This document shows, piece by piece, positions 1 through 64,000 of a DNA stretch of 64,000 nt. Below the pieces are notes generated by a model. The model ran no database searches. It saw nothing but the letters and a program-made list of their open reading frames with translations, and was not told the DNA's origin. The stretch is from Centipeda flueggei ATCC 43531 (GTDB taxonomy: Bacteria > Bacillota > Negativicutes > Selenomonadales > Selenomonadaceae): contig NZ_GG694006.1 of the NCBI RefSeq assembly GCF_000160695.1, positions 871,803 to 935,802 of the forward strand, read 5' to 3'. How positions within the stretch are numbered: the stretch's first letter is position 1; each line of letters begins with the position of its first letter. The position numbers were made by a program, and so were the translations under genes.

Positions 1-2496
1 TTTGACCGTGCCGCCCTTGATGGTCACGCGGTTGCCCTCTGCAACGCCGTCCGCCTTGCCGGTAAAGCCGCCGTTGATATTCTCAATCGAACCGGTGCCC
101 GTGTTCTCGACGATGACGCGGTTCTCCTTGGAGTCGGCTGCGCCGTTGGTCTTGCCGCCGTAAACGAAGTTCAAGTTCGTCGACGGAACGCCCGTCACCG
201 TGATCTGGTTGTTGTAGGTTGTATGATTGTCGTCATATGAGATGCCGCCCGCGACCTCATTCACCGTCGACGGGTTCGTGCCATCATACGTCCACTCGCT
301 GTTGCGCCAGCGGTTCGTGCGCAGTGTGACGGCGGTCGCCGTCCCGGAGTCCGAATCCGTACGCATAACGGATTCGTAGTCGGAGTTCGGATCGGTGATA
401 AGATTACGCGCACTGTAATTTGAGAACTGCAGTGCGTTCACAGCATTCGATTTGAGCAGCGTAACCTCTCGATTCGGCTGCACGGCACTGGTCAGGCTCT
501 CCGCAAGAACCTTGACCTTCTCCCAGTCCACCGTTCCGCCAAGGCCGTCGTTATTGACGGTCAGCATGGTCGAGCCGTCTGTGATGTCATCATTCATATG
601 AAAGTTGACGTTCTCGAAATTGCGGACGCTCTTGACGACGGCATTCTTCGCCTTGACATTGAGGGTATTGCGCGTTGCCGCCCTGTTGCCGCCGGAGATG
701 TTGCTCGCCGAGAGCGTCGTGCCTGAAAGGTCATGATGCGTGTCGTCGCCGAGGTTGACCGTGTTGTTCTCTGTCGTGCCGTCCGCTTTCCACGAGTATC
801 CGCCATAAATATTGGAGCTGAACGTACCGCCCGCAATCGTAACAGTATTGTTGTTTACCGTAAATGTCTCTGTGCTGGAAGGATCACCACCCGCACCACC
901 ATAGATGACATTTTGGAAGGTACCGCCCGTAAGCGCAACCTTATTGCCTGTCACCGTTCCGGACTTATTCGAATATCCGCCGTAAATGGTTTCTTGGAAC
1001 GTGCCGCCTGCAATGGCAACGCTATTATCCGTCACCGTTCCAGTATTATGGGAATAGCCGCCGTATATCGTTTCCTCGACAGTACTGCTGCCCGATACGG
1101 TGACGATATTCCCCGTCACACTGCCGTTTGTGGAATCATATCCGCCCGTTATGGCTTTTTTAATTGTACTGCCCGAAATGTTGATCTGGTTGCCCGATGC
1201 AGTGCCGCCGTCCACAGTGCTTCCACCGTTCACAAAGCCCTCAGCTGTGCTGTCCGTAATCGTGACAATATTTCCCGTAGCCTTTCCATTGGCACCCGAG
1301 ACCTGCCCACCGGTAATATCTTTCTTGACCGTACCGCTTGTAACCGTAACCTTGTTGCCGGTCACGGTTGTACCCGTCCCTCCTTTCGCACCGACGGCAT
1401 GCCCCTTCACCGTGCCGCCCTCGATGCGGATTTCATTGCCCTCTGCCGTGTCACCGGCGTCATCGATTCTGCCGCCATAGACCGACCAGTCAGCATGCCC
1501 CTTGACGGTGAAGATGTTGCGGTTCGCAGCCCCCTTTGCCCAACCGGCGTACGAGTTGTCATCGACCCAGCCGCCCGTCTCGATGGTGACGGTATTGCCC
1601 TCAGCCTTACCCGTCGCCGAATCAGCACGTCCGCCGTAGATTCCCTTCACCTTGCCTGCCGCACCAATCGTGACATGGTTGTTGACCGCATTGCCGCCTC
1701 CTGCTGCATGCGCACCATAAACGGTCAGGTCCGTATTGGTGAGATTGCTGACCGTAACACTGTTGTTTTCCGCTTTGCCGGAACCTGCAGTATATGCACC
1801 AAAAACGTTTGTGCCGCCGCTCTTCGTGAATGCGCCGCCCGAGATCGTCAGCGTATTTCCCGTGATATCCGCACTGCTCGTTGTGCTTCGTATGATGCCG
1901 CCCATCGCCTCATCTTTGAGCGTACCACCCGTGATGGTGACAGAGTTGCCCGTGACGGCCCCCGTCCCTGCCGTTCCGCCGCCCTGAACATCACCCTCCA
2001 CAGTGCCGTCCACGACCGTAACGGAGTTGCCCGTGACCGCATTGGTCGCGGATGTGCCATTAAAGCCGCCGTAGATGGAATCCTTCGACAGCCCGTTATT
2101 GAAAAATACTTTATTGTTGGTGACTGCACCCGTTCCGCTGACGCCGCCGTAGATCATGCTTTGCCCATTGCCGTTGCTGACCTGCAGGCCATGAATCGTG
2201 AGCGTATTGCCCGTGACATCGGATGCTGTATCGGTCTTTCCGCCGCCGGAGATAATGCCGTAGGTGCTGGCCGGCCGATTCGTTACTCCCGCCGTCCCAA
2301 TCTTAATGCTGTTATCACTCATGAAGCCCGTCTGATCCGAGCCCTCAAAGCCATTGATACTGCTCGCCGTCACTGTGTGGTCGTGAGTTTCCGCTGCATG
2401 TGCAGGCTGTGCAGAGAACAGGAGTCCTCCACCCGTGGACAGTCCGAGTGCAACATAGGCGGCCAGCTGTCGCCGTGCCTTCAATCCGTTGAACAT
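1..2496 (-). CDS. Repeat-rich autotransporter-like surface adhesin, N-terminal part (3' end outside window)
   Basis: An open minus-strand frame of 832 codons starts at an ATG behind a good RBS (AAAGGAG) and runs off the left edge without a stop. Residues 1-35 look like a long signal peptide: basic start, hydrophobic core, and AHA before AE as a possible cleavage site. The rest is built of degenerate repeats of roughly 27-33 residues carrying IYGG, VTGN and VTITGGT-like motifs, rich in Gly, Thr, Asn and Val and with almost no Cys. Such repeats are expected to fold as a right-handed beta-helix, as in type V autotransporter passenger domains of Selenomonas, Veillonella and Fusobacterium. A C-terminal beta-barrel would be expected beyond the window but cannot be seen. 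The role in adhesion is inferred from architecture only. A large plus-strand frame over 733-2517 is a shadow of this gene. Confidence 0.8.
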   Translation of the reverse strand, partial: MFNGLKARRQLAAYVALGLSTGGGLLFSAQPAHAAETHDHTVTASSINGFEGSDQTGFMSDNSIKIGTAGVTNRPASTYGIISGGGKTDTASDVTGNTLTIHGLQVSNGNGQSMIYGGVSGTGAVTNNKVFFNNGLSKDSIYGGFNGTSATNAVTGNSVTVVDGTVEGDVQGGGTAGTGAVTGNSVTITGGTLKDEAMGGIIRSTTSSADITGNTLTISGGAFTKSGGTNVFGAYTAGSGKAENNSVTVSNLTNTDLTVYGAHAAGGGNAVNNHVTIGAAGKVKGIYGGRADSATGKAEGNTVTIETGGWVDDNSYAGWAKGAANRNIFTVKGHADWSVYGGRIDDAGDTAEGNEIRIEGGTVKGHAVGAKGGTGTTVTGNKVTVTSGTVKKDITGGQVSGANGKATGNIVTITDSTAEGFVNGGSTVDGGTASGNQINISGSTIKKAITGGYDSTNGSVTGNIVTVSGSSTVEETIYGGYSHNTGTVTDNSVAIAGGTFQETIYGGYSNKSGTVTGNKVALTGGTFQNVIYGGAGGDPSSTETFTVNNNTVTIAGGTFSSNIYGGYSWKADGTTENNTVNLGDDTHHDLSGTTLSASNISGGNRAATRNTLNVKAKNAVVKSVRNFENVNFHMNDDITDGSTMLTVNNDGLGGTVDWEKVKVLAESLTSAVQPNREVTLLKSNAVNALQFSNYSARNLITDPNSDYESVMRTDSDSGTATAVTLRTNRWRNSEWTYDGTNPSTVNEVAGGISYDDNHTTYNNQITVTGVPSTNLNFVYGGKTNGAADSKENRVIVENTGTGSIENINGGFTGKADGVAEGNRVTIKGGTVK

Positions 2497-2598
2497 TTGA
2501 TTCTCCAACTCCTTTGATGCAAGAACACCTTTCATGACAGCAAAACCACAGAAAGCGGCGAATTGACCCGTGCCTCCTGCATACTGCCCGAACAACTT

Positions 2599-2623
2599 AG
2601 GGAACATCAGCCTGATGTTCCCT
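2599..2623 (-). promoter_or_regulatory. Perfect 11-bp palindrome in the adhesin leader
   Basis: AGGGAACATCA and TGATGTTCCCT are perfect inverted repeats around a 3-base loop. They lie about 20 bases downstream of the predicted transcription start and about 100 bases before the adhesin ATG. No T-run follows on either strand, so it does not look like a simple terminator. It could be an operator or a 5' stabilising hairpin in the long leader. Confidence 0.5.
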
Positions 2624-2649
2624 ATAAAAAACATTTTTCTATGCTGTGT

Positions 2650-2679
2650 ATTATACCACGAGGTTTTTTTTCATGTCAA
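2650..2679 (-). promoter_or_regulatory. Sigma-A type promoter of the adhesin gene
   Basis: On the minus strand TTGACA (2679-2674) is followed by an 18-base spacer with an A-tract and then TATAAT (2655-2650). Both hexamers are perfect. The transcript would start near 2643 and have a leader of about 147 bases. Confidence 0.8.
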
Positions 2680-2757
2680 TCTCACGATGCGATTCCGTTC
2701 TGTTTTGTCTTTTTCAACGAGGATAAATGAGGCAGGATATTCTTTCCTGCATGTCCG

Positions 2758-3495
2758 TTAGATTCTTCCTCCGTAAATCACGCGAATCTCCTCTGTATAC
2801 TGCCCCTGTGCATCGCGCACGATCAGCGCGGGCTCGTGACGCATTCCTGTGAGTGCGGCTCCTTTGACCGCCTCAATGAGCATGAGGTTCGGCGCTTTGT
2901 CCATGCGCGGCTGTACCATGCGCAGACGCTTCATGGCAAGCCCCGCTGCATGGAGCGCGGGGATGATCTCACCGAGCCGCTCGGGCAGGTGAACCATGGC
3001 AAGCCTGCCGCCATGGCGCAGGGCGTACGCCGCTGCACGTACGACATCGGCGAGGGTTGCGGTGATCTCATGGCGTGCGGCTGCACGTCCCCCCATGCTT
3101 AGCGCACCGCGTCCGACGGGGCGGTAAGGCGGGTTCGCAAAGACGAGATCATATGCGCCGCATGAAAAAAGTGCGGAAGGGTCGCGATAGTCGCCCTCCC
3201 GCACGGTGATTTTCTCCGTGAGTCCATTCAGAGCCGCATTGCGTACGGCGAGTTCCGCCTGGACAGGATCAAGCTCCACGGCCGTTACCGCCGCCGTACG
3301 GTCGGCGATAAGAAGCGGGATAATGCCTGTCCCCGTGCCGAGGTCGAGTACGCACTCACGCCCCGTAAGCGTTGGGAAGTGCGCGAGAAGAACGGCATCC
3401 ATGGAGAAACAGAACATATCCATGCGCTGAATGATGTGCCGCCCGCCCATACACAGATCGTCCATCCGCTCCTGCGGATGCTGCAGCTCACTCAT
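2758..3495 (-). CDS. trmN6: tRNA1(Val) A37 N6-methyltransferase family protein
   Basis: This encodes a 245-residue class I SAM-dependent methyltransferase. Motif I (LDLGTGTG) binds SAM, and FANPPY is the NPPY catalytic motif of N6-adenine methylases. The family (YfiC/TrmN6, B. subtilis YabB) methylates A37 of tRNA. The gene is last in the yaaR-holB-ricT-trmN6 cluster, the same order as in Bacillus, which supports the assignment. Its start overlaps the end of ricT by 8 bases, so translation is probably coupled. An in-frame ATG four codons upstream (3507) is possible, since neither start has a strong RBS. Confidence 0.85.
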   Translation of the reverse strand: MSELQHPQERMDDLCMGGRHIIQRMDMFCFSMDAVLLAHFPTLTGRECVLDLGTGTGIIPLLIADRTAAVTAVELDPVQAELAVRNAALNGLTEKITVREGDYRDPSALFSCGAYDLVFANPPYRPVGRGALSMGGRAAARHEITATLADVVRAAAYALRHGGRLAMVHLPERLGEIIPALHAAGLAMKRLRMVQPRMDKAPNLMLIEAVKGAALTGMRHEPALIVRDAQGQYTEEIRVIYGGRI

Positions 3496-4546
3496 TCGCG
3501 GAATCATCACGGCGGAAGCTGCGCTGCTGTGGGCGGCTGCGCCGACCGCTGTTCGTGCGGCGCGCGCCGCCCGTGCTCTTTCCCTGCGGACGCGGCGAGC
3601 GATCGCTGCGCTCACCGCTGCGGCGTCGGTTCGTGCTGTGCGGCCTGCGTTCTCCCGACTCACGCGGTGGACGCTCCGTCCGCGCTGCAGGTACAGGACG
3701 GACAGCAGTTTCCTCTGCATTCTCCTCGATGCGGACGATATCCTCCCATGCAGAGACGAGCGTCTTTCCATCGTCCAGCAGGATGGTCGCCGTACGCCTC
3801 TGCTCATGCACCGAGACAACACGCCCCTCGCCCTCATCGGCAGCGACGCGGTCGTTCTGCGCGGGGATATACTCCTCTTTCTTCTTTACACACATGCAGC
3901 CGCCGCATCCGTAGCCCTCGCTCTCATACTTCAGGCAGCACATAAGGCGTCCACAGATCCCAGAGATCTTCGTCGGATTGAGCGAAAGATTCTGCTCCTT
4001 TGCCATACGGATCGAGACAGGGACGAAGTCGTCAAGGAATGTCGCACAGCAGAGCGGCCGTCCGCAGCAGCCCATGCCCCCCATCATCTTTGCCTCGTCG
4101 CGCACACCGATCTGGCGCAGCTCGATGCGCGTACGAAATACACTCGCCAGTTCCCGCACAAGCTGGCGGAAGTCTACGCGGCCGTCTGCCGTGAAGTAAA
4201 AGAGCATCTTCGAGAGGTCAAAGGTAAGTTCGACACTCACGAGTTTCATCTTCAGACCGAGTTCCTGAATTTTCTCCTCACAGACCGTGCGCGCTTCGAT
4301 CTCACGTGCACGGTTCTCCTCGACGCGCGCGCGGTCGGAGGCATCTGCGCGGCGATGAACGACACGCAGATGCGGCGGCACCGCCTCATCCGGCACGTCG
4401 TGCGGGGCAACGACAACTTTGCCGCACTCCATTCCGCGCACAGTCTCTACAATGACGTAGTCGCCTTCAGCAAGGGAAAGATGCCCCTGCCCGAACGTAT
4501 ATATCTTGCCCGCCGACTTGAAGCGGACACCAACCACCATTTGCAA
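3488..4546 (-). CDS. ricT: RicT/PSP1 (YaaT) family Fe-S protein with basic C-terminal tail
   Basis: Residues 1-270 match the PSP1/RicT family. The VVGVRFKSAGK start resembles B. subtilis YaaT. A Cys cluster (C160, C161, C166, C167, C198, C203, C204 and a CGGCMC stretch near 214-219) fits the iron-sulfur centre of the Ric complex. RicT in Bacillus acts with RicA and RicF in RNase Y-dependent mRNA maturation. This 352-residue protein is longer than the Bacillus form (about 275) because of a low-complexity Arg/Ser/Pro tail from about residue 280, likely disordered and perhaps RNA-binding. GGAGG precedes a TTG start by 5 bases. The ATG two codons later is an alternative. Confidence 0.88.
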   Translation of the reverse strand: MQMVVGVRFKSAGKIYTFGQGHLSLAEGDYVIVETVRGMECGKVVVAPHDVPDEAVPPHLRVVHRRADASDRARVEENRAREIEARTVCEEKIQELGLKMKLVSVELTFDLSKMLFYFTADGRVDFRQLVRELASVFRTRIELRQIGVRDEAKMMGGMGCCGRPLCCATFLDDFVPVSIRMAKEQNLSLNPTKISGICGRLMCCLKYESEGYGCGGCMCVKKKEEYIPAQNDRVAADEGEGRVVSVHEQRRTATILLDDGKTLVSAWEDIVRIEENAEETAVRPVPAARTERPPRESGERRPHSTNRRRSGERSDRSPRPQGKSTGGARRTNSGRRSRPQQRSFRRDDSANE

Positions 4547-4615
4547 ATCTTCCTCCTAGGTATATCTCTGCGGCAATCACGACGGACTGCATGCTCCGTC
4601 CCTCCTGCCCTGCCA

Positions 4616-5656
4616 TCACCCCATCACCTGCCGTGCACGCAGAAAGAATGCCTCCGCCTGCAGGGCAGGGTTTACATTCGCACCAAAGCGGCGCAGGAGC
4701 ACCCCCGCCTCCTCCATGAGCAAGAGCACACGTTGACGCGGCATGGCAGGAAGAAGCTCCGTCAGCTCCGCCCGACGATCCACATGGTATAATTCTGCTG
4801 CCGCATTCTCACGGAGAACCAGCAAATCGCGCAGCGCCATCTGCAGATAGCCGAGCCAAGCGGCACGTTCGTCATAGGAACGCCCCCCCAGCTGCTCCGC
4901 ATGTTTCCATATATCCTCAATGCGCAGCGTTTCAAGTATCGTAAGAAACGAGAGTGCATCATCGCGCAGGGAAAGCCCCTCTGCCGCCAGTGTCTCAGCA
5001 CGCCCGAGGCTGCCGTCAGCAAGAGCGGCAATCGTCTCCGCATGCGCTATGCCGCGCCTCTGCAGTTCCGCTGCAATCTCCGCGCGCGGCAGTGGGCCGA
5101 ACGCAATGCGGACGGCACGGGAGCGAATGGTCGGCAAGACCGCATCCCATGCATCCGTCACAAGCAAAAAGAGTACCGTTGCGGGAGGCTCCTCGAGGGT
5201 CTTGAGCAGGCGGTTCGCCGCAACCTCGTTCATGCTGTGCACCCCGTCGATCAGAATGATACGGCGCCCCGCCCTCTGCGGCGACTCACTCGCGGCAATG
5301 AGGATATCCCGCACAGCATCGGCACGGATCATTGCGGCGCCCTTTCCGCGCGCCTCCGGTATGACTTCGAAGTAATCGGGGTGCACGCCCGCCGCCGTCA
5401 TGCGGCAGTCATCACAGCGCCCACAGGGAGCATTTCCTTCTGCCGCACAAAGCAATGTCCGTGCGAGCACGCGTGCCGTACGGCGTTTTCCAATCCCTGC
5501 CGCCCCCGTAAAGATCAGTGCGTGCGGCAGATGTCCATCCGCAGCGAGGCGGCGCAGACAGCGGATGATCTCCGCATGTCCGCGGATGTCCGACCAGTCG
5601 TGGGGAAATGGCTCACGCTCCTCTTCAGCGGCGGAGATTTCCTTCGTCTTCGCCAT
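4616..5656 (-). CDS. holB: DNA polymerase III delta' subunit
   Basis: The product is a clamp-loader AAA+ subunit. It has a Walker A-like GAAGIGKRR, a zinc-binding Cys cluster (CGRCDDC with an upstream Cys), and TLEEPP followed by a sensor/Arg-finger region with TIRSRA, all typical of delta'. It loads the sliding clamp at the replication fork. The ATG overlaps the yaaR stop by one base (TGATG), with an in-frame GTG one codon upstream, which indicates translational coupling. A gap of about 70 bases separates it from ricT. Its position between yaaR and ricT matches Bacillus gene order. Confidence 0.92.
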   Translation of the reverse strand: MAKTKEISAAEEEREPFPHDWSDIRGHAEIIRCLRRLAADGHLPHALIFTGAAGIGKRRTARVLARTLLCAAEGNAPCGRCDDCRMTAAGVHPDYFEVIPEARGKGAAMIRADAVRDILIAASESPQRAGRRIILIDGVHSMNEVAANRLLKTLEEPPATVLFLLVTDAWDAVLPTIRSRAVRIAFGPLPRAEIAAELQRRGIAHAETIAALADGSLGRAETLAAEGLSLRDDALSFLTILETLRIEDIWKHAEQLGGRSYDERAAWLGYLQMALRDLLVLRENAAAELYHVDRRAELTELLPAMPRQRVLLLMEEAGVLLRRFGANVNPALQAEAFFLRARQVMG

Positions 5657-6111
5657 CACATATAGAGATCGACGAGCATACCGCGGATGGCATCATGACT
5701 CGCAATGATATCCAGCTGATCAGCCTGTCCGAGGCGGATCTTTTCCGTCATCTCCTCGAGCTTCTTATCGATCTTACGCACAGAAGTATAGACCTTCTGC
5801 CGTCCGAGACGATCCCACCCCGCCTGTGTATGCAGTTCATACATGCCGCCGACTGCCTCGCCGATAAAGCTCTGAATGAGCGCTCGATACGAACGAAGTT
5901 CCTCATACGTCGGCGACTTCGACAGACGTGCCCCCTGCTCATCAATCTTTTCCAGCAGGCGATCCATCGCCTCGCGCGACATAGACGACTCCTGATCCGC
6001 CAGTTCCATGCTGAAATCCGTCGACGCACCGCGTACTCCTACATCACTTGCCGCACGCGGCATACTCAGCGAAGTACTCTGTGAAATGCTGCTGTCTATC
6101 TTCATCGCCAT
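5656..6111 (-). CDS. yaaR: YaaR (DUF327) family protein
   Basis: This is a 151-residue, mostly helical protein. The second half (SYRALIQSFIGEAV, TSVRKIDKKLEEM, LDIIASHDAIRGMLVDLY) matches the DUF327/YaaR family, whose biochemical role is unknown. It is the first gene of the yaaR-holB-ricT-trmN6 operon and has its own promoter. The Bacillus genes tmk and yaaQ upstream and yabA downstream are absent from this cluster. ATG codons at 6111 and 6105 are both plausible, and GGGATCGGGTGA lies just upstream. Confidence 0.85.
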   Translation of the reverse strand: MAMKIDSSISQSTSLSMPRAASDVGVRGASTDFSMELADQESSMSREAMDRLLEKIDEQGARLSKSPTYEELRSYRALIQSFIGEAVGGMYELHTQAGWDRLGRQKVYTSVRKIDKKLEEMTEKIRLGQADQLDIIASHDAIRGMLVDLYM

Positions 6112-6148
6112 CGCGTTCACCCGATCCCTTTTCTGTGTTGATTGTTTT

Positions 6149-6177
6149 ATTATATCTTGAAGACACGGTAAAGTCAA
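6149..6177 (-). promoter_or_regulatory. Promoter of the yaaR-holB-ricT-trmN6 operon
   Basis: TTGACT (6177-6172), a 17-base spacer and TATAAT (6154-6149) on the minus strand give a near-consensus sigma-A promoter about 35 bases before yaaR. Confidence 0.8.
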
Positions 6178-6186
6178 AGGACGAAA

Positions 6187-6215
6187 TTGACTTTGCCGCC
6201 GCAGTTTGTTATTCT
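6187..6215 (+). promoter_or_regulatory. Divergent promoter of the PilZ gene
   Basis: TTGACT, a 17-base spacer and TATTCT read toward the PilZ gene. Its -35 lies only 9 bases from the -35 of the opposite promoter, a compact back-to-back arrangement. The leader would be about 90 bases long. Confidence 0.6.
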
Positions 6216-6314
6216 TATAAGATAGTACAGAAGTCACGTATAAATAAGCTTCGCCAAATCGTATGTGCGGATGATCCGGCGTGTGGATGATTGATCTTGA
6301 GAAAGGAACAATCT

Positions 6315-7040
6315 ATGGTCATCGAGGGAGAAAAACTCATCAAATTACTGAAACATGACGCTTCCATTCATATTATCGACACTGAACTTGAGGTTGATTA
6401 CTATGGAACCGTTGAACTCAGCGAGGAAGAACAGGCGGCAGGAGCCCCCGCCGGAGCACTCAGCGTGCGTCTCGACATTCCCGCAGACAAGTTCATCGAT
6501 ACCCCCCCGCCCGGTCATGTTTTTCATTGTCACCTCACAGGCGCAGGCTGCGTCTACCACTTTGTCGTTGCCTATCATGCAGCCTCCCAGCTGCCCGACA
6601 CGATCTGGTATCTTGATCTCCCTAAGAGTGCCGAGCGCATTCAGCTGCGGGATTTCGTCCGCATCCCTATCCCGCACACCATCGAGGTAAAGCTCGCGGG
6701 CGATCACGGCAGTCTCAAAGATTTCCACGAGATGCACCTCATCGATATCAGCGGCGGCGGACTCTGCTTCGTTCACAAGGAGCCGCTGCTCGAGAATACG
6801 CCTGTCGTTGTACGGGTACCCGATCTGCCGCATATCGGTACACTGGAGACCGAAGGAACAATCCGCCGCTCCACCCCCATTGAGACAAACCTCGGCACCA
6901 CATACCACATCGGCGTCACGTTCACCGCACTCTCGACGCGCGAGCGCGATCATCTCGTACAGAGCATCTACCAACTCCAGCAAAGCTATCTGCGGAAAGG
7001 GCTGAGAATCCCGCAACTCGACCACAGGCGAAAGCATTGA
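6315..7040 (+). CDS. PilZ-domain c-di-GMP receptor, YcgR-like
   Basis: The 241-residue protein has an N-terminal beta-rich YcgR-N-like domain (about 1-105) and a C-terminal PilZ domain (about 108-235). The two c-di-GMP binding motifs are present: RxxxR as R112-R116 (RDFVR) and DxSxxG as D144-S146-G149 (DISGGG). Proteins of this layout bind c-di-GMP and brake or retune the flagellar motor. A motility role fits the flagellar operon in this window but is not proven. The start is the ATG behind AAAGGA with 7-base spacing. An in-frame TTG at 6291 lacks a better RBS. The gene ends just before a strong terminator and appears monocistronic. Confidence 0.88.
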   Translation: MVIEGEKLIKLLKHDASIHIIDTELEVDYYGTVELSEEEQAAGAPAGALSVRLDIPADKFIDTPPPGHVFHCHLTGAGCVYHFVVAYHAASQLPDTIWYLDLPKSAERIQLRDFVRIPIPHTIEVKLAGDHGSLKDFHEMHLIDISGGGLCFVHKEPLLENTPVVVRVPDLPHIGTLETEGTIRRSTPIETNLGTTYHIGVTFTALSTRERDHLVQSIYQLQQSYLRKGLRIPQLDHRRKH

Positions 7041-7047
7041 TAAAGAA

Positions 7048-7093
7048 AAAAGAGCTGTAACAGGAAGGGAACCCTTCGTGTTACAGCTCTTTT
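7048..7093. terminator. Strong intrinsic terminator, probably bidirectional
   Basis: AAAAGAGCTGTAAC (7048-7061) pairs perfectly with GTTACAGCTCTTTT (7080-7093), and T-runs occur in both directions. It lies between the convergent PilZ gene and the YbjN paralogues. Confidence 0.85.
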
Positions 7094-7136
7094 CTTTTGT
7101 CTTCGGATGCGGCGCCCGGCACCGCACCTGAGGCGC

Positions 7137-7622
7137 TCACGTCCACCGCAGCTTCATGAGAGCCGGATAGACCTCTTCGAGCACCTGAAGCCCGACGCCG
7201 ACCATCGACATGAAGCTGTCCACTTGGAAAACGCCGTCATGCAGATCGAGCGGCAGATCGATATCCACCACAACATCCTGCTCATCATCCACCACAAACT
7301 TCACATAGCGGTACTCGCTGTTCCATTCATTGAGCTTCTCATGAAAAACCGTCGGATCGGATTTCTCATCAAGCCGCACCATACCGAAGTACTTAATTTT
7401 GATGAAGTCATTGGTGTCGCCGTTTTCCGTTACCACGATGGCAATACTTACGACACTGCCGTTGTCCAGCTGCTGACGCATACGGAGAATATGATCCTCT
7501 CCGTCTTCGGAGGTGTCCTCCCCGTAGTTCAGCCCCTGTTTCTCAAACTCTGCTTTGATCGCCTCGTATGCACTGTTTTTGAGTCCTTCTTCGCTTCCGC
7601 TGAAGCCGTCAAAAAGTCCCAT
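7137..7622 (-). CDS. YbjN-like domain protein, paralogue 1
   Basis: This is a 161-residue soluble acidic protein starting MGLFDGF. It shares a core with the adjacent upstream gene: an EYRYVKF stretch followed by VVVDIDLPLDLH. The fold resembles the YbjN / type III secretion chaperone-like family, which has no assigned enzymatic activity. The start is set by GGAGG 6 bases upstream. It lies 25 bases downstream of paralogue 2 in the same direction, so the pair looks like a tandem duplication in one operon. No signal peptide or membrane segment is present. Confidence 0.7.
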   Translation of the reverse strand: MGLFDGFSGSEEGLKNSAYEAIKAEFEKQGLNYGEDTSEDGEDHILRMRQQLDNGSVVSIAIVVTENGDTNDFIKIKYFGMVRLDEKSDPTVFHEKLNEWNSEYRYVKFVVDDEQDVVVDIDLPLDLHDGVFQVDSFMSMVGVGLQVLEEVYPALMKLRWT

Positions 7623-7647
7623 AAAGATCCTCCGTTCAACGCGCGTA

Positions 7648-8169
7648 TCATTCTGACGCCCGTGCACGCGGGCGATGTCCCCGTTCGCACAGTCCGATCA
7701 GACTTTCATGAACCTGCTCCACAGCGCGCATCCCGACAGCCATCATGGCGATGACAGCATTCGGCTTAAACTCACCCTTGTGGAGATCGAGCGGCAGGTC
7801 GATATCGACGACCACATCCTGATCGCTGTCGAGACAGAACTTGACGTAGCGGTACTCAGCGTTCCATCCGTTGAGCTTCGCAAGCAGCTCCGCACGATTG
7901 CTGCTCTCCTCGAGATAGGCAATATCATAAATCTTGATCTTGATAAAACCGTCCGCATGATTGTACTCACGCACAGCGATAACAACAGTGACAGGCTCGT
8001 CATTCTCGAGCTCATTGCGCATATAGAAGTAAGCTTCTTTGCGCGTCTCGTCACTTTCCTCACTTTCCTCATAGTTCCATTCGTTGCGATCGAGCTCAGC
8101 TCTGATGGCCTTGCGAATGCCCATCCCAGCCGACTCAACATCGCCTTGAAACCCATCAAAGAGTCCCAT
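7648..8169 (-). CDS. YbjN-like domain protein, paralogue 2
   Basis: This 173-residue protein is homologous along its length to the next gene downstream. It has the same MGLFDGF start, an EYRYVKFCLD segment and an identical VVVDIDLPLDLH block. It has an insert rich in Glu and Ser near residues 35-50 and a basic C-terminal tail. The start is the ATG 6 bases after GGAGGGG. Another ATG four codons upstream lacks an RBS. It is probably cotranscribed with the NlpC/P60 gene, whose stop lies 101 bases upstream. The function is unknown. Confidence 0.7.
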   Translation of the reverse strand: MGLFDGFQGDVESAGMGIRKAIRAELDRNEWNYEESEESDETRKEAYFYMRNELENDEPVTVVIAVREYNHADGFIKIKIYDIAYLEESSNRAELLAKLNGWNAEYRYVKFCLDSDQDVVVDIDLPLDLHKGEFKPNAVIAMMAVGMRAVEQVHESLIGLCERGHRPRARASE

Positions 8170-8270
8170 TGTCCCCTCCATATTCACCCTCTGCTGAGGG
8201 CACAGTCCCCATATTCTGAGAAATCGCGGATAAACGTGCCAAGAACGAGCACTGATGTTACCCGTCATTC

Positions 8271-9599
8271 CTATGATGCCGGAGCAATGAAGCCAATATG
8301 CGTCAGCATATCGATCGCCGCGGTACCGCGTGCATTTTGAAACTCCAGATCCGAGACGAGGACCTGACGTATGTAGTGTTTTCTGCCTCCCTCATAGTAA
8401 CTGCTGATGTCATGGATCACGCACGGAACGCCCCCCGCATCCGTACCGAGATAGAGCATGACATGTCCGGGAAGAAAGAGCAGCGCCCCTGGCGGTGTTT
8501 CCCGCAGAATGGCCAGACGCTCTTCATGCGTACGCCCCGCGAGCGGGATGCACGGGAGTGCACACTCCTGTGCATCCGCATCACGCGGAAGTTCGATCCC
8601 CATGGTGCGGTAGACATTCTGCACGTAGGACGAACAGTCCATCCCGCCGTCTGCCCCGCCCCAGCCGTACTCCGTCCCGAGCGGGGCGAAGGCGAGGCGC
8701 ACGAGATTGTTGTGGGTCAGCGGCAAGCAGCCCTCGGACAGGACGCTGTCCGCTGCGCCCCCCACAATGCGTACGCCCATTTCTCCCAAGGCAAAACGCC
8801 CCCCGACGTTTCCCAGCGGAAGAATGATGCGGCGCACGGCAGGATCAGGTGATTTTCTGGACGGAAGCCTCGCCCCAAGCTGATAGTGCAGCTCTCTGTC
8901 CCCTGCACGGAGGCGCAGCTCCTTCGCCGTGACCACAGCAAAGTGCTCGGGCGCGGCAAAGGAGAGCCATGATGAACGCTTCACCTCTGCAAGCGCTTCT
9001 GCCTTCACCCATCCGTCATAGTCACGCGTCTCGACGAAGAGAAACACACCGTCACGCGAGCGGTGGAGGATGCGCACTGCCTCGCCGGGATCAAGCACCG
9101 TGCCCTGTACCATGTCATAGCGCATGTCTCCCGCGGTCTCGTACCAGCCGTCTGCCGTCGGAAGGAGGCGTACTGCGGTGCGTTCCACGGCGACGGCATA
9201 GCCCGGAATGACGTGCTCCGGCACAGCAGCGGCTGCGCAATTCTCATGCGCAGCATCCCACCCCTCTGCAGAAAGTCGTTCCTCCCCGTCATAGAGCAGA
9301 GGCAGCTCTCCGACGAGATCCTGTGCCGCCGCATGGATGCGCGTGCGCACCTCTGCGCCGGTCAGCTGCAGCGGTGCACCGACAAGATCATGCACCCCCC
9401 CATGTGCTGCGATCGCACGGTTCACCTCTGCTGTCTGCGCCGCCGTGAGAAGCAGCGCATTGCCATCCGCACGCATCCAGTAGGCAGGTGTCCCTGCCGC
9501 GCTCTCGATGGGCAGTGCCGCCGATGCGGTACTGCTCAGCCAGAGCGCGGCAAGGGCGCACGCGAAGCATACCCCGCACCGCCAAGGGCACCGCCGCAC
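8271..9599 (-). CDS. Exported NlpC/P60 cell-wall hydrolase with SH3-type domains
   Basis: The 442-residue protein starts with a signal peptide (hydrophobic 8-26, ASA before ALP). An N-terminal region is followed by bacterial SH3-like segments (about 150-260) and a C-terminal NlpC/P60 domain (about 295-430). The catalytic Cys is in GMDCSSY, the His in GHVMLYLG, and a HDISSYY stretch follows. The layout matches gamma-D-Glu-meso-DAP endopeptidases of the N-NLPC_P60/SH3b1 type, acting on peptidoglycan in the periplasm. Translation begins at a GTG two bases after the stop of the helical-repeat gene, so the two are probably coupled. Confidence 0.85.
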   Translation of the reverse strand: MRRCPWRCGVCFACALAALWLSSTASAALPIESAAGTPAYWMRADGNALLLTAAQTAEVNRAIAAHGGVHDLVGAPLQLTGAEVRTRIHAAAQDLVGELPLLYDGEERLSAEGWDAAHENCAAAAVPEHVIPGYAVAVERTAVRLLPTADGWYETAGDMRYDMVQGTVLDPGEAVRILHRSRDGVFLFVETRDYDGWVKAEALAEVKRSSWLSFAAPEHFAVVTAKELRLRAGDRELHYQLGARLPSRKSPDPAVRRIILPLGNVGGRFALGEMGVRIVGGAADSVLSEGCLPLTHNNLVRLAFAPLGTEYGWGGADGGMDCSSYVQNVYRTMGIELPRDADAQECALPCIPLAGRTHEERLAILRETPPGALLFLPGHVMLYLGTDAGGVPCVIHDISSYYEGGRKHYIRQVLVSDLEFQNARGTAAIDMLTHIGFIAPAS

Positions 9600-9601
9600 G
9601 G

Positions 9602-10507
9602 CTAGGTGCTCTTCCCGTGCCGGAGCTCATCCAGCCCCCAGGCGAAAAACGCATCCATCCCGACAAAGGCAAAGGAGTTGTCCGCCACCGCCTCACCGAA
9701 CTCCTCCATTGTGCCGATGGCAAAGGAGCCGGCATGACGCCCCGGCGCACGCTGCGGCAGGTCCCCCCGTACGCCGCGTTCAAAGAACGCCTCCGTATCT
9801 GCGTTGACGGACGCCAGTTCCTGCAGAAAGCTGCGCGCCATCTTCATCTTGCCGAGGCGATAGAAGAGCATCGCGAGCGGCAGATACATCATCGCCACAC
9901 CTTCCTCGTAATGCTGATACAACTCGATGGCAGCATCCCCCTCCTCAATGGCGGCATAGATGAACATAAGCTGATAACGGCGTCCAAGGCCGTCATGCTC
10001 GGAGAGCCGCAGCATCTCCCTGCACTCCTTCGCTGCGAGACGAAGCTTACGTGCCGCGAGCAGAGCCTCGAGATAGGAGAGGCGGAGGAACATATAGGGC
10101 TTCGTTTTGGGGATCGACCAGAACTTTCCGATATTCTCCTCGCTGAACAGCCCCTCTGCCGTCAGGCGCTCCGTCGCCTTGCGCACCAAATCTTCGTAGT
10201 GATGGACGCGGTCATCAGCGCTGCGGGCAAGGTACTCTACACGCATGCATGCCGCGGTGATGTTCTCCGGCTCCATGCGCAGGACGCGCTTGATGATGCG
10301 GTAGCGCTCCTCGCCTGACGCCTTGCGTGCGCGTGCAATCAACTCATCCGCCGTAAGCGTGTTCATCTCACGCGGCAGGTTCGGATTTTCGCGCAGCCGC
10401 CGGCTGAGTTCCGAGACAATCTCGGTCATACGCTCGACGCTGATCTTACCGCCCTCCGCCTTCACCATGCGGTTCAGCTCATGCTGCATCCATTCCTTGT
10501 CCGTCAT
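9602..10507 (-). CDS. Cytoplasmic helical-repeat (TPR/ST7-like) protein, function unknown
   Basis: The 301-residue, mainly alpha-helical protein has no signal peptide. Residues about 70-235 contain degenerate TPR-like helix pairs (RIIKRVLRMEPENITA, YLEALLAARKLRLAAKE, LPLAMLFYRLGKMKMAR), reminiscent of bacterial ST7-like tetratricopeptide proteins. It is probably a scaffold or interaction protein. It is the first gene of a run that continues into the NlpC/P60 hydrolase. A TATAAT lies about 40 bases upstream (10549-10544, minus strand) without a good -35. Confidence 0.6.
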   Translation of the reverse strand: MTDKEWMQHELNRMVKAEGGKISVERMTEIVSELSRRLRENPNLPREMNTLTADELIARARKASGEERYRIIKRVLRMEPENITAACMRVEYLARSADDRVHHYEDLVRKATERLTAEGLFSEENIGKFWSIPKTKPYMFLRLSYLEALLAARKLRLAAKECREMLRLSEHDGLGRRYQLMFIYAAIEEGDAAIELYQHYEEGVAMMYLPLAMLFYRLGKMKMARSFLQELASVNADTEAFFERGVRGDLPQRAPGRHAGSFAIGTMEEFGEAVADNSFAFVGMDAFFAWGLDELRHGKST

Positions 10508-10574
10508 GCGCCGTCACTTCCCTCTCCTGGTATTCTCACCCTTATTATACTGTTTTCTTTGGAAAAAAGCTAGG

Positions 10575-10614
10575 AAAAAAAGAGGCGCGCGCTTTGCCGT
10601 TGGCGCGATGCCTC
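10575..10614 (-). terminator. Intrinsic terminator after the exported protein gene
   Basis: On the minus strand GAGGC and GCGC segments pair with GCGC and GCCTC, followed by seven Ts. It lies just downstream of the stop at 10638. Confidence 0.7.
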
Positions 10615-10637
10615 ATCCTTTATTGATTCTTCTTCTT

Positions 10638-11246
10638 TTATGCCTTCTTGTCAGATTTTTCGTGTGCTTTCGCCGTCATCTTGTCCTGTTGGGCAAGCTG
10701 TCTGCGGTCGGCATCACTCAGAATCCCCTTGGAGCGATGAATCAGTTCTTCCTGATGCGCAGCGGCATAGGCAATGATCGCATTAAAGAACTTTTTCTCC
10801 ACATCCTTGTCCGAGAGGGAGGCGAGGGTGAATTCCTTCGTGCTCTCCTCACGCGAAATCGTCCCCCATGTACTGTCAAGATCCTCATGTGCTGTCACAC
10901 GCACGGTGCCTGCCCGCAGATCGATCAGAAGGTACTCCGCTGCCCCCGAGAGATCACCATATCCGTCAAGCGGGAGCATGCGCCATCGCCGCTTGGAGAC
11001 AACATCCTGAATCTGAATATTGTCATAGACACGCAGCGTCGGTACAAGGATCTTCGTGAGATCAATGTATCCATGTGCATCGGCGGCGTATTGGATGTAC
11101 TCCTTATTGAAATAGTAGCCCTGTCGTGCCGTGGACTGCACCCATTCATAAATGTGTTTTGGAATCGGTTCCGCTGCCTCTGCCGGACGGATTCCCATGA
11201 GAAGGACGGCACCGACAGCGAGTGCCGCACCCCATCGTTTCTGCAA
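10638..11246 (-). CDS. Exported protein of unknown function
   Basis: This protein of about 202 residues has a clear signal peptide (basic start, hydrophobic AALAVGAVLLMG, AEAAE cleavage region). The mature part has no Cys, alternates beta-like and helical segments and ends in a Lys-rich tail. I chose a TTG start because GGGAG lies 8 bases ahead of it. The ATG five codons upstream (11261) has its AAAGGAG about 20 bases away, too far for normal initiation. It is separated from metA by 140 bases and is followed by its own terminator. It weakly resembles the exported protein encoded just upstream of metA. Confidence 0.6.
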   Translation of the reverse strand: MQKRWGAALAVGAVLLMGIRPAEAAEPIPKHIYEWVQSTARQGYYFNKEYIQYAADAHGYIDLTKILVPTLRVYDNIQIQDVVSKRRWRMLPLDGYGDLSGAAEYLLIDLRAGTVRVTAHEDLDSTWGTISREESTKEFTLASLSDKDVEKKFFNAIIAYAAAHQEELIHRSKGILSDADRRQLAQQDKMTAKAHEKSDKKA

Positions 11247-11386
11247 ATCGATCGCTCCCATCGAACTGTTTTCTGATGAATCTCCTTTATGGTAGTCTCA
11301 AAAACTGAATTTTGGCTGAACATTCTGCTTTTAGGTACATTGTCCTATCACCAGCACGATACAATAATCATAGGCGAATATCGCAC

Positions 11387-12313
11387 TCATTCATCCGCAT
11401 TATCGAGGCTGTCCAGCTCATACGGCGTCCCCTGATAGACGTAATAGTTGAGCCAATTCGCAAAGAGCAGATGAGCAACACTCCTCCAGCGTACGACGGG
11501 CGGGCGGCTCGGGTCATCATCCGGGTAGTAATTGCGCGGAATATCGGGGTTCATCCCCGCCGCGAGATCGCGGTCATACTCCGCCTTCAGTGTCATTGGA
11601 TCGTACTCGGCATGCCCTGTGATGAAGAATTGCCGCCGCCGCAAATTTGCGATGATGTAGACCCCTGCGTCCCCCTCGGCGAGAACGTCCAGCTCGGACA
11701 CGGCATCGACATCGGTGCGGCGTGTCTCCGTATGACGCGAGTGCGGCACATAGAATACGTCATCAAAGCCGCGCAGGAGACTTTCGTGCTGCACGCAGAG
11801 GTGATGCTCGTAGACGCCGAAGATCTTTTTCTCTGTCCAGTGTTTTGGTATCCCATAGTGATAGTACAGTCCTGCCTGTGCCCCCCAGCAGATATGGAAG
11901 GTCGAGTAGGCATGCTTCTTGCTCCACTGCATGATCTCAGCGACCTCATCCCAGTATGCAACCTCCTCAAAGGCATACTGCTCAACCGGAGCCCCCGTAA
12001 TGATGAAGCCGTCATATTTTTTATGCCGCACCTCGGCAAAGGTTCCATAGAACTCCGAAAGATAAGCACGCGACGTATGCGTTGGGACGTAGGACTCCGT
12101 ATAGATAAAGTCTACTTCCGCCTGCAGCGGCGTATTGCCGAGGAGACGCAGGAGCTGTGTCTCTGTCACATCCTTGATCGGCATGAGATTCAGTATGAGA
12201 ATGCGCAGCGGGCGAATGTCCTGACTGTATGCGCGCGCCGCATTCATGACGAAGATGTTCTCCCCCTCAAGAACATTCGCCGCGGGCAGATTGTTGGGTA
12301 TCTTAATCGGCAT
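11387..12313 (-). CDS. metA: Homoserine O-acetyltransferase (MetA family)
   Basis: The 308-residue protein is a complete MetA-type homoserine transacylase for methionine synthesis. NLMPIKDVTETQ and GNTPLQ are family signatures. The catalytic Cys is C142 in HICWGAQ, and the His/Glu pair lies in GHAEYD. Residue 111 is Glu in GAPVE, the residue that in Bacillus MetA selects acetyl-CoA (Gly in E. coli gives succinyl-CoA), so acetyl transfer is predicted. It is last in a four-gene run behind the Cof phosphatase, PHP phosphatase and an exported protein. No SAM riboswitch is visible immediately upstream. Confidence 0.92.
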   Translation of the reverse strand: MPIKIPNNLPAANVLEGENIFVMNAARAYSQDIRPLRILILNLMPIKDVTETQLLRLLGNTPLQAEVDFIYTESYVPTHTSRAYLSEFYGTFAEVRHKKYDGFIITGAPVEQYAFEEVAYWDEVAEIMQWSKKHAYSTFHICWGAQAGLYYHYGIPKHWTEKKIFGVYEHHLCVQHESLLRGFDDVFYVPHSRHTETRRTDVDAVSELDVLAEGDAGVYIIANLRRRQFFITGHAEYDPMTLKAEYDRDLAAGMNPDIPRNYYPDDDPSRPPVVRWRSVAHLLFANWLNYYVYQGTPYELDSLDNADE

Positions 12314-12334
12314 AGTATTCCATTCCCCTCTGCG

Positions 12335-13225
12335 CTATCCCACCTGATACCGCGTAACCCATGTGCTGTATCCGTCTGCAAAGGCGCGCAGACGGACAAG
12401 CCCGCGCTCCTCGGGTGCATCACGGTTAATCATGCGGTAGGCGCCCTCATAGCCGTCATCAAGCGTCTGCCATCCTTCCTGCGGGGACCAGTAACGCCCC
12501 GTAACGATACGCTCCGTCCCCTGCGGCAGGTTGACCGCCCGCTTATCAAATTTGATCTCGATTGCTTTGCCGGAGGCATCGCGCACCTCCGTCCACGCCC
12601 AAAAGATCAGATTGTCATGCAGGCGCCGCATGGTCGATGTATCTGCTGTCACCTGCGTCTTTATCCCCGTAGGAGTTTCCTCTGACCACAGCATAATCCA
12701 TCGGTCATCCGCCCGCAGGCGCTGCATCTCTCCACGATGAAACACCGTATCAACGATAGCAGCGTAGAACTCCTCGTCGAACTGCTGGGAGTTCATCTCC
12801 TTCTCCCTGCCCTCTCCCTTTGACCAGAGCACCTTTCCTGCACGATCATAGAACGTCTCGCTGAGGTACTGAAGCGTACGGCTCTGCGGCACAACACGCA
12901 CCTGTGCGGCAGAATAGGCAAGCTGACTCGGATCCGGAATGACATGCTCGATCTTGTAGTTGTGGATCGTTTCCTCCGCCCCCTCATAGCTGAACGAAGT
13001 CTTGATCTCCGCATCGATCGCCGTCGCAACCAATGCCCCTGTCCCCGCATACACGGCAGACTGCACCGCATGTACGGATGCAGGTGCATAGAACTTCGAG
13101 TACTTATCGTTCGAGCTCAGCCAGACCCACGTCTGCCCGTCGTCGGCAAGTGCCGCAGGGCAGAACATGAGCAGGGAAAGGAGGAGTGTCGCCGCCCCCA
13201 GCCAAAATGATTTTACCGCATTCAT
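12335..13225 (-). CDS. Exported protein of unknown function
   Basis: The 296-residue product has a standard signal peptide (LGAATLLLSLLMFCPAALA before DDG). The mature domain has several Trp/Tyr-rich beta-like stretches (TWVWLSSNDKYSKFY, GRYWSPQEGWQTL) and no recognised catalytic motif. The start is the ATG with GAGGAG 8 bases upstream. An earlier ATG at 13258 lies inside the histidinol-phosphatase gene and is unlikely. A short FDEEFYAAI-like helical segment recalls the exported protein at 10.6-11.2 kb, so they may be distant paralogues. It sits 21 bases before metA. Confidence 0.6.
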   Translation of the reverse strand: MNAVKSFWLGAATLLLSLLMFCPAALADDGQTWVWLSSNDKYSKFYAPASVHAVQSAVYAGTGALVATAIDAEIKTSFSYEGAEETIHNYKIEHVIPDPSQLAYSAAQVRVVPQSRTLQYLSETFYDRAGKVLWSKGEGREKEMNSQQFDEEFYAAIVDTVFHRGEMQRLRADDRWIMLWSEETPTGIKTQVTADTSTMRRLHDNLIFWAWTEVRDASGKAIEIKFDKRAVNLPQGTERIVTGRYWSPQEGWQTLDDGYEGAYRMINRDAPEERGLVRLRAFADGYSTWVTRYQVG

Positions 13226-13254
13226 CCGTTGCTCTCCTCTCTCGACGCTGCGCA

Positions 13255-14106
13255 TCATGTCAGCGGGACGTTCTCACGCGTGCGCCCGCCTGTAAAGTGA
13301 ATCTGCTCCGTATAGCCAAAAGAACGGGCATACTGCACTGCTTCCTCATTGTAGCGTGCGCAGTCCTCAGGCTTATGTGCATCCGATGTCGTAATGAGCG
13401 GCAGGCGGTGTGCGCGCGCCGCGCGCATAAAATCCGGATATGGTGAGAACTCATGCACAGGATAGCGATAGTACGTCCCCGTGTTGAGATCGACGATCAT
13501 ATCCGCTGCCGCCATTGCCGCTGCCGCGCGCTCGAGATACGGTGACACATCGAACGTCGGGAAATGGCGGTACAGGCGGATGTTGAACGGATGCCCGAGC
13601 ACGTCGTAGAGATGTGCCGCTGCGAGATGCTCTGCTTCCTCCGTGTACCACTCGTAGATCTCCGTCAGCGGATGATTCTCCCACTCCGCTTTGATCGCCT
13701 CTGTATCGTACGCCCAGCCGTGCAGAAAGTGCACCGAGCCGATCACATAGTCAAACGGATAGGCGGAGAGGATTTTTTCGACCGCTGCCTGATCGCGGAA
13801 ATTGCAGACCTCAATGCCCGCCAGCACCTTGTGCTTTTTCTTCAGTTTCTCAATAAAGGAAAAATATTCGTCAAGCGTGTACTTAAATTTGTTCTTTTTC
13901 AGCCACTTCCGCTGAAATTGCCCCACGGCGCTGTCGTCCAAGATAAGATCATCATAGTAGAGCTGCTCGAACTCGGGGAAGGTATGGGAGTGCTCCGAAA
14001 AGCCGATCTCATGGACGCCGCGCTGCTCTGCCGCACGGAAGAACCCCTCTGCATAGTCCTCGTCGTACGAGCCGTACTCGAGATGCATGTGATAGTCAAA
14101 GCGCAT
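13255..14106 (-). CDS. hisK: Histidinol-phosphatase, PHP (HisK) family
   Basis: The 283-residue PHP-fold metal-dependent phosphatase carries the metal-ligand motifs YHMHLE near the N-terminus, SEHSH (about 37-41), GIEVCN, GSVHFL, LGHPFN and TSDAH near the C-terminus. The HisJ/HisK branch hydrolyses histidinol phosphate in histidine synthesis. Other PHP phosphoesterases share the motifs, so substrate assignment is moderately sure. It begins 8 bases after the Cof-family gene and is followed after about 30 bases by the exported-protein gene. Confidence 0.8.
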   Translation of the reverse strand: MRFDYHMHLEYGSYDEDYAEGFFRAAEQRGVHEIGFSEHSHTFPEFEQLYYDDLILDDSAVGQFQRKWLKKNKFKYTLDEYFSFIEKLKKKHKVLAGIEVCNFRDQAAVEKILSAYPFDYVIGSVHFLHGWAYDTEAIKAEWENHPLTEIYEWYTEEAEHLAAAHLYDVLGHPFNIRLYRHFPTFDVSPYLERAAAAMAAADMIVDLNTGTYYRYPVHEFSPYPDFMRAARAHRLPLITTSDAHKPEDCARYNEEAVQYARSFGYTEQIHFTGGRTRENVPLT

Positions 14107-14114
14107 ATTATACC

Positions 14115-14918
14115 TCAGTCAAACTCCCCCGCGAGAATGCGCTCGCAGACCTCTATCACGCCGTGTTCGCGATTGCTCGGCGCACGGTAGCGCGCGCGTT
14201 CCTTAACGGCCGGCAGGGCGTTCTCCATCGCGAAGCTGTACTGCACGGCATCCATCAGCTCAAGGTCGTTGTCGTAGTCGCCGAATGCCGCACATTCCCC
14301 GGGCGCAATGCCGAGCTGCCGCTGAAGCTGCGCAACGGCTGTTCCCTTGCTGACACCGCGGTTAAAGAGATCCACCCACTTCGTACTCGAGAGCGTGACC
14401 TGCAGGCGGTCTCTGTACTGCTGCATCGTCGGCAGTATAGAGTCCTCTGCCTGTCCTGTGAGATCACAGAACGACATTTTTATCAGCACATCGTCCACAC
14501 CGGCAAAGTCCTCTACGACCGACGACACCGTTACGTACTGATCCAGCTCACGACGAAATGCCGGTACATTGTCGCGCGACAATATGTAGCCCCTCTTTTT
14601 CCCGCACATGACCATTTGCACGCCGGGGATCTCCATGCCCGTCCGCAGGCCATCGAGCACAAGCGTCCGCTCAATCTCGCTTGAAAAGAGCTCCCTGCCG
14701 CCCTCCATCACCATCGTCCCGTTCTCCGCGATGAAGATCAGCTCGTCCTTCCACGGAGCGAACGTTCGCCGGAGCGATGCATACTGCCGTCCCGATGCGG
14801 GGGCAAAGCGGATGCCCCGCTCCTTCAGCTGTGCATAGAGATCGCCGAACTCCTCCGGCAGCCGCCCATTCTCATCCAAGAGCGTTCCATCCATATCTGA
14901 AAAAATCAGCCGTATCAA
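14115..14918 (-). CDS. Cof-type HAD-IIB phosphatase
   Basis: The HAD motifs are FSDMDGTLLD (motif I), ASGR (motif II), a late Lys (SKGTAV), and FGDYDNDLELM (motif IV), with a C2B cap between them. These enzymes dephosphorylate small sugar or cofactor phosphates, but the substrate cannot be read from sequence. I chose a TTG start at 14918 because GGAGAGGGG lies about 8 bases upstream and it gives the usual short Cof N-terminus. The ATG at 14936 lies only about 10 bases from the predicted transcription start and has no RBS. Confidence 0.8.
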   Translation of the reverse strand: MIRLIFSDMDGTLLDENGRLPEEFGDLYAQLKERGIRFAPASGRQYASLRRTFAPWKDELIFIAENGTMVMEGGRELFSSEIERTLVLDGLRTGMEIPGVQMVMCGKKRGYILSRDNVPAFRRELDQYVTVSSVVEDFAGVDDVLIKMSFCDLTGQAEDSILPTMQQYRDRLQVTLSSTKWVDLFNRGVSKGTAVAQLQRQLGIAPGECAAFGDYDNDLELMDAVQYSFAMENALPAVKERARYRAPSNREHGVIEVCERILAGEFD

Positions 14919-14952
14919 TTCATCGCCCCTCTCCATTCGATATAATGTTCTC

Positions 14953-14981
14953 ATTATAACAAAGAGCAATGCAGAGCGCAA
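14953..14981 (-). promoter_or_regulatory. Promoter of the Cof-hisK-exported protein-metA run
   Basis: TTGCGC (14981-14976), a 17-base spacer and TATAAT (14958-14953) lie on the minus strand, divergent from the RpiR-family regulator gene. Confidence 0.7.
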
Positions 14982-15009
14982 CAAAGAGGCACACGGCAGG
15001 TGCCGTTTA

Positions 15010-15018
15010 TGCTATAAT
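15010..15018 (+). promoter_or_regulatory. Extended -10 promoter of the RpiR-family regulator
   Basis: TGCTATAAT is a perfect extended -10. There is no recognisable -35. The start codon of the regulator is 34 bases further on, behind AAAGGAG. Confidence 0.6.
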
Positions 15019-15051
15019 GAAAAAAACGTGTGAACACGAAAGGAGCACGCC

Positions 15052-15819
15052 ATGCTCACGGAACGAATCAACGAACACCTGCGTGAACTGAGTGAGACAG
15101 ACCGCAGTATCTGGCGCTACATCGATGCCAACCGAACAGCGGCGAGCCGTGCGTCCATTCATGAGCTGGCACGCGCATGTGCTGTCTCGAGTGCATCGGT
15201 CGTGCGCTTTGCACAGAAGCTCGGCTTTGACGGGTTCGGTGAGATGAAGGCGGTCATGCGCATGGAGGCAGCTCCTGCCGCTGTACCGCCGCAGGATGTA
15301 CGTTCGGCGCTCAGCGGCTTCTACGATCAGACGTGGCGTGCCCTGATGCAGCGTGACTACACGCGGGCAAGCCGTCTCATAAGGGGAGCGCACCGCGTCT
15401 TTGGCTACGCTTCGGGCTACGTACAGACGAACGTAATGCAGGAACTGAAACGGCTCTTTTTCTATGACAATATCTTCATCTACGAAATCGCAGGGCGTGA
15501 GGAGTTCTACTCCGTCTATCAGGCAGCGGGTCCCGACGATCTTTTCATCTTCATCTCGCTCTCGGGCGAGTCGGCGCGCACGGTGGAATTTGCCGAGCAG
15601 CTGAACCTGAAGGGCATCCCCGTCCTCTCCATCACGGAGATGCGCCGCAACACGCTCGCCAGCCGCTCCACGGAGAACCTCTACGTCATGCCCGCAGAGT
15701 TCAACCTGCCCGAGAATGAGGCGCGTCTCCAGTTCAAGTCAATGCTCGCCTATTTCCTTCTGCTCGAGATCTGGTACGTCCACTATCGGCTCTATGCCGA
15801 GGAGTGCACAGTGATGTAA
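15052..15819 (+). CDS. RpiR/MurR-family transcriptional regulator of the alpha-glucoside operon
   Basis: The 255-residue protein has an N-terminal RpiR helix-turn-helix (about 1-75, with SSASVVRFAQKLGFDGFGEMK) and a C-terminal SIS sugar-phosphate sensing domain (about 105-240, with FISLSGESARTVEFA). This family senses phosphosugars and usually controls the adjacent PTS genes. Here it directly precedes the EIICBA gene. By analogy with GlvR and MalR-type regulators it probably responds to a disaccharide phosphate. It is expressed from an extended -10 promoter, and a terminator separates it from the PTS gene. Confidence 0.85.
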   Translation: MLTERINEHLRELSETDRSIWRYIDANRTAASRASIHELARACAVSSASVVRFAQKLGFDGFGEMKAVMRMEAAPAAVPPQDVRSALSGFYDQTWRALMQRDYTRASRLIRGAHRVFGYASGYVQTNVMQELKRLFFYDNIFIYEIAGREEFYSVYQAAGPDDLFIFISLSGESARTVEFAEQLNLKGIPVLSITEMRRNTLASRSTENLYVMPAEFNLPENEARLQFKSMLAYFLLLEIWYVHYRLYAEECTVM

Positions 15820-15830
15820 CAAATTTCACA
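15815..15830 (+). promoter_or_regulatory. Candidate operator, Crp/Fnr-like palindrome
   Basis: TGTAA-N6-TCACA overlaps the regulator stop codon and matches nine of ten half-site positions of TGTGA-N6-TCACA. It precedes the PTS gene. The binding protein is unknown. Confidence 0.3.
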
Positions 15831-15866
15831 CCATGTACTTCGGTACGACCTCTGTACATCTCTCCT

Positions 15867-15901
15867 AAATGCCGCGAAGCTATTGCTTTTGCGGCATTTT
15901 T
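15867..15901 (+). terminator. Intrinsic terminator or attenuator between the regulator and PTS genes
   Basis: AAATGCCGC pairs with GCGGCATTT followed by a T-run ending at 15901. It separates the regulator from the EIICBA gene, whose own promoter is not obvious, so some read-through is likely. Confidence 0.65.
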
Positions 15902-15963
15902 GCATTATCGTAAAGATAACATTTTTATGCCGTTGAGGAATGAGCTTAAGGAGGAGAAGGCAC

Positions 15964-18075
15964 ATGACACTCAGCAAGGATGTCATTATGCAGAACATGC
16001 AGCGGTTCGGCGGCGCAATGTATACGCCCGTCATTCTGTTTGCATTCTTCGGTCTCACGGTGGCGGTGTCCATCGTGTGCAAAAACACAGGGCTGCTCGG
16101 CAGCATCGCCGCGCAGGGTACGGTCTGGTATGATTTCTGGTATGTGGTCGAGCAGGGTGCGTGGACGGTCTTCGCCCAGATGCCGATCCTCTTCGCCATT
16201 GCCGTGCCGATCGGCTTTGCCAAAAAGGAGCCGGCACGCTGTGCGATGGAATCGTTCGTCATCTATATGCTGTTCAACTATTTCATCGCAGGTTTCCTGA
16301 CGCTCCATGCGGATGTGTTCGGCGTGGACTACAGTCAGGCGGCAGGTCCCGGCACGGGGCTTGCGATGATCGCCAACATCAAGACGCTCGACATGGGCAT
16401 GCTCGGTGCGATCTTCATCGCCTGCTGCACGGCGTTCCTGCACAATCACTTCTATGATACGGACATTCCGGACTGGCTCGGCATCTTCAAGGGGCCTGCG
16501 TTCGTCGTCGCGATCGGCTTCGTCGTGATGATTCCGATGGCACTCATTTTCTGCTTTGTCTGGCCTGCCATCCAGCACGCCATCGAGCACTTCCAATTTT
16601 TCCTCAAAACCAGCGGCATCGTCGGTGTCTGGGCATACACGTTCTCGGAGAAAATCCTCCTGCCCGCCGGTCTGCATCACTTCATCTATCTGCCCTTCAT
16701 GTACGGCCCCGCGATTGTGGACGGCGGCATTCAAGCATACTGGCTCGGACATATCAATGACTTCATGACGAGCGCGCAGAGTCTGCGCGAGCTCTTTCCC
16801 GAGGGCGGCTTTGCCCTCCACGGCAGCGGCAAGGTGTTTGGCCTGCCGGGTGCGGCACTCGCGATCTATGTCTGCGCCAAGCCCGAGAAGAAGAAAAAGA
16901 CGGCGGCGCTTCTCATCCCCGCGACGATTACGGCGATGCTCTGCGGTATCACGGAGCCGCTGGAGTTCACCTTCCTCTTTGTCGCTCCTCTGCTCTATCT
17001 GATTCACGCACTGCTCTCGGCAACACTGTCGGCAACCCTCTACTCCTTCGGACTGTCGGGGAACTTCGGCGGCGGTCTGATCGACGCATTCGTGCAGAAC
17101 TGGATTCCGCTCTTCCCATATCACTATACGGAGTACATCACGCAGATCGTCATCGGGCTGTGCTTCACCGCCATCTACTTCTTTGTATTCCGCTGGGTCA
17201 TCATCCACAAGGACTACAAGACGCCGGGCCGCACAGATGATGCGCTGGAGGACAAGCTCTTTACAAAGGCGGACTACAAGGCAAAACAGGCGGGCGCTGC
17301 CGCAGACGGTGCCGCCGCCCCGAGCATGAAGCTCGATGAACGCGACGTAAAGGCAAAGGCATTCCTCGAAGGACTCGGCGGTCCGTCGAACATCGTCGAT
17401 GTAACGAACTGTGCAACGCGTCTGCGCGTCACGGTCAGCGACCCTGAGCGCGTTGCGCCGATTGCCGCCTTTACGGATGCAGGAGCACACGGCCTGGTGC
17501 GCAACGGTCACGCATTCCAAGTCATTGTCGGACTCTCGGTGCCGCAGATCCGCGAGCGGTTCGAGGCACTGCTCACCGCACCCGCATCGAATGCGGCAGA
17601 GACGGCGGTCGGCACGGAGAAATCCGTCGCGATCAACGCGGTCACGACGGGACATGTCATCGACATGAGCGAAGTCAAGGACGAAATGTTCTCGCAGAAG
17701 ATGATGGGCGACGGGGTTGCCGTTGAGCCGACGGAAGGCGTCGTCGTTGCGCCGGCAGACGCCGAGGTAACGATGGTCATGGAGGGCAGCCGCCACGCAG
17801 TGGGTCTGCGCATGAGCAACGGTGCAGAGATGCTCATCCACATCGGTGTGGACACGGTAAAGCTCGAGGGCAAGGGATTTGACCTGCACGTCGCGATGGG
17901 GGACCAGGTAAAGGCAGGAACGCCGCTCGTAACGTTCGACCGCACGGTGATTCACGAGGCTGGCTATCAGGATACGGTCATCATGGCGGTGACGAACTCC
18001 GGCGAGTACCCGCTCATGAAGAAGCATACGGGCATGGATGCAAAGGCAGGCGAGACGCCCGTGCTGACGTTCTAG
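15964..18075 (+). CDS. PTS alpha-glucoside (maltose-type) transporter EIICBA
   Basis: The 703-residue membrane protein has three PTS domains in one chain. EIIC spans about 1-430 with some ten membrane segments and the GITEPLEFTFLF glucose-family signature. EIIB is at about 455-530 with phosphorylated Cys C483 (TNCATRLR). EIIA is at about 565-700 with phosphorylated His H626 (IHIGVDTVKL). The glucose/glucoside class fits MalX/MalT-like importers that bring in maltose as maltose 6'-phosphate. Its RBS is GGAGGAG. The downstream alpha-glucosidase, phosphatase and hexokinase define a catabolic operon. Glucose or another alpha-glucoside remain alternatives. Confidence 0.88.
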   Translation: MTLSKDVIMQNMQRFGGAMYTPVILFAFFGLTVAVSIVCKNTGLLGSIAAQGTVWYDFWYVVEQGAWTVFAQMPILFAIAVPIGFAKKEPARCAMESFVIYMLFNYFIAGFLTLHADVFGVDYSQAAGPGTGLAMIANIKTLDMGMLGAIFIACCTAFLHNHFYDTDIPDWLGIFKGPAFVVAIGFVVMIPMALIFCFVWPAIQHAIEHFQFFLKTSGIVGVWAYTFSEKILLPAGLHHFIYLPFMYGPAIVDGGIQAYWLGHINDFMTSAQSLRELFPEGGFALHGSGKVFGLPGAALAIYVCAKPEKKKKTAALLIPATITAMLCGITEPLEFTFLFVAPLLYLIHALLSATLSATLYSFGLSGNFGGGLIDAFVQNWIPLFPYHYTEYITQIVIGLCFTAIYFFVFRWVIIHKDYKTPGRTDDALEDKLFTKADYKAKQAGAAADGAAAPSMKLDERDVKAKAFLEGLGGPSNIVDVTNCATRLRVTVSDPERVAPIAAFTDAGAHGLVRNGHAFQVIVGLSVPQIRERFEALLTAPASNAAETAVGTEKSVAINAVTTGHVIDMSEVKDEMFSQKMMGDGVAVEPTEGVVVAPADAEVTMVMEGSRHAVGLRMSNGAEMLIHIGVDTVKLEGKGFDLHVAMGDQVKAGTPLVTFDRTVIHEAGYQDTVIMAVTNSGEYPLMKKHTGMDAKAGETPVLTF

Positions 18076-18146
18076 GGTTCGCTTACGGGCTTGACAACAA
18101 CACGGCGTCTCGACAATAGGAAAATAGGGGAAGGAAAGGGTCTGCG

Positions 18147-19811
18147 ATGAATGAGTACAAATGGTGGCAGAACACTGCCGTCTACCAAATCTACCCCAAG
18201 AGCTTCAACGATACCACGGGCAGCGGTACGGGCGACCTGCACGGCATCACGGAAAAGCTCGACTATCTGAAGGAGCTCGGTGTGGGTGCCGTCTGGCTCA
18301 CGCCCGTCTACCCGTCACCCATGGTGGACAACGGCTACGATATCAGCGACTACACGGGAATCAACCCTGCCTTCGGCTCAATGCGCCAGATGGAGGAGCT
18401 GATCGCAGGCGCAAAGGAGCGCGGCATCCGCATCATCATGGATCTCGTCTACAACCACAGCTCCGATCAGCATCCGTGGTTCCTGAAGTCACGCTCCAGC
18501 CGAACCAACGAAAAGAGCGACTGGTACATCTGGCGCGACCCGAAGGAGGACGGCAGTGCGCCGACGAACTGGCGCGGCATCTTCGGCGGCTCTGCGTGGA
18601 CGTACTGCCCCGAGCGCGGACAGTACTACCTGCACACCTTTGCTGAGGCGCAGCCCGATCTCAACTGGGAGAACCCGGAGGTACGCGCCGCTCTCTACCG
18701 CGCCGCGAACTTTTGGCTCGACAAGGGCGTCGGCGGATTCCGCATCGACGCGATCACCTACATCAAGAAACCCGCCGTCTTCACCGACGGCACGCCCGAT
18801 GCGGCAGACGGCATGGTGAGCGTCCACACGATGACGGTCAATACGCCCGGCATTCTGGACTTCCTCCATGAGTTCCGCCGCGAGGTATTTGACGGACACG
18901 ACATCTTCACCGTCGGTGAGGCAAACGGTGTCAGCCCAGCAGAACTCTCCGACTGGGTCGGCGAAAACGGTGTGTTCTCAATGCTCTTTGAGTTTGCCCA
19001 TGTCCTCGTCCCCTACGAAAGCGGCGAGACATGGTGCAACATGCGGCCGTGGAAGCTGACAAAGCTCAAGGCGGCGCTCTCCGCAAGTCAGGCGGGAGTC
19101 GCCCGCGAGGGCTGGTGCCCGATCTACTTCGAGAACCACGACCGTGCGCGCTCGGTGAACTACTTTCTCCCCGAGGACGCCGACCCCGTCCTCGGAGCAA
19201 AGGCACTCGCCACAGTGCTTCTCACCCTGCGCGGCACGCCCTTCATCTACGAGGGTGAGGAGCTCGGCATGACGAACGTCGCATGGGACAGCATCTCCGA
19301 CTACGACGACATCTCCTCGCACGGACAGTACGAACTGGCGCGTGCGGAGGGATATTCCCCCACCGAGGCACTGTCCTTCGTCCATTTCAACAGCCGCGAC
19401 AACGCGCGCACACCAATGCAGTGGAATGGCTCCGCACATGCGGGCTTTACGACGGGCACACCATGGCTGCCTGTCAATGAGAACTATCCCGTTGTCAACG
19501 CGGCAGCAGAGGAAAAGGATGCGGACTCCGTTCTCGCCTACTACAAGAAACTCATCCGCCTGCGGACGGAACATCCGCTCCTGCTGCGCGGCAAGTACGA
19601 GGAACTGCTGAAGGACAACGAACAGATCTATGCGTTTGCGCGGACGGAGGGGAACCGCCGCACGGTCACAGCGGTCAACTTTACGACAGAGCAGGCACCG
19701 CTCCCCGCAGAGCTCCTGCGCGGAACGCGCCTCATCGGAAACTATGCGGATGCGCGGCTGTACGCGCTGCGCCCGCTCGAGGCCATCGTCTATGAGGAGG
19801 AAATCGGATGA
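18147..19811 (+). CDS. GH13 alpha-glucosidase (maltase-type)
   Basis: The 554-residue cytoplasmic GH13 enzyme has the four conserved regions: DLVYNHSS (I), GFRIDAI (II, nucleophile D201), GEANG (III, acid/base E258) and ENHDR (IV, D332). The (beta/alpha)8 barrel fills about 1-470 and a C-terminal beta domain follows. In the GH13 oligo-1,6-/alpha-glucosidase group the residue after the nucleophile is usually Val in alpha-1,6 and trehalose-6-phosphate enzymes and Ala/Thr in alpha-1,4 enzymes. Here it is Ala202, which favours a maltase. It would cleave imported maltose or its phosphate to glucose units. It overlaps the next gene by 4 bases. Confidence 0.88.
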   Translation: MNEYKWWQNTAVYQIYPKSFNDTTGSGTGDLHGITEKLDYLKELGVGAVWLTPVYPSPMVDNGYDISDYTGINPAFGSMRQMEELIAGAKERGIRIIMDLVYNHSSDQHPWFLKSRSSRTNEKSDWYIWRDPKEDGSAPTNWRGIFGGSAWTYCPERGQYYLHTFAEAQPDLNWENPEVRAALYRAANFWLDKGVGGFRIDAITYIKKPAVFTDGTPDAADGMVSVHTMTVNTPGILDFLHEFRREVFDGHDIFTVGEANGVSPAELSDWVGENGVFSMLFEFAHVLVPYESGETWCNMRPWKLTKLKAALSASQAGVAREGWCPIYFENHDRARSVNYFLPEDADPVLGAKALATVLLTLRGTPFIYEGEELGMTNVAWDSISDYDDISSHGQYELARAEGYSPTEALSFVHFNSRDNARTPMQWNGSAHAGFTTGTPWLPVNENYPVVNAAAEEKDADSVLAYYKKLIRLRTEHPLLLRGKYEELLKDNEQIYAFARTEGNRRTVTAVNFTTEQAPLPAELLRGTRLIGNYADARLYALRPLEAIVYEEEIG

Positions 19812-20581
19812 AAGTAGCAGCAAGCGACTATGATGGAACACTCCTGCGCGGCGGCAAAATCGACGCCGAGACGAAGGAGGGCATCGCCCGCTGGCGTGCG
19901 GCGGGACATAAATTCGGCGTCGTCTCGGGACGCGACTACGGGATGCTCGTCCCGCAGCTGCGCGCCTACGGCGTTGGATTCGACTACACGGTCTGCAACA
20001 ACGGCGGCATCATCCGCGGCACAGACGACAATGTACGGTTTCAGGCGGAGATCGCACCGCGTGCGCTGACGGCAATCGCCGCCGAGCCGACGGCGCAGAA
20101 ATCGTTCCACTTCGCCTTCTCGGCGGCAGAGACGACCTACCTCTGCCACCATTCCGAGGGCTCGTGGATCGAGCGCGAGGCAAAGGAGTGGGACTTCCCC
20201 ATCACCTACATTGAGGAATCCGACATCGCGGGGCTGACGAAGATCCATCAGTTCTCGCTTGGCTTTCCGGAGCCGGAGCAGTCCAATGCGTGCGCAGAGG
20301 TACTGAATGCGAAGCTCGGCGACCTCATCCATGCCTTTCCGAACGCGTGCAGCCTCGACATCACGCCCGCCGGCATCGGCAAGGACGAGGGCATCCGTAC
20401 CCTCCTCCGCGTCATGGGCTGGGATGATGCGGAGATCTACGCCATCGGTGATGAGACGAATGACCTGCCCATGCTGAAGGCATTTGACGGGTTTTCACTG
20501 ACTACGGCGCGCCCCGCGATTCAGGAACAGGCGCGCGCGGTATTCCCGAGCGTCGGTGCGATGCTCGATCATTTTTGCTGA
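19808..20581 (+). CDS. HAD-IIB phosphatase within the alpha-glucoside operon
   Basis: The 257-residue Cof-like HAD protein has SDYDGTLL (motif I), VSGRDY (motif II), GIGKDEGI (Lys region) and IGDETNDLPML (motif IV). Its ATG overlaps the alpha-glucosidase stop (ATGA) behind GGAGG, so the two are translationally coupled. The genomic position suggests a sugar-phosphate phosphatase acting on the PTS product or an overflow sugar phosphate, comparable in role to the maltose 6'-phosphate phosphatase of Enterococcus, though not shown to be the same family. The substrate is inferred from context only. Confidence 0.8.
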   Translation: MKVAASDYDGTLLRGGKIDAETKEGIARWRAAGHKFGVVSGRDYGMLVPQLRAYGVGFDYTVCNNGGIIRGTDDNVRFQAEIAPRALTAIAAEPTAQKSFHFAFSAAETTYLCHHSEGSWIEREAKEWDFPITYIEESDIAGLTKIHQFSLGFPEPEQSNACAEVLNAKLGDLIHAFPNACSLDITPAGIGKDEGIRTLLRVMGWDDAEIYAIGDETNDLPMLKAFDGFSLTTARPAIQEQARAVFPSVGAMLDHFC

Positions 20582-20744
20582 GGGAATCGCTGATAAAATG
20601 AAGTCCGTCGGATTAGTGCAGATTTTTTGTCCTGTCAAGGAGACAAACCGGACGCATAGCAGAGGCTATGTGGAGGATTTGTCGACACAGGCAGGGCGAA
20701 AAAGATGGGCTAAGACGGCGGTGCTGAATTTATCAGTGCTTCCC
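20582..20744 (+). mobile_element. MITE-like element, copy A (163 bp)
   Basis: The element begins GGGAATCGCTGATAAA and ends TTTATCAGTGCTTCCC, a terminal inverted repeat matching at 14 of 16 positions. Its interior aligns with a second copy at 61266-61430 in opposite window orientation, sharing blocks such as GCAGATTTTTTG, ACCGGACGCA and GTGCTGAAT. It has no transposase. It abuts the HAD gene stop and ends 17 bases before the hexokinase start. A short ORF-like stretch inside should not be annotated as protein. Confidence 0.75.
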
Positions 20745-20761
20745 TAAGACAGGGGGAAATC

Positions 20762-22054
20762 ATGGGACTGGATCGTAAGAAATTTAAGGAAATCAAAGCC
20801 GCCTTCACCTTGAGCGACGACACGCTGCACCGCATCGCCGATGATTTTCGCGCCGAGATGCACGCAGGGCTTGCGCACAAAAATGGGGCAAGCCTGCGGA
20901 TGCTCCGCACGTTCGCGGGGCTGCCGACGGGCAGGGAGACCGGCACATTCCTCGCGCTCGACTTCGGTGGGACGAACGTCCGTGCCCTCCGCATCCGTCT
21001 CGACGGCAGCGGAAAGTATAAGGTCGAAAGCAAGGTCGCCAAGCCGCTCACCCTTCCCGGCGTCTACGACTACGTCTGCGCGGATGCAACGGCGGAGGAG
21101 ATGTTCGACTTCCTCGCCGAGATCATCGACGAGGCAATCGAGGGCGATCACGAGACCAAGTATCTGCTCGGCCACACCTTCTCCTTCCCCTCGGAGCAGA
21201 CGAATCTCTGCAACGCGCGCCTAATCACATGGACGAAGGAGTTCGCCACGCAGGGCGTCGAGGGCAAGGTGGTGAACGATCTCCTCGAAGATGCACTCAT
21301 GCGGCGCGGCATGAAGAACGTCGTGCCCGTCGCCGTCATCAACGACACGGTTGCCGTGCTCCTCGCGGCGGCGTATAAGCGCGAGCACACCTACATCGGC
21401 TCGATCTACGCCACAGGGCAGAACACCTGCTACTTCGAGAACTTCGCGGACGGCAGCGAGAAGCCAATGGTCGTCAACATGGAGTCGGGCGGCTTCAACC
21501 GCCTCCCCTTCTCGAAATACGATGATGCCATCGACGCCTGTTCCGAACAGCCCGGTGCACAGCGGCTTGAAAAGATGGTATCGGGACGCTACCTCGGGAT
21601 GCTCTATGGCACGGCACTCGCCGATCTCCTCGGTAAGGAGGGAGCATCGTATCCGTTCACGAGCATCGAGCTCTCTGCCATCGTGGCAGACGCCTTCCTC
21701 GACCGCCATGCCGCAGGCGCGATCATCGAGTCCAAGACGGGCATGACCTTTTCCGCCGCCGACCGTGCACTCATGCAGGATCTCGCGGGGACGGTGATCC
21801 AGCGCTCCGCGCACATCGTCGCCGCGACCTACGCGGGCATCATCCGTCACCGCGCGGGTGAGACAAAGGCAGAGAACCAGTTCATCGCCGTGGACGGCTC
21901 AGTCTATGAAAAGGTGCCCCTCGTCGCGCACCATCTGCGCGGCGCACTCGATAAGCTCCTTCTCGACGAGGCGGTCAACATCCAGATTATCCTCGAAAAC
22001 GCCGGCTCTGCCCTCGGCGCAGCACTCGCCGCCGCCATGACAGAGCAGAACTGA
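20762..22054 (+). CDS. Hexokinase of the eukaryotic (HK) type
   Basis: The 430-residue protein matches the two-domain eukaryotic hexokinase family, not the usual bacterial Glk or ROK kinases. It has the phosphate-1 motif LALDFGGTNVRAL (about 63-75), the sugar-binding TFSFPSEQT, INDTVAVLL with the catalytic Asp, and a C-terminal adenosine-binding region ENAGSALGAAL. It is close in length to a single eukaryotic hexokinase unit (about 450). It would phosphorylate the free glucose released by the alpha-glucosidase. The RBS AGGGGG lies just beyond MITE copy A, so the element separates this gene from the rest of the operon. A strong terminator follows. Confidence 0.85.
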   Translation: MGLDRKKFKEIKAAFTLSDDTLHRIADDFRAEMHAGLAHKNGASLRMLRTFAGLPTGRETGTFLALDFGGTNVRALRIRLDGSGKYKVESKVAKPLTLPGVYDYVCADATAEEMFDFLAEIIDEAIEGDHETKYLLGHTFSFPSEQTNLCNARLITWTKEFATQGVEGKVVNDLLEDALMRRGMKNVVPVAVINDTVAVLLAAAYKREHTYIGSIYATGQNTCYFENFADGSEKPMVVNMESGGFNRLPFSKYDDAIDACSEQPGAQRLEKMVSGRYLGMLYGTALADLLGKEGASYPFTSIELSAIVADAFLDRHAAGAIIESKTGMTFSAADRALMQDLAGTVIQRSAHIVAATYAGIIRHRAGETKAENQFIAVDGSVYEKVPLVAHHLRGALDKLLLDEAVNIQIILENAGSALGAALAAAMTEQN

Positions 22055-22070
22055 GCGGACCAACAAATAT

Positions 22071-22112
22071 ACAACGACGCCCCGCAAGGGTATCCTTGCG
22101 GGGCGTCGTTGT
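22071..22112. terminator. Strong terminator between convergent genes
   Basis: A perfect 19-bp stem (ACAACGACGCCCCGCAAGG and its complement) closes on a GTAT loop. It ends the alpha-glucoside operon and probably also the convergent HD gene, although the T-tract is interrupted. Confidence 0.85.
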
Positions 22113-22122
22113 CATTTCTATT

Positions 22123-22617
22123 TTACAAGTAGATCGTCTCGAGCAAATGTATCCCCGTCGCCGTCTTGAATACGTGGTCGCGGAAGTTGCGTATCGCCGC
22201 AGCCCCCATGTGGCTCTCGTCGGCGTTGACGAGGAAATCCGCCTCAAGGAGGATCTGATAGTCGCGCCCGTCCACATCGTTATACGTATGGTGGTGACTG
22301 ACGAGGTAAACGAGTCGCTCCGCCATCCCCGCAGGGAGTTCAATGTCCTTGAGGAACTCCTCCGTCAGAGGGCCGCCCTCCTCCTCCTGATGACTGCCGT
22401 TCGTGTTGCCGTATTTCTCGCGGCAGAGCGGGCAAGCGATATCGTGCAGGATCGCGGCGATCTCCACGGTCTCCTGCTCCGTCGGCGTGAGATTCTCCGC
22501 GACACCGATCGTGCGGGCAAAGGCATAGACCTTCATAAAGTGTGCGATGTCATGCAGGTTGCCCTCCGAGCAGGCAATCATCTTCTGCATGACATCGTTT
22601 ACTGTCTTGTTCCCCAT
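22123..22617 (-). CDS. HD-domain phosphohydrolase
   Basis: The 164-residue protein has an HD fold. A first His (HDIAHFMKV) is followed by the HD dyad in AAILHDIA, a later HHH stretch (LVSHHHTYND) and a distal Asp (EADFLVNADES), together a metal site for phosphomonoester or nucleotide hydrolysis. It also carries CPLCREKYG, a CxxC that could bind metal. The substrate is unknown. The ATG at 22617 has GGGAG upstream, and an earlier frame extension has no RBS. It is last in the wecA-wecB-atpZ run. Confidence 0.75.
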   Translation of the reverse strand: MGNKTVNDVMQKMIACSEGNLHDIAHFMKVYAFARTIGVAENLTPTEQETVEIAAILHDIACPLCREKYGNTNGSHQEEEGGPLTEEFLKDIELPAGMAERLVYLVSHHHTYNDVDGRDYQILLEADFLVNADESHMGAAAIRNFRDHVFKTATGIHLLETIYL

Positions 22618-22669
22618 GTCAATATATCTCCCATAAATTCCGAACGCCGTGCGTCCCATACGCACGGCG

Positions 22670-22906
22670 TTACACCAGCTTGAAATACTTCAGCTGCCGA
22701 TAGAGTGAGTAGATCGCGGCGGGAAAGCCGAGGAGGATACCCGTGATGGTGCAGACGCGCCCCGTCCCAAGAAAATCATCGGCGCATTGGCCGAGAAAGA
22801 GGAAGATGCCGAGAAAGACGACAAAGTAGATGCCGACCCCCGAGAGCAGTCCAAAAGCGCGCAGGGCATCCGCCATGCCCGACGGCATGTCTTTCTTCTC
22901 CCGCAT
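22670..22906 (-). CDS. atpZ: AtpZ/AtpI-family small membrane protein
   Basis: The 78-residue protein has two membrane helices (about 17-38 and 48-66). The hydrophobic pattern with FLGQCADDFLGTG between the helices matches AtpZ/AtpI proteins, which help assemble the F-ATPase c-ring or carry Mg/Ca. These genes usually head the atp operon. Here the gene follows wecB and precedes an HD gene, and no atp subunit is in the window on this side. The RBS is GGAGGAG. The family call rests on size and topology, so it is moderately sure. Confidence 0.65.
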   Translation of the reverse strand: MREKKDMPSGMADALRAFGLLSGVGIYFVVFLGIFLFLGQCADDFLGTGRVCTITGILLGFPAAIYSLYRQLKYFKLV

Positions 22907-22936
22907 TGGCTCCTCCTCTCCGCACCTGTCGCCTGT

Positions 22937-24094
22937 TCACGCACTGCGAAAGGGCTCGGGCGGTGTGTGAATATGTCCGGCATGATAGAGAATCGCCTCG
23001 ATGATGCGGCGCGCCGCCTTCCCATCGCCGTAGGGATTGACTGCCTCCGCCATTTCCGCGTACGCCGCTCGATCCGTGAGGAGACGCTTCGTCTCCGCAT
23101 AGACACGTTCCTGCGCCGTACCAATGAGATGCACTGTCCCCGCTGTCACTGCTTCAGGACGCTCCGTCGTATCGCGCAGGACGAGCACAGGCTTGCCAAG
23201 CGCGGGAGCTTCCTCCTGAATTCCGCCAGAGTCCGTGAGAACAATATCCACACGTGCCATGAGATTGGCGAACGGCTCGTACTCGAGCGGGTCGATAAGA
23301 TGGACGTGTGCCAGCCCGCCCAGTTCCTCACGTACGATCTCGCGCACCTTCGGATTGCGGTGCACAGGGAATACGACCTCTACATCCGCCGTCTCGTCCA
23401 CGATGTTGTGAATGGCGCGGTAGACATGGCGCATCGGCTCGCCGAGGTTCTCGCGGCGATGCGTCGTCATGAGGAGGACGCGGTGATGTTCAAAGTCTAC
23501 CTGGGCAAGCTCGGGCGGAAGGACATAGTCAGAACGTACCGTATGGTGCAAAGCATCAATGACCGTATTGCCCGTGACGAAAACACGCTGCTCGGGCACA
23601 CCCTCTGCCGCAAGATTATCATGTGCCGTCGGTGTAGGCGCAAAGTGCAGAGTTGCGATGCCGCCTGTGAGGCGGCGATTCATCTCCTCGGGAAAGGGCG
23701 AATAGATATTGTGCGTCCGAAGCCCTGCCTCCACGTGTCCGACGGGAATCTGATGGTAAAAAGCAGCGAGAGCCCCCGCAAATGTCGTCGTCGTATCCCC
23801 GTGGACGAGGACGAGGTCGGGGCGATCCTTCTGAAACACTTCGTTGATGCCCTGCATCGCACGTGTTGTAATGTCAAAGAGAGTCTGTCCCGCCGCCATG
23901 ATATTGAGATCATAATCGGGGGTAATGTGAAAGAGGCGGAGCACCTGATCGAGCATCTCCCGATGCTGTGCCGTCACGAGCGTCTTTGTCTCAATCTCCT
24001 CCGGATGACGCGCCAGCTCCATGACGACAGGCGCCATCTTGATTGCCTCCGGGCGCGTGCCAAAGATCGACATGACTTTGATTTTGCCGGTCAT
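22937..24094 (-). CDS. wecB: UDP-N-acetylglucosamine 2-epimerase (non-hydrolysing)
   Basis: The 385-residue enzyme interconverts UDP-GlcNAc and UDP-ManNAc. Signatures include SIFGTRPEAIKMAP at the N-terminus, HGDTTTTFAGALAAF, HVEAGLRT, PEEMNRR, TTHRREN and DSGGIQEEAP. It acts in the cytoplasm on precursors for surface polysaccharide. The start is the ATG directly after two GAGGAG repeats. The ORF extends further upstream but without an RBS. It follows wecA by 91 bases, so the two form an enterobacterial-common-antigen or teichoic-type initiation pair. Confidence 0.93.
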   Translation of the reverse strand: MTGKIKVMSIFGTRPEAIKMAPVVMELARHPEEIETKTLVTAQHREMLDQVLRLFHITPDYDLNIMAAGQTLFDITTRAMQGINEVFQKDRPDLVLVHGDTTTTFAGALAAFYHQIPVGHVEAGLRTHNIYSPFPEEMNRRLTGGIATLHFAPTPTAHDNLAAEGVPEQRVFVTGNTVIDALHHTVRSDYVLPPELAQVDFEHHRVLLMTTHRRENLGEPMRHVYRAIHNIVDETADVEVVFPVHRNPKVREIVREELGGLAHVHLIDPLEYEPFANLMARVDIVLTDSGGIQEEAPALGKPVLVLRDTTERPEAVTAGTVHLIGTAQERVYAETKRLLTDRAAYAEMAEAVNPYGDGKAARRIIEAILYHAGHIHTPPEPFRSA

Positions 24095-24185
24095 TCTCCT
24101 CTGCTCCTCTCTGCGCATAGCAGGATAAAATGTCGTATGTGTCCCCCGTGTGAACGCCTCGTTCCGCAAGTGATCGCGGGGCAGG

Positions 24186-25232
24186 CTACTTCTGCGGCGC
24201 ATCCATGCCGAGGATGCCCAGCTTGCGTGCGCCGACGAATACCGCTGCCGCGACGATCAGAATAATGAGTGTCGCCGCCTGCATGCTGACCGCCGTCAAG
24301 GCAAGTGCACACAGGCCGAACAGTGCGCTGACGACGTACATGAGCAGCACCGCCTGTTTCTGACTGAATCCGTGGGCGAGGAGGCGGTGATGCAGATGCC
24401 CCTTGTCGGGTTTAAAGATCGGGCGATGATTGCGTGCGCGCCGCACGATGGCAAACGTCGTGTCGAGAATCGGCAGTCCAAGGGCGAGAATCGGCACGAT
24501 GAGCGCGATGGTCGCCGCGCTTTTGACCGCACCGACAACGGAGATGCCCGCGAGCATGAAGCCAAGGAACATACTCCCCGTATCCCCCATGAAGATGCGC
24601 GCAGGGTTAAAGTTGTAATAAAGGAAGCCAACGGCAGCACCCGCCAGAGCAATCGTAACCATGGCGACCGTCGGAATCCCCTCCTCCATGGCGACGAGGA
24701 AAATCGTCACCGCAGCAATGGAGGAAATCCCTGCCGCCAGTCCATCGAGTCCATCGATGAGATTAACGGTATTCGTCAGCCCGACGATCCAGAAAATCGT
24801 GGCAGGAATCGCAAGAAACTCGAGATAGATATAGTCGCCGAGCGGGTCAGTGATCACATCAATGCGTACATCAAAGCCAATAACGACCACCGCCGCCGCA
24901 GCGATCTGCCCGAGCAGCTTCACTTTCGCCGGCAGATCACAGTAGTCATCAATGATGCCGATGGCGACGATGATCGTGCCGCCGGCCATCAGCCCGATGA
25001 GGCTCATCATATACTCAGCCGAAAGGTCAACAAACGTGAGCTGAATGAGGATGGATACCATGAATGCCGCATAGATTCCAATACCGCCGATGCGCGGAAT
25101 GGGGCGCACATGCACCTTGCGCGCATCAGGTTTGTCAAGTGCGCCTGTGCGGCGGGCAAACGCAATGACGACAGGCGTCACCAAAAGTGCAACGCCGAGT
25201 GCGGCCAGAAAGGCTAAGATATTATCGGGCAT
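24186..25232 (-). CDS. Undecaprenyl-phosphate GlcNAc-1-phosphate transferase (WecA/TagO type)
   Basis: The 348-residue integral membrane enzyme of glycosyltransferase family 4 has about eleven membrane helices. It carries IIDDYCDL (Asp pair), NTVNLIDGLDGLA, FMGDTGS and HLHHRLL, the catalytic and UDP-sugar-binding loops. It starts lipid-linked surface polysaccharide by loading GlcNAc-1-P on undecaprenyl phosphate. The partner wecB follows. A consensus promoter lies just upstream, inside the end of the RuvC-like gene. Confidence 0.9.
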   Translation of the reverse strand: MPDNILAFLAALGVALLVTPVVIAFARRTGALDKPDARKVHVRPIPRIGGIGIYAAFMVSILIQLTFVDLSAEYMMSLIGLMAGGTIIVAIGIIDDYCDLPAKVKLLGQIAAAAVVVIGFDVRIDVITDPLGDYIYLEFLAIPATIFWIVGLTNTVNLIDGLDGLAAGISSIAAVTIFLVAMEEGIPTVAMVTIALAGAAVGFLYYNFNPARIFMGDTGSMFLGFMLAGISVVGAVKSAATIALIVPILALGLPILDTTFAIVRRARNHRPIFKPDKGHLHHRLLAHGFSQKQAVLLMYVVSALFGLCALALTAVSMQAATLIILIVAAAVFVGARKLGILGMDAPQK

Positions 25233-25271
25233 GAATGATTGCTCTCCTTAAAGAAGTACTTCAGTAACTTC

Positions 25272-25300
25272 ATCTTACTCTATGAAGATAGCACTGTCAA
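25272..25300 (-). promoter_or_regulatory. Promoter of wecA-wecB-atpZ
   Basis: TTGACA (25300-25295), 17 bases and TAAGAT (25277-25272) on the minus strand. It overlaps the last codons of the upstream RuvC-like gene. Confidence 0.75.
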
Positions 25301-25678
25301 ATATCGCTGTGCGAGAATAACGGCGACAAAGTCATCGACAGGTACGGGCGGCACGAGCATTCCGCGCGGCACGAACCGCCGCCAGCCGCGCGGCGGATGC
25401 GCCGCCCAGTAGGCACACTTGGCCGCGTCTGTCGTTCGGTACTCATCGACGAGGTTGACTTCATGTCCAAGCTCCTCCACACATGCCTTTGCCGCCGCGC
25501 TTGTCGTCCCATTGCCCATAATCACCGTCGGCGCATACCGCTCCAACAGCGCTCCCGTTACATCGGCAAGCCGCGCTGTCGGTATGACCTCCTGCAGCAA
25601 TACCGTTCCGTCCGCCGCAAGGACAGCAACGCCGCATTTCTCACGTCCCGGATCGATGGCGAGAATATTGCCGCTCAA
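25280..25678 (-). CDS. RuvC/YqgF-like RNase H-fold protein
   Basis: The 132-residue protein begins with an RNase H-fold strand ILAIDPGREKCGVAVL, containing the first catalytic Asp of RuvC/YqgF-type nucleases. A mid Glu region (CVEELGHEVNLVDEYRTT) and a C-terminal VDDFVAVILAQ with acidic residues could complete the active site. It may process Holliday junctions or 16S pre-rRNA, but it is not the standard ruvC or yqgF gene. Its ATG overlaps the DUF3084 stop by 4 bases. The exact function is unknown. Confidence 0.65.
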   Translation of the reverse strand: MSGNILAIDPGREKCGVAVLAADGTVLLQEVIPTARLADVTGALLERYAPTVIMGNGTTSAAAKACVEELGHEVNLVDEYRTTDAAKCAYWAAHPPRGWRRFVPRGMLVPPVPVDDFVAVILAQRYLTVLSS

Positions 25679-26844
25679 CTGCTGCTCTCACTTTCCACTT
25701 TGAAGCGCAGGCGCAGGGGGCCAAGGGCATCCGTATCCCCTGCCGCATAGGCAGAAAGCACCACATTGCCCGTGTGGGACATCAGCTCCTGCACCAGTCC
25801 ATAGAACTCTGCTCCCTCGATTACGCCAACGGTTCCGCGAATCGGATCGGGAAGAATCCCCTTGTCCGATGCTGCCTCATTGACCTCACGCAGAAAGGAA
25901 ACGACGGCAGCTTCTGCTGCAGGTCCTTGCCCTTCCGGCGCGTAGACACGTGCTGCAACGAGTTCACCGCTGCGATAAATTGTACGGTTTGGATACAATT
26001 CGATGGCTGCGCGAATCTCATCGCCGCGCACAAGGTTTCCCGATGCAACGATGCGCACGATCATCTCCACGGGACTTTCCGTGATGGTACGAACGGCAGC
26101 ATCGTACTCAGGACGATAGATCCATATATCCTGATCTGTATGATTTTCCCCGAGCCGTGTGGAGATATTGCGTGTGCCGAGCTGGACAATGCCTGCCAGT
26201 CCACGCTCCACCTCGTCATGTGTCAGTCCTGCGGGAATGGTGCCGCTCGCGATGATCTCACCCGCCTGATAGACAATATTACCTTCGCGCAGATTCAGGA
26301 TATTCTCACGCAGGACATTCGCACGCACGCCGAGTTCGTCAATATCCGTCAGGAGCTTGGCGTTCTCCCCCGAAAGACGCCCATTAAGCGAGATCAGGCC
26401 TTCCTTTTCCATCATGAGCGCACGGTTGCCGGCCGAAAGGCGATCCGACTCCGCACGCAGATCATCCTGCTCACTGCGCAGTCCTGCAATTTCATCCTCG
26501 GACTTTGCGAGCTCGTCATCTGCCTGCTGCTTGGCATCCTCCGCTGCAGTGAGAGCCGCCGCCGTTGTCTCAAGTGCCGCACGCGTATCTGCAATCATAG
26601 CGTTCAGCCGATCCATACCGAAGAGTGCCGTACGCACATTCTCCGATGCCGCCGCCATGATGCCGAACGTCACCGTCGTGATGCAGATGCCCGTAAAGAT
26701 CGTGACGACCACTGCTGTATGGCGAGGCCGCAAGCCGAAAATTGTGAGTTTTTTCTTGCCAATGCGCGTTCCGAGGCGGTCACCGATGAAGGCGATAACA
26801 CCGCCGACAACCGCCAGCACCAGAATCAGTGTTACCCCGTACAT
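25675..26844 (-). CDS. DUF3084 membrane-anchored coiled-coil protein
   Basis: The 389-residue protein has two membrane helices near the N-terminus (about 4-20 and 42-65) around a short basic loop with GKKKLTIFGLRPRH. A long coiled coil (about 85-190) with repeated Ala/Glu/Leu heptads follows, then a beta-rich C-terminal domain. This matches DUF3084, known from cyanobacteria and Negativicutes and of unknown function. It lies 33 bases behind the LptF/LptG gene, so a cell-envelope role is plausible. The start is the ATG behind GGGGGG. The eight codons upstream are not needed. Confidence 0.8.
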   Translation of the reverse strand: MYGVTLILVLAVVGGVIAFIGDRLGTRIGKKKLTIFGLRPRHTAVVVTIFTGICITTVTFGIMAAASENVRTALFGMDRLNAMIADTRAALETTAAALTAAEDAKQQADDELAKSEDEIAGLRSEQDDLRAESDRLSAGNRALMMEKEGLISLNGRLSGENAKLLTDIDELGVRANVLRENILNLREGNIVYQAGEIIASGTIPAGLTHDEVERGLAGIVQLGTRNISTRLGENHTDQDIWIYRPEYDAAVRTITESPVEMIVRIVASGNLVRGDEIRAAIELYPNRTIYRSGELVAARVYAPEGQGPAAEAAVVSFLREVNEAASDKGILPDPIRGTVGVIEGAEFYGLVQELMSHTGNVVLSAYAAGDTDALGPLRLRFKVESESSS

Positions 26845-26877
26845 GATGTCCCCCCTTTGCTCGATCAAGTGCTTCTG

Positions 26878-27978
26878 TCACTGCGATGCACGGCGCAGCA
26901 GAATCCCGCCGGCAAAGATACCGACAATATTCGGTATCCATACGGCGAACATTGGCGGAAGTACCCCGCCGCGCGCAAGTGCATTGCCCATGGTCATCAG
27001 TGCATAATAAATAAAAATGATGATAACGCTCATGGCAAACCCTGCCGATGAGGAGTTGCGTGTCGGCTGAAGCCCAAGCGGAACACCGATCAGCGTAAAG
27101 ATCAGGCTCGCCATGGGGACGGAGACGCGCTGGTACAGCTCCGCCTCCAGTTTATTCGTGTTGACATACTGTGTCTGCATGAGCGTGATCTGATGCCGCA
27201 GCTCCCGCATCGTCATTTCCTCGGGTGCTTTCTGCTCGCGGATGATCTGCCGCGGATTCTTCTCTACGGGGAGTACCTGTGTCTCAAAGTGCATGCGCCG
27301 CTCAAGATGTTCGTCCGCGATATCGTAAACATCTCCCTGATGCATGATCCACTCAGATCCCGTCCACTCGGCATACTCGGCATTCTCAACGTGAGACACC
27401 TTGCCGTCCGCGCCGAAGATCTGCAGACTGACCCCCGTCAAATGCTGCTGCTCGGCATCATAGGAACGCGCATAGACCAAGCGTTTAATCTGCCCGCCCT
27501 CGATCTCCTTGATGATGACGTGCTCCTGCGACTTCATGCCGGAGTTGCCCTCGATCTCGTAGTAGATTACGTTGCGGTATGCCGTATTTGCGCGCGGCAC
27601 AACGTGCTCATTGAAGAGAACCGCACCGACGCTGACGACAAAACCAAGCAGGATCGCGGGGGCAGCGATGCGCCCAAAACCGATGCCGCATGACTTCATC
27701 GCTGTGATCTCACTCGATGAGGAAAGCCTGCCAAACGTCAGGAGGCTCGCAAGGAGCATCGACATAGGGAACGTCCACATGACGACGCCGGGCAGACTGA
27801 ACACAAAGATTTTAATGACAGACGGCAGAGAGGCACCATAGTCCGTAATGTACTGTGCAATACGAAAAAGCGTACCCGAACCGATAAAAACAGCTGAGAA
27901 CGCACAGATGGCAAAGAGAAAAGACAGGAATACCTCACGAAATATATACTTATCAAGGATACGGATTTTCAGACGCAT
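26878..27978 (-). CDS. LptF/LptG-family LPS export permease
   Basis: The 366-residue YjgP/YjgQ protein has an N-terminal LDKYIFREVFLSFLFA helix, further helices near 60-120, a periplasmic beta-jellyroll (about 130-270) and C-terminal helices (about 280-365). With LptB and LptC it extracts LPS from the inner membrane and passes it to the bridge. This directly shows an LPS-containing outer membrane. Only one permease gene is present here, whereas enterobacteria have adjacent lptF and lptG. The start is the ATG behind GGGGAG, with a promoter shortly upstream. Confidence 0.88.
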   Translation of the reverse strand: MRLKIRILDKYIFREVFLSFLFAICAFSAVFIGSGTLFRIAQYITDYGASLPSVIKIFVFSLPGVVMWTFPMSMLLASLLTFGRLSSSSEITAMKSCGIGFGRIAAPAILLGFVVSVGAVLFNEHVVPRANTAYRNVIYYEIEGNSGMKSQEHVIIKEIEGGQIKRLVYARSYDAEQQHLTGVSLQIFGADGKVSHVENAEYAEWTGSEWIMHQGDVYDIADEHLERRMHFETQVLPVEKNPRQIIREQKAPEEMTMRELRHQITLMQTQYVNTNKLEAELYQRVSVPMASLIFTLIGVPLGLQPTRNSSSAGFAMSVIIIFIYYALMTMGNALARGGVLPPMFAVWIPNIVGIFAGGILLRRASQ

Positions 27979-28015
27979 ATACTCCCCTTCGCTGATGCAG
28001 AATCGCATCCAGTTC

Positions 28016-28044
28016 ATTTTATCATTTTCAAACGCCCTTGACAA
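28016..28044 (-). promoter_or_regulatory. Promoter of lptF/G-DUF3084-RuvC-like genes
   Basis: TTGTCA (28044-28039), a 17-base spacer and TAAAAT (28021-28016) on the minus strand, placed directly behind the terminator of the propionate operon. Confidence 0.7.
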
Positions 28045-28053
28045 GGATACAAA

Positions 28054-28075
28054 AAGAGCCTCCGCAGAGGCTCTT
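28054..28075 (-). terminator. Terminator of the propionate-pathway operon
   Basis: AAGAGCCTC and GAGGCTCTT pair perfectly around CGCA (the sequence reads TGCG on the minus strand), and five Ts follow on the minus strand. Confidence 0.85.
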
Positions 28076-28092
28076 CAGAAAGCTTTCTCAGA

Positions 28093-28482
28093 TTAGCCAA
28101 GGATGACGAGCGAGTCACGCACCTTGACCGACTGGCCCGCCGTGACATTGATCGCCTTAACCGTGCCGTCAGCATCTGCAGCAATCTCGTTCTGCATCTT
28201 CATGGCCTCGAGGATAAGGAGCGTGTCGCCTGCCTTGACCGACTGACCGACCGAGACCTTGACCTCAACAATCTTGCCCGGCATCGGTGCGTCCACCGAG
28301 CGCTCACCGGCAGCAGCAGCCTTCGGTGCGGCAGCGGGAGCAGCCGGAGCAGCAGCCTTCGGCGCAGCAGCCGGAGCAGCGGCCTTCGGTGCCGCAGCGG
28401 GCGCAGCAGCACCCGCAGCGCGCACTTCCTCAACCTCAACTTCATAAGCAGTGCCGTTGACCGTGATGTTGAACTTTTTCAT
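28093..28482 (-). CDS. mmdC: Biotin carrier subunit of methylmalonyl-CoA decarboxylase (gamma)
   Basis: The 129-residue protein has an N-terminal segment (1-20), a flexible Ala/Pro/Lys linker (about 21-60, with repeated AAPKA units) and a biotinyl domain. The biotin-accepting lysine is K95 in EAMKM. It shuttles CO2 between the carboxyltransferase and the decarboxylase during conversion of methylmalonyl-CoA to propionyl-CoA. Its place after mmdA and the epsilon-like gene supports MmdC over an acetyl-CoA carboxylase carrier. GGAGG lies 9 bases before the start. Confidence 0.88.
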   Translation of the reverse strand: MKKFNITVNGTAYEVEVEEVRAAGAAAPAAAPKAAAPAAAPKAAAPAAPAAAPKAAAAGERSVDAPMPGKIVEVKVSVGQSVKAGDTLLILEAMKMQNEIAADADGTVKAINVTAGQSVKVRDSLVILG

Positions 28483-28533
28483 GTGTGATTCCTCCAACGC
28501 TAAAATTGACAATACTCTTATCCCGCAGGACGC

Positions 28534-28671
28534 TCAGCGCCTGCTGCGGTTGGCAAGCGTCCAGACCTCGGCGGGTTTGACGCTCACAGCAACGACCTTG
28601 TTGCCCGTCGTCGCCTGGACGGCGGCGGTAATGGCGGCGATGACTTCGGGCGCCACATTGTTTGCAGCCAT
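28534..28671 (-). CDS. 45-residue MmdE-like (epsilon) subunit
   Basis: This small gene encodes 45 residues, with a helical APEVIAAITAAVQATTG, then VVAVSVKP and a basic end (NRSRR). Veillonella methylmalonyl-CoA decarboxylase has a 55-residue epsilon subunit, related to the end of the delta subunit, that stabilises the complex. Size, composition and location between mmdA and mmdC fit it. It has the same GGAGGGATAGAATG initiation region as mmdA. The delta and beta subunits are not in this operon. The assignment is based on position and weak pattern similarity. Confidence 0.65.
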   Translation of the reverse strand: MAANNVAPEVIAAITAAVQATTGNKVVAVSVKPAEVWTLANRSRR

Positions 28672-28689
28672 TCTATCCCTCCTGCTGAA

Positions 28690-30219
28690 TCAAAGCGGAA
28701 TGTTCCCGTGCTTCTTCGCGGGGTTGTCTTCACGCTTGCTCGAAAGAGCGTTGAGTGCCGTGATGATGTAGGGGCGCGTCTCGCTCGGCGTGATGACCAT
28801 GTCGATGTAGCCGCGCTCTGCCGCCTTGTACGGGGTTGCGAACTCCTCGATGTACTCTGCCGTACGTGCCTCCTTGTCGGGATCCTTGCGGAAGATGATG
28901 TTTGCCGCACCCGCAGGTCCCATGACGGCGATCTCAGAGGTCGGCCATGCCATGACCTGATCGGCACCCAGCTCGCGGTTGCACATGGCGATGTAGGAAC
29001 CGCCGTACGCCTTGCGCGTGATGACCGTGATCTTGGGTACGGTTGCTTCGCTGTATGCGTAGAGCATCTTCGCGCCGTGGCGGATGATGCCGCTGTACTC
29101 CTGATCGACGCCCGGCAGGAAGCCCGGTACGTCGACGAGGTTGACGAGCGGGATATTGAACGCATCGCAGAAGCGGATGAAGCGCGAGGACTTGTTCGAC
29201 GCGTCGACATCGAGGCAGCCTGCCATGACGTTCGGCTCGTTTGCAATGATGCCGACGGTACGTCCGTCAAAGCGTGCGAAGCAGCAGATGATGTTCGTTG
29301 CGAAGTACTGATGCACCTCGTAGAACTCGCCGTTGTCGACGAGGCTGCGTATGACATCCTTCATGTCATACGGTGCGTTCGGGTTGTCCGGCACGACCGT
29401 ATTGAGGCTCTCATCCTGACGATTCGGATCGTCGCCCGTATCCACGCGCGGCGTTTCCTCCATGTTGTTGCTCGGGAGGAAGGAGAGCAGGTAGCGGATC
29501 TGCTCGATGCAGTCCTCATCGTTCTCCGCCGCGAAGTGTGCGACGCCGGAGCGGGAGTTGTGCGTCATCGCACCGCCAAGCTCCTCCGCCGTGACCTCCT
29601 CCGCCGTGACGGACTTGATGACGGCAGGTCCGGTGATGAACATCTGGCTCGTGTTCTTCACCATGAAGATGAAGTCCGTGAGTGCCGGGCTGTAGACCGC
29701 GCCGCCCGCGCAGGGTCCCATGATGACGGAGATCTGCGGAATAACGCCCGATGCCTTCGTGTTGCGGTAGAAGATGCCGCCGTAGCCCGAGAGCGCATCG
29801 ACCGCCTCCTGGATGCGTGCGCCGCCCGAATCGTTAATGCCGATGCAGGGTGCGCCCATCTTCATGGCGAGGTCCATGACCTTCCAGATCTTATGTGCGT
29901 GCTTTTCGCCGAGCGAGCCGCCCTCGACCGTGAAGTCCTGGGCAAATGCGTAGACGAGACGTCCGTCAATCGTGCCGTAGCCCGTCACAACGCCCTCGCC
30001 GGGCAGTTCCTTTTTCTCCTGTCCAAAATTGGTGCAGCGATGGCGCACGAACATGTCGAGCTCGACGAAGGTGTCCTCATCGAACAGCAGGTTCAGGCGC
30101 TCACGTGCAGTGAGTTTGCCCTTGCTGTGCTGCTTTGCGATGCTCTTTTCACCACCGCCCTGCATGAGATGCTCTTTTTTCGCCAGCATCAGCTCAATTT
30201 TTTCCTGGACTGTGGACAT
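28690..30219 (-). CDS. mmdA: Methylmalonyl-CoA decarboxylase alpha subunit (carboxyltransferase)
   Basis: The 509-residue protein is a crotonase-fold carboxyltransferase. The N-terminal half contains GGARIQEAVDALSGYG and GPCAGGAVYSPALTDF, the C-terminal half NIPLVNLVDVPGFLPG and KAYGGSYIAMC, which form the acyl-CoA and biotin oxyanion sites. It moves the carboxyl group of methylmalonyl-CoA to biotin on MmdC. The order CoA-transferase, mutase, MeaB, epimerase, mmdA marks the succinate-propionate route. A propionyl-CoA carboxylase role is chemically possible, but no biotin carboxylase gene is nearby. Confidence 0.9.
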   Translation of the reverse strand: MSTVQEKIELMLAKKEHLMQGGGEKSIAKQHSKGKLTARERLNLLFDEDTFVELDMFVRHRCTNFGQEKKELPGEGVVTGYGTIDGRLVYAFAQDFTVEGGSLGEKHAHKIWKVMDLAMKMGAPCIGINDSGGARIQEAVDALSGYGGIFYRNTKASGVIPQISVIMGPCAGGAVYSPALTDFIFMVKNTSQMFITGPAVIKSVTAEEVTAEELGGAMTHNSRSGVAHFAAENDEDCIEQIRYLLSFLPSNNMEETPRVDTGDDPNRQDESLNTVVPDNPNAPYDMKDVIRSLVDNGEFYEVHQYFATNIICCFARFDGRTVGIIANEPNVMAGCLDVDASNKSSRFIRFCDAFNIPLVNLVDVPGFLPGVDQEYSGIIRHGAKMLYAYSEATVPKITVITRKAYGGSYIAMCNRELGADQVMAWPTSEIAVMGPAGAANIIFRKDPDKEARTAEYIEEFATPYKAAERGYIDMVITPSETRPYIITALNALSSKREDNPAKKHGNIPL

Positions 30220-30287
30220 TCTATCCCTCCTGTATCTCTGTCAAATCCTCGGGATGCCCGAGGAGATCAACTGCGGCAGTGCGCTGC

Positions 30288-30704
30288 TCAGCGATCCGGA
30301 TGCTCACAGATTTCGAGGAGAACGCCCTTCGTCGCCTTCGGATGAAGGAAGGCGATCTTTGCGCCGCCCGCACCGATGCGCGGCTTCTCGTCGATCATGC
30401 GGACGCCCTTCGCCATGAGGTCGGCAATGGCGTTCTCGATGTTGTCGACGCGCAGGGCAACGTGCTGGATGCCCTCGCCCTTCTTCTCGATGTATTTTGT
30501 GATCGGGCTGTCAGGCGCCGTGCCGATCAGCAGCTCAATCTCACTGCCGTTCGGCGTCGGATGAAAGGTCGTCGTGACCTTCTGCTCTGCGACGGTCTCC
30601 TGATTCGTGCAGGGAATGCCGATGATGTCCGACCAGAGTTTCTTTCCTTCTTCGAGATCCTGTACGGCAATGCCGATGTGATCTACACCAAGAATTTTGA
30701 ACAT
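30288..30704 (-). CDS. mce: Methylmalonyl-CoA epimerase
   Basis: The 138-residue vicinal-oxygen-chelate fold enzyme has two paired beta-alpha-beta-beta-beta modules. HIGIAVQDL provides the first metal His, IQHVALRVDNI the second, and LLEICEH the C-terminal Glu. It interconverts R- and S-methylmalonyl-CoA between the mutase and the decarboxylase. The start is behind AAGGAGG. A 7-bp inverted repeat (CCTCGGG/CCCGAGG, 30247-30263) lies in the gap before mmdA. Confidence 0.92.
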   Translation of the reverse strand: MFKILGVDHIGIAVQDLEEGKKLWSDIIGIPCTNQETVAEQKVTTTFHPTPNGSEIELLIGTAPDSPITKYIEKKGEGIQHVALRVDNIENAIADLMAKGVRMIDEKPRIGAGGAKIAFLHPKATKGVLLEICEHPDR

Positions 30705-30746
30705 GTCAAACTTCCTCCTTGGAGAAGTGCGTCTCTGCGCACTCAC

Positions 30747-31688
30747 TCACTTCGTTAACATTTCGCTCATGACCCCGCCCACTACGGTGTAAGGGTCGGT
30801 CTCATGCGCCTTGATTTGCGCCACATAGTCGTCCAGTCGTCCCGTATCGACGATGCGGCTCTCGATGCTCCGCCGTACGCCCGCATGGAGGATGTCGAGC
30901 ATCTCATCGCGCGTGCGGCGGGTGCGCCGCTCGGCAAGCACGCCGTTCTCCTCGATGTGGCTGCGGTGCTCCTCGATTGTGTCGACGAGCTCCGTGATGC
31001 CTTCGCCGCGGTTCGCGACGACCTTGCGGATGGGCGGACGCCAGTCAGACATGTGATCGTCCAGATCGAGCATCATGTTGATCTCGCGGACGAGCTTGTC
31101 TGCCCCGTCGAGATCGGACTTGTTGATCGCGAACACATCGCCGATCTCCAAAATGCCCGCCTTGATCGCCTGAATGTCATCGCCCATGCCCGGAATCAGC
31201 ACAACCATCGTCGTGTCCGCCGCCCGCACAATATCCACCTCGGACTGCCCGACGCCGACGGTCTCGACAAAAATGACATCTTTGCCGAACGCATCCATCG
31301 CCTTGACCGCATCTGCCGTCTTGTGGGAGAGGCCGCCGAGGCTGCCGCGTGTGCCCATGCTGCGGATGAAGACGCCCTCGTCGAGCGTCAGGTCATTCAT
31401 ACGGATGCGGTCGCCCAGTATGGCGCCGCCGGAAAAGGGGCTTGTGGGGTCGACGGCAATGATGCCGACGGTCTTTCCGCGCTTTCTGTACTCCTTGGCA
31501 AGCTTATCCGTCATCGTGCTCTTGCCGGCACCCGGCGGACCCGTGATGCCAAGGACGTAGGCATGACCGGTATGCGGATAGAGCGCCTTCATGATGTCGG
31601 TGGCATCCGCCCGCTCATTCTCGATCGCCGTAATGGCGCGCGAGAGTGCCAGGCGATTGCCCTTCAGCACCTCGGCTGCAATATCCAT
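30747..31688 (-). CDS. meaB: MeaB-type GTPase chaperone of methylmalonyl-CoA mutase
   Basis: The 313-residue G3E GTPase of the MeaB/ArgK family has a P-loop GPPGAGKST, VDPTSPFSGGAILGDRIRM (switch region), ETVGVGQSEVD and NKSDLDGAD (guanine specificity). It protects and reloads adenosylcobalamin in methylmalonyl-CoA mutase. It lies between the mutase B12-binding chain and the epimerase. The start is the ATG with GGAGGTGG 6 bases upstream. An ATG 25 codons earlier would run through the intercistronic hairpin and has no RBS. Confidence 0.92.
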   Translation of the reverse strand: MDIAAEVLKGNRLALSRAITAIENERADATDIMKALYPHTGHAYVLGITGPPGAGKSTMTDKLAKEYRKRGKTVGIIAVDPTSPFSGGAILGDRIRMNDLTLDEGVFIRSMGTRGSLGGLSHKTADAVKAMDAFGKDVIFVETVGVGQSEVDIVRAADTTMVVLIPGMGDDIQAIKAGILEIGDVFAINKSDLDGADKLVREINMMLDLDDHMSDWRPPIRKVVANRGEGITELVDTIEEHRSHIEENGVLAERRTRRTRDEMLDILHAGVRRSIESRIVDTGRLDDYVAQIKAHETDPYTVVGGVMSEMLTK

Positions 31689-31728
31689 ACGCCCACCTCC
31701 TTCGCGCTGTGATTTCATAAGAACATAG

Positions 31729-31767
31729 GGAATGGATGACCGGACAATCGGATTGCCTGTCATCCAT
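31729..31767 (-). other. Intercistronic hairpin between mutase small chain and meaB
   Basis: ATGGATGAC pairs with GTCATCCAT, and inside it CAATC pairs with GATTG, giving a long two-part stem. No T-run follows, so it may be an mRNA processing or stabilising structure in the 129-base gap. Confidence 0.5.
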
Positions 31768-31817
31768 CCTTTCAGGAAAGCACCGCACGAGGCAGTGTCT
31801 CCAAGCGAATCAGGCGC

Positions 31818-32213
31818 TTATGCCTTCACATGTTCCTTGATGAAATTCACAACGTCGCTCGTCGGTGTGCCCGGCGTGAAGACCTCGGCAATGCCCGCTG
31901 CCTTCAGTGCAGGGATGTCGCCCTCGGGGATGACGCCGCCGCCGATGACGAGGACGTCGTCCATCCCCTTCGCACGGATGAGCTCGACAACCTTCGGGAA
32001 AAGATGCGGATGCGCACCCGAGAGGATGCTCAGCGCAACGACGTTGACGTCTTCCTGCAGAGCAGCCTCGGCGATCTCCTCCGGCGTCTGGCGAAGTCCC
32101 GTGTAGACGACCTCAAAGCCGGCATCGCGCAGGGCGCGTGCGACGACCTTCGCGCCGCGATCATGACCATCCAGACCCGGTTTTGCAACGAGCACTCTGA
32201 TTTTTTCTGCCAT
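31818..32213 (-). CDS. Methylmalonyl-CoA mutase, cobalamin-binding chain
   Basis: The 131-residue stand-alone B12-binding domain has DGHDRG with the cobalt-ligand His H17, SILSGAH and [11 protein letters not shown], the DxHxxG...SxL...GG signature. It pairs with the large chain encoded 84 bases upstream to form the mutase that converts succinyl-CoA to methylmalonyl-CoA. Many bacteria have this domain fused to a larger subunit, while here it is separate. The RBS is AGGAGG. Confidence 0.93.
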
Positions 32214-32297
32214 TTTCTATTCCTCCTGAACGGAGCCGCCGCACTCTTCGTGCGGCGTCCCCTGTGCATTCATCCAACAGCCGTTCGCGCGTACCGC

Positions 32298-33944
32298 TTA
32301 GAGATTGACGTGTGCCTCGTACTCGCCGAACACCTCACGCATGACACCGCAGATTTCGCCGAGTGTCGCGTAGGTCTTGACCGCTGCGAGGATATGCGGC
32401 ATGAGGTTCTCGTGCTCGTCGGCGCAGGCCTTCTTGAGCGCGGCAAGGGCTGCCTGAACGGCGGCGTTGTCGCGCTTTGCCTTCATGGCCTCGACCTTTG
32501 CCTTCTGCTTCTCGCCGACGGAAGCGTCCACCTTGAGGAGGTTCTTTGGAGCTTCCTCCTCCACCTGGAACTTGTTGACGCCGACGATGACGCGTGCACC
32601 GGACTCGACGTCCATCTGCCACTTGTACGCGCTGTCCTGGATCTCTTTCTGGATGTAGCCCTTCTCAATCGCCGCAACCGCACCGCCGAGATCGTCGATC
32701 TTCTTGATGTACTCCCACGCCTCTTTCTCGATGCGGTTCGTCATCGCCTCGACGTAGTAGGAGCCGGCGAGCGGATCAACCACATCGGCAAGTCCGCTCT
32801 CGTACGCCACGATCTGCTGCGTACGGAGGGCAACCATGACCGACTCCTCCGTCGGAAGCGCGAGCGCCTCGTCACGAGAGTTCGTATGGAGCGACTGCGT
32901 GCCGCCCATGACCGCCGCTGCGGTCTGGAGCGCGACGCGGACGATGTTGTTGTTCGGCTGCTGTGCGGTGAGCATCGAGCCTGCCGTCTGCGTATGGACG
33001 CGGAGCATCATGGATTTCGGCTTCTCTGCATGGAAGCGCTCCTTCATGACCTTCGCCCAGATGCGGCGGGAGGCACGGAACTTCGCGACCTCCTCGAGAA
33101 CGTTGTTGTGTGCGTTCCAGAAGAAGGAGAGGCGTCCGGCAAACGCATCGACGCTGAGGCCTGCCTTGATCGCAGCCTCAACGTAGGCAATGCCGTCCGC
33201 GATGGTGAATGCAATCTCCTGCGAAGCCGTGGAACCGGCCTCACGGATGTGGTAGCCCGAGATGGAGATGGTGTTCCAGTTCGGGACGTTCTTGGAGCAA
33301 TATTCAAAGATGTTTGTGATGAGGCGCATAGACGGGCGCGGCGGGAAGATGTACGTACCGCGTGCCGCATACTCCTTCAGAATGTCATTCTGGATGGTGC
33401 CCTTAAGCTTGTCCGCCGAGACGCCCTGCTTCTCTGCCACAGCAATATACATTGCGAGCAGGACGGATGCAGGAGCGTTGATCGTCATAGACGTGGAGAC
33501 CTTGCCGAGATCGATCTGATCAAAGAGGATCTCCATATCGGCAAGGGAGTCGATCGCGACGCCAACCTTGCCGACCTCGCCCTCGGAGATCGGATCCGTG
33601 GAGTCGTAGCCGATCTGCGTTGGGAGGTCAAATGCACAGGAAAGTCCCGTCGCACCGCTCTCGATGAGGTAACGATAGCGCTTGTTGGACTCCTCCGCCG
33701 TGGAGAATCCTGCGTACATGCGCATCGTCCAGAAGCGTCCGCGGTACATCGTCGGCTGCACGCCGCGCGTGTAAGGATAGACGCCGGGGAAACTGATGTC
33801 CTCTGCATAGTCCGTCTCCTGGATATCGAGCGGGGTGTAGAGGCCCTGCTCGGGGATGTGCGGACGTGCCGGGAACTTTGCCGTGGCTTTTTCTACGGCA
33901 GCATTGTACTTGTCAAGCTCCGCCTGGATCTTTTCATTGCTCAT
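32298..33944 (-). CDS. Methylmalonyl-CoA mutase, large catalytic chain
   Basis: The 548-residue TIM-barrel substrate-binding chain has [16 protein letters not shown] at the N-terminus, [28 protein letters not shown] and [14 protein letters not shown], all characteristic of the acyl-CoA mutase family. Residues in the YPYTRGV and FDLPTQ regions match methylmalonyl-CoA mutase more than isobutyryl-CoA mutase. It works with the separate cobalamin-binding chain. A 107-base gap with an AT-rich stretch (33980-34000) and a hairpin separates it from the CoA-transferase gene, so a second promoter is possible. Confidence 0.93.
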
Positions 33945-34004
33945 GAAAGTCTTCTCCTTTACCTTTTACAGTTCTCATTGGGTTATATAATATATACTGT
34001 GGAC

Positions 34005-34027
34005 GGGAGCGCAGATACCGCGCTCCC
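34005..34027. other. GC-rich hairpin between CoA-transferase and mutase genes
   Basis: GGGAGCGC (34005-34012) pairs with GCGCTCCC (34020-34027). No T-run follows in the direction of transcription, so it could reduce read-through or mark an RNA end. Confidence 0.5.
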
Positions 34028-34051
34028 GAAAGCACCGATGGATACGTCGGA

Positions 34052-35548
34052 TTACTTCTGCATCGAGCCCGTTGCGAGGAAGCGCTGATGGAAGGACAGC
34101 GCCTCGTCCAGCAGATGCGGTGTCTGTGCACCCTTCGTTGCGGCAAGGGCGCGCTCGTAGTAGTCGAGCAGGAGCGGACGGAAGTCCGGGTGTGCGCAGT
34201 GGTTGATGATCTCAAGGGCACGCTCACGCGGGCACTTGCCGCGCAGGTCGGCAACGCCCTGCTCCGTAATGACGACGTCCACATCGTGTGCGCTGTGGTC
34301 GACGTGCGAACAGAACGGAACGATGGACGAGATCTTGCCGCCCTTTGCCTCGGACTGCGTATAGAAGATCGTGAGGTAGGCGTTGCGTGCGAAGTCGCCG
34401 CTACCGCCGATGCCGTTCATCATCTTCGAGCCCGTGACGTGCGTGGAGTTGACGTTGCCGTAGATGTCGACCTCGATCGCCGTGTTCATCGCAATGACGC
34501 CGAGACGGCGGACGACCTCTGGGTTGTTCGAGATCTCCTGCGGACGGAGCATCATGATCTTCTTGTACTTGTCGATGTCCTTGTAGAAGCGCTGGAGACC
34601 CTCAGGCGACGGCGAGAATGCCGTGCCGGACGCAAATTTCAGCTTGCCCGCATCGGCGAGGTCGAACATGCCGTCCTGGATGACCTCAGTGTAGACCTCA
34701 AGATCGGTGAAGTCGGAGTTCACAAAGCCCGCGATAACGGCATTCGCCACGTTGCCGACGCCCGACTGCAGCGGAAGCAGCCCCTTGGGCATACGCCCCT
34801 CGGCGATTTCCTTCTTGAGAAAGTCGACCGTGAACGCACCCATTTTGCGTGCAATATCATCGACCGGTGCAAGAGCGCGGGTCTTGTCCGTGATGTCACA
34901 GGGGACGATGTATTTGATTTTCTCATGCGGACATGGAATGAACGTCGTGCCGATGCGGTCGCCCGCCTTTGTGATGGGGATGGGCAGACGATTCGGCGGA
35001 TCGAGCGGGATATAGATGTCATGCATTCCGACGAGTTCCATCGGCTGGCTCGTGTTCACCTCGACGATGACCACATCCGCACTCTGAACGAACGACGGGG
35101 TATTGCCGACCGAGGTGGAAGGGATGATGCCCTCGTCTGTGATGGCGACCGCCTCCACGAGGGCAACATCGATCTTGCCGAGGAAGCCTTCGCGCGACTG
35201 CTGTGCCACCTCGGAGAGGTGCATGTCGATATAGTTGATCTTGCCGGAGTTGATTGCGCTGCGCAGTGCCGTGTTCGTCTGGTACGGGAGGCGCTGCTTG
35301 ATCCCCTCTGCCTCTGCGAGTGCACCGTCGAGCTCAGGGCCCGTCGAAGCCCCCGTCCAGATATTTACTTTGAACGGATTCTTCTTCATTCGTTCAGCGA
35401 TGGCAAGCGGCACTGCCTTCGGATAGCCGGACGGAGTGAAGCCGCTCGCGCCGATGGTCATACCGTCGGCAAAGTACTCCGCTGCCGTCTCCGCGCTCAC
35501 AATTCGATCCGTCAGGGACTTCGGTACGCGATCGGAAATATCGATCAT
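34052..35548 (-). CDS. Succinyl/propionyl-CoA:acyl CoA-transferase (acetyl-CoA hydrolase family)
   Basis: The 498-residue family I CoA-transferase has GASGFTPSGYPKAVP near the N-terminus, SVGNTPSFVQSADVVIVEVN in the middle, and GIGGSGDF plus TEQGVADLRGK toward the end. Members include succinate CoA-transferase Cat1/AarC and acetyl-CoA hydrolase. At the head of a methylmalonyl-CoA operon it probably transfers CoA from propionyl-CoA or acetyl-CoA to succinate, closing the cycle. The start is the ATG with GGAGG 7 bases ahead. It overlaps the stop of a small upstream ORF. Confidence 0.88.
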   Translation of the reverse strand: MIDISDRVPKSLTDRIVSAETAAEYFADGMTIGASGFTPSGYPKAVPLAIAERMKKNPFKVNIWTGASTGPELDGALAEAEGIKQRLPYQTNTALRSAINSGKINYIDMHLSEVAQQSREGFLGKIDVALVEAVAITDEGIIPSTSVGNTPSFVQSADVVIVEVNTSQPMELVGMHDIYIPLDPPNRLPIPITKAGDRIGTTFIPCPHEKIKYIVPCDITDKTRALAPVDDIARKMGAFTVDFLKKEIAEGRMPKGLLPLQSGVGNVANAVIAGFVNSDFTDLEVYTEVIQDGMFDLADAGKLKFASGTAFSPSPEGLQRFYKDIDKYKKIMMLRPQEISNNPEVVRRLGVIAMNTAIEVDIYGNVNSTHVTGSKMMNGIGGSGDFARNAYLTIFYTQSEAKGGKISSIVPFCSHVDHSAHDVDVVITEQGVADLRGKCPRERALEIINHCAHPDFRPLLLDYYERALAATKGAQTPHLLDEALSFHQRFLATGSMQK

Positions 35549-35739
35549 AGAATAACCTCCCTCAGATACAGCGGACAGTAATACATGCCGCCGTCGCCCA
35601 TGAATGCTCTCCTGACGCAGTCGGCGCATAATTCCGACAGGAATTTTGAATCCTCCCACTCCTCTTGCAAAATCTTCTGCAACAGCGATGGTATAAGGCA
35701 CTCGGAATAACTGTGGATTATCATATCCGCCTGCGTCAA
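35545..35739 (-). CDS. Small Cys-containing ORF coupled to the CoA-transferase gene
   Basis: This frame of up to 64 codons (TTG start at 35739, or ATG at 35724) ends with TGA overlapping the CoA-transferase ATG as ATGA. The end contains LCADCVRRAF and GMYYCPLYLREVIL, giving a CxxC pair and a further Cys. The arrangement suggests translational coupling and a leader peptide or small regulatory protein. The CxxC and C-terminal pattern faintly recall ComFB-like small proteins, but I do not recognise it with confidence. It may be a chance ORF in a leader of about 185 bases. Confidence 0.35.
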   Translation of the reverse strand: MTQADMIIHSYSECLIPSLLQKILQEEWEDSKFLSELCADCVRRAFMGDGGMYYCPLYLREVIL

Positions 35740-35769
35740 TTATATCTTTCCTAAGAATATCACGAAAAA

Positions 35770-35802
35770 AAAATGCCGTCAAGATTACATTGACGGCATT
35801 TT
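35770..35802 (-). terminator. Terminator after rex
   Basis: AAAATGCCGTCA pairs with TGACGGCATTTT, followed by a T-run on the minus strand. It separates rex from the propionate operon. Confidence 0.85.
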
Positions 35803-35844
35803 CTGTGAATTTCTAAAAAAACAGAAAGAGCAGTTCGGCTTCCT

Positions 35845-36507
35845 TTAATTTTTTTCAGACAACACGTCGCTTTCCCCACCGCGATGTGCCAGGTAGTAGG
35901 AGAGTGCACTCAGCCCCACCGACAGATCCTCGCTGACGAAAGGGATGGACGGCGGCACGTGCAGCTTCACGGGAGCAAAATTCCAGATGCCGCGGATGCC
36001 CGCCGCGATGAGCTGATCTGCAGCGATCTGCGCTTGTGCAGCGGGAACAGCAATCACACCGATCTGAATATTCCGCTCGGCGATGATCTCCGCAAGATAG
36101 GCGATGTCCTCCACGCGCCGTTCCCCGACGCGCGTCCCGATAACCACGGGGTTGCTGTCAAAGATCGCCGCAAGGCGGAAGCCGAGGCGCGCGATGCCCT
36201 GATAGTTCGCGAGCGCCGCACCCAGATGTCCCATTCCGACAATGGCAAGGCTGAGGTGCTGATCGAGGCCGAGGATGCCGCCGATGCTCTCTTTGAGCTC
36301 TGCAACATAATAGCCGACTCCCTTTTTGCCGAACTGCCCGAAGGCAGTGAGGTCCTTGCGGATCTGTTCGGGATTGATCGCAAGGCGCCGTCCAAGCTCC
36401 TCGGACGAGACGATATCGCCGCCTTCGTCACTGAGCTGGCGCAGGCAGCGGTAATAACGCGGCAGACGGTCGACCGTCGCCTTGGATATCGATGGACGTT
36501 CCTGCAT
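35845..36507 (-). CDS. rex: Redox-sensing transcriptional repressor Rex
   Basis: The 220-residue Rex has an N-terminal winged helix (about 1-80, with SSEELGRRLAINPEQIRKDL and FGQFGKKGVGY) and a Rossmann NADH domain (IVGMGHLGAAL). The C-terminal helix RGGESD region swaps between subunits. Rex senses the NADH/NAD ratio and represses fermentation and respiration genes. It sits immediately upstream of the propionate operon, a likely target, though a clear Rex box could not be identified. The start is 2 bases beyond the O-antigen ligase-like gene stop, so the two are cotranscribed. Confidence 0.93.
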   Translation of the reverse strand: MQERPSISKATVDRLPRYYRCLRQLSDEGGDIVSSEELGRRLAINPEQIRKDLTAFGQFGKKGVGYYVAELKESIGGILGLDQHLSLAIVGMGHLGAALANYQGIARLGFRLAAIFDSNPVVIGTRVGERRVEDIAYLAEIIAERNIQIGVIAVPAAQAQIAADQLIAAGIRGIWNFAPVKLHVPPSIPFVSEDLSVGLSALSYYLAHRGGESDVLSEKN

Positions 36508-36509
36508 GG

Positions 36510-37874
36510 TTATCCTTCCTTCATCTCCCCCGCAATCGTATGCACTGCCGCAGCCATGGCGGCGAGCATCCAGAGCAGCATGGAGGACGGTATGTTAAAA
36601 AGAAGATGATCCGTCAGCCCGTTCAGCGCAACGGAGATCATGGCCAATCCTAACCCTAACCCAATTCCTTCGGCCAGCCTTTTGCTCCGCCACTCCGCCA
36701 GTGCCTCACGCACATCGGCGACAGCATTCCACTCGTGTTCATGCGCGGCAAGCACGTCTGCCCACGGCGGTGTTTTGCGCGGCAGGCGAAAGGCATGGAT
36801 CATCGAGCCAAAGAAGAACCAGAGGAAGGCAAGTGCTCCCGGAACGCCGATCTCTGCCGCATAGTTCAGGTACATATTGTGTGCATGAACGATCTGTACG
36901 GGTGCGCCCTGCAAGTAGAAATCGTACTCGGGGTAGACCATAAAGTACATGCCCCAGCCAATGCCAAGAAAGGGATGATCGAGAATCATCGCAACCGTGC
37001 TCTCCCAGAAGGCGAGCCGCATCTCCGAAGAGGTGTCGACGCGCGTAAAGACGGAGAGCAGACGATCCGACAGGACTGGGTCAAAGAAGAGGACCCCCGC
37101 GCCAACGACGACGATGCCGAGGAGCACGCGCCAGTCACGCAGTACACCATACCCCGCCAAGAGGATACCGATCACGAGGCACGCACCGCGCGCATAGGTC
37201 ATGCCGAGGCACGCGAGCGCCATGACAAGAAGCACGAGGGCCAGCCCGCGCCGCCATCCCGGCAAAGCGGCAGCAAGCCCGAGCGCAAGGCAGACGACGA
37301 TATCGAGATAGCCTGCGAGGATGTTTGGATTCTCCCATGTTGAGAAGACACGCTTGGAGAGCTCGGGAAACGACGCACCGTCCACCCATTTCATCGCAGA
37401 GATGTCAATGCCGAAGACGAACTGATAAAAGCCGTAGAGGATGACGAGAAGCGCCGCCGCCGCCATGGAGATGACGACGGGACGCAGATCCTCTGCGCTC
37501 CGCAGGGTCTGTCCCGTGAGCAAATAGGTGAGTGCGTAGATTGGCACGAGGTGGGAATAATTGTAAAAGCTGAACGCCATATTGGGCGCAACAGCGACCG
37601 ACAAGAAGGCGATCACGACAAAGAGGAGGGCGGGCGCATCGTACGGCAGCCGCCGCAGATGAAACGTCGGATCGATGCGCAGGCGCACGCAGAGTGCCCC
37701 GCAGCCGACGAGGAGCACCGCCATTGCCGCGAGCGGTACGAGCGGAATCAGAAACGCCTCTGCGATGAGCGCATACTGCATCGTGCGCGCCATGCGTTCG
37801 CTCCAGCGCGTGCGGCGCAGCGTGCGCCGCCGCTCACGGAAATAATCTTTTCCTTTTTCTTTTCCCTTCCCCAT
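36510..37874 (-). CDS. O-antigen ligase/polymerase-like membrane protein (Wzy_C)
   Basis: The 454-residue protein has about 11-12 membrane helices and a basic cytoplasmic N-terminus (first 30 residues). A large periplasmic loop contains VHAHNMYLNYAAEIGVPG, the conserved His region of the Wzy_C/WaaL family. Such proteins polymerise O-antigen or ligate it to the lipid A core. The role fits the LPS export gene in this window, but ligase and polymerase cannot be told apart. The start is the ATG behind GGAGGTG. It lies 4 bases after folC. Confidence 0.75.
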   Translation of the reverse strand: MGKGKEKGKDYFRERRRTLRRTRWSERMARTMQYALIAEAFLIPLVPLAAMAVLLVGCGALCVRLRIDPTFHLRRLPYDAPALLFVVIAFLSVAVAPNMAFSFYNYSHLVPIYALTYLLTGQTLRSAEDLRPVVISMAAAALLVILYGFYQFVFGIDISAMKWVDGASFPELSKRVFSTWENPNILAGYLDIVVCLALGLAAALPGWRRGLALVLLVMALACLGMTYARGACLVIGILLAGYGVLRDWRVLLGIVVVGAGVLFFDPVLSDRLLSVFTRVDTSSEMRLAFWESTVAMILDHPFLGIGWGMYFMVYPEYDFYLQGAPVQIVHAHNMYLNYAAEIGVPGALAFLWFFFGSMIHAFRLPRKTPPWADVLAAHEHEWNAVADVREALAEWRSKRLAEGIGLGLGLAMISVALNGLTDHLLFNIPSSMLLWMLAAMAAAVHTIAGEMKEG

Positions 37875-37878
37875 CCGC

Positions 37879-39180
37879 TCACCTCCCTGCGAGAAGACGG
37901 GTACGGATACCACCCACGAGGTAGAGTGATCCTGCCGCGACGAGCAGCGCATCCGCTGCGTGTGCGCGCGCAAGCGCCTCTGAGAGGCCCGCCGCAGGGT
38001 CACCTGCTGCATGTGTGACTGCCCCCATGCCCGCCGCCACAGCGGCGACGAGATCCGCGCCCGCAGCGCGCTCCGAGTTGGGGCGTACGGTCACGACCTG
38101 ATCGCCGGGGCGCAGAAGAATCGCCAGCATGCGGTCGATGTCCTTGTCCTTCAGGATGCCGAGCAGAAAGACGCGCGGCTGCGCAGGAAAATAGGCGTCG
38201 AGCCCCGCGCGCAGGGCCTGCATTCCGGCGGGATTATGCGCGCCGTCCACGACGACAGTCTGTCCCCCGCAGGAGAGGATCTCAAAACGTGCGGGATGAT
38301 GCACCGTACGCAGAGCCGTACGGACAGCGTCCTCGGTGATACGCTCATCCTCAGGAGCCATAAGCTCCGCCGCCATGATGGCGAGCGCGGCGTTCTCCGC
38401 CTGATAGGGTCCCGCAAGAGCGATTTCAAAGGGTTCCGGTGCACGAGAGACGACGGAGTGGAACGAAACGCACTGACCGCCGTTCTCCATACGGAGCATC
38501 TGCGCAGAAAAGTCCTCCCCATAGACGAAGAGGTCGGCGCCCAGCTCCTCCGCGCGTGCCGCAATGATGGAAAGGGGCTCGCCCGCTGCCGCCGTAATGA
38601 CGGGCACGCCCTCCTTGATGATGCCCGCCTTATGCTCCGCGATGCCCGCGAGCGTACCGCCGCAGCGGTCGGCATGATCCATTGCCACATTGGTGATGAT
38701 CGTCAGTTCCGGCAGGACAACATTCGTCGAGTCAAGCAGCCCGCCGAGCCCCGTTTCGACCACGGCGACCTCCGCCTTTTCTTCCGCAAAATAGAGGAAG
38801 GCGAGTGCCGTCAGTGCCTCAAACTGCGTGGGATGTTCATGCCCCTCCGCCGTCATGGCATCGGCCGCCGCGCTCACGCGCGTAAGAAGCGCCGCAAACT
38901 GCTCCTCTCCGATCTCCTCTCCGCCGACGCTCATGCGCTCCGTATAGGAGACGAGATGCGGCGAAAGGTACCGTCCGGATCGGATGCCGGACGCGCGGCA
39001 TACGGCGTCCATCATCTGCGTGACGGAGCCCTTGCCGTTTGTTCCTGCGATATGAATGACGCGATAGCTGCGCTCAGGATGTCCGAGCCGTGCGCATAGC
39101 TCCTCCATGCGCGCGAGTCCGAGGCGGATGCCGAAGGTATTCAGTTCATCCAGATAATGCAGTGACTCCTCATAGTTCAT
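37879..39180 (-). CDS. folC: Folylpolyglutamate/dihydrofolate synthase
   Basis: The 433-residue Mur-ligase-fold enzyme has the ATP-binding HIAGTNGKGS near the N-terminus, SPHLVSYTERM, VVETGLGG, TNVAMDHADRCG and DGAHNPAGMQALR in the C-terminal half. It glutamylates folates, and its bifunctional form also makes dihydrofolate. It follows valS by 9 bases, a common order in Firmicutes. Folate supply also relates to the fhs and folD genes downstream on the chromosome. Confidence 0.94.
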   Translation of the reverse strand: MNYEESLHYLDELNTFGIRLGLARMEELCARLGHPERSYRVIHIAGTNGKGSVTQMMDAVCRASGIRSGRYLSPHLVSYTERMSVGGEEIGEEQFAALLTRVSAAADAMTAEGHEHPTQFEALTALAFLYFAEEKAEVAVVETGLGGLLDSTNVVLPELTIITNVAMDHADRCGGTLAGIAEHKAGIIKEGVPVITAAAGEPLSIIAARAEELGADLFVYGEDFSAQMLRMENGGQCVSFHSVVSRAPEPFEIALAGPYQAENAALAIMAAELMAPEDERITEDAVRTALRTVHHPARFEILSCGGQTVVVDGAHNPAGMQALRAGLDAYFPAQPRVFLLGILKDKDIDRMLAILLRPGDQVVTVRPNSERAAGADLVAAVAAGMGAVTHAAGDPAAGLSEALARAHAADALLVAAGSLYLVGGIRTRLLAGR

Positions 39181-39189
39181 CGAATCACC

Positions 39190-41853
39190 TCAGAGCTTCT
39201 CGAGATCCGTGAGGCGCGTCCGTATGAGGGCGATCTTCTCCTCATAGCCCGCCAGCTTCTCGCGCTCTGCGGCAACGACGGCAGCAGGAGCCTTCGATGT
39301 AAATCCCTCATTCGAGAGTTTGCCCGTCAGGCGTGCAATCTCCTTTTCGAGATTCACACGCTCCTTCGTCAGGCGCGCCGTCTCCTTCTCCACATCAATC
39401 AGCCCCGCGAGCGGCAGATAGACCGCCGCGCCCGCGAGTGCCCCCGTCACCACATTCTCCGGATCGGGGGCATCCGCCGCGAGAAAGGAGACCTCCGAAG
39501 CGGATGCGAGGGCAAAGAAGTAGTTCTCATGCGCGGCAAACACATCGGCGAGTGCCGCGTCGCGCACGCGCAGGATGAGCGCGCTCTTTTTGCTCGGCGG
39601 TGTGCCGAGCTCCGCACGCAGATTGCGCGTCGTCTTAATGACCTCCATGATCGCAGTCATCGCCTGCTCTGCCGCCGTGTCGACGGCGGATTCCATGACC
39701 GCCGGCCACGGGGCGCGCATAATGCTCTCGCCCGCATGCGGGAGTTTCTGCCAGATCTCCTCCGTGAGGAAGGGCATGAAGGGATGCAGAAGGCGCATCG
39801 TACGCTCCAGCACGGTACGCAGAACATAGAGCGCCGTATTCTTCGCGCGGACATTCTCCTTGTCATAGAGGCGTGCCTTCGTCAGCTCGATGTACCAGTC
39901 GCAAAACTCGCTCCACAGGAACTCGTAGATCGTGCGTCCCGCCTCACCGAGCTCATAGTGCTCGAGGTTTGCCGTCACGTCGCGCGTCGTCTCCTCCGCG
40001 CGCGAGAGGATCCAGCGGTCGGCGAGTGTATAGTCCTCCGCCGTCGGCACGAATGATGCGTCCGATCCCTCGAGATTCATCAGCATGTAGCGCGAGGCAT
40101 TCCAGATCTTGTTCGCAAAATTGCGCGCCGCCTCGACGCGCTCCCAGTAGAAGCGCATGTCGTTGCCGGGCGTATTGCCCGTGATGAGCATGAAGCGGAG
40201 CGTATCCGCACCGTACTTTTCAATGACCTCCACGGGATCGATGCCGTTGCCGAGGGATTTCGACATCTTGCGCCCCTCGCTGTCGCGCACGAGCCCGTGG
40301 ATAAAGACATCGCGGAACGGCACATCGCCGCCGAAGCGCAGTCCCATCATGACCATGCGCGCCACCCAGAAGAAGATGATGTCATAGCCCGTCACGAGCA
40401 CCGACGTCGGATAGAAATGACGCAGATCGACCGTCTGCTCCGGCCAGCCGAGCGTCTCGAACGGCCAGAGGGCGGAGCTGAACCACGTGTCGAGCACGTC
40501 CTCGTCCTGGTGGAGGTCCGTACTGCCGCAGTGCGGGCACGCCGTGAGGTCGTCACGCGATACGGAGGTCTCGCCGCAGTGCGCACAGTGCCACGCGGGG
40601 ATGCGGTGTCCCCACCAGAGCTGGCGCGAGATGCACCAGTCGCGAATATTTTCAAGCCAGTTTTCGTAGATTTTCGTGAAACGCTCGGGGACAAAACGGA
40701 TCCTGCCGTCACGCACCGCCTCAATCGCGGGCTTCGCGAGGCTCTCCATGCGGACGAACCACTGCTTCGATACGAGCGGCTCGATCGTCGTCCTGCAGCG
40801 CGAACAGTGTCCAACGGCGTGCTCATGCTGTTCCGTGCGCACGAGGGCGCCCGTTTCCTCGAGCTCCTTCACAAGTGCCTTGCGGCACGCATAGCGGTCC
40901 ATCCCCACATAGCGTCCCGCGTTCTCGTTCATCGTGCCGTCGGCATGGATGACGATGATCTGCTCGAGATTGTGTCGCTGTCCCATTTCGAAGTCGTTCG
41001 GATCGTGCGCAGGCGTCACCTTGACTGCGCCCGTTCCGAAGGCAGGATCGACGTAGGCATCGGCAAAGAGCGGGATGCGGCGTCCCACCACGGGCAGGAT
41101 CAGCGTCTTGCCGACAAGCGCCTTGTACCGCTCATCATCGGGGTGTACCGCGACGCCCGTATCGCCGAACATCGTCTCGGGGCGCGTCGTCGCGATCTCC
41201 ACATAGTCGTCCGTGCCCTCAATCTGATAGCGCAGATGCCAGAGGTGTCCCGCCTCCGTCTCATGCTCGACCTCGATGTCCGAGATCGCCGTCATGCAGG
41301 AGGGGCACCAGTTCGTGATGCGCGTCCCCTGATAGATCAGGCCCTGCTCATAGAGACTGACAAAGACCTCGCGCACGGCGCGGGAACATCCCTCGTCCAT
41401 CGTGAACCGCTCGCGGTCCCAGTCGCAGGATGCGCCGAGCATCCGCAGCTGATACATGATGCGGTCGCCGTACTGCTGCTTCCAGTCCCAGACACGCGTA
41501 AGGAACTTCTCTCTGCCGAGGTCAAAGCGCGTCGTGCCCTCCTCACGCAGTGCTGCCTCCACCTTTGCCTGCGTTGCGATGCCCGCATGGTCGCAGCCCG
41601 GGATCCAGACCACGTTCTTGCCGCGCATCCGCTGGTAGCGCACGAGGATGTCCTGCAGCGTATTGTCGAGGGCGTGTCCCATGTGGAGCTGCCCCGTCAC
41701 GTTCGGCGGCGGGATCACCACGCTGTACGGCGTACGGCTCTCATCTGCCTCGTCATGAAAGAGCTTATGCTGCTCCCAGTAGTCATACCATTTCCGCTCA
41801 AAGCTCTGCGGGTCGTACGTCTTTGGAATATTGGCACCGGATTCCTGACTCAT
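39190..41853 (-). CDS. valS: Valyl-tRNA synthetase
   Basis: This is an 887-residue class I aminoacyl-tRNA synthetase. HMGHALDNT (HIGH) and KMSKSLGNGIDP (KMSKS) frame the catalytic domain, with the editing domain between (TTRPETMFGDT). WWGHRIPAWHC and two CxxC pairs are present, as is a C-terminal coiled coil (about 820-887) typical of ValRS. The start is the ATG 9 bases after GGAGG. A terminator-like hairpin sits in its short leader, and the promoter lies 100 bases upstream. Confidence 0.97.
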   Translation of the reverse strand: MSQESGANIPKTYDPQSFERKWYDYWEQHKLFHDEADESRTPYSVVIPPPNVTGQLHMGHALDNTLQDILVRYQRMRGKNVVWIPGCDHAGIATQAKVEAALREEGTTRFDLGREKFLTRVWDWKQQYGDRIMYQLRMLGASCDWDRERFTMDEGCSRAVREVFVSLYEQGLIYQGTRITNWCPSCMTAISDIEVEHETEAGHLWHLRYQIEGTDDYVEIATTRPETMFGDTGVAVHPDDERYKALVGKTLILPVVGRRIPLFADAYVDPAFGTGAVKVTPAHDPNDFEMGQRHNLEQIIVIHADGTMNENAGRYVGMDRYACRKALVKELEETGALVRTEQHEHAVGHCSRCRTTIEPLVSKQWFVRMESLAKPAIEAVRDGRIRFVPERFTKIYENWLENIRDWCISRQLWWGHRIPAWHCAHCGETSVSRDDLTACPHCGSTDLHQDEDVLDTWFSSALWPFETLGWPEQTVDLRHFYPTSVLVTGYDIIFFWVARMVMMGLRFGGDVPFRDVFIHGLVRDSEGRKMSKSLGNGIDPVEVIEKYGADTLRFMLITGNTPGNDMRFYWERVEAARNFANKIWNASRYMLMNLEGSDASFVPTAEDYTLADRWILSRAEETTRDVTANLEHYELGEAGRTIYEFLWSEFCDWYIELTKARLYDKENVRAKNTALYVLRTVLERTMRLLHPFMPFLTEEIWQKLPHAGESIMRAPWPAVMESAVDTAAEQAMTAIMEVIKTTRNLRAELGTPPSKKSALILRVRDAALADVFAAHENYFFALASASEVSFLAADAPDPENVVTGALAGAAVYLPLAGLIDVEKETARLTKERVNLEKEIARLTGKLSNEGFTSKAPAAVVAAEREKLAGYEEKIALIRTRLTDLEKL

Positions 41854-41875
41854 CGATCTATTCCTCCCGAAAGAA

Positions 41876-41904
41876 ACGCCCTCGTCCCGCAGGGACGAAG
41901 GCGT
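41876..41904 (-). promoter_or_regulatory. Terminator-like hairpin in the valS leader
   Basis: ACGCCTTCGTCCC pairs with GGGACGAGGGCGT (13 bp, one G-U) and is followed by TTTCTTTC on the minus strand. It lies between the promoter and the valS RBS. The T-box core AGGGTGGnACCGCG is not present in the short leader, so this is not a standard T-box. Confidence 0.55.
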
Positions 41905-41930
41905 CCGCTCATCTATGAATTGCACTCGTT

Positions 41931-41959
41931 AGAGTAGCACAAAACCGCTTTTTTTGCAA
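41931..41959 (-). promoter_or_regulatory. Promoter of valS-folC-ligase-rex
   Basis: TTGCAA (41959-41954), a 17-base spacer and TACTCT (41936-41931) on the minus strand. The transcript would start near 41924, giving a leader of about 70 bases. Confidence 0.6.
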
Positions 41960-41992
41960 GATGCAGACCCGTGTACGGCGTTTTCCGATGAT

Positions 41993-44563
41993 TTACCGAC
42001 GGAAGCTCTTGGTATAGTCCCACACGATGTCAAGGAACTGCCGCGCCAGTGCATCGTCAAATATCTCACGATAGTCGTCATTTCGCTCGTGAATATGGTA
42101 GGTATATGAATCCAACGATACCGTCCCATCCTCACGCGTAAATTCTGCCGTCTCGAGATGAAATGCATGCTGCTCCGTGCGCACGCAAATCTTATACGTC
42201 TGTCCCGGATAGATGGAGTTGCTGACCGTATAGGCACGCCGCTGTCCGCCGAGCACCTCCGGAAGATTCCCGTCAAGATACGGTGCCTCAATCGGATACC
42301 CAGCGAGTTTACCGAGGATCTTGTAGATGTCCACCGTACTCGTCAGCTCGTCCACGTGCCCGCGCGCCGGCACCCCTGCGCCCCGCGCCATCAGTGCTGC
42401 TCCCGTCTGTTCCTCACTGAGGAGATACGGACTGCGTGCATGCACAGAACATCCATGATCCGAATAGACCAGCACGATGTACTCATCGTCGTCATAGTGC
42501 GTGGTAATGTAATCAAAAAGATAGCCAAGCTGGCGATCTGCCGCGCACACCTCACTGCGATTGAGATATTGGCTCAGCGGGTTTTTCTTCAAAAACACAG
42601 AAGCGCCTCGATCCTGCGGCTGCAGAACATCAGCGAGCGGCATATGTACCGACGCATGAGCTGACATACTGATGTCCGCATTATACGGATGCGTGTCTGC
42701 ACTGTGCATAAAAAGAAAGTTATCGCACTCATCAAAGGTCTGAAGATGACGTATGATGCGCTCTACACCGTCCGCTGTACGCTCCATCCAATGATTGACA
42801 ATCAAACGATCATACCCACGCGTTGCACCGTTGTAGATTTCCTCTCCATCCCCCTGAATATTGGTACAATAGTAGCCGAGACGCTTCATCTGCTCGGACA
42901 GCGTCACAACGGAAGGGTCGAGCGCAAAGGGCACCCCCGGTCGTGCAATCTGCGTATGATGCTGATACAGCCCTGTCTCGATGCTCGCAAGCGACGGATA
43001 GGTATACTCCGAGGCACTGAAGTTGTTTTCGAAAATGATTCCCTTGGAAAAGAAGTGCAGAAGATTTGGCATCAGCTCTTCTGCCTCATCCCGCAGAGCA
43101 TGCCATGCAAGACCATCAGCAAGAATATTCAGCACGAATTTCCTGCGCTGTGAGCTGTGTTGCAGGACAATCGGCTCTCCAACGAGAAAAGGGGAATCCG
43201 AGCGAAAGGTTGTCGGCTCCTCCACGCGATAAAAATTAAACTCACCGCGGCTGAGCTGCATCGTGCGGTCCATGTTTTCCGCATGGAACGAGATTTTTTG
43301 TTTATCCTCTTTCGCCGCAAGCGGAAGAATTTCTGCACTTTTCTGCGGTACGACACGGATCTCCGAGGTCTCATCTGCCTTCATGATGTCGAAGACAAAA
43401 TCATTCACAATTGGATAATTATATTGTTCCATCGCCGGATTCATCAGGTCAATGACTTTGCTTTTGATAAACATGACCCCATAGGGATTGTAGAGCCCGG
43501 TACGATAGCGCGGCAGCGCGTCAGAAAAACGCGGAAGCTCCTCACACACATGAATCCAAAATTTTTTCGTGACCCCATGAGAATCTATGACTACATCGGT
43601 GATGAACGGTGCAAACTGTGCGTTCGTGAAAGCTGCCTTGAGCGCATAGATACAATTCTCCATTGCGTCAGGGTCTTCTGGAAAGCTGAGATAAGCTCGA
43701 TCCACCGACAGCATCATAAAGAGCATGGCACGATCCGGATAACCCGCCTGCTGATACACACGGGAGAGCACAGCACACGCATGTGGACTCATTTTCCGTT
43801 TTTTGTACGCTGCCTTCCCATAGGAAAGTGCCGCATCCATGTCCTTCCGTGCAAGAGCTTCCTCCGCACGGAAGATCTCATATTCCTCTCCCTCGGAACA
43901 GAGCCGATGATACTCCTCCGCACAGCGCTGCATCGCCGTACCAAAGTCATTCCGCTGTACCGCATCCATCAGCTGTGCGGCACATTCCTGCACACGCGCA
44001 TCGCGTACAGCACGTGAAAAGCGTTCTGCCGCCCGCGTCAGTTCGTCCGCATCATCATGAGAAAAGATCAGCGCATGATAGAGCCTCTGCCAGCCGTCTT
44101 CCCGTTCCCCCATAAGAAAACGCCGGTGCTCCTTTGTAAAGAGCACCGCGTTTGTATTGGATATGGGAAAGCAAAGCACAGGAAGATGATCGTAGTCCGG
44201 CAAAGCTGCATCGGGGCGCAGCAGGGCAAAGGCACGGCAGTTTTCGGCGTAGTTCTCCCGCAGCACCGTCTCATTGGGCTGATAGACAACGGACGAGAGC
44301 ATCTCAAAGAGACCCGTATTGCCGCGCTCATTGTACGCCGTCATCAAAAGGCGCAGGCCTTCTTCATAGCCGTCGGCGTCGAACGACTCTGCCGACAGTG
44401 CGAGCAGGGTCTCCCCGAGCAGCACACGCACCGCATAGGCAGTATCCGCATCCTGTCCCTCTGCATCGCGTGACAGATACGCCCGCGATTCTGCGCAGAG
44501 TTCCCTATACGCACCACGATCCGCCAGTTCCTGCAGGCGCCCCTCAATGTGCATTTCTTCCAT
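41993..44563 (-). CDS. Soluble sulfatase/alkaline-phosphatase-superfamily protein with helical N-terminal half
   Basis: The protein of about 856 residues has no signal peptide or membrane helix. The N-terminal 470 residues are mainly helical with TPR-like stretches (AALSYGKAAYKKRKMS). The C-terminal 475-790 region has sulfatase-superfamily metal and nucleophile motifs: LADGLAW (Asp near 483), SEYTYPSLAS (Thr near 519 as candidate nucleophile), HSADTHPY and YSDHGCS (Asp-His near 701). Related enzymes transfer phosphoethanolamine or phosphoglycerol to glycans or remove sulfate. A cytoplasmic enzyme modifying a surface glycan precursor is possible. The start could be any of the Met codons 44572, 44563 or 44554. 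Confidence 0.7.
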   Translation of the reverse strand: MEEMHIEGRLQELADRGAYRELCAESRAYLSRDAEGQDADTAYAVRVLLGETLLALSAESFDADGYEEGLRLLMTAYNERGNTGLFEMLSSVVYQPNETVLRENYAENCRAFALLRPDAALPDYDHLPVLCFPISNTNAVLFTKEHRRFLMGEREDGWQRLYHALIFSHDDADELTRAAERFSRAVRDARVQECAAQLMDAVQRNDFGTAMQRCAEEYHRLCSEGEEYEIFRAEEALARKDMDAALSYGKAAYKKRKMSPHACAVLSRVYQQAGYPDRAMLFMMLSVDRAYLSFPEDPDAMENCIYALKAAFTNAQFAPFITDVVIDSHGVTKKFWIHVCEELPRFSDALPRYRTGLYNPYGVMFIKSKVIDLMNPAMEQYNYPIVNDFVFDIMKADETSEIRVVPQKSAEILPLAAKEDKQKISFHAENMDRTMQLSRGEFNFYRVEEPTTFRSDSPFLVGEPIVLQHSSQRRKFVLNILADGLAWHALRDEAEELMPNLLHFFSKGIIFENNFSASEYTYPSLASIETGLYQHHTQIARPGVPFALDPSVVTLSEQMKRLGYYCTNIQGDGEEIYNGATRGYDRLIVNHWMERTADGVERIIRHLQTFDECDNFLFMHSADTHPYNADISMSAHASVHMPLADVLQPQDRGASVFLKKNPLSQYLNRSEVCAADRQLGYLFDYITTHYDDDEYIVLVYSDHGCSVHARSPYLLSEEQTGAALMARGAGVPARGHVDELTSTVDIYKILGKLAGYPIEAPYLDGNLPEVLGGQRRAYTVSNSIYPGQTYKICVRTEQHAFHLETAEFTREDGTVSLDSYTYHIHERNDDYREIFDDALARQFLDIVWDYTKSFRR

Positions 44564-44594
44564 GCTGCCCATCTCTCCCCACAATATTACTATG

Positions 44595-46259
44595 TCAGAA
44601 CAGTCCCGTAATTACGCCGTCCGCTGTGATGTCCATGCCCATCGCAGCAGGCACTTTCGGCAGTCCCGGCATGGTGAGGACATTGCCCGTGAGGGCGACA
44701 ACGAAGCCCGCACCGCAGGAGGCGCGCAGTTCGCGCACGGTGATGCGGAAGCCCGTCGGGCGTCCGAGGAGTGCAGGGTTGTCGGAGAAGGAGTACTGCG
44801 TCTTGGCCATGCAGACGGGCGTCTCCGTCATGCCGAGCGCGTCCATCTCCGCGAGCTGCTTCTTTGCCGCATCGGTAAAGTCCACGCCGTCCGCACCGTA
44901 GATCTCCCGCGCGATGGTCTCGATCTTCTCCGCGATGGGCTTTGCCGCATCGTAGATGGGGTGAAAATGCGCCGGCTGCCGGAGTGCTGCGTCTACTGCA
45001 TCCGCCATGGCAAGTCCGCCCTCGCCGCCCTTTGCCCAGACCTCGGAGCGCACGGCGGGTGCACCGAGGCGCGCGCAGAGCTCCTCGAGGAGAGCGAGCT
45101 CCGCTTCGGTGTCCGTCGGAAATACGTTGACGGCGACGACCGCAGGCACGCCGAACTTGCCGATGTTCTCGATGTGCTTTTCGAGGTTCGCCGCACCGCG
45201 CCGCAGGGCGTCCAGATTCTCCGTGCCGAGGTCGCTCTTTGCCGCGCCGCCGTTCATCTTGAGTGCACGCACGGTGGCGACGATGACGACGGCATCGGGG
45301 GCGAGCCCCGCAAGGCGGCATTTGATGTCGAAGAATTTCTCCGCGCCGAGATCCGCACCGAACCCCGCCTCCGTGACGACGCAGTCCGCACAGCGCAGTG
45401 CCGCCTTGGTCGCCGCGACGCTGCTGCACCCATGGGCGATGTTCGCAAAGGGGCCGCCGTGGATGAGGGCAGGCGTGCCCTCAATGGTCTGCACGAGGTT
45501 GGGCTTCACGGCATCCTTAAAGAGCAGGGTCAAGGCACCTGTCGCACCAAGCTCCTCTGCGTGTACGGGACGTCCGCCGCGCGTATAGCCGATGAGGATG
45601 CGCCCGAGGCGCTGCTTCATGTCGGCGAGATCCTCCGCCAGACAGAGGATTGCCATCATCTCCGAGGCGACGGTGATGTCAAAGCCGGACTCCCGCGGTA
45701 CGCCGTGGACGCGCCCGCCGAGCCCCGTGACGACGTGACGCAGGGCGCGGTCGTTGATGTCGAGGACGCGCTTCCACACGATGCGGTTCACGTCGAGATC
45801 GAGTGCGTTGCCCTGAAAGATGTGGTTGTCGATGAGTGCGGCGAGAAGGTTGTGCGCCGTCGTGATGGCGTGAAAGTCTCCCGTAAAGTGGAGGTTGATG
45901 TCCTCCATGGGAACGACCTGTGCATAACCGCCGCCCGCCGCGCCGCCCTTCATGCCGAAGCAGGGGCCGAGCGACGGCTCGCGCAGGGCAACGATGGTCT
46001 TTTTGCCCTGCCGATGGAGGGCATCGGCAAGACCGACGCTCGTCGTTGTTTTGCCCTCACCCGCAGGGGTCGGGTTGATCGCCGTGACGAGGATGAGCTT
46101 TCCCTGTTTTCCATGGGCGCCCGCAAGGGATTCGCGCGTCAGCTTTGCCTTGTACCTGCCGTACGGCTCGATTGTATCCGCATCAATGCCCAGTGCGGCC
46201 GCAATTTCTGTAATGGGGCGAAGTTTGGCTTCGCGCGCGATTTCGACATCGGATTTCAT
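44595..46259 (-). CDS. fhs: Formate-tetrahydrofolate ligase
   Basis: This enzyme of 554 residues, the usual family length, has the ATP-binding loop [33 protein letters not shown] and [14 protein letters not shown]. It makes 10-formyl-THF from formate with ATP and feeds purine and one-carbon metabolism or runs in reverse. Together with folD 12 bases upstream it forms a one-carbon pair. The RBS is AGGAGG. Confidence 0.95.
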
Positions 46260-46271
46260 GGCGTATCCTCC

Positions 46272-47126
46272 TTAGGGGTTCTGCGCTTTGGCTGCCTGTA
46301 CTACATTCTCCATCAGCATGGCGACGGTGAGAAGTCCGACGCCGCCCGGCACGGGCGTGATCGCCCCCGCGACAGCCGCCGCGGCGTCAAAGTCCACGTC
46401 GCCGACGAGCTTCTTCGGCGCGATGCGGTTGATGCCGACGTCGATCACCGTCGCGCCCTCCTTCACCATATCCGCCGTGACAAAGCGCGGCCGCCCTACC
46501 GCGGCAACGAGGATGTCCGCCGTGTGTGCGATCGCGGCAAGGTTCTGCGTGCGCGAGTGACAGATCGTCACGGTTGCGTTGCGTTCGAGGAGGAGATGCG
46601 CCATGGGCTTTCCGACGATGTTGCTGCGACCGATGATGACGGCGTGCGCCCCCTCGATGGGGATGCCCGCGTAGTCGAGCATACGGATGCAGCCCGCCGG
46701 TGTGCAGGGGCGCGGCCCCGGTGCGCCGAGCACCAGATGTCCGACATTGACGGGATGGAAGCCGTCCACGTCCTTGCGCGGGTCGATATGGGAGAGGATC
46801 TCCTCCTCGTCCTCCGCGATCTGCGCGGGCAGCGGCAGCTGCACGAGGATGCCGTGCACCTCCGGATCGACGTTCAGCTCCTCAATGCACGCGAGGAGCT
46901 CCTCCTTCGTCGTCTCGGCGGGGAGGGAAATGTGATCCGAACGAATGCCGAGCTCATCACACGTCCGCTGTTTGTTGCGGACGTAGACCTCGGAGGCGGG
47001 GTCGCTGCCGACGATGATGACGGCGAGGCACGGCAAGACGCCCGCCGCCTTCAGCTCTGCGACGCCGTGTGCAGCATCTTCCTTGATCCGTGCGGCAAAT
47101 TCCTTGCCCGAGAGAATCCGTGCCAT
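46272..47126 (-). CDS. folD: Methylenetetrahydrofolate dehydrogenase/cyclohydrolase
   Basis: The 284-residue bifunctional enzyme has YVRNKQRTCDELGI (catalytic Lys), GILVQLPLP, DVDGFHPVN, and IIGRSNIVGKPMAHLL of the NADP Rossmann domain. It interconverts methylene-, methenyl- and formyl-THF. It overlaps none of its neighbours and lies between ubiA and fhs. Two consecutive ATG codons follow AGGAG, and the second (47126) has the better spacing. Confidence 0.95.
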   Translation of the reverse strand: MARILSGKEFAARIKEDAAHGVAELKAAGVLPCLAVIIVGSDPASEVYVRNKQRTCDELGIRSDHISLPAETTKEELLACIEELNVDPEVHGILVQLPLPAQIAEDEEEILSHIDPRKDVDGFHPVNVGHLVLGAPGPRPCTPAGCIRMLDYAGIPIEGAHAVIIGRSNIVGKPMAHLLLERNATVTICHSRTQNLAAIAHTADILVAAVGRPRFVTADMVKEGATVIDVGINRIAPKKLVGDVDFDAAAAVAGAITPVPGGVGLLTVAMLMENVVQAAKAQNP

Positions 47127-47137
47127 CATGCTCTCCT

Positions 47138-47986
47138 TTATACCATATAGCTGATCCACGTAAAGACAAAAATCGCAATTGAAACGATGCCGTTGCGCAT
47201 GAAGTACACCTGCGTCACGCGTGAGAAGTCCGTCGGACCCGCGATGCGGTGCTGGTAGACGAGGGTCGCCGCCGCAATTGCGACGCCGATGAAGTACGGC
47301 CAGTGCAGATGCATCATCGCGCCGAGGGCGATAAAGAGCAGGATCGAGAGAACGTGCATCGCCCGCGCGATCTGGAATGCGCCGCGTGCACCGAACGACA
47401 CCGCGAGGGAGTGGAGGCCCTGACTGCGGTCAAACGCCTCGTCCTGCGCCCCGTACATCGCGTCGAACGCAGCGATCCAGAGGGCGACCGCGAGAAAGAG
47501 CACAAGCATCGGCAGCTCGATGTTCCCGCTGACCGCCACCCAGCCGCCCGCCGGCGCCATGCCGATGGCAATGCCGAGGAAGAGGTGTACCCATCCCGTC
47601 ACGCGCTTCATGTACGGGTAGATGAGGAAGGGCACAGCGGCGAACGGCAGGAGGCGGATGCAGACCGGATGCACCTGCAGCACGGCGAATATAAGCACAA
47701 GGAGGCACACGCCGATAAAGACGAGCGCCTCCTTCTTCGTGACGCGCCCCTGCACCATCGCACGGTAGGCGAGGCGGGGCTGCTGCTTGTCATACTTCAG
47801 ATCGGCGAGGTTGTCGAGGGCGAGTGCCGCCGACCGTGCCGCCGGGATGGCGAGCACGACCCAGCCGAGCGTCCCGAGCGGCGGATCACCGCCTGCGGCG
47901 AGGAGTGCCCCCATGAGGGCGAACGGCAGAGAGAACACGGTATGGTGAAACGCTGTGTTGTTCATATGCGCCCGCAGGCGCTCCAT
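47138..47986 (-). CDS. UbiA-family prenyltransferase (probable menaquinone pathway)
   Basis: The 282-residue membrane protein has 8-9 helices and two Asp-rich motifs: DNLADLKYD in the first cytoplasmic loop and YGAQDEAFDRSQG in the second. These bind Mg-prenyl diphosphate. It lies next to a UbiD-type decarboxylase and downstream of a long-chain prenyl diphosphate synthase. This fits the MqnP/MqnL pair of the futalosine menaquinone route, though classical MenA or UbiA cannot be excluded. ATG at 47986 is preferred. A second Met lies at 47965. Confidence 0.75.
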   Translation of the reverse strand: MERLRAHMNNTAFHHTVFSLPFALMGALLAAGGDPPLGTLGWVVLAIPAARSAALALDNLADLKYDKQQPRLAYRAMVQGRVTKKEALVFIGVCLLVLIFAVLQVHPVCIRLLPFAAVPFLIYPYMKRVTGWVHLFLGIAIGMAPAGGWVAVSGNIELPMLVLFLAVALWIAAFDAMYGAQDEAFDRSQGLHSLAVSFGARGAFQIARAMHVLSILLFIALGAMMHLHWPYFIGVAIAAATLVYQHRIAGPTDFSRVTQVYFMRNGIVSIAIFVFTWISYMV

Positions 47987-47994
47987 CCACCAGC

Positions 47995-49455
47995 TCAATC
48001 CAGACCGAACTCCTTCCACCGCGCCGTCACGCGCTCCGTGATCTCCTTCGACATCGTGATCTCATCCGGCCACTCACGCGCATGGCCTTCCTCCGGCCAC
48101 GTCTTCGTCGCGTCGATGCCGAGCTTCGACCCCCACTTTGCCATGGGCGAGGAGTGGTCGAGCACATCGAGCGGTCCCTGCACGATCTCGAGGTCATATT
48201 TCGCATCGATGTTGTTGAAGACGCGCCACCAGACTTCCTTCATGTCCTGCACATTGACGTGGGCGTCCACGACGATGATCATCTTCACGTTCATCATCTG
48301 TCCCATGCCCCAGAGTGCGTGCATGACCTTGCGCGCGTGCATTGGGAACTGTTTCTTGATGGAGACGACAACGCAGTCGTGGAACACGCCCTCGAGCGGC
48401 ATGTTGACATCGACGACCTCGGGCAGCATCTGCTTCAAGAGCGGCAGGAAAATGCGCTCCGTCGCCTTCGCGAGGAAGCAGTCCTCCATCGGCGGACGTC
48501 CGACGACCGTCGCAGAGTAGATGGGATCCTTACGATGCGTGATTGCCGTGATGTGAAAGACAGGATAGTCGTCTGCGAGGGAGTAGTAGCCCGTGTGGTC
48601 GCCGAACGGCCCCTCACGGCGCATCTCGTCCGTATCGACATACCCCTCGAGGATGATCTCCGCCGTTGCGGGCACCTCGAGATCGACCGTAACGCACTTC
48701 ACGAGCTCGACCGATTTATGCCGCAGGAAGCCCGCAAAGACCATCTCGTCGATATCGCGCGGCAGCGGTGCCGTCGCCGCGTAAGTCACGACGGGATCCG
48801 TGCCGATGGCGACCGCCGCCTCGATGCGTTTGCCGCCCTGTGCCTTCATCGCGCGGAAGTTCTCCGCCCCGTTCTTGTGGATGTGCCAGTGCATCCCCGT
48901 CGTACGGCTGTCGTACTTCTGCAGGCGGTACATCCCGACGTTGCGCTTGCCCGTCTCGGGATTCTTCGTAAAGACGAGCGGCAGCGTCACAAAGGGGCCG
49001 CCGTCATCCGGCCAGCACTTCAGAATGGGAATCTCGTCAAGATTCGGGTTCTCCGTCTCGATGACTTCCTGACATGGTGCATTCTTTACATACTTCGGGA
49101 AATTGATCGCCTTGCGCGCCATCGGGATGAGCGTCATGAGGTTCATCTTGTTCTGCAGGGAGATGTGCGGGATCTTGAGGATCTCCGTCAGCTCATCCGC
49201 CACGTCGTCGAGCTTCTCCACACCGAAGGCGAGTGCCATGCGCTCGTAGCTGCCGAACGCGTTCATGAGGACGGGCATCTTCGAGCCCTTTACATTCTCA
49301 AAGAGCAGGGCGACGTTCTCCGCGCCCTCACGCTTCGAGATGCGGTCCGTGATCTCCGTGATCTCGAGCTCCGGGTCAACCTCCGCCGTGATGCGGCGGA
49401 GCAGTCCGCGCTCCTCAAGTGCCGCGATGTATTCGCGCAGATCCTTATATGCCAA
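47995..49455 (-). CDS. UbiD-family prenylated-FMN decarboxylase (probable menaquinone pathway)
   Basis: The 486-residue UbiD enzyme has the conserved prFMN/metal regions NVGMYRLQKYDSRTTGMHWH, HKNGAENF and EGPFGDHTGYY. The Glu-Arg-Glu catalytic set is expected in the REGPFGDH and nearby segments. It decarboxylates an aromatic or dienoic acid. Beside a UbiA prenyltransferase it probably acts in quinone synthesis. Translation starts at a TTG 8 bases after GGAGGG. UbiX, which makes the cofactor, is not in the window. Confidence 0.85.
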   Translation of the reverse strand: MAYKDLREYIAALEERGLLRRITAEVDPELEITEITDRISKREGAENVALLFENVKGSKMPVLMNAFGSYERMALAFGVEKLDDVADELTEILKIPHISLQNKMNLMTLIPMARKAINFPKYVKNAPCQEVIETENPNLDEIPILKCWPDDGGPFVTLPLVFTKNPETGKRNVGMYRLQKYDSRTTGMHWHIHKNGAENFRAMKAQGGKRIEAAVAIGTDPVVTYAATAPLPRDIDEMVFAGFLRHKSVELVKCVTVDLEVPATAEIILEGYVDTDEMRREGPFGDHTGYYSLADDYPVFHITAITHRKDPIYSATVVGRPPMEDCFLAKATERIFLPLLKQMLPEVVDVNMPLEGVFHDCVVVSIKKQFPMHARKVMHALWGMGQMMNVKMIIVVDAHVNVQDMKEVWWRVFNNIDAKYDLEIVQGPLDVLDHSSPMAKWGSKLGIDATKTWPEEGHAREWPDEITMSKEITERVTARWKEFGLD

Positions 49456-49505
49456 GGTATTCCCTCCTAAATATATCGTGTTTTTTGTAATGTGCCGTCA
49501 ATTCC

Positions 49506-50324
49506 CTATTTTCGGAGGATAAAACGCACAATCAAATACCCCACGCCGTAGAGCGCAATCATCGGCACAGCGATCATCGACTGCGTGAACACATCGGGTG
49601 TCGGCGAGATCACGGCGGCGATGACGAACGAGAGAAAAATGACGATGCGCGCGTACTTCTTCAAAAATTTGGATGTGATAAAGCCCAATTTCCCGAGAAT
49701 CGTAATGACGAGCGGCAGCTCAAAGACAAAGCCGAACGGCAGGACAAACATAATGACGAACTCAAAATACCGATTGACGGAAAAGAGCGCCTCGAGTTCA
49801 TCGTTGCCGAAGCCCTTGAAGAACATGATCGCCGCAGGGAAGACGAAAAAGAACGAGAACGCCAGCCCGAGGAAGAAGAGCACCACTGATACAGGTACGA
49901 CGATGGCGAGCACCATGCGTTCCGACGGTGTGAGCGCGGGCAGAAAAAAGCGCCAGACGTGATAGAAGATCACGGGCAGCGCAAGAAGAAAGCCCACGAC
50001 GACGGCGATCTTGATGTAGGTAAAAAACGCCTCGGCGGGCTGCATATAGTAGAGTTTTCCGACCGGCAAGGTCAGATAGTGCATGATGTCGCCGATGAAG
50101 TAGTAGCCGACGGCCGAGCCGACGGCGACGGCGAGCAGGCACTTGATGAGCCGCGAGCGCAGCTCAGTCAGATGCGCGATGAGCGACATGCTGCCGTCGT
50201 CATCCTGCGGCGCGCCTGCGTCCTCCGGCGGCAGCGGTTTGACACCCGTTTCCTGCACCGCAGGCACCGACGTCTCTTCGGCCGAGGTCGCCCCCGCGCC
50301 GTCCGCTTTCATTTCCTCTGCCAT
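49506..50324 (-). CDS. tatC: Twin-arginine translocase subunit TatC
   Basis: The 272-residue protein starts with a hydrophilic acidic extension of about 45 residues before MSLIAHLTELRSRLI, the usual TatC beginning. Six membrane helices follow, with EAFFTYIKIAVVVGF and FFLPALTPSER loops. TatC binds twin-arginine signal peptides and recruits TatA. The start lies 3 bases after the tatA stop, with the RBS inside tatA. The long extension is unusual. Confidence 0.95.
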   Translation of the reverse strand: MAEEMKADGAGATSAEETSVPAVQETGVKPLPPEDAGAPQDDDGSMSLIAHLTELRSRLIKCLLAVAVGSAVGYYFIGDIMHYLTLPVGKLYYMQPAEAFFTYIKIAVVVGFLLALPVIFYHVWRFFLPALTPSERMVLAIVVPVSVVLFFLGLAFSFFFVFPAAIMFFKGFGNDELEALFSVNRYFEFVIMFVLPFGFVFELPLVITILGKLGFITSKFLKKYARIVIFLSFVIAAVISPTPDVFTQSMIAVPMIALYGVGYLIVRFILRK

Positions 50325-50327
50325 GGA

Positions 50328-50546
50328 TCAGATCTTTTCCTCTTTTTTTGCATTCTCGGGCAGCTGCTTCGTCTCATGCGTCACGTTGATCTCCGCTCGC
50401 GGCTCGTCCTTTTCGTTGTTGGCCGACTTAAATTCCTTGATGCTCTTGCCAAGTGCCTTTCCGATATCGGGGAGCCGGCCGGGACCAAAGACAACGAGAC
50501 CGATGATCAAAATAAGTACGAGTTCGGGAACACCCAATCCAAACAT
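50328..50546 (-). CDS. tatA: TatA/E-family translocase component, short form
   Basis: The 72-residue protein has an N-terminal membrane helix (VPELVLILIIGLVVFGPGRLP) and the amphipathic helix with FGPG turn, then a charged tail. It forms the Tat pore with TatC. It lies directly upstream of tatC and downstream of the longer paralogue. The RBS GGAGG is 7 bases ahead of the ATG. Confidence 0.93.
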   Translation of the reverse strand: MFGLGVPELVLILIIGLVVFGPGRLPDIGKALGKSIKEFKSANNEKDEPRAEINVTHETKQLPENAKKEEKI

Positions 50547-50607
50547 AATATCCTCCTCAACAGTGCCATGGGGCACAATACCATCATGATGTTCTGCGCC
50601 GTCTGCG

Positions 50608-50979
50608 TTACGGCTGCTTCGGCGTCTCTGCCGATGCCCCCTGCTGCTCTGCGCGATGGGCCTCGACTGCCGCCGCTGCCGTCTCCGTCGTCGGTGAGGT
50701 CGCTGCCGCAGGTGCTGCGGCAGGTGCGCTCTGCTCTGTCGTCTGCTGTGCCGGCGCGGCTGTGGTTTGCGATGGATTCTGTGATGATGCTGCCGGTTGT
50801 GCCGGGGCAGGCGGCGGATCAGGTGTGTTGATCGCTGTCGTCAGCGCGTTTGACGCCCTGCGGAACTCACGCAGTCCCTTGCCCAGTGTCCGCCCCATCT
50901 CGGGCAGCTTCCCCGGGCCAAAGACAATCAGCCCCACGATCAAAATCAATACCAGCTCCGGTGCACCGATGCCGAACAT
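50608..50979 (-). CDS. TatA/B-family translocase component, long form
   Basis: The 123-residue paralogue of the next gene has a nearly identical membrane helix (APELVLILIVGLIVFGPG) and amphipathic helix, and then a low-complexity Ala/Pro/Gln/Thr tail of about 75 residues. The length suggests it may act as TatB, although the N-terminal FGPG sequence is TatA-like. Both copies share the same promoter region and precede tatC. The tail shows no conserved motif. Confidence 0.85.
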   Translation of the reverse strand: MFGIGAPELVLILIVGLIVFGPGKLPEMGRTLGKGLREFRRASNALTTAINTPDPPPAPAQPAASSQNPSQTTAAPAQQTTEQSAPAAAPAAATSPTTETAAAAVEAHRAEQQGASAETPKQP

Positions 50980-51046
50980 AATACATCCTCCCTATACGCG
51001 TACATCGGGGTACGCACTGCAAAATTGCTGCGCCGCGCAGCGATGT

Positions 51047-52012
51047 CTAAAACTCTCTCCGACCGATGAAGTCCGCCGCCATGAGACAAGTCTCGCGAAT
51101 ACGCGCATCAAGTCCCGCAGGAAGTGCATTCTTTGCGTGCTCCAAATAGGCATCTGCGCGCTTCTGTGCATAATCCAAACCGTCCGTTCCGCGCACGAGT
51201 GCAAGCGCACGTGCGGCCTCACTCTCGGTCATTTTGGGATTCGTAATCAGTGTGGCAAGCTCTGTGCGCTCTGCTTTTTCAAGCACTGCAAGAGCACGGA
51301 TGACGGGCAGTGTCACATAGCCCTGCGCGAGATCATGCCCCGCGGGCTTTCCGATGTCCTCGGAACTGCGGCGAAAGTCGAGCAGATCGTCCGTGATCTG
51401 GAACGCCATGCCGATCGCATGACCATACTCTGCCATCTGCGCCGTATCGGCAGGGCTCATCCCGCCGATGAAGCCGCCAAGCTCACAGCAAATCTCAAGG
51501 AAGTCCGCTGTCTTCTTGCGGATGCGTTCATAGTAGGCATGTTCACTCGTCGGAATCTGGTAGACCGTATGATCCTGCAGGATCTCGCCCTCACTCAGTG
51601 TGCAGACCAGATGCGCCAACTTGACGTAGACGGACGAGTCATAGCCTTCCTCTGCCACAAGTTTAAATGCACGGGCAAAGATATAGTCTCCGCTCAGTAT
51701 GGCAACCTGATTGCCCCACTTCGCATTTGTTGTCTCAGCGCCGCGCCGCGTATCCGCCTCATCGATCACATCGTCATGCACAAGGGACGCCGTGTGAATC
51801 AGCTCAAGTGCCACGGCCACGGGCATCGCGCGTGCCCGATCAAATGACGCGCCGCCGCGTGCCGCGAGCAGGAAAAGGGCAGGACGCAGGCGCTTTCCCC
51901 CTGAGGAGACAAGGTGCATGCCTATATCTGTGATGAGTGCTGTCTCGGAGACAATCGCCTTCTCGAGTCTCGGTTCGAATGCTTCGAGATCCTCCTGTAT
52001 GACATCAAACAT
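51047..52012 (-). CDS. Long-chain all-trans polyprenyl diphosphate synthase
   Basis: The 321-residue isoprenoid synthase has the first Asp-rich motif LVHDDVIDEADTRRG and the second QITDDLLDF, with GGKRLRPAL near the N-terminus. Small or variable residues before the first motif indicate a long-chain product (heptaprenyl or octaprenyl class), the side chain for menaquinone. It heads the run Tat-UbiD-UbiA. The ATG at 52012 is supported by the promoter at 52099-52127, which makes an earlier ATG at 52108 impossible. Confidence 0.88.
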   Translation of the reverse strand: MFDVIQEDLEAFEPRLEKAIVSETALITDIGMHLVSSGGKRLRPALFLLAARGGASFDRARAMPVAVALELIHTASLVHDDVIDEADTRRGAETTNAKWGNQVAILSGDYIFARAFKLVAEEGYDSSVYVKLAHLVCTLSEGEILQDHTVYQIPTSEHAYYERIRKKTADFLEICCELGGFIGGMSPADTAQMAEYGHAIGMAFQITDDLLDFRRSSEDIGKPAGHDLAQGYVTLPVIRALAVLEKAERTELATLITNPKMTESEAARALALVRGTDGLDYAQKRADAYLEHAKNALPAGLDARIRETCLMAADFIGRREF

Positions 52013-52098
52013 GTCGCTTCTCAACGTTCTACCACCTACATTCGACGCCCTGCAGAGCGTCGCTTTCCATCCATTGTGACACAGACAAATCTCCTCAT

Positions 52099-52127
52099 AT
52101 TTTAACATATTGCATCTATAGCGTCAA
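52099..52127 (-). promoter_or_regulatory. Promoter of the prenyl synthase-Tat-quinone-folate run
   Basis: TTGACG (52127-52122), a 17-base spacer and TAAAAT (52104-52099) on the minus strand, directly behind the dapL terminator. Confidence 0.75.
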
Positions 52128-52143
52128 AATTATTTCTGCCATG

Positions 52144-52170
52144 AAAAAAGACGCAGAGGCCTGCGCCTTT
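52144..52170 (-). terminator. Terminator of dapL
   Basis: AGGCGCAG pairs with CTGCGTCT around GCCT, with six Ts following on the minus strand. Confidence 0.75.
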
Positions 52171-52201
52171 GGATGGTGATGAAAAGCTCATCCTTGTTTC
52201 T

Positions 52202-53386
52202 TTACTTCCCCAGCAGAGCGACCAAGCGACGCGCCGCCTCCTCGGTATCCTCAGGTGAGCCGAAGGTCGAGAAGCGGAAGTAGCCCTCACCCGCGCTCCC
52301 GAAGCCTTCACCCGGCGTGCCGATCACTTGTATCTCGTGGAGAAGATAGTCAAAGAACGCCCAGCTCCCCATATTCTTCGGGCACTGCATCCAAATGTAG
52401 GGCGCATTCTTGCCGCCGCAGTACCATATCCCGAGCGTATCAAGCGCCGCCATCAGATGCGCCGCATTCTTCTTGTACACGCGGATGTTCTCGTGGATCT
52501 CGTTCTGTCCTTCCTCCGTAAAGACCGCCGCCGCGCCCTTCTGAAGGATGTAGGAGACACCGTTCGTCTTGGTCGTGCGGTTGCGCACCCACATTGCATT
52601 CAGTGCGAGCCCGCCTCGCATGAGTTCCTGCGGGATGACGGTGTAGCCGAAGCGTGTCCCCGTAAATCCTGCCGTCTTGGAGAGCGAGCAGATCTCAATG
52701 GCGCAGGTCTTTGCTCCCTCGATCTCAAAGATGCTGTGCGGGATCTCCGCATCCTCGATGAACGCCTCATAGGCGGCATCAAAGAGGATGATCGCATCGG
52801 TTTTGTTTGCGTAATCCACCCATGCCCTCAGATGTGCGCGCGAGAAGACTGCACCCGTCGGATTGTTCGGCGAGCAGATGTAGATGATGTCGGCATGCAC
52901 GGACGGATCGGGCAGTGCCAAAAAGCCGTCCTCGCGGCTCGATGCGGCATGGATGATCTCATTTCCTGCAATGATGTTCGCATCGACGTAGGCAGGATAC
53001 GCGGGCTCCATGATGAGAACGCGCTGATCTCTGCCGAGGATGTCGAGGATGTCGCCCAGCTCATCGCTTGCACCGCTCGAAACGAACACATCCTCGGGAG
53101 CAAGCTGCACACCGCGCCGCGCATAGTACGCCGCAATCGTCGTGCGCAGCTCCGGTGCGCCGCATTCGGGCATATAGCCGTGAAAGCTCTCCTGCACCGC
53201 CTGATCATTCACGGCGTGATGCAGCGCGTCGATAACCGTGCGGCAGAGCGGCAGGGACACATCGCCGATGCCCATGCGGTAGAGATGCGTGCCGGGATGT
53301 TCGGCGAGATACGTCTTGGTCTTCTGCGCGATGTTGTAGAACAGGTAGGAGTCCTTCAGCCTGCTGTAGTTCATATTCGGTGTCAT
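52202..53386 (-). CDS. dapL: LL-diaminopimelate aminotransferase (class I PLP aminotransferase)
   Basis: The 394-residue fold-type I aminotransferase has SSGASDELGDILDILG, ICSPNNPTGAVFSR, LFDAAYEAF and the PLP lysine in SLSKTAGFTGTRFGY. GIGDVSLPL and YMPECGAPELR match LL-DAP aminotransferases, which make LL-diaminopimelate in one step for lysine and peptidoglycan. A related aminotransferase with another substrate is possible. The start is the ATG behind GAGGG, with a promoter upstream. Confidence 0.88.
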   Translation of the reverse strand: MTPNMNYSRLKDSYLFYNIAQKTKTYLAEHPGTHLYRMGIGDVSLPLCRTVIDALHHAVNDQAVQESFHGYMPECGAPELRTTIAAYYARRGVQLAPEDVFVSSGASDELGDILDILGRDQRVLIMEPAYPAYVDANIIAGNEIIHAASSREDGFLALPDPSVHADIIYICSPNNPTGAVFSRAHLRAWVDYANKTDAIILFDAAYEAFIEDAEIPHSIFEIEGAKTCAIEICSLSKTAGFTGTRFGYTVIPQELMRGGLALNAMWVRNRTTKTNGVSYILQKGAAAVFTEEGQNEIHENIRVYKKNAAHLMAALDTLGIWYCGGKNAPYIWMQCPKNMGSWAFFDYLLHEIQVIGTPGEGFGSAGEGYFRFSTFGSPEDTEEAARRLVALLGK

Positions 53387-53421
53387 GCTATCCCTCTTTC
53401 CATACGTTTCCATGCGTACCG

Positions 53422-53450
53422 ATTCTACTCGCTTTTTCCCTGTTGCGCAA
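53422..53450 (-). promoter_or_regulatory. Promoter of dapL
   Basis: TTGCGC (53450-53445), a 17-base spacer and TAGAAT (53427-53422) on the minus strand. The remaining 53450-53669 stretch toward the glutamate synthase locus shows no clear promoter on the plus strand. Confidence 0.65.
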
Positions 53451-53669
53451 GTGTCATGCCTGATTCATGGAAATGCTGTGAAATGACATCGTACACACAA
53501 GGACGAGGATTTGTCCATAACTTTTGTCACAGAATCGTCACCTCCGCATGTATACAGGTGTGCAAATCGACTTCTCACTTCATCTATGATAGTCTATGCC
53601 CCACGTCCATCACAGTGCAGGACATTTCTCCTATACAATAGGAATCGTTTTCAGAAAGGGTTGTTGGAT

Positions 53670-54985
53670 ATGGAACGGGAAGGATCGGTCAGGATCCCCG
53701 CAGGCTGTGCGATTGCCGCACTCATCTCCAAGGAGGGGCGCATGATCGCGGGCGATGTGATCATCCGCGGAATCGCGACGATGCATGACCGCTCCAACGG
53801 GCTCGGCGGCGGGTTCGCGGCATACGGCATCTATCCGGAGCATCGGGATCAGTACGCCCTGCACATCTTCTTTGACAACAAGGATCGCCGCAGCGTCTGC
53901 GAGGGGATTTTGCGTGAACGCTTTGAGGTCGTACGCGCCGAGCGCATCCCCACGCGCAGGATTCCTGCCATTACGGACGAGCCGCTGATCTGGCGGTACT
54001 TCGTCTCCCCTCTGCGCTCGGTACTCGCCGCCGCACAGCAGGATGAGGAGGAATACATGGTGCGCACGGTCACGAAGCTCAATGCAGAGCTCTCGGGCTG
54101 CTACGTCTTTTCCTGCGGAAAGAACATGGGCATCTTCAAGGCCGTTGGTTTTCCCGAGGATGTCGGCACATTCTACCGTCTCGAAGAATACAAGGCATAC
54201 TCCTGGACGGCGCACGGCAGATATCCGACCAATACGCCGGGCTGGTGGGGCGGCGCGCATCCGTTCGGACTCCTCGCCCGCACCATTGTACACAACGGTG
54301 AGATCTCATCCTACGACGCCAATCGCCGCTTCATCGAAATGTACGGCTATAAATGTACTCTGCTCCCTGAAGGAGGCAACCAACTACACCGTGCCGATCA
54401 TCGTCAAAGTCGCGGCGGTGCACAACATCGCCGCCATCACGAGCGGCATCGCGCGCAGCGGTGCGGACATCATTGCCATCGACGGTTTCCGCGGCGGCAC
54501 GGGGGGCTGCACCGACACGCATCCGCGACAATGTTGGAATCCCCATCGAGCTTGCCCTCGCGGCGTGCGACAAGCGTCTGCGCGAGGAGGGCATCCGCAA
54601 CGATGTCTCCCTCGTCGTCGGCGGAAGCATCCGCTCAGCGGCCGATGTTATCAAGGCGATTGCACTCGGCGCTGACGCCTGCTATGTCGCCACGGCGGCA
54701 CTCACGGCGCTCGGCTGTCACCTCTGCCGCAGCTGCCAGATCGGCCGCTGCAACTGGGGCATCGCTACGCAGGATCCTGCGCTCGTCAAGCGACTCAATC
54801 CCGACGAAGGCAGTCAGCGTCTCGTGAACCTCATGACCACATGGCGGCACGAGATCAAGGAGATGCTCGGCGGCATGGGCATCAATTCCATCGAGGCGCT
54901 GCGCGGCAACCGTCTCATGCTGCGCGGCATCGGTTTCACGGAGAAGGAACTGGAGATTCTCGGCGTTGCGCACGCAGGCGAATGA
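53670..54985 (+). pseudogene. Collapsed glutamate synthase genes (GATase domain fused by deletion to FMN-domain remnant)
   Basis: Archaeal-type glutamate synthase uses three polypeptides: a glutamine amidotransferase, an FMN/Fe-S synthase and a GXGXG subunit. Here the amidotransferase part (53670 to about 54356, frame 0, with RIPAGCAIAAL and IVHNGEISSYD) stops abruptly at YGYKCTL. It continues in frame +1 with the late FMN-domain sequence LKEATNYTVPIIVKVAAVH, then jumps to a third frame at a six-G run (54501-54506), from TRIRDNVGIPIELA to the end, which retains the Cys-rich CRSCQIGRC. The end of the first gene and most of the second are missing, so no intact enzyme can be made. Confidence 0.85.
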
Positions 54986-55001
54986 GCGGAGGGAGAACGA
55001 T

Positions 55002-55724
55002 ATGATTTCTATTGATTCAGATCATCTGGATCACAAGGCACTCAACGACCGCCTGCGCGGCATCAAGGCTCCGATTCAGCTGACGAACTGCTGCGGACAA
55101 CGGTTCATCGCGGCAGGCATGGCACCCGTCTCCCTCTCGATCACGGGCGTGCCCGGCAACGCGCTGGGTGCCTACCTGAACGGCGGCAAGATCGTCGTGC
55201 ACGGCAATGCGCAGGATGCCGTCGGCGACACGATGAACAACGGCACGATCATCGTTCACGGCAGCATCGGCGACGCGGCAGGCTACGCCATGCGCGGCGG
55301 AAAGATCTATGTGAAAGGCAATGCAGGCTATCGTGCAGGCATCCACATCAAAGCGTATGAGGACAAGTCACCGACCATCATCATCGGCGGCACATGCGGC
55401 AGCTTCCTCAGTGAGTATCAGGCGGGCGGCACGATCATCGTCCTTGGTCTGACGGCGCAGCAGAACCCCATCGTCAGCAATTTTCCCTGCACGGGGATGC
55501 ACGGCGGGACGATGTACCTGCGCGGCAGCTGCGATGCGATCCGCTTTCCACAGACCGTCGAGGTGTCGCGCGCAGACGCGGAGGATATTGCCACAATCGA
55601 CGAGCGGCTGACAGAGTTCTGCACGATCTTCAGCTATGACAAGAACGTGGTCATGGAGGAGGGCTTCACCAAGATCGTCCCGAGCAGCAGCAATCCATAT
55701 AAGGCACTCTACGTGACGAACTAA
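55002..55724 (+). CDS. Glutamate synthase GXGXG subunit (archaeal-type third chain)
   Basis: The 240-residue right-handed beta-helix protein has repeated GG.I.VHGN-type rungs (GGKIVVHGNAQDAVGDTMNNGTI) and IIIGGTCGSFLSEYQAGGTI. This is the C-terminal alpha domain of glutamate synthase, encoded separately as in archaeal-type systems. The gene is intact with an RBS (GGAGGG) 17 bases after the pseudogene end. Because the catalytic chains upstream are destroyed, it is probably without its partners here. A strong terminator follows. Confidence 0.88.
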   Translation: MISIDSDHLDHKALNDRLRGIKAPIQLTNCCGQRFIAAGMAPVSLSITGVPGNALGAYLNGGKIVVHGNAQDAVGDTMNNGTIIVHGSIGDAAGYAMRGGKIYVKGNAGYRAGIHIKAYEDKSPTIIIGGTCGSFLSEYQAGGTIIVLGLTAQQNPIVSNFPCTGMHGGTMYLRGSCDAIRFPQTVEVSRADAEDIATIDERLTEFCTIFSYDKNVVMEEGFTKIVPSSSNPYKALYVTN

Positions 55725-55743
55725 ACGCCGTATTGGGAAGATA

Positions 55744-55786
55744 AGAGGCTATTGTACAAGACGGAACACCTTGTACAATAGCCTCT
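55744..55786. terminator. Strong terminator after the glutamate synthase locus
   Basis: AGAGGCTATTGTACAAG and its exact complement form a 17-bp stem with a 9-base loop, followed by a T-rich stretch. It lies between convergent genes. Confidence 0.85.
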
Positions 55787-55871
55787 GTTTGTTGTTGAAA
55801 TATAGAGAGCCCGCAATACTCCTAAGCAAACGAGGTGTTTGCGCGGAGTATGCAGTCTCCTTTTCTGCAAT

Positions 55872-57347
55872 TTACTTCTTCTGCAATATCAGCGCACTCC
55901 CCACGGCGCGCTCCGACCCATCCGAGGGGGAGTTCAGCACATCGCCGTCCGCGCAGATCTCCGAGGAGCCGCCGCCGTCGAGATTGATCGCGTCGCGCAC
56001 GCCGAACTGCACGAGCAGATCGGCGAACTCCGTCAGCGTCAGCCCATGACTGTGCGACTGCCGTCCATCGACGACGGCAAAGAGGATGTTCCCCTTCTGC
56101 GTCACGCCGACTGCTGTGCGCGGCGCACGTCCGTATCGGATGTCGCCCGGGAACTGCTCCTCGCCCGCCGTCACATGGACACTGCCGTTTTCGACAAGGC
56201 GCGGCCCCGCACCGAGCACCTGCACAGCGCGATTCCACGGCTCACCCAGATCCTCCGTCAGCACGGCGGGATCGCCCACGCGCACGCCCGCCGCGGCAAA
56301 CGCATCCATCAACGTGCCGTGCACCGAGACGACATAGCCATCGGGCGGAATCAGCGAGTCATTCGTATTGATCTCCGCTACGCGCCCATTGCGGATGACG
56401 TATTCGAGCCCATACGGATTCGTCCCCGTCGATCGCCCATAGGCGCGGTTGTAGATGATGAGGTTGTCCGCGCCGCGCTCGGCGTTGACGCCCGAGACGG
56501 GTAGGCTCGTCCGGTCGAGCTTCACCGTGCCGTTATAGGACACCGTACCGAACACAAAGGAGTTATCAGGCATCACGCCGAAGGCACTGCGGTCAAAATA
56601 CGTACTGCTCACGACTGTCCCGTCGATCTTCGTGATGCCGATGAGCTCTCCGCTCAGCGCAAAGTAGGAGGCGTTGATCGCCGCCGCCGCATTCGTATCC
56701 TGTGCGATGCCGCTCACTGTCTGCCGCCCCGGAATAATGCCGCGGGCAAGCGCGGGGCGCACGCGATAACGTGCGGGATCCGCCTCGATAAAGTACGCCG
56801 TCACCGGCCCATCCTCATCCGCATAGACATACTCCCGCTGCGTCAGTCCCGCTGCGAGCTGTTTCTCCTCCAAGCGGGGCAGCTGTGCCTTGGCGGGCGC
56901 ATCCGTATCCGCAGGCAGTACGGACGGACGCGGCACGCCCGCATGCCGCTGCGCAGCCGCTGCCCCCTTCGGTGCAACATCAACGAAGATGCGGAACGGG
57001 TTCGTCAGATTCCCGATGGAATAATCCATCCCCTTCGCCAGTGCAACGGTCACATAGAAGTGTCCATGATGCCGCTCGTAGGAAATCGCCTCTATACGGG
57101 ATGTCCGCACAGCGATACGCTTGAAGAGCGCCGTATCCACATCGGCAAAGTCGAGGGTGAGGGAACGCCCGTCATCGGAGGGCCGTGCCTGATAGAGCGG
57201 CATCTCCGAGAGATCAAAGACAATGCGGTCACGCGCTGCGGTGCTCGAAGAGCGGAGCCCCGTCAGGGATGCCGCTGCCGCCGCATAGGTGGACAGCGCC
57301 ACGAGAACGGCGACGGCGAGAACAGAGACTTTCTTAAAAAATTGCAT
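55872..57347 (-). CDS. Exported AMIN plus NAGPA (phosphodiester glycosidase) domain protein
   Basis: The 491-residue protein has a signal peptide (1-27), an AMIN-like domain (about 30-130) thought to bind peptidoglycan, and a C-terminal NAGPA-type domain (about 190-490). The latter has INASYFALSGELIG, VDGRQSHSHGLTLTEFA and NLDGGGSSEI, as in N-acetylglucosamine-1-phosphodiester alpha-N-acetylglucosaminidases. In bacteria these act on cell-surface glycan phosphodiesters or sporulation polymers. The gene directly follows the flagellar operon terminator, so it may be separate from motility. Confidence 0.8.
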   Translation of the reverse strand: MQFFKKVSVLAVAVLVALSTYAAAAASLTGLRSSSTAARDRIVFDLSEMPLYQARPSDDGRSLTLDFADVDTALFKRIAVRTSRIEAISYERHHGHFYVTVALAKGMDYSIGNLTNPFRIFVDVAPKGAAAAQRHAGVPRPSVLPADTDAPAKAQLPRLEEKQLAAGLTQREYVYADEDGPVTAYFIEADPARYRVRPALARGIIPGRQTVSGIAQDTNAAAAINASYFALSGELIGITKIDGTVVSSTYFDRSAFGVMPDNSFVFGTVSYNGTVKLDRTSLPVSGVNAERGADNLIIYNRAYGRSTGTNPYGLEYVIRNGRVAEINTNDSLIPPDGYVVSVHGTLMDAFAAAGVRVGDPAVLTEDLGEPWNRAVQVLGAGPRLVENGSVHVTAGEEQFPGDIRYGRAPRTAVGVTQKGNILFAVVDGRQSHSHGLTLTEFADLLVQFGVRDAINLDGGGSSEICADGDVLNSPSDGSERAVGSALILQKK

Positions 57348-57382
57348 AGGCTACTCCAAATCCATTCTAATGGGCGCAACAG

Positions 57383-57412
57383 AAAAGGGGAGGCTGCATC
57401 AGCTCCCCTTTT
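57383..57412 (-). terminator. Terminator of the flagellar rod/ring operon
   Basis: AAAAGGGGAG (57383-57392) pairs with CTCCCCTTTT (57403-57412), with Ts on the minus strand. It follows the flgJ stop. Confidence 0.8.
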
Positions 57413-57424
57413 ATTTTATCTCTC

Positions 57425-57871
57425 TCATCTCTTGCGGATGGTCGGCGACAGCTGCTTCATCATCATGTCAGCAAGACCAATGCCGCCGCTCTTCGCTGCT
57501 TCGTTCATCAGCTCCGTGTCGCGCATATCCTCAAAGATCTTGAGCGCATTCGACTTCTTCCCAAAGAGCCCTCCCTCGGGTACAGTCGCACGCATCTGTT
57601 TATACATCATGCTGAGAAACATCGCCTCGAAGCCTTCGCACGCCTCACGCAGCTTCTTCTGCTGCAGATCGTCTGCCGTCATGGAGTTTTTCGGGACGTG
57701 TCCCGTCGGAGCCGCCTGATCCGTATGACTCTGTGCTGTATCTGCCTTGCGCTGCACCTCATCCAGTGCTGCTTTGAACGATTTCCCCTCAACGTTCATA
57801 CGCGCCGCATCATAAGATGCCTGCGCCGCATTGCCAAGCAGTGAACCATCCCCGATTGGCTGTATAGTCAT
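57425..57871 (-). CDS. flgJ: Flagellar rod-binding protein FlgJ, N-terminal type without muramidase domain
   Basis: The 148-residue protein carries the Rod-binding domain (about 70-145) with CEGFEAMFLSMMYKQMR and IFEDMRDTELMNEAAKSGGIGLAD. It lacks the C-terminal glucosaminidase of enterobacterial FlgJ, so a separate enzyme must open the peptidoglycan during rod assembly. The first 65 residues are Ala/Gln/Asp-rich and flexible. It is last in the operon, after flgI. Confidence 0.9.
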   Translation of the reverse strand: MTIQPIGDGSLLGNAAQASYDAARMNVEGKSFKAALDEVQRKADTAQSHTDQAAPTGHVPKNSMTADDLQQKKLREACEGFEAMFLSMMYKQMRATVPEGGLFGKKSNALKIFEDMRDTELMNEAAKSGGIGLADMMMKQLSPTIRKR

Positions 57872-57886
57872 ATCTCTGTCTCCCTG

Positions 57887-58999
57887 TCATACAATATCCA
57901 ACTCAGCGTGCAGCGCTCCCGCCGCCTTCATCGCCTGCAAAATCGAAATGGTATCACGCGGCGTCGCACCGACCGTGTTGAGTGCGCCGACAATATCGCT
58001 GACATTTGTCGTCGCCGGAAGCACAATCGTATTGCCCTTCGTCTCCGTTGCCTTAACGTCCGGGCTGTCCGTCACAACGGTATTCCCGTAACTGAAGGGC
58101 CCTGGCTGCGAGACATCGGGATTTCCCTGAATACGGATGGTCAGACCGCCCTGGGTGATCGCACAGGCATCCACCGAGACATCTCCGCCCATGATGATCG
58201 TCCCGGTACGCTCGTTGACGACAACGCGTGCGATGTTGTCAGGACGCACGGGCAGATCTTCGATCGAGGCGACAAAGCCGACAACATTGCCTCGATAGTA
58301 AGAGGGGATGGCGACATCGACACGTCCCGGATTCGTCGCCTGTGCAATATTCCCGTACTGTGCATTGATTGCCCCCGCCACTCGTGATGCCGTCGTGAAG
58401 TCCGACTTTGCAATGGAGATAGCAATGTGTCCGTCTGTACCAATATCATCCTCTACCGTACGTTCGACAATGCCGGCATTCACAGCAACGCCGACCGTTG
58501 GAAATGCCTTCGTTGTACTGCTGCCCCCACTCGATGCGGAGAAGCCGCCTGTGGAAACCGCTCCCTGTGCCACGACGTAGACCTCACCGTTGCCCGCACG
58601 CAGCGGTGTCTGGAGGAGCGTTCCGCCGCGCAGACTCTTCGCATCACCGATGGAGGAGACCGTCACATCGAGGCTGTCGCCCTCGCGTACGAACGGAGGA
58701 AGCGTCGCCGTCACCATAACGGCAGCCACGTTCTTCAGCTTGATGGATGACGCATTGACATTGATGCCGTAGCTGACAAGCATGTTGGCAATGGACTGCA
58801 CCGTCTCTCCGGAGCTTGATCCGTCGCCCGTCCCCTCAAGGCCGACAACGAGGCCATAGCCCATCAGTTGGTTGGAACGTACGCCCTGCACCTTGGAAAT
58901 ATCCTTGATCCGCGTCACGGCGGAATCTGCCGCGGCGACGCCCGGCAGAGCACCGATGAGAAGTGCAAGGAGGAGCAGAAGGACGGTTGTTTTCTTCAT
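57887..58999 (-). CDS. flgI: Flagellar P-ring protein FlgI
   Basis: The 370-residue protein has a signal peptide (1-24, AAADS end) and the FlgI signatures RIKDISKVQGVRSNQLMGYGLVVGL, MLVSYGI, and VVNERTGTIIMGGDVSVDACAITQGGL. It builds the periplasmic P ring around the rod and so implies a peptidoglycan layer under an outer membrane. It lies 14 bases after flgH. Confidence 0.96.
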   Translation of the reverse strand: MKKTTVLLLLLALLIGALPGVAAADSAVTRIKDISKVQGVRSNQLMGYGLVVGLEGTGDGSSSGETVQSIANMLVSYGINVNASSIKLKNVAAVMVTATLPPFVREGDSLDVTVSSIGDAKSLRGGTLLQTPLRAGNGEVYVVAQGAVSTGGFSASSGGSSTTKAFPTVGVAVNAGIVERTVEDDIGTDGHIAISIAKSDFTTASRVAGAINAQYGNIAQATNPGRVDVAIPSYYRGNVVGFVASIEDLPVRPDNIARVVVNERTGTIIMGGDVSVDACAITQGGLTIRIQGNPDVSQPGPFSYGNTVVTDSPDVKATETKGNTIVLPATTNVSDIVGALNTVGATPRDTISILQAMKAAGALHAELDIV

Positions 59000-59013
59000 A
59001 AGAGCGCCTCCCG

Positions 59014-59613
59014 TCAGAAGAGAATATTGAAAATCTGGGTAAGGATGCCCTGACGCTGCTTTGCATTGAGAGGCCCCTTGCCGTCAAATCGCACGGTTGC
59101 ATCTGCAACGCGCGTCGAAAGTACGGTATTCGATGCAGAGATATCCTCAGGACGGCAGATACCGCGGAAGGTAATCTTGTGCTCATTGCGGTTCTGCCAT
59201 ATCGACTGCGTCCCCTCGAGGACGAAATTGCCGCTGGGGGTAATCTCCGAAATCGTGACCGTCACATTGCCTGCCACACGGTTCGTTGCCGAGGCGGATC
59301 CCTTCGCAGTAAACTTGTCCGAGCCGCTCGCCGATGCTGCCTGGAGAAAATCGAAAATGCCGATGCCGCCGCCGAGTTTCACCGAGCCGCTCTTCTCATT
59401 GGCGCTGTTGCGTGTCGCAGAGGTTGTCGTTGACTCGCTGATGACAATGGTCACGATGTCCCCGACACCCGATGCCCGATGATCGGCGAACACTGCCTTC
59501 GTCGCATATCCGTTGGTATTTTTCCACAGGGATTCCGCCGCGGCAGTGGGGGCAAGGCTCACTGCCGTGAATGCGGCGGCAAGCATTCCGGCAAGCCATT
59601 TTTCTTTACGCAT
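59014..59613 (-). CDS. flgH: Flagellar L-ring protein FlgH lacking a lipobox
   Basis: The 199-residue protein has the FlgH core SLWKNTNGYATKAVFADHRASGVGDIVTIVISE and GICRPEDISASNTVLSTRVADA. FlgH is usually a lipoprotein with a Cys after the signal peptide. Here the leader ends TAAAES and the only Cys in the protein is in ICRPED, so lipidation is impossible and the L ring must be anchored in another way. The start is the ATG behind AGGAG. Confidence 0.93.
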   Translation of the reverse strand: MRKEKWLAGMLAAAFTAVSLAPTAAAESLWKNTNGYATKAVFADHRASGVGDIVTIVISESTTTSATRNSANEKSGSVKLGGGIGIFDFLQAASASGSDKFTAKGSASATNRVAGNVTVTISEITPSGNFVLEGTQSIWQNRNEHKITFRGICRPEDISASNTVLSTRVADATVRFDGKGPLNAKQRQGILTQIFNILF

Positions 59614-59647
59614 GATGAACTCCTTATGGAAATCATTTCTATACAGC

Positions 59648-60412
59648 TTACGCAATAATCTGTACGGTCTTCTCGTCGATCACACGCCCGCGCATCAGCT
59701 TGCCCGAGCTGGCATTGCGCACACGAATCACATAGCCGATACGACCTGCCTCGAGTGCCACGCCCTCCGCACGAATCGTAATGCCGCCGCTCTCGGCGAC
59801 CAATTCCACGGGACTGCCGGCACTCACCACACGCGGCATAGCAAGCAGCGGCGGGGCAATGACCATCCCTTTGCGAATGTAGCGTCCCGCGACACGACCT
59901 GCCAGGCGGGAGAAGTCCGTGACCGTCGTCTCAGGCAACGTATCCACAGAGCTCTCCTCGATGTGCGCATTGGCAGGCGTGATCGCCTCGTCCATGCGAA
60001 TATCCGTCATCGCGACGAGCACACGGTCATAGACCGTCACTTGATAGTAGCACGACGCACGGCGCTGGAGCACGCCGTCCACATAAACGGCACACAAGAC
60101 AGGAAACTCTCTCCCGTAGGGAACCCCGCGCGGGAAGGTGACAACCGCCGTCACCTCCCCCGCCGGCAGGCGTATCGTACCCGGTCTGCGCTGAAGATGC
60201 ACCTCATGGCGGCGGGTCTCACCAAGCGCCGTAAGCTGTGCTTCGATCTTCTGTCCCGCAAGTTCAGCCAGCTGCTCGGCAGAGATGACATTGGGAAATC
60301 GAATGGCCTGCCCCTCTGCATAGGAAGCAGCAAGGGCATCATGTGACCACAGAAAAGCGAATAAGCCACTCCATAGGAATAGAATGGCTGTAAAAACTCT
60401 GTTCCAAATCAA
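59648..60412 (-). CDS. flgA: Flagellar P-ring assembly chaperone FlgA
   Basis: The 254-residue exported protein has a signal peptide (about 1-28) and an SAF-like domain in the second half with PANAHIEESSVDTLPET, RLAGRVAGRYIRKGMVIAPPLL and ESGGITIRAEGVALEAG, the FlgA signature. It helps FlgI polymerise in the periplasm. Its ATG overlaps the flgG stop by 4 bases (ATGA). Confidence 0.92.
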   Translation of the reverse strand: MIWNRVFTAILFLWSGLFAFLWSHDALAASYAEGQAIRFPNVISAEQLAELAGQKIEAQLTALGETRRHEVHLQRRPGTIRLPAGEVTAVVTFPRGVPYGREFPVLCAVYVDGVLQRRASCYYQVTVYDRVLVAMTDIRMDEAITPANAHIEESSVDTLPETTVTDFSRLAGRVAGRYIRKGMVIAPPLLAMPRVVSAGSPVELVAESGGITIRAEGVALEAGRIGYVIRVRNASSGKLMRGRVIDEKTVQIIA

Positions 60413-61203
60413 CGCTTCAGTTGGTTTGCGATCTCCAACATCGAATCCGATGTTGTGATCGCCTTGGAGTTGGACTCGTATGCACGCTGGGAGACGATCA
60501 TGTTGACCATTTCCTCCACGATCTGCACGTTGCTCATTTCAAGAGTGCCCTGTGTCAGCGTACCCGCGCCGTCTTCGCCGGGGTTGGACTCAATCGCCTC
60601 GCCAGACGCGTCGGAGACGACGAAGAGATTCTTGCCGACAGCCGTCAGCCCTGCGGGATTAACAAAACGGGCAAGGGTGATCTGTCCTGCTTCCTGCTGC
60701 TGGTTCTGACCTGCCTCACGATAGGAAACACGTCCGTCGCCGGAGATCGTAATAGAATCCAACGGTGCATTCTGTCCGATGGTAATGCCGTCGGCGAGCA
60801 GGTAGCCGTCCGACGTAACCATGCGGCGGTCACTGTCGAGCTTCCACGTGCCGTCACGCGTGTATGCCGTCGTTCCGTCCGGCATCGTGACGCGGAAGAA
60901 GCCCTCTCCCTGAATGCCGATATCGGTCGGGTTGTCCGTCGTCTGGAGCGCGCCCTGCGTAAAAACGCGCTGGGTCGCCGCGAGGCGCGTACCGAGTCCG
61001 ATCTGCAGTGCCGTTGGGTACTGCGAATCCGCACCATTCCTGGCGCCGGCCTCACGAAGCGTCTGATAGACAAGATCCTGGAACTCCGCACGTACCTTCT
61101 TGCCGCCATAGGTATTGACGTTGGCAATGTTGTGCGCGACGACGTCCATCTGGGACTGCTGCGCCTTCATGCCGGACGCGGCAGACCAAAGTGCTCGCAT
61201 CAT
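60409..61203 (-). CDS. flgG: Distal rod protein FlgG
   Basis: The 264-residue protein starts MMRALWSAASGMKAQQSQMDVVAHNIANVNTYG-like, the rod-protein N-terminal motif, and ends with TLEMSNVQIVEEMVNMIVSQRAYESN, the C-terminal helix. It forms the distal rod of the basal body. A 62-base gap precedes MITE copy B, which separates it from flgF. The RBS is GGAGGGGG. Confidence 0.95.
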   Translation of the reverse strand: MMRALWSAASGMKAQQSQMDVVAHNIANVNTYGGKKVRAEFQDLVYQTLREAGARNGADSQYPTALQIGLGTRLAATQRVFTQGALQTTDNPTDIGIQGEGFFRVTMPDGTTAYTRDGTWKLDSDRRMVTSDGYLLADGITIGQNAPLDSITISGDGRVSYREAGQNQQQEAGQITLARFVNPAGLTAVGKNLFVVSDASGEAIESNPGEDGAGTLTQGTLEMSNVQIVEEMVNMIVSQRAYESNSKAITTSDSMLEIANQLKR

Positions 61204-61265
61204 AGTCGATGTCCCCCTCCAAGAAATTCACTCGTCTTTAATATCGGATATTTTTACTATACTCT

Positions 61266-61430
61266 TAAGGAAGCGCTGATACATTCAGCACGATCGTCTT
61301 GACCTGTTTTTTTCGCCCGTTTTTCTTCGCAGAGCCTCCACACAGCCCTTGCTGTGCGTCCGGTCCGCTGCCTCAATCGGGCAAAAAATCTGCGCCAATC
61401 TGAGAAACTGTTTGATCCGTGATCCCTTAA
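61266..61430 (-). mobile_element. MITE-like element, copy B (about 165 bp)
   Basis: Read on the minus strand it runs from TTAAGGGATCACGGATCAAA to GTATCAGCGCTTCCTTAA and aligns over its length with copy A at 20582-20744. The ends are imperfect inverted repeats (GGAAGCGCTGATAC against GGGATCACGGATCA). It lies between flgF and flgG in the same orientation relative to transcription as copy A. No transposase is encoded. Confidence 0.75.
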
Positions 61431-61436
61431 GTATTT

Positions 61437-62237
61437 TTAACTCGTGCGTCCAACATCGTTGACAGCCTTGTCGAGCAGTGTGTCCTGCGTCTGAACAGCC
61501 TTTGATCCCGCCTCATAGACGCGGTAGTTGTTGATGAGCTCGACCATCTCTGTGACAACGCTCGTATTCGACATCTCGAGCATCCCCTGCTCAATGACGC
61601 CGGTCGCCTGCTGCGGCTGTGCTCCCTGCTGGGGACGGTAGAGATTATCTCCCTGCTTGATCACCGCCTTCGGCTCGTCAAACTGGACAAAACCAAGCTG
61701 TGCGATCTGTCTTCCGTCCGAGTAGATGCGCCCATCGCTGGAAACCGTTACATGGTGTGCCGTCGCAGGAATTGTGATCGGCTGTCCCTGCGCGGAGAGC
61801 ACCGCCTGCCCGCGCACGGTCTGAAGCTGCCCGGTCGAAGAACGATAGAAGCTTCCGTCGCGCGTGTAGCGCGGTCCCTGCGGCGTATCGACGACAAAGT
61901 ATCCCTGCCCCGAGATGCCGAAGTCATACGTGTTCCCCGTTGCCTGGAGTGCCCCCTGCAGATGATCCGTCGCGATCTCGTCCACGGCGGAGCCCAGTCC
62001 AAGCGTGCCGACGATCGGTGCACCCGAACGGAGACGAAATCCCTTGAAGCTCGTCACATCTGTATCGGCCGAATGATCATTGATGCGGCGCAGCAGCATT
62101 GGCTCAAACTCGCGGATCGCCATATCATCCCGTTTGAACCCTGTTGTCGCGGCATTGGCGAGGTTGTTCGCAATCATATCCGTGTGCTTCGTCTCTGTAA
62201 TCATGCCGGATGCGGCGATATAGAGCCCTCTCCACAT
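61437..62237 (-). CDS. flgF: Proximal rod protein FlgF
   Basis: The 266-residue rod protein has the N-terminal MWRGLYIAASGMITETKHTDMIANNLANA-type motif, the D1 core (ISGQGYFVVDTPQGPRYTRDGSF) and the C-terminal LEMSNTSVVTEMVELINNYRVYEAG. Its stop lies 6 bases beyond MITE copy B. It follows mbl, an order also seen in Bacillus (mbl-flhO-flhP). Confidence 0.94.
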   Translation of the reverse strand: MWRGLYIAASGMITETKHTDMIANNLANAATTGFKRDDMAIREFEPMLLRRINDHSADTDVTSFKGFRLRSGAPIVGTLGLGSAVDEIATDHLQGALQATGNTYDFGISGQGYFVVDTPQGPRYTRDGSFYRSSTGQLQTVRGQAVLSAQGQPITIPATAHHVTVSSDGRIYSDGRQIAQLGFVQFDEPKAVIKQGDNLYRPQQGAQPQQATGVIEQGMLEMSNTSVVTEMVELINNYRVYEAGSKAVQTQDTLLDKAVNDVGRTS

Positions 62238-62324
62238 AGCTGTCCCTCTTTTCCCGAATAAACTTATTCACTTGTATAGATTTCGCTGTAAACTTCATTT
62301 TTCCTTTATTTATTTCTCATTTTT

Positions 62325-63353
62325 TTACTTCTTCCGCCCAAATGACGTATTCGTTGCCTTGCCGTCAAATTTATCGAAAATATCGAGCGCCTTGCCGCAG
62401 CCAAGAGCAACACAGGACATGGGATCATCGGCAACAACGGTCGGTGTCCCCGTCTCCTGCTGGAGAAGCTCTGCCATGCCGTAAAGGAGTGCCCCGCCGC
62501 CTGTGAGGACAATGCCGCGGTCCATAATGTCTGCCGCCAGCTCAGGAGGAGTATCCTCAAGCACCTTTTTCACACAGTCCACAATGCGCATTACTGAAGG
62601 TTCAATCGCAGCAGATGCCTGTGCCGTGGAGATTGTGACATTTTTCGGCAGCCCCGAAAGGAGGTCGCGTCCCCGGATGTCCATCTGCTCACGTCGGGCT
62701 GCTGTATATGCTGCACCGACGCGGATCTTAATCTCCTCTGCCGAACGCTCGCCGATGAGCAGGTTGAACTCGCGTTTTACATAGTTAATAATATCTTCAT
62801 CAAAGCTGTCCCCCGCCACGCGAATGCTCGCACTTGTGACAACACCGCCCAGGCTGATGACGGCGATGTCCGTTGTCCCGCCGCCGATGTCGATGACCAT
62901 CGATCCCTGTGCCTCTACGATGTCAAGACCTGCGCCCATCGCTGCCGCAAGCGGCTCCTCGATCAGTTGGATATGGCGTGCACCCGCCTGCTCGGCGGCT
63001 TCCTGCACGGCGCGCTGCTCCACCATCGTCACCCCCGAGGGAATACAGATCATGATGCGCGGGCGAAAGACAATGCTGCGCCCAACCACCTTGTCGATGA
63101 AAAAGCGCAGCATGCTCTCTGTGATGTCATAGTCCGCAATCACGCCGCCGCGCAGCGGACGGATTGCAACGATATTGCCAGGGGTACGCCCGATCATCTG
63201 CCGAGCCTCTTCGCCGATGGCGAGCACCTGATTGGTATCACGGTTCACCGCCACAACTGAGGGTTCTTTGAGAACAACCCCTCTTCGTTTTACATAGACG
63301 AGCACGTTGGCCGTCCCCAGATCAATTCCTATGTCCATTGACATACCGAACAT
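62325..63353 (-). CDS. mbl: Rod-shape actin homologue Mbl/MreB
   Basis: The 342-residue bacterial actin has the ATPase motifs IGIDLGTANVLVYV (phosphate 1), VIDIGGGTTDIAVISLGG (phosphate 2) and VLTGGGALLYGM (adenosine). It forms curved filaments that guide cell-wall synthesis. Position next to flgF/flgG favours the Mbl paralogue. It is downstream of an unknown gene in the same transcript. Confidence 0.92.
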   Translation of the reverse strand: MFGMSMDIGIDLGTANVLVYVKRRGVVLKEPSVVAVNRDTNQVLAIGEEARQMIGRTPGNIVAIRPLRGGVIADYDITESMLRFFIDKVVGRSIVFRPRIMICIPSGVTMVEQRAVQEAAEQAGARHIQLIEEPLAAAMGAGLDIVEAQGSMVIDIGGGTTDIAVISLGGVVTSASIRVAGDSFDEDIINYVKREFNLLIGERSAEEIKIRVGAAYTAARREQMDIRGRDLLSGLPKNVTISTAQASAAIEPSVMRIVDCVKKVLEDTPPELAADIMDRGIVLTGGGALLYGMAELLQQETGTPTVVADDPMSCVALGCGKALDIFDKFDGKATNTSFGRKK

Positions 63354-63383
63354 GTAAGGAAATCCCCCTAAATTCTTCGTTGA

Positions 63384-63857
63384 TCAATCCTCTGTATCTT
63401 TGCGTTCTTCCTGTACCGGCACAGGAAGAACGGCCTGCCGAATCTCTCCGAGTGACTGTTCCAAGGAAGGCACATAGTTGTCCTGCAGCTCTTTGTCATC
63501 CCACTTGCACTGCTTCACATAGCTGAGGATGCCGTCGAGGAAGGACACAACCATCTCAGAGACATACGCCTGTGCAACTTCGTTTGCGGTCAAGTAAACT
63601 TCTCTGCTGCGCAGCTCAAACGCAATGCGGTCAATGTAGTGCTCCCCTTCGATCAGGTAGCCGAGCGCACGCAGACGAAGCCCAATCTCCCGCACGTTCG
63701 CAGCATCCTTCGCTGCCGCACTACGGTCAGCGGCAATCTTATCCACGGCCGCCCATGCCTCATCGCACAGTTCCCCCACGACATCGAGCGTCTTGTCGCG
63801 CGCACGTTTTTTCCGCCACAGCACATCGCGTACTGACAGCTTCTTTTGCTCTCCCAT
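63384..63857 (-). CDS. Conserved-looking soluble protein of unknown function upstream of mbl
   Basis: The 157-residue hydrophilic protein is predicted to be almost all helical, with basic and acidic heptad-like segments and no signal peptide. Nothing in it identifies a family. It is the first gene after a strong promoter and lies 30 bases before mbl, so a role with cell shape or basal-body assembly is possible. The ATG at 63857 has GGGGGTGA just upstream. An ATG six codons earlier lacks a better RBS. Confidence 0.6.
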   Translation of the reverse strand: MGEQKKLSVRDVLWRKKRARDKTLDVVGELCDEAWAAVDKIAADRSAAAKDAANVREIGLRLRALGYLIEGEHYIDRIAFELRSREVYLTANEVAQAYVSEMVVSFLDGILSYVKQCKWDDKELQDNYVPSLEQSLGEIRQAVLPVPVQEERKDTED

Positions 63858-63894
63858 AGTCACCCCCGCTTTCACTTCTCTCTATAGTTCTCTT

Positions 63895-63923
63895 ATTATA
63901 TGTGTTTCCCTCGTCATCGTCAA
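63895..63923 (-). promoter_or_regulatory. Promoter of the unknown gene-mbl-flagellar rod operon
   Basis: TTGACG (63923-63918), a 17-base spacer and TATAAT (63900-63895) on the minus strand, near consensus. The stop codon of the preceding gene lies inside the -35. Confidence 0.8.
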
Positions 63924-64000
63924 TCTATAATCTTCAGCGCACGGATAAATTCAGTCCAACGCCCCAATGGCACAAGTGTCATAAGAAAGATTTGCATTTG
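63920..64000 (-). CDS. C-terminal end of a gene entering from the right edge
   Basis: The last 26 codons and TGA of an open minus-strand frame are visible (MTLVPLGRWTEFIRALKIID end). Its stop overlaps the -35 of the mbl operon. The family cannot be told from this fragment. Confidence 0.45.
   Translation of the reverse strand, partial: QMQIFLMTLVPLGRWTEFIRALKIID

Follow-up and report, generated by a model that had tools for sequence, protein, structure and literature searches.

The junction between a HAD phosphatase gene and a hexokinase gene in the window (the whole stretch of 64,000 nucleotides from Centipeda flueggei ATCC 43531 that was analysed) is occupied by a short repeat, which raises the question of what kind of element this is and whether its interior, as well as its ends, has been conserved. 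An initial annotation had described a MITE-like element with inverted ends matching at 14 of 16 positions, starting at the phosphatase stop codon and possibly inserted into the operon, and had paired it with a second copy at 61266-61430. The features of the two copies, with their coordinates in the window, are as follows.

20583-20743, plus strand (sense): copy A of the element, with ends GGAATC..GCTTCC, from BLAST, profile and covariance-model matches.
20583-20597, plus strand: left terminal inverted repeat of copy A, GGAATCGCTGATAAA.
20729-20743, minus strand: right terminal inverted repeat of copy A, TTTATCAGTGCTTCC, reverse complement GGAAGCACTGATAAA.
20578-20582, no strand: left flank of copy A, CTGAG, an imperfect duplication that overlaps the phosphatase stop codon TGA at 20579-20581.
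20744-20748, no strand: right flank of copy A, CTAAG, the other side of the imperfect duplication, from the sequence.
20637-20641, plus strand: 5' side of a conserved internal loop of copy A, AAGGA, conserved in alignments A1 and A3.
20653-20672, plus strand: apical hairpin of the copy A fold, a stem with compensatory changes in A1 and A3.
20684-20689, plus strand: 3' side of the same internal loop, GACACA (GACGCA in other genera), from the alignments.
61269-61426, minus strand (sense): copy B of the element, from sequence, alignment and model match.
61265-61268, no strand: TTAA, one side of the exact 4-bp duplication of copy B, from the sequence.
61427-61430, no strand: TTAA, the other side of that duplication, from the sequence.

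Copy A starts one base past the phosphatase stop codon, and the hexokinase ATG (20762) lies 18 bases past its end; Hydrolase_3 (HAD phosphatase) and Hexokinase_1/2 domains were found in the neighbouring genes, as they had been named. The inverted ends are present, but they are complementary at 13 of 15 positions over 15 bp rather than at 14 of 16. The second copy exists and is related to the first, with an exact extent of 61269-61426, and sits between two flagellar rod/hook-type genes. An end motif, GGAAGCGCTGATGGA, that looks like a chance occurrence is found at about 34078 (34079-34092), inside a predicted gene on the minus strand (34052-35782); a model search detected no element around it.

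The element is abundant in its own genome, a 2.16-Mb draft in 8 contigs. BLAST with copy A returned at least 40 matches of 75–100% identity there, copy B being absent among the matches listed. A covariance model built from 43 copies gave 113 rows, many elements matching on both strands because they are near-palindromic, and removal of overlaps left 92 distinct places, of which 68 are at least 140 bp long, 11 measure 100–139 bp and 13 are shorter. This is far beyond chance. The 43 copies form alignment A1 (43 rows of the 68 full-length places, namely 49 profile hits minus four fragments and two duplicates), throughout which the 15-bp inverted ends, GGAATCRCTGATAAA and, from the other side, GGAAGCACTGATAAA, are conserved; with up to one mismatch the end pattern occurs 113 + 120 times, as compared with 14 + 5 times for a reversed control. 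Gene positions were taken from a home-made codon model, trained on the window, where it yields a sensible gene map. By this model none of the 43 copies lies inside a gene, and by our own count a neighbour's stop codon falls within 3 nt of a copy end in 14 of 43, which is expected since the target contains TAA or TAG. The arms of the copies (e.g., L023, L015, L009) vary as matched blocks, such as GACAAA/TTTGTC, GCAAA/TTTGC and GGAAAA/TTTTCC, in a mosaic of arm variants. Derivatives without the core of the element form size classes, eight of 103–110 bp, in most of which the junction is similar, and eleven of 47–65 bp; one place (L472) represents the reverse case, a core without ends.

Evidence for transposition was obtained from the flanks. 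With the ends fixed at GGAA/TTCC, the adjoining 4 bp were compared with 500 shuffles, leaving out copies whose ends could not be placed (42 of 43 were kept in the own genome and 15 of 20 in G045). Exactly matching flanks are found in 16 of 42 copies of the own genome (shuffled mean 2.9, maximum 8), 16 of 20 in G011 (2.2, 7), 9 of 20 in G007 (1.9, 6) and 8 of 19 in G003 (2.2, 6), so that target-site duplications, which the initial annotation had proposed to look for, exceed the shuffled expectation in four genomes of the genus; in all four the commonest flanks are of the TTAA, CTAA, TTAG and CTAG kind. The test is weak in G045 (8 of 15 exact, shuffled maximum 8) and in G025 (4 of 20, maximum 5). 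Among the core-less derivatives of 47–110 bp, exact flanks were seen in 5 of 19 (shuffled mean 1.1, maximum 5). We do not take this as proof that ends can move without the core; the evidence is weak because an element that lost its core only after inserting would carry the same flanks.

An empty site is available in G003, the nearest relative compared, in which the phosphatase stop and the hexokinase start are 14 bp apart versus 180 bp in the window, and the flanks of the junction are 99.5% and 93% identical to those in the window. The element did insert between the two genes, at the stop codon, which the initial annotation had considered possible; the comparison of filled and empty sites covers one junction. 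The hexokinase ribosome-binding site was seemingly altered by the insertion, reading AAAGGAGGAAAATC-ATG in G003, without the element, and GACAGGGGGAAATC-ATG in the window (20744-20761). Ten other genomes of the genus have 106–243 bp at the same junction with other sequence inside, BLAST of copy A against eleven junction loci of the genus produced matches of 10–17 bp only, and in two of the 14 genus genomes the junction gene had no match. In four genomes (G008, G004, G001 and G005; loci L450, L452, L458 and L459) the junction contains a G+C-rich, palindromic, repeat-like sequence, GGCGCCCCTTCCACCGC..GGTCCCCCTCCCCCGT.. The presence of other repeat-like sequence at this junction in further genomes of the genus indicates that the spot collects repeats.

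A full insertion sequence with the same ends was also sought, as had been proposed. The own genome contains no match to the transposase domain PF01609, and no full IS with these ends was found there; PF01609 matches occur in 6 of the 14 genus genomes, and at six loci of same-genus genomes the ends of the element, differing from the left end of copy A by 1–2 positions, flank a DDE transposase and lie 1235–1247 bp (~1.24 kb) apart. The transposase of G011 scores 309 bits against the NCBIfam IS5-family model NF033581 (cut-off 140), and two of the six loci have a stop inside the transposase gene. The 4-bp flanks of the six loci are all of the TTAA, CTAA, TTAG or TCAA kind and are identical on both sides in one of them. 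IS5 proper uses YTAR targets. The likeness to the IS5 family and its derived MITEs consequently comprises common ends, YTAR-like 4-bp targets and an IS5-family transposase in the partner; unlike in that family, only ~15 bp per end are held in common, no likeness being seen beyond them, so that the interior of the MITE does not come from the IS seen, and, unlike in IS5-derived MITEs, a related core occurs elsewhere between other ends. Across the genus, copy number does not correspond to the presence of a PF01609 transposase: G001, with six PF01609 matches, has a single MITE match, and G002, G003 and G004 have 121–133 MITE rows each and no PF01609 match. The MITE-like character first proposed is upheld by the many copies, the 15-bp inverted ends, the 4-bp flank duplications, the empty site in G003 and the full IS5-family element that has the same ends in same-genus genomes. 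The element is a non-autonomous IS5-type transposon (MITE), for which ends, targets and empty site are observed; its transposition in trans is inferred, and would involve an IS5-family DDE transposase that recognizes the ~15-bp ends and inserts the element at YTAR-like 4-bp targets, duplicating them.

It remains to consider the interior. The concern that it might be mis-annotated as a small gene was fair, since a 63-amino-acid frame is open in copy A, yet this is not a gene: only 8 of 43 copies keep the frame open throughout (the other five frames are open in 1–6 of 43), the copy lengths fall in all three phases, and the ORF has no Pfam match. That the element encodes a small protein can be dismissed for practical purposes.

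The predicted RNA fold of copy A has −89 kcal/mol (z −10.1) for the sense strand and −49 kcal/mol (z −4.7) for the antisense strand. The AAGGA loop is unpaired in this fold, except for one isolated pair. The sense fold of copy B, computed with its flanks, reaches −61.1 kcal/mol (z −3.8), 1 of 200 shuffles being as good; on the modelling evidence, copy B is a more decayed copy than copy A. Such a hairpin could be no more than a by-product of long inverted repeats in an ordinary palindromic MITE, without selection on the fold and with likeness between lineages due to horizontal spread, and stable hairpin transcripts have indeed been described, in those parts of the sources that were accessible, as general for bacterial MITEs (PMC10969869, PMC3049150, PMC2229807). 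What this explanation does not predict is covariation above that of controls, conserved sequence in internal loops, a core common to elements with unlike ends, or an asymmetry between strands, and all of these were encountered.

For covariation, 24 sequences from 13 genomes, 11 genera and 4 families were picked by hand (alignment A3), leaving out decayed copies such as L102, L142 and L160; one row ("G051orG046_151") was assigned to G027 by the order of loci. Between genera, representatives share ~39–72% identity. RNAalifold predicted 48 pairs on A3, of which 45 are changed on both sides in some sequence, and the covariation score is 0.475, compared with 0.199 in shuffled alignments, none of 500 of which scored as high, and no more than 0.137 when partners are slid. 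Deriving the structure from the same alignment favours it over the slid versions, and the relatedness of rows favours it over the shuffles.

Of 300 genomes of the class, 101 contain a match to a model built from A3; by our own count these cover 17 families and 37 of 97 genera. When 299 genomes were sampled from the phylum, 9 had a match, of which five do not belong to the class. Some of the matched elements have quite different ends, as in G015 (GGGCGTGTTG with TA on both sides), G370 (GGACCTGGC), G504 (GGAACTGTT and CCCTGTGTC) and G344 (AGGCTCATG). Several share a variant core, here called type 2, consisting of CAAGGCGGAGGA and GACGACAACGCAG on either side of the apical hairpin. An exact scan for this pair in one genome for each of 84,980 species recovered at least 120 stretches; the matches listed include Lachnospiraceae, Oscillospiraceae, Ruminococcus, Peptococcaceae and other Clostridia, one Succiniclasticum, and Actinomycetota, e.g., Streptomyces, Nocardioides, Rhodococcus, Gordonia and Frankia. 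Ends could be found for 84 of at least 121 pattern matches, mostly 150–179 bp apart and with many different end sequences; the others lie near contig ends or have no 11-mer inverted repeat. Type 1 and type 2 are treated as one putative family on the strength of the model match and of shared loop motifs in corresponding positions of the hairpin, without a tree. Alignment A4 comprises 36 type-2-like elements and two sequences of type 1, and draws on 33 of the 51 dissimilar pattern hits and five further elements; its covariation score is 0.649, whereas shuffling gave 0.192 and sliding no more than 0.173.

Among 72,556 plasmid records, the 66-base type-2 core of a Clostridiaceae genome (L333) matched 19, all of Streptomyces and 15 of them at 80–90% identity; it matched no phage and no E. 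coli record. The type-1 core pattern had no match in viral contigs, and copy A had none in plasmid or in phage records. G015 contains many near-identical copies, as after a recent burst, which speaks for an ordinary palindromic MITE. No facing pair of GGGCGTGTTG ends at the distance of a full IS is present among the 88 places listed for that genome; facing pairs ~164 and 190 bp apart (C2:14817-14980 and C7:89886-90075), whose inner bases differ (GATAA/GAAAA), are probably other subfamilies. The core is also repeated near contig ends in metagenome-assembled genomes (L331, L339, L360, L361, L369), where the hairpin may have led to artefacts of assembly. Three species of one genus have a single syntenic copy in common, which might have pointed to a host non-coding RNA gene at a conserved place; since the flanks are themselves ~96% identical, the shared copy is uninformative in this respect.

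The sense strand is the better-folding one in 42 of 43 own-genome copies, in all 24 A3 sequences, in 119 of 119 copies from six other genomes, and in 14 of 19 core-less derivatives. In most of these comparisons the strand was assigned by a model that already contained the sense structure, and two less biased tests were made for this reason. In the first, the 5' half of each element was aligned to the reverse complement of its 3' half with all mismatches scored alike; this strand-neutral self-alignment, with one row per genome (n = 13), gave 121 G.A against 7 C.T and 66 G.T against 30 A.C mismatches. In the second, elements were located by the exact core pattern, so that the strand is fixed by sequence. 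The sense strand folds better in all 84 core-pattern elements whose ends were found, and in the arms outside the pattern, counted for 51 of 53 dissimilar elements with palindromic arms, G.A outnumbers C.T by 183 to 29 and G.T outnumbers A.C by 226 to 82. A palindrome kept solely as double-stranded DNA should lack such mismatch asymmetry, which argues otherwise: the interior hairpin (~160 nt) is selected as one specific single strand. The interior, invisible to the initial annotation, is a conserved, strand-specific fold found far outside the genus and not bound to one type of end. We therefore consider a by-product hairpin without selection on its fold very unlikely.

Which single strand is selected, RNA or DNA, cannot be read from the asymmetry alone. 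G.T and G.A mismatches make one strand the better one in DNA too, and with DNA parameters the sense strand still folds better in 42 of 43 own-genome copies, so that the preference for RNA over single-stranded DNA is an inference. Use of the hairpin as single-stranded DNA, e.g., in replication-coupled transposition, has to contend with the inverted ends and 4-bp duplications, which are those of a double-strand DDE element, and, more weakly in view of possible deletion in place, with the exact flanks of some core-less derivatives; it seems unlikely, without being negligible. IS200/IS605-type and REP elements are not known to have inverted ends or target duplication, and membership in either group is rejected for our element, which has both. 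The selected form is most likely RNA, arising upon transcription, as inferred in the absence of transcript data.

If it is RNA, it might act in cis for the host, as an RNase III site, a terminator or an operon regulator. In the window both copies are oriented like the operons they lie in, a long hairpin would make a plausible substrate, and RNase III cleavage is known for transcripts of Correia elements, according to the accessible portion of PMC10969869. The orientation of copies at large is at odds with such a role. Of 162 copies, 48 lie in tandem with and 41 against the neighbouring genes, 24 are convergent, 23 divergent and 26 unresolved. The tandem counts are 16 with and 9 against in the own genome and 32 and 32 in six further genomes, amounting to no overall bias in this set, and single genomes lean in opposite directions (4 with and 13 against in G011, 8 and 3 in G015); the gene model, being trained on the window, is less sure in distant genomes. 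A simple scan of 20400-20900 revealed no promoter-like site; its single terminator-like site is no better than chance and falls within the phosphatase gene, so that the element itself shows no terminator signal. Cis-regulation with an orientation preference is accordingly rejected for want of an overall bias, and a cis-acting signal of any of the kinds mentioned appears rather improbable. The lack of an overall preference favours an RNA that acts by itself or is recognized whenever transcribed.

No known RNA family accounts for the fold. Rfam yielded no match in the window at the gathering score, nothing on the elements at six type-1 loci at E up to 1, and nothing on the elements at twelve type-2 loci at the gathering score; the single overlap in copy A, with 7.1 bits, is at chance level, and Rfam families, introns included, are thereby excluded. 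Structured RNAs of this bacterial class are described, as far as the available part of the source goes, as riboswitch candidates upstream of single genes, unlike this element (PMC8632094).

Comparison with described repeats was made without sequence comparison for Correia/NEMIS, BOX, RUP, SPRITE and Nezha. Correia/NEMIS elements of Neisseria, as portrayed in the consulted part of PMC2229807, resemble the element in their size (~105–155 bp), inverted ends, many intergenic copies, stable hairpin transcripts, and full and internally deleted size classes, the latter being matched by the size classes observed here. They have 24-bp ends with TA termini, as opposed to 15-bp ends and 4-bp target duplications in the present case, and membership was rejected on this ground. 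BOX, RUP and SPRITE of Streptococcus pneumoniae and Nezha of cyanobacteria are likewise small interspersed repeats with structured transcripts, some of them thought to be moved by a host IS; the accessible portion of the account mentions no core common to unlike ends (PMC3049150). In IStrons, which join a group I intron to an insertion sequence, transposon ends are also linked to a conserved structured RNA (PMC4227781, available in part). Unlike an IStron, the element is only ~160 nt long, has no transposase gene inside and has no Rfam intron match, which excludes membership, and catalysis has not been demonstrated. No description recognized as this element was found in the literature covered, which excludes most subscription papers and all supplements, and a full-text search with four type-2 core strings returned, among the matches listed, only papers unrelated by title. 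The element belongs to a large set with a common structured core that is apparently undescribed.

On these data, we regard it as probable that the element is, as a whole, an IS5-type MITE with an interior hairpin selected in single-stranded form, most likely as RNA. How the RNA would act is conjectural. The conserved, G.A-rich internal loops of the folded transcript may be recognized by a widely conserved host factor, or the transcript may be self-acting; either way it might lower the cost of insertion or help the element to spread, and the core would be kept while situated between the ends of different transposons. This mechanism is possible, although we would sooner bet against it than for it. 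A broader hypothesis, on which we are close to undecided and which we put forward tentatively, is that MITEs of many transposon families, in Negativicutes, Clostridia and Actinomycetota, carry a structured RNA that has not been described before, with an inherited core, exchangeable ends, and a function of the core that pays for itself, as a ligand of a shared host factor or as a ribozyme. If the core is indeed inherited and the ends are exchangeable, the spread of the core must be earned by something that the core itself does.

MITEs are usually seen as transposon ends with filler in between, whereas here it is the interior that is conserved: compensatory changes preserve its fold on one strand, it occurs in two phyla flanked by ends that differ, and Rfam has no counterpart. 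If the selected form is RNA, it would constitute a new class of selfish or useful RNA present in very many genomes, and what a small transposon gains from carrying a structured RNA would become a testable question.
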